This document shows, one piece after another, positions 1 through 8,740 of a stretch of 8,740 bases of DNA (its first letter is position 1; each line of letters begins with the position of its first letter). The position numbers and the translations under genes are program-made. Where the stretch lies: the NCBI GenBank assembly GCA_019911785.1, contig JAIOJM010000104.1, positions 1-8,740 on the forward strand, given 5' to 3'. The notes under the pieces were generated by a model. The model did not search any database, was not told where the DNA came from, and was given only the letters and a program-made list of their open reading frames with translations. The DNA comes from Sulfuricella sp. GTDB lineage: Bacteria; Pseudomonadota; Gammaproteobacteria; Burkholderiales; Sulfuricellaceae.

Positions 1-704
1 TTTCCTACCAGGTGGTGCCGATGTTCCAGCTCACTCCTTCCTACCCCAAGCCGCTGACGCGTTGGCTGACGGCAGCGCTATTTGCATTCTTGCTGCTGTG
101 GTCGGCCGTTTACATATTGCCTGAAGCGGTCCAGGAACAGGCGATGCTGGCGGTGGGCATGGCCGCCGCAATCGGTTTTACGGTGTATGCGGTTGTCACT
201 TTGCGCCTTCAGTTGCAGCGACGCCGCAAGCAGTCGGACGTGACGCTGCTGTTCTGGCGCTTCGGCATGGTGTGTCTGCTGCTTGCCTTGGCACTGGGTG
301 TTGCCGGGCAGGTCATTCCTGCATTGGATCGGTTGCAAGGCGACAACTTCGCGCTGGCTTTCCTGTTCATTGCCGGTTTCGCGGTATCGGTGGTGAACGG
401 CATGCTCTACAAGATCGTGCCGTTCCTGATCTGGTTTCATCTGCAAAGCCTGCTGATGGGCGTGGTCAGGGTGCCGAACATGAAGCTGATCATGCCGGAA
501 GCGGGAATGCGCCGGCAGATGTGGCTGCATTTCGCGTCTGTGCCCATGCTGGTATTGTCCGCGTTCTGGCCGCCGCTGATTTACCCGGCGGCGTTGCTGT
601 TCGGCATTTCCATGATATTGCTGGAGGTCAATCTGCTGTACGCTTTCCGGATCTACCGACAGAATGCCAAACTGGCGACTAAGGGTGAACCGTCTTCAAC
701 TTGA
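1..704 (+). CDS. Polytopic membrane protein, heme-copper-oxidase/NnrS-like group, 5' end outside window (partial)
   Basis: This is the C-terminal part of an integral membrane protein. The reading frame is open to the window edge: codons from position 3 read S-Y-Q-V-V-P-M-F-Q-L-T-P. The GTG at 12 is therefore probably internal and the true start lies upstream. Counting from position 12 as residue 1, hydrophobic segments lie near residues 18-36, 43-64, 82-103, 113-137, 172-190 and 191-214, giving about six helices. Two Gly/Pro-rich helix ends stand out: Y-Q-V-V-P-M-F at the visible start, and G-M-L-Y-K-I-V-P-F-L-I-W-F-H-L about two thirds along. Similar helix ends occur in the protein at 1676-2797, so the two are probably distant relatives. 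Heme-copper oxidase subunit I-like and NnrS-like proteins share this style, but the N-terminal half that would carry most metal-binding histidines is not visible. The TGA stop is 8 bases before the next start, so the two genes are very likely co-transcribed. Substrate and function are unknown. Confidence 0.72.
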   Translation, partial: SYQVVPMFQLTPSYPKPLTRWLTAALFAFLLLWSAVYILPEAVQEQAMLAVGMAAAIGFTVYAVVTLRLQLQRRRKQSDVTLLFWRFGMVCLLLALALGVAGQVIPALDRLQGDNFALAFLFIAGFAVSVVNGMLYKIVPFLIWFHLQSLLMGVVRVPNMKLIMPEAGMRRQMWLHFASVPMLVLSAFWPPLIYPAALLFGISMILLEVNLLYAFRIYRQNAKLATKGEPSST

Positions 705-709
705 GGGGA
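704..709 (+). promoter_or_regulatory. Ribosome binding site of the dioxygenase gene
   Basis: AGGGGA sits 3 bases before the ATG at 713. It begins within the TGA stop (702-704) of the upstream membrane protein gene, so translation of the two genes is probably coupled. This site decides the ATG over the in-frame TTG at 701. Confidence 0.6.
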
Positions 710-712
710 ATC

Positions 713-1615
713 ATGCAAAGCCCGTTTTTACTTGAAAATGAAAGTGCCTATCAGGCATGGCGCAGCCGTAAACTTGAAAACTATCCGACCACTGCGGCGC
801 AACTGATCGTCGAGGTCGGCGATCCGCGCAAACCGACCCAGGCCGAATACGCAGCGATCCTGCAGGCCTGCCGCCAGACCAACATGGCGATCTATGCCGG
901 CAGGACGGGTGCCGATCCGGACAAGGATATTCCGCGGCTACTGGGGCAACGGCTCGGTCTGGAAAGGCTGGACTGCACCATCCTGGCCGACGACGATGGC
1001 CTGACCTCGCTCAAGGTGGTGGAGAGCGCGCCGCGCCAGGGCTACATCCCCTACACCAACCGCCCGATCAAATGGCATACCGACGGCTACTACAACAGTC
1101 CGGATCGGCAGATACGCGGCATGATTCTGCACTGCGTGCACAGTGCGGCAGAGGGCGGAGGAAATGCCCTGATGGACCACGAGATTGCCTATCTGCTGAT
1201 GCGCGACGAGAACCCCGATCACGTCCGGGCCCTGATGCAGCCCGATGCCATGACCATTCCGGCGCGGGTCGAGGAGGACGGCGTGGCGCGACCGGATGCG
1301 GTCGGCCCGGTGTTTTCAGTACACCCGGAAAGCGGCGACCTGCACATGCGTTACACCGCCCGCACCCGCAGCATCGCGTGGAAGCAGGATGCCGCGACCC
1401 TGGCGGCGGTGGCTTTCCTGGAGAAGCTGCTGGACAGCGATTTGCCCTACATTTACCGTGTCCGCCTGGAGCCGGGGATGGGCCTGATCTGCAACAACGT
1501 CCTGCATGACCGGGCGGGCTTCAACGATGATGAGAGCCACCACCGCCTGCTTTACCGCGCGCGCTACTACGACCGGATTGCCGGTACAGGAGTGGGGGAA
1601 GTGTACGGGTTATAG
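713..1615 (+). CDS. TauD/TfdA-family 2-oxoglutarate- and Fe(II)-dependent dioxygenase
   Basis: The 300-residue product is a probable cytoplasmic non-heme iron oxygenase of the TauD/TfdA (clavaminate synthase-like) fold. Such enzymes couple 2-oxoglutarate decarboxylation to substrate hydroxylation. The iron facial triad is visible: H122-T-D124 in the W-H-T-D-G-Y-Y segment, and H265 in N-N-V-L-H-D-R. The Arg expected to bind the 2-oxoglutarate carboxylate is R278 or R282 in H-H-R-L-L-Y-R-A-R-Y-Y. The length is normal for the family. I chose the ATG at 713 because an AGGGGA ribosome site (704-709) lies just before it; the in-frame TTG at 701 would overlap the upstream stop. Known members act on taurine, alkyl sulfates, phenoxyacetates, carnitine precursors and others, and the sequence does not reveal which applies here. 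The tight link to the upstream membrane protein gene suggests a shared task rather than a stand-alone sulfonate pathway; no sulfonate transporter genes are visible. Confidence 0.87.
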   Translation: MQSPFLLENESAYQAWRSRKLENYPTTAAQLIVEVGDPRKPTQAEYAAILQACRQTNMAIYAGRTGADPDKDIPRLLGQRLGLERLDCTILADDDGLTSLKVVESAPRQGYIPYTNRPIKWHTDGYYNSPDRQIRGMILHCVHSAAEGGGNALMDHEIAYLLMRDENPDHVRALMQPDAMTIPARVEEDGVARPDAVGPVFSVHPESGDLHMRYTARTRSIAWKQDAATLAAVAFLEKLLDSDLPYIYRVRLEPGMGLICNNVLHDRAGFNDDESHHRLLYRARYYDRIAGTGVGEVYGL

Positions 1616-1627
1616 AAAGGCAACAGA

Positions 1628-1646
1628 ACCGCAGTGGACGCGGAGT
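1628..1646. repeat. Possible degenerate remnant of a dispersed CCGCAG/GACGC-type repeat
   Basis: In the 60-base gap between the converging dioxygenase and membrane protein genes, bases 1628-1646 read AACCGCAGTGGACGCGGAG. This can form only a 4-bp CCGC/GCGG stem. From memory it resembles short intergenic repeats of the form CCGCAGAGGACGCAGAG found in many environmental bacteria. One degenerate copy cannot prove this. No rho-independent terminator with a T-run is visible in this gap for either gene. Confidence 0.2.
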
Positions 1647-1675
1647 AGAGCAAACTTAAAAGCAATGCTGGACTG

Positions 1676-2797
1676 TCAGTTGTCCCGGTCAAGCAGGGTT
1701 TTTCCCGTGCCGATCAGCTGCAGCAGGAACAGGGCGAGCGCTGCCACGGCCGGTATCATCCCGCCGCGCCAGCCGCCGGCAAGAAGCAGGCCGCCGCCAA
1801 GAAACATCAGGCCGCGTATCCCGCCGCCCCACTGCAGTCGTTGCCGGATTCGGCCATGCCAGACAGTTTGCAGGCCGGGTTTTAGCCATACCGGCAGCAG
1901 CTGGCTGACCGCGCCGGTCACCAGCGGGAACAGGAAGGCGAGGATGAAGGCATGGGCGCTGTTGCCGGGGAGGAGTACGCCGGCAGCGTGCAGGACCCCG
2001 AACAGCAGGGTGGCGGAAAATCCGGCCAGGGCCGCGGCGAGCGAGGGTGCGGCACCGTGTACATGCCGAATTTCAGCGCGATACAGCGCGAGCCAGGCCC
2101 GCCCCAGCCGCAATACCGGCAGCGCCCACAACAGCGCGCCCAGCCATGCCAGCGGCAGCAGCCAGGCAGACCCGACGGCGATCAGCAGCGTGCCGCCCAG
2201 TGCCCACTTCAAATCCTGACGCAACCGGGTTGCAGCCTGCGGATCCGGTCGCCCGGCTGCCGTGGGCAACAGCACCTGCAGGGTGGCGATGGCGGTCAGC
2301 CCGATGAAACCCAGGGTGTTGAGATGAAGATGCAGCCGCTTCAGCGCCAGACGCTGCTCCGGCCACAGCGCCATGGCGGCCACTGCCGCCAGCGCCAGCA
2401 TCAGGCAGGCGATCGCGGCGAGGTACCAGTGCAGGCAGGGATGGGGTTTGCCCAGAGCTAATCTTGCGCGCCTGACGATCCAGCCGGCAAACACGGCCGC
2501 AGCGGCGAGCGCGAGCAGCGCGGCGAAATAATAAGTCTGGTTGGGGGCGGAAAAGGAGAAAACGGCCAGCGCCCCTGCCGCCAGCGCCAGCAAGGGGATC
2601 AGCTGCACGCCGGCGGCGGGCGCACCGCTGCGCGTCAGCACCGGCACGAAATGGCTCATTGCGCCCAGGATCAGCGGCATGACGCCCGCAGCCAGGGCGA
2701 GATGGATGTGGGCTGCCGGGGGCAGGGGCTGGGACCAGGCAAGGAAAACGGCGCCGGCAAAGCTTGCCAGCGCCGTCAGTGCCAGTGCAGCCAGCAT
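1676..2797 (-). CDS. Polytopic membrane protein, NnrS/heme-copper-oxidase-like, with three H-x19-P helices
   Basis: The 373-residue product is very hydrophobic, with about ten to twelve membrane helices. Three helices share one layout: a histidine, then exactly 19 residues, then a proline at the helix end. They are H30-x-H32 to P52 (F-V-P-V-L), H156-x-H158 to P178 (L-L-P-T) and H282 to P302 (L-L-P-V-W). The first also matches the H-x-H-x19-P spacing that I recall from the NnrS signature W-H-A-H-E...V-P. NnrS proteins are heme- and copper-containing membrane proteins linked to nitric oxide tolerance. The other classic NnrS motifs are not obvious here, so this is a distant relative or a cbb3-like fold without the full metal set. 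The gene starts 5 bases after the DUF2249 stop, with no strong ribosome site, so translation is probably coupled. It converges on the dioxygenase gene. I am confident it is a real membrane protein gene and only moderately sure of the family. Confidence 0.75.
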   Translation of the reverse strand: MLAALALTALASFAGAVFLAWSQPLPPAAHIHLALAAGVMPLILGAMSHFVPVLTRSGAPAAGVQLIPLLALAAGALAVFSFSAPNQTYYFAALLALAAAAVFAGWIVRRARLALGKPHPCLHWYLAAIACLMLALAAVAAMALWPEQRLALKRLHLHLNTLGFIGLTAIATLQVLLPTAAGRPDPQAATRLRQDLKWALGGTLLIAVGSAWLLPLAWLGALLWALPVLRLGRAWLALYRAEIRHVHGAAPSLAAALAGFSATLLFGVLHAAGVLLPGNSAHAFILAFLFPLVTGAVSQLLPVWLKPGLQTVWHGRIRQRLQWGGGIRGLMFLGGGLLLAGGWRGGMIPAVAALALFLLQLIGTGKTLLDRDN

Positions 2798-2802
2798 GAG
2801 GC

Positions 2803-3063
2803 TTACTTGCGGGCGAAGTCGATCACGATCTGGCCGGGTTCGCGGGCCACGTAATTGATCTCGATGGCGTCGCCGTAGCGCTCCATCAATTGCGCCAGCA
2901 GCGGTAGCGGGTCGTGGTCGTTGACGAAGCGCATGGTTTCGCCCGGATGCAGCGAATCCAGCGCGCCGAAGATGGCGGCATGGCGGAAGCGCTTGGCAAC
3001 GCCGCGAGCGTCGAAGGGGTAGCGCATGTCGGGGGAGATGATGTTGGCGCAGTTGTGGGACAT
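2803..3063 (-). CDS. Small DUF2249-domain protein
   Basis: The 86-residue soluble protein matches the DUF2249 pattern (a small alpha/beta, SirA/TusA-like fold): F-D-A-R-G at 17-21, H-P-G-E-T-M-R-F-V-N-D-H-D-P-L-P-L-L at 39-56, and the closing E-P-G-Q-I-V-I-D-F at 75-83. The ATG at 3063 is preferred over M13 because AAGGAA lies 7 bases upstream of it, while M13 has no such site. The first 16 residues (including C5) form a short extension before the domain. DUF2249 genes are often found near denitrification, nitric-oxide-response or cbb3-like genes in proteobacteria, but their biochemical role is not settled. Here the gene leads a two-gene unit with the NnrS-like membrane protein. It occupies the position after prmC where many betaproteobacteria carry a glutaredoxin gene (from memory). 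Confidence 0.83.
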   Translation of the reverse strand: MSHNCANIISPDMRYPFDARGVAKRFRHAAIFGALDSLHPGETMRFVNDHDPLPLLAQLMERYGDAIEINYVAREPGQIVIDFARK

Positions 3064-3070
3064 TTTCGGG

Positions 3071-3076
3071 TTCCTT
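3071..3076 (-). promoter_or_regulatory. Ribosome binding site of the DUF2249 gene
   Basis: On the minus strand AAGGAA lies 7 bases upstream of the ATG at 3063. It is the clearest Shine-Dalgarno site among the minus-strand genes of the window and fixes the start of this gene. Confidence 0.55.
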
Positions 3077-3077
3077 G

Positions 3078-3112
3078 AAATAGTTGATCGGAGGTTAATG
3101 TCCGACTATTTT
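3078..3112. promoter_or_regulatory. Imperfect inverted repeat, candidate operator upstream of the DUF2249 gene
   Basis: The plus strand reads AAATAGTTGATCGGA (3078-3092) and, 8 bases later, TCCGACTATTTT (3101-3112). The right arm would pair perfectly with AAATAGTCGGA, so the left arm carries a 4-base TGAT insertion. The repeat lies between the candidate promoter and the ribosome site and overlaps the -10 region, which is where a repressor operator would sit. No known regulator motif fits well. Confidence 0.3.
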
Positions 3113-3135
3113 AATAAGATATATAAAAAATGCAA
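3108..3135 (-). promoter_or_regulatory. Candidate sigma-70 promoter for the DUF2249/membrane-protein unit
   Basis: On the minus strand TTGCAT (3135-3130) and TAAAAT (3113-3108) are separated by 16 bases in an AT-rich stretch unlike the surrounding GC-rich genes. It begins 2 bases after the prmC stop codon. A start about 45 bases before the DUF2249 ATG would result. No prmC terminator is visible, so read-through from prmC is also possible. Confidence 0.4.
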
Positions 3136-3137
3136 GT

Positions 3138-4001
3138 TCAAATTTGCGGGTTCAACTGCCCGCAGCTGATGCGCTCGATCCCGGCCAGGTCGGCAGCCGA
3201 GGCAACCTGCTCGAAGCCCGCCTGGACCAGCAGGTCGCGGCAGGCTGCCGCCTGATCGTAGCCGTGCTCGAACAGCAGCCAGCCGCCGGGCTTGAGGTGG
3301 GCGGCGGCACCTCGGACGATGGTGCGGATGTCGTCCAGTCCGTCCGCGCCGGAAGCCAGCGCCGCAGCGGGCTCGAAGCGCAGGTCGCCCTGCGCGAGAT
3401 GCGGGTCGGCTGCGGCGATGTAGGGCGGGTTGGCGACGATCAGGTCGAACTTCTCTCCGCCCAGGGCGCCGTACCAGTCGCTTTGAATCAGGCGCAGGTT
3501 GCCTGCCCCCAGCCGTTGCGTATTCTCTTGCGCGACTTCCAGTGCCGCGGCGGACTGGTCCACCGCAACCACTTCTGCCTGGGGGCGGTGCAGCGCCAGC
3601 GTCACCGCCACCGCGCCGCTGCCGGTACCCAGGTCCAGCACCCGGCCGGAGCTGTCGGCGGGCAGGCGTTCCAGCGCCAGTTCAACCAGCAGCTCGGTTT
3701 CTGGGCGCGGAATCAGCACTGCCGGGGTGACCTTGAAATTAAGGCTATAGAATTCGCGTTCGCCCAGGATGTAGGCGATGGGTTCGCCGCTCCAGCGGCG
3801 TTCGAACAGGTCGGCGAAGGCGGCGGTCTGCTCCGGGGCGAGCGGGTCGCCGCCATGGGCGATCAGCCAGGCGCGAGACTGACCGAGGGCCTGGCCGAGC
3901 AGGACTTGCGCTTCGAGGCGGGCTTCCGCCGCGCCCAGGCCAAGCGCGCGGGCTAGCGCAAGGGCGCTGCACTGTACAATTTCGTTGACGGAGGCGGCCA
4001 T
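3138..4001 (-). CDS. prmC: Peptide chain release factor N5-glutamine methyltransferase
   Basis: PrmC (HemK) transfers a methyl group from S-adenosylmethionine to the glutamine of the GGQ motif in release factors RF1 and RF2, which raises termination efficiency in the cytoplasm. The 287-residue protein has the usual length. After a helical N-terminal domain that binds the release factor come P-R-P-E-T-E (99-104), the SAM-binding loop D-L-G-T-G-S-G (123-129) and the catalytic N-P-P-Y (191-194), which holds the target glutamine. I chose the ATG at 4001. The frame stays open to 4331, but the upstream part is out-of-frame translation of prfA and looks nothing like PrmC. The start lies 14 bases after the prfA stop without a clear ribosome site, suggesting coupling with prfA, the gene of its substrate. 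Confidence 0.96.
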   Translation of the reverse strand: MAASVNEIVQCSALALARALGLGAAEARLEAQVLLGQALGQSRAWLIAHGGDPLAPEQTAAFADLFERRWSGEPIAYILGEREFYSLNFKVTPAVLIPRPETELLVELALERLPADSSGRVLDLGTGSGAVAVTLALHRPQAEVVAVDQSAAALEVAQENTQRLGAGNLRLIQSDWYGALGGEKFDLIVANPPYIAAADPHLAQGDLRFEPAAALASGADGLDDIRTIVRGAAAHLKPGGWLLFEHGYDQAAACRDLLVQAGFEQVASAADLAGIERISCGQLNPQI

Positions 4002-4015
4002 CGGGCTGGCAGCGC

Positions 4016-5098
4016 TTATTCTTCCCCGCCCAGGGAGGCCAGTTGTTCCGCCTGGTGCTCGGACATCAGCGCGCCGACCAGCTCGTCCAGGTCGCCGTCC
4101 ATGATCTGTTCGATCTTGTACAGGGTGAGGTTGATGCGGTGGTCGGTGATGCGCCCCTGCGGGAAGTTGTAGGTGCGGATGCGCTCGGAGCGGTCGCCGC
4201 TGCCGATCAGCGATTTGCGGGTGGCGGCTTCCCTGGACTGGCGTTCGCGCAACTGCACGTCCATGATGCGCGCAGCCAGTACCGACATCGCCTGCGACTT
4301 GTTCTTGTGCTGCGAGCGGTCGTCCTGGCATTCGACCACGATGCCGGTAGGCAGGTGGGTAATGCGCACCGCCGAATCGGTCTTGTTGATGTGCTGGCCG
4401 CCGGCGCCCGAGGCGCGGTAGGTGTCGATCCTGAGGTCGGCGGGGTTGAGGTTCACTTCCGCCAGTTCGTCCGCTTCCGGCATGATGGCGACGGTGCAGG
4501 CCGAGGTATGGATCCGCCCCTGGGTTTCGGTCGCGGGCACGCGTTGCACGCGGTGGCCGCCGGACTCGAACTTGAGCTTGGAATAGGCGCCCTGGCCGAT
4601 AACCTTGGCGATGATCTCCTTGTAGCCGCCCATCTCGCCCAGGCTTTCCGACAGGATTTCCACTTTCCAGCGCTGCCTCTCGGCGTAGCGCGCATACATG
4701 CGGAACAGGTCGCCGGCGAACAGGGCCGACTCGTCGCCGCCGGTGCCGGCGCGGATTTCCAGGAAAATGTTGCGTTCGTCGTTGGGGTCCTTCGGCAGCA
4801 GCAGCTTTTGCAGGTCGATTTCAATCTGCGCCAGCTGTTCCCTGGCGCTGTTTGCCTCGTCCTCGGCAAACGCCTTCATCTCCGGGTCGGAGAGCATTTC
4901 CTGGGCGGTTTTCAGGTCCAGCTCGGCTTGCCGGAAGCGCTGGTAAAGCTCGACCACCGGCGTGATTTCGGAATGCTCGCGGGTGAGGCGGCGATAGCTT
5001 TCCATATCCGCCGTGGCGTCCTTGCTGCTCAGGCGCTGGGTGAGTTCAACCAGGCGCTCGGCAAGCTGGTCGAGCTTGGATTGAATGGATGGTTTCAT
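4016..5098 (-). CDS. prfA: Peptide chain release factor 1 (RF1)
   Basis: RF1 recognises UAA and UAG in the ribosomal A site and triggers hydrolysis of the finished peptide from the P-site tRNA. The 360-residue product is full length. The peptidyl-hydrolysis G-G-Q motif is at 233-235 in [12 protein letters not shown]. The stop-codon-reading P-A-T tripeptide, of the RF1 P-x-T type, is at 188-190, which separates it from RF2 (S-P-F). The N-terminal helical domain is intact. The start M-K-P-S-I is typical for the family. No good Shine-Dalgarno sequence precedes the ATG, and the inverted-repeat element at 5119-5223 ends only 20 bases upstream. The gene lies between hemA and prmC as in many proteobacteria and is probably transcribed from the hemA side. 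Confidence 0.97.
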
Positions 5099-5118
5099 GG
5101 TTTTGAGAAAAGAGCTTT

Positions 5119-5223
5119 ACCACGAATGACACGAATAGGCACGAATGAACACGAATTAAAAACTGTGAGATTGTCCGTGTCTTTTATTCGTGAATATTCG
5201 TGAACATTCGTGTTATTCGTGGT
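5119..5223. repeat. Inverted-repeat element with eight CACGAAT/ATTCGTG heptamers
   Basis: The hemA-prfA spacer holds two 38-base arms (5119-5156 and 5186-5223) around a 29-base centre. The left arm has CACGAAT at 5121, 5130, 5140 and 5150. The right arm has the complement ATTCGTG at 5186, 5196, 5206 and 5215. All eight heptamers are perfect, while the 2-3-base spacers between them differ; the arms match at 31 of 38 positions. Heptamers recur about every 9-10 bases, close to one DNA turn. As RNA the element would fold into a long stem with small internal loops at the spacers. No T-run follows, so it is not a standard terminator. It has the size of a small dispersed repeat, but no open reading frame or clear target-site duplication marks it as a transposon derivative. 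Confidence 0.85.
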
Positions 5224-5231
5224 CGGGATTT

Positions 5232-6482
5232 TCATTCCGGGTGTATGTGATACAGACGGCGCAGCAGCGCTTCGAGCTGGGCGCGGTCTTCTCCGCTGGC
5301 GTGGTTGAGGGCGTGGCTGGAGTCGTGCAGGAATTTGTTGGCGAGCGCCCGGCTCATCTGTTCGAGCACTTCGCGCGGGTCTTCTCCCTTGTCGAGCAGG
5401 CGCCTGGCGCGCTCCAGCTCATGGCGGCGCTGCCGCTCGGCGTGGTCGCGCAGGGCGCGGATGGTGGGCACGACGCTGCGCGTATCCATCCAGTGCATGA
5501 AATCTTCCACCTGAACCTCGATGATCGCCTCGGCTTCCTCGGCGGCCAGCTGGCGATTGCCGAGACCGGCCTGGATCACCTGGGCGAGGTCGTCCACGGT
5601 GTAGAGGAACACGTCGTCCAGCTCGCCGACCTCGGCCTCGATGTCGCGCGGCACCGCCAGGTCCACCATGAATATCGGCCGGTGCTTGCGCTGCTTGATG
5701 ACGCGTTCGACCAGGCCCTTGCCCAGAATCGGCAGGGGGCTGGCGGTGGAGGTGACGATGATGTCGTGGGTGGCGAGGTGGTCCGGCAGTTCGTTCAGGG
5801 TGATGGCGCTGCCGCCCAGCCGCAGGGCCAGCGCGCTGGCGCGCTCCAGGGTGCGGTTGGCGACGGTGATGTGCCTGGGGTGGTGCGCCGCGAAATGGTT
5901 GGCGCACAGCTCGATCAGCTCGCCCGCGCCGATGAACAGGACGCGCTGTTCGCTGATCGAGGGGAAGATGCGTTCCGCCAGCCGCACCGCGGCGGCGGCC
6001 ATGGAAACGCTGTTGGCGCCGATCTCGGTCTGGGTGCGGACTTCCTTGGCAACCGAAAAGGTGCGCTGGAACAGCTTGTGCAGCAGCGTGCCCAGGGTGC
6101 CGGCGCGTTCGGCGGTGTTCACTGCCTGTTTCAGCTGGCCGAGAATCTGGGTTTCGCCCAGCACCATCGAGTCCAGCCCGCTGGCGACACGGAAGGCGTG
6201 TTTTACCGCCTCGTCCTGCGGCAGGGTGTAGAGATGCGGCTCGATGGCCTGCTTTTTGATGTGGTGGTAGTCCGCCAGCCATTCGATGGCTTGTTGCGGG
6301 TTGTCGGTGTTGCAGTAGATTTCGGTGCGGTTGCAGGTGGAAAGAATCGCCGCCTCTTTCACCGGGCGGTGGCCGACCAGGTCGTGCAGCGCCTGTTCCA
6401 GGGTTTCAGCGTGGAAGGCGACCTGTTCGCGAACTGCCAGGGGCGCGGTTTGGTGATTGATTCCGAGGGTGAATAACTGCAT
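5232..6482 (-). CDS. hemA: Glutamyl-tRNA reductase
   Basis: HemA reduces glutamyl-tRNA(Glu) with NADPH to glutamate-1-semialdehyde, the first committed step of the C5 route to heme, siroheme and related tetrapyrroles. The 416-residue protein has the normal length and start ([14 protein letters not shown]). The catalytic cysteine is C50 in S-T-C-N-R-T-E. The [16 protein letters not shown] signature lies at 101-116, the NADPH-binding G-A-G-E-L-I at 185-190 and A-N-R-T at 208-211. A C-terminal helical dimerisation domain rich in Glu, Arg and Leu follows. The gene begins 126 bases after tRNA-Phe and leads hemA-prfA-prmC. No Shine-Dalgarno sequence is visible before the ATG, though the protein start is well supported by homology. 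Confidence 0.97.
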
Positions 6483-6488
6483 GGATCA

Positions 6489-6513
6489 ATTGTGCACTTT
6501 TCGCCACGGGCTT
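6489..6513 (-). promoter_or_regulatory. Weak candidate promoter of hemA very close to the start codon
   Basis: On the minus strand a TTGCCA-like -35 box lies near 6513-6518 and CACAAT (6494-6489) resembles a -10 box, with about 18 bases between them. The -10 box ends 6 bases before the ATG at 6482, so a transcript from it would be nearly leaderless. Both boxes are poor matches; hemA may instead be read from the tRNA-Phe promoter. Confidence 0.18.
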
Positions 6514-6570
6514 GGCAAGGAGCGGTGCCGTTCGATGAGGCAGCACCCAAAGATGGTGGTGATCGAGGGC

Positions 6571-6593
6571 AAACCCCTACTAAGGGGATTTTT
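6571..6593. terminator. Small hairpin between tRNA-Phe and hemA, possible weak terminator
   Basis: CCCCT (6574-6578) and AGGGG (6583-6587) form a 5-bp stem with the 4-base loop ACTA. On the plus strand it is followed by ATTTTT, and on the minus strand by TTT and then GCCC. The only transcript expected here is the minus-strand tRNA-Phe, for which the T-run is short. Partial termination, a processing signal, or read-through into hemA all remain possible. Confidence 0.35.
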
Positions 6594-6608
6594 ACTCACA
6601 ATAAATTC

Positions 6609-6684
6609 TGGTGGCCCGGGGCGGAATCGAACCACCGACACAAGGATTTTCAATCCTCTGCTCTACCGACTGAGCTACCGGGCC
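6609..6684 (-). tRNA. tRNA-Phe (anticodon GAA)
   Basis: The 76-base minus-strand gene folds as a complete tRNA. It has a perfect 7-bp acceptor stem (GGCCCGG with CCGGGCC), a D-arm GCTC/GAGC, and an anticodon stem GAGGA/TCCTT with loop TTGAAAA, so the anticodon is GAA for phenylalanine. The T-arm is GGTGG/CCGCC around TTCGATT. The discriminator base is A and the 3' CCA is encoded. It lies between the sensor kinase gene and hemA on the same strand, with its own promoter about 55 bases upstream. Confidence 0.97.
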
Positions 6685-6739
6685 ATGAACTGATTTTACT
6701 CGGAATGAAAGATCAAACCAGCTAAAACCAAAGCGCGCT

Positions 6740-6768
6740 ATTAAAGCCTTAAACCGGGGATTAGTCAA
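6740..6768 (-). promoter_or_regulatory. Sigma-70-type promoter of tRNA-Phe
   Basis: On the minus strand TTGACT (6768-6763) and TTTAAT (6745-6740) are separated by exactly 17 bases, close to the consensus. The bases after the -10 box read AGCGCGC, a GC-rich discriminator typical of stable-RNA promoters under growth-rate or ppGpp control. The start would fall near 6733, giving a leader of about 50 bases before the mature tRNA. The stretch 6483-6797 otherwise holds only the tRNA and the small hairpin. Confidence 0.65.
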
Positions 6769-6797
6769 GAACAGATTGCCGCGCGCCGGTCTGGTGA

Positions 6798-8159
6798 TTA
6801 AGGGGAAAGGGGCGGGAATTCGGCGCTCACCCTGAGTCCGCCAGCCGGTGTGGCGCGGGAAAAGGCGATGCGGGCCCGGTGAATTTCCGCGATGCGCAGG
6901 GCGATGGACAATCCCAGCCCGACACCCTCAGCCAGTGTCGGGCTGAAGCGGCCGAAGCGCTGCCCCAGATGGGCGAGCTGCTCGTCCGGCACGCCGGGGC
7001 CGCTATCGCAGACTTCGAGTTGATGCGCTGAATTTTTCAGGATTCTTATCGCCACAATGATATCCCCCCCTACCGGCGTGTAACGGATGGCGTTGTCCAG
7101 CAGGTTGCGCACCAGCACGCGCAGCAGGTCGGGCGAGCCTGAAATGGGCGCGGTGTCTTCCCCGTTCAGTTCCAGTTCGATCTTTCTGGCGAGCGCCTCG
7201 GGCCCCAGTTCGGCGCAGCATTCGCGGGTCACTGCGGCAAGGTCTACCGGTTCGAGGTGAGTCGAGGAGGAAAGCTCGTCGAGCCGGGCCAGTGTCAGCA
7301 ACTGCCCGACCAGATGGCTCATCCGGTCCATGCCCTGCAATGCCTTGTGCAGGCTTTCCAGGCGTTCTGCGGGTTCATCGGTCAGCATGGCTGCCTGAAC
7401 TTGCGCCCGCAGTGCGGCAAGGGGGGTGCGCAGTTCGTGCGCGGCGTCGCTGGTGAAGCGCCGCTCGTTCTCCAGCGTTGCGGAGACGCGGGTGAGCAGT
7501 TGGCCGAGCGCATCGAGGACCGGTTGGATTTCCTTCGGCGTGTCGTCAAGGCGAACCGGATCCAGGCGTTCAGGCGAGCGCTGACGCAGTTCGTGGGCCA
7601 GCCTGCGCAACGGCTTCAGGCCGAGCCGGATGGCGATCAGCGCGGCGACGGCCAGCAGCGGGAGGCCGAACAGGAAGGGCTGCAGGTTGTGCCAGGCGAC
7701 TTCCCTGGCGAGATCGTTGCGCGCCAGGTCGCTTTGGCCGACGACCACTTCCAGCTTGCGCCTGGGATCGCTCTGCCGATAGTAGCGCCAGCGTTCTCCC
7801 TGCCATTCGCCATGGCTGAAGCCCTCTTTCGGCAGCAAGTCGGGCAGCGCCGCCGCGGACTTGCCGGAATGCAGGAGCAGGCGAGGCTGGTCGTGTTCCG
7901 TGCTCCACATCTGGAAGGCCAGGGCGCGCTGGTATTTGTGGGCGATCGGCCCGGTGCTTTCGGTTTCGTCGTCATCGGCATGGATGGCGACGGCGAGCAG
8001 GGTCTGGCCGAGTTGGGCGAGCTGGGCGTCGAAGAGTTCATCGGCTTCGTGCAGGGCGTTGCGGTAGCTCTGGATGCCGGCCACCAGCCCGAACAGCAGT
8101 ACCGCGGCAAGCATCAGGCCGATCAGACGGACTTGCAGGGAAAACTGGCGGAGCTTCAT
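6798..8159 (-). CDS. Sensor histidine kinase of the QseC/PmrB type
   Basis: The 453-residue inner-membrane kinase probably senses an unknown periplasmic signal and phosphorylates the response regulator encoded just upstream. The N-terminal membrane helix (about 11-31) and a second one (about 161-180) enclose a periplasmic domain of some 130 residues like the 2CSK-type sensor region of QseC and TctE. A HAMP-like linker follows (L-K-P-L-R-R-L at 181-187). The phosphorylated histidine is H241 in D-A-A-H-E-L-R-T-P-L. The ATP-binding boxes are intact: N-box N352-L-L-D-N356, G1 D-S-G-P-G-V-P (385-391) and G2 G-V-G-L-G-L-S (412-418). The ATG overlaps the regulator's TGA as ATGA, so the two are translationally coupled. 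QseC senses autoinducers or catecholamines in enterics, but this cannot be transferred here; the periplasmic segment is rich in Asp, Glu and Arg. Confidence 0.92.
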   Translation of the reverse strand: MKLRQFSLQVRLIGLMLAAVLLFGLVAGIQSYRNALHEADELFDAQLAQLGQTLLAVAIHADDDETESTGPIAHKYQRALAFQMWSTEHDQPRLLLHSGKSAAALPDLLPKEGFSHGEWQGERWRYYRQSDPRRKLEVVVGQSDLARNDLAREVAWHNLQPFLFGLPLLAVAALIAIRLGLKPLRRLAHELRQRSPERLDPVRLDDTPKEIQPVLDALGQLLTRVSATLENERRFTSDAAHELRTPLAALRAQVQAAMLTDEPAERLESLHKALQGMDRMSHLVGQLLTLARLDELSSSTHLEPVDLAAVTRECCAELGPEALARKIELELNGEDTAPISGSPDLLRVLVRNLLDNAIRYTPVGGDIIVAIRILKNSAHQLEVCDSGPGVPDEQLAHLGQRFGRFSPTLAEGVGLGLSIALRIAEIHRARIAFSRATPAGGLRVSAEFPPLSP

Positions 8160-8740
8160 GGCCGCTCCACGCTGTAGCCGATGCCGCGCAGGGTGCGGAT
8201 GAAATCGGCGCCCAGTTTTTTGCGCAGGTGGTGAATGAATACCTCGATGGTGTTGCTTTCGACGCTGTCACCCCAGCCATAAAGGCTCTCTTCGAGTTGC
8301 GCGCGGGTGAGGACGCGGCCAGCGTTTTGCATCAGCTGTTCGAGGATGGCGAATTCACGGGCCGACAGCTCGACCGCTTCGCCCCCGCGCCAGGCCTGAT
8401 GCGCGGTCGGATCGAGCTCGATGGCGCCGATGCACAGGCGCGGCGCGGCATGGCCGCCGGAACGGCGAATCAGCGCATGCAGCCGCGCGGCCAGCTCCTC
8501 CATGTCGACCGGTTTGACCACGTAATCGTCCGCGCCCAGGCCGAATCCCTTGAGTTTGTCCGATTTTTCGTCGCGGGCGGTCAGGATCAGAACGGGAGCC
8601 CGCAAGCCGGATTCCCGCGCCGAGCGCAGCACGGCAAGGCCGTCGATCTGCGGCAATCCGAGATCAAGCACGATTGCGGCGTAAGCCTCGCTCGCCAGGG
8701 CGTGCAAAGCCTGCCGGCCGTCGCGCAGCCAGTCAACGGT
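8156..8740 (-). CDS. OmpR/PhoB-family response regulator, QseB/PmrA-like, 5' end outside window (partial)
   Basis: These 194 C-terminal residues belong to a DNA-binding response regulator whose N-terminus (first strand and acidic pocket of the receiver domain) lies beyond 8740. The frame is open to the edge; the TTG at 8707 is internal to the receiver domain (T-V-D-W-L-R-D-G-R-Q-A-L-H-A-L) and is not the start. Visible receiver parts are the phosphorylated Asp in I-V-L-D-L-G-L-P (visible residue 26), the switch Thr in L-I-L-T-A-R-D and the conserved Lys in V-V-K-P. The winged-helix output domain is complete, with L-S-A-R-E-F-A-I-L-E and the recognition region S-N-T-I-E-V-F-I-H-H-L-R-K-K-L, ending R-G-I-G-Y-S-V. 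It is followed by its partner kinase with a 4-base overlap. Target genes are unknown. Confidence 0.93.
   Translation of the reverse strand, partial: TVDWLRDGRQALHALASEAYAAIVLDLGLPQIDGLAVLRSARESGLRAPVLILTARDEKSDKLKGFGLGADDYVVKPVDMEELAARLHALIRRSGGHAAPRLCIGAIELDPTAHQAWRGGEAVELSAREFAILEQLMQNAGRVLTRAQLEESLYGWGDSVESNTIEVFIHHLRKKLGADFIRTLRGIGYSVERP

Follow-up and report, generated by a model that had tools for sequence, protein, structure and literature searches.

Among the closest described counterparts of the element analysed here is the REPIN/RAYT system, in which, according to the excerpts of two papers, a resident gene that is often vertically inherited is flanked by repeats that are also dispersed as gene-less inverted pairs, enzyme and repeat co-evolving (PMC8266576, PMC3116915). 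Another is BrickBuilt of Porphyromonas gingivalis, for which the abstract describes tandem units within an intergenic miniature inverted-repeat element (PMC4596501). Open-access work on related repeats dealt with REP, REPIN, MITE, IS and stem-loop elements, no title among the matches listed concerned heptamer arrays, and nothing useful appeared by title or abstract among the matches listed for CACGAAT itself. In open-access papers the name GxxExxY occurs in two and PF13366 in one, TIGR04256 and PDDEXK_3 in none, and the portions of text found do not tie them to repeats; PMC10969869 contained no match to the terms searched. The heptamer-array family reported below is apparently undescribed, its novelty being provisional with subscription journals outside the search. 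To our knowledge the GxxExxY proteins have no assigned role, and we know of no transposon family that uses a nuclease of this type.

The window, by which we mean the whole 8,740-nt stretch of Sulfuricella DNA that was analysed, holds a gene-less palindrome between prfA and hemA, arranged as follows.

4016 to 5098, minus strand: prfA (peptide chain release factor 1), downstream neighbour; an open reading frame, with a putative name from the first reading.
5119 to 5223, no strand: core of the whole gene-less element, two inverted arrays of four CACGAAT each around a 29-nt loop; from the heptamer count, the repeat search and orthologous empty sites.
5121 to 5156, plus strand: left array, CACGAAT at 5121-5127, 5130-5136, 5140-5146 and 5150-5156, with spacers GA, AGG and GAA; from the sequence.
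5157 to 5185, no strand: the 29-nt loop separating the arrays, with CACGGAC on its minus strand; from the sequence and alignment with L003 and L005.
5186 to 5221, minus strand: right array, CACGAAT at 5186-5192, 5196-5202, 5206-5212 and 5215-5221; from the heptamer count.
5232 to 6482, minus strand: hemA (glutamyl-tRNA reductase), upstream neighbour; an open reading frame, with a putative name from the first reading.
6612 to 6684, minus strand: tRNA gene adjoining hemA; an Rfam match.

The eight CACGAAT copies, all perfect and four on each strand, compare with 0.94 expected in the window, and none of 200 shuffles reached eight or more; unit starts in both arms step by 9, 10 and 10. The repeat search returned arms of 45 nt, 80% complementary, with 15 nt between them, and over the 38-nt arrays 31 positions match, all seven mismatches lying within spacers (counted by eye). 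The element fills 105 bp of the 133-bp gap between the two genes. At gathering thresholds Rfam recognised nothing at 5119-5223, its sole match in the window being the tRNA; no plasmid or phage DNA resembled the element, and no GxxExxY open reading frame was recognised in the window's ORF listing, part of which was scanned with profiles. The preliminary description had reported eight perfect heptamers and 31 of 38 matching arm positions, and both counts were reproduced; its picture of a compact, modular, non-coding array, of a kind that occurs in many environmental genomes, is likewise supported.

It had also proposed that the hemA-prfA spacer be compared between relatives, and there the element proved variable. 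Relatives were found with the window HemA protein, that of a Sulfuricella MAG being 99% identical. The orthologous spacer was empty of the element in L004, L006, L007 and L008 (hemA and prfA overlap in L006-L008 by our reading), held a single stray unit in L002 and a CACGAAT element with one unit changed in L001, and carried a CACGGAT version in L003 and L005, the L005 copy being interrupted by an insert. The window element is an insertion that is polymorphic among relatives, and a second element, in the related genome G005, was similarly missing from four relatives. The CACGGAT element of L003 and L005 occupies the very spot of the window's CACGAAT element, and CACGGAC lies within the window loop; this may be what replacement or nesting has left of an earlier CACGGAT-type element.

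Between the window and L001 the heptamers differ at 1 of 56 positions, the spacers at 7 of 16 and the loop at 8 of 29 (heptamers against spacers, Fisher p = 5e-5), with 34 of 1251 positions differing in hemA and 40 of 997 in prfA. Conservation of the unit is thus comparable to that of a gene, in contrast to the drift of its spacers; this supports the earlier proposal that selection acts on the heptamer more than on the spacers, as judged from one orthologous pair in which homogenisation could contribute. That the spacers are free, as the preliminary description also supposed, holds in part: they appear less constrained than the heptamers in this pair, but left and right spacers match at 0.658 within an element against 0.443 between elements (2 of 2000 shuffles reach 0.658), and copies inside one family of the MAG G003 have spacers and interior in common, so that within a family the spacers are not free. 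This G003 family (L271-L284) consists of a ~170-bp CACGGAT/CACAGAT element whose interior and outer ends (CCTAAAAA...) are conserved; BLAST matches to it number in the dozens in this MAG, which is 1.8 Mb in size and has no PF13366 match.

Tandem runs of 6-12 heptamers on one side were seen in G218 (C51, 1236-1350), G170 (C1, 232609-232695) and G118 (C16, 13309-13360); they look as if arrays can expand, and G118 has no GxxExxY match. A different ~130-bp repeat, containing a CCCTCTCCC...GGGAGAGGG hairpin and not of the heptamer-array kind, lies at 271-416 of L163 (G005, C13); it too is an insertion, one that G002 and G006 lack.

A link to a protein family emerged when PF13366 genes and tandem CACGRAT pairs were sought in six related genomes. 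One PF13366 gene of G005 is enclosed exactly by CACGAAT units, four forward on one side and four reverse on the other, and the other six PF13366 genes in these genomes lie between inverted repeats of short units such as CGCAAAG and CGCGGAG, with arms 79-97% complementary. The comparison was extended to 116 GxxExxY loci: 7 from the six relatives, 22 from 143 class-mates (of 32 places, once 7 partial ones and 3 that repeated G005 were set aside), 79 from 398 genomes of the phylum, some of them also among the class-mates (29 + 50, leaving out partial matches, places already included and one stop-bearing match), and 8 from plasmids. A test that assumes no motif took as its score the strongest inverted match joining one 250-bp flank to the other (L170 was omitted for a short flank, giving n = 115). 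A score of at least 32 was reached by 77 of 115 genes and by 4 of the 428 control intervals taken from these loci. The 95% point of the control is 25; 95 genes reached it and 20 did not. The array units are mostly CRCRRAK, 8-10 bp apart. This motif was derived from the same loci that it profiles, the flank test being independent of it; its density on the inward strand is 22-34.5 per kb within 50 bp of the gene and 1-2 per kb further out, with 0.7-1.4 (left) and 4.5-5.2 (right) per kb on the wrong strand. Chains of at least two units occur on both sides of 61 of the 116 genes and on either side of 87; the figure for control windows was 7 of 220. Wrongly oriented arrays were found at 8 left and 11 right flanks of the 116. 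GxxExxY genes lie between inverted arrays of the design seen in the window. The array is modular, as the preliminary description stated, but it does not stand alone: it is part of a family in which a nuclease gene, too, is found between ends of this kind.

The L116 protein matches the GxxExxY model TIGR04256 with 132.4 bits (cut-off 35) and PF13366 with 126.3 (cut-off 22), and PDDEXK_3 is the sole domain that Pfam recognises. GxxExxY keeps the nuclease residues E, D, ExK and QxxxY and has the active-site residues and fold of the PD-(D/E)XK group; it is a Cas4/RecB-like PD-(D/E)XK nuclease of ~127 residues that is predicted to cleave DNA. Searches by sequence returned no solved structure (best E 0.93), and PADLOC models gave weak matches to two GxxExxY proteins (E 0.015-0.035; REase_II, PDC-M02A, Cas4). 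The family comprises at least 7,999 clustered relatives. Phage records held no match to the L112 protein, and 2.9 million viral contigs yielded two relatives by one strict peptide pattern, so that GxxExxY does not look to be mainly a phage gene. Both viral loci, found after the 116, have the same layout, with CACGGAT and CACAAAG/CACGAAG units by our reading. At L116 the start codon lies inside the left array (1463-1480), so protein P0001 begins with MNTN, translated heptamer sequence; starts of this type also occur in its close relatives P0002, P0007, P0013 and P0022.

Gene-less palindromes are scattered through genomes in which GxxExxY is present, preferentially with the heptamer of the resident type, and are rare where it is absent, with exceptions. 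Five tandem-pair patterns were counted in 43 hand-picked genomes. Seven of these had no GxxExxY match and together contained two tandem pairs; the other 36 had typed genes. In the 36, with the genes' own arrays subtracted, cells of the resident type averaged 23.6 (median 6, n = 35) and cells of other types 4.5 (median 0, n = 145), at p = 2e-6 with cells of one genome non-independent. Among resident-type cells, 4 of 35 had no dispersed array and 15 of 35 fewer than five, and 37 of the 145 other-type cells had five or more. Of 143 class-mates, all five with at least six CACGAAK pairs were among the 19 with a GxxExxY match (Fisher's test 2.5e-5, at a threshold chosen after the counts were seen; rank test p = 0.003), and the 124 others held 41 such pairs altogether, at most five each. 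Arrays of this design exist in many copies in G005, G090, G003 and other genomes.

In G005 and G090, stretches chosen for their arrays were read for paired elements. The 361,683 bp of G005 contain 17, of which 16 measure 75-151 bp and the remaining one, which carries GxxExxY, 463 bp, together with six single arrays; 15 of the 17 are not spanned by an open reading frame of at least 150 amino acids, and a neighbouring frame is found no more than 60 bp from most of the elements. The G090 stretch, with CACGAAG units, has 14, of which 13 measure 96-287 bp and one of 553 bp carries GxxExxY, and G004 has seven of 64-126 bp. The gene-less elements share their ends with GxxExxY-bearing ones. No clear target-site duplication was found beside the G005 elements (TTAA is the best direct match at 8 of 17, yet it belongs to the inverted repeat), and the flanks at empty sites were too diverged.

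The two arms of an element also resemble each other beyond what the family has in common. Among the 85 loci of the 116 that have at least three CRCRRAK units (78 once near-identical proteins were removed), left and right arms agree at variable heptamer positions at 0.881 within an element and 0.544 between elements (0 of 10000 shuffles), and heptamer similarity climbs with protein identity, in large part through descent. Shared sites give the stronger result. Grouping the 116 loci by DNA similarity of both flanks gave 63 groups, 51 of them single and the largest of 24 loci (including L112, L113, L114 and L195); at L195, the one locus of the 24 read in this way, the flanking open reading frames resemble trpD and trpC. 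Its heptamer types are nonetheless mixed: 8 CGCAGAG, 7 CGCAAAG, 2 CACAGAG, 1 CGCGAAG, 1 CGCGGAG and 5 untyped. Within shared-site groups the arms of one locus agree at 0.869 (n = 50) against 0.738 between loci (0 of 5000), so that, while the site stays the same, a change in one arm tends to be accompanied by a change in the other. As the gene often sits at a site common to several species, it is not itself a frequent mover, and an autonomous transposon hopping as a unit is a weakened candidate, with the gene at shared sites such as trpD-trpC and fabD-fabG. The latter is L252, on a Sphingomonas parapaucimobilis plasmid, where GxxExxY lies between annotated fabD and fabG and the inverted match extends into both gene ends; L252, L239, L243 and L244 form one shared-site group with CGCGAAG, CGCAGAG and CGCAAAG types.

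The residue after the motif Glu (residue 35) is matched to base 7 throughout the 85 CRCRRAK elements, Ser occurring with G in 66 of 66 and Lys, Gln or Arg with T in 19 of 19. Both viral loci fit (Lys with T, Ser with G), and outside CRCRRAK, by eye, Ala accompanies A in L217, L219 and L223 and Gly accompanies C in L235; L117, L125, L129, L145 and L185 are exceptions or doubtful. Residue and base each changed once on the tree, so the match is not independent evidence, and we rejected it as proof of a code. Base 5 against residue 14 gave four supported independent pairs, nearly all in one direction (p = 0.125). It is conceivable, though we rather doubt it, that GxxExxY is the enzyme of a new mobile-DNA class, a Cas4-like nuclease that would read tandem heptamers by a simple residue-to-base code, arrays and specificity co-evolving, and would seed palindromes into operons across bacteria.

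The more modest explanation, which we consider probable, is that the window carries a gene-less representative of a dispersed palindrome family whose heptamer is recognised by a resident GxxExxY nuclease that spreads copies in trans, much as in REPIN/RAYT. Family ends would be inverted arrays of about three to four tandem heptamers (CRCRRAK, 8-10 bp apart). GxxExxY would recognise the heptamer of its own arrays, several copies binding on about one helix face because the units repeat about once per turn, and would cut at or near the element ends; cutting would let gene-less copies spread or persist in trans, in spacers such as hemA-prfA. The resident gene would stay between its arrays, the gene-less inverted-array population being recognised in trans. 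What the data show is the association of gene and arrays; binding, cleavage, nuclease-driven spread and insertion chemistry are our inference, GxxExxY being the probable agent of both recognition and spread. Some genomes count against this explanation, as do genes with few or no dispersed copies. CACGRAT pairs number 351 in G005 and one or two in G002, G004 and G006, but also 79 in G003, which has no PF13366 match, and 62 in G001, which has only a CGCAAAG-type gene (two MAGs of 1.8-2.0 Mb whose completeness is not given); in G265, G325, G218, G347 and G353 a second array type, with 18-87 CACGAAT pairs, is present without a typed CACGAAT gene. Incomplete MAGs, lost genes, cross-recognition or a different mover may account for them.

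One alternative is that the arrays are operators, with GxxExxY or a partner regulating itself and a dispersed regulon and the spacer copy tuning hemA-prfA expression. Such a role would suit heptamers that are more constrained than their spacers in the window and L001, units phased near one helical turn, arrays that adjoin the GxxExxY gene, and the placement of the G005 elements outside long open reading frames and close to neighbouring ones. It sits poorly with a protein that keeps its nuclease residues and in which Pfam sees only PDDEXK_3, and with copies that are polymorphic at orthologous spots; the excess of CACGRAT pairs in G005 over G002, G004 and G006 fits spread better than a conserved regulon. 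We judge the operator explanation unlikely. Equally improbable, in our estimation, is that GxxExxY is a passenger, one of several cargoes of arrays moved by another transposase. Two findings argue against it: GxxExxY occupies every paired element of the G005 and G090 stretches that is large enough to carry such a gene, and heptamer type tracks the protein. Array-rich genomes without a detected matching gene, and families such as that of G003, which resemble ordinary miniature elements in their conserved outer ends and interior, speak on the other hand for a passenger. The preliminary description had looked to a nearby transposase of the REP-associated (Y1) type; PF01797 genes were present in 12 of 12 genomes searched, but of 30 loci returned none of the 22 with usable flanks had arrays beside it. 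This speaks against a passenger as regards Y1, the sole transposase family searched, and RAYT was rejected as the mover. That the window element is an RNA hairpin of incidental origin, acting in the hemA-prfA transcript as terminator, attenuator or stabiliser of the mRNA, is very unlikely. In its favour are the matching of left and right spacers within elements and a fold of -46.1 kcal/mol (z -8.15, equalled by none of 200 shuffles). Good folding is expected of any inverted array, however, so that fold stability is no evidence of function; the spot is empty in four relatives, and heptamers are far more constrained than spacers.

If the heptamer arrays are, as is probable, the target of GxxExxY, this gives the nuclease family a substrate; it would also explain a repeat seen in many environmental genomes and add a type of nuclease to the ways in which small DNA elements spread. 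In fold and active-site pattern GxxExxY resembles the Cas4/RecB-type PD-(D/E)XK nucleases and Hjc resolvases, but it is a stand-alone protein of 127 residues placed between repeat arrays, and its neighbours at L116 are ABC-transporter genes, not cas or recombination genes. The elements share with MITEs a short, gene-less, palindromic, many-copy and mostly intergenic form, and differ in ending in tandem heptamer arrays, in having a gene-bearing form that encodes a nuclease, and in lacking a clear target-site duplication. BrickBuilt differs in its 23-nt units without spacers, and its abstract mentions no nuclease partner (PMC4596501). The REPIN/RAYT system (TnpA-REP, 'REPtron') has an HUH/Y1 enzyme in place of a PD-(D/E)XK one and single hairpins as ends in place of tandem arrays. 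The heptamer family nevertheless resembles it, with a GxxExxY gene bracketed by repeats that are also scattered gene-less in spacers, and with dispersed inverted pairs that, some exceptions aside, match the type of the resident gene.
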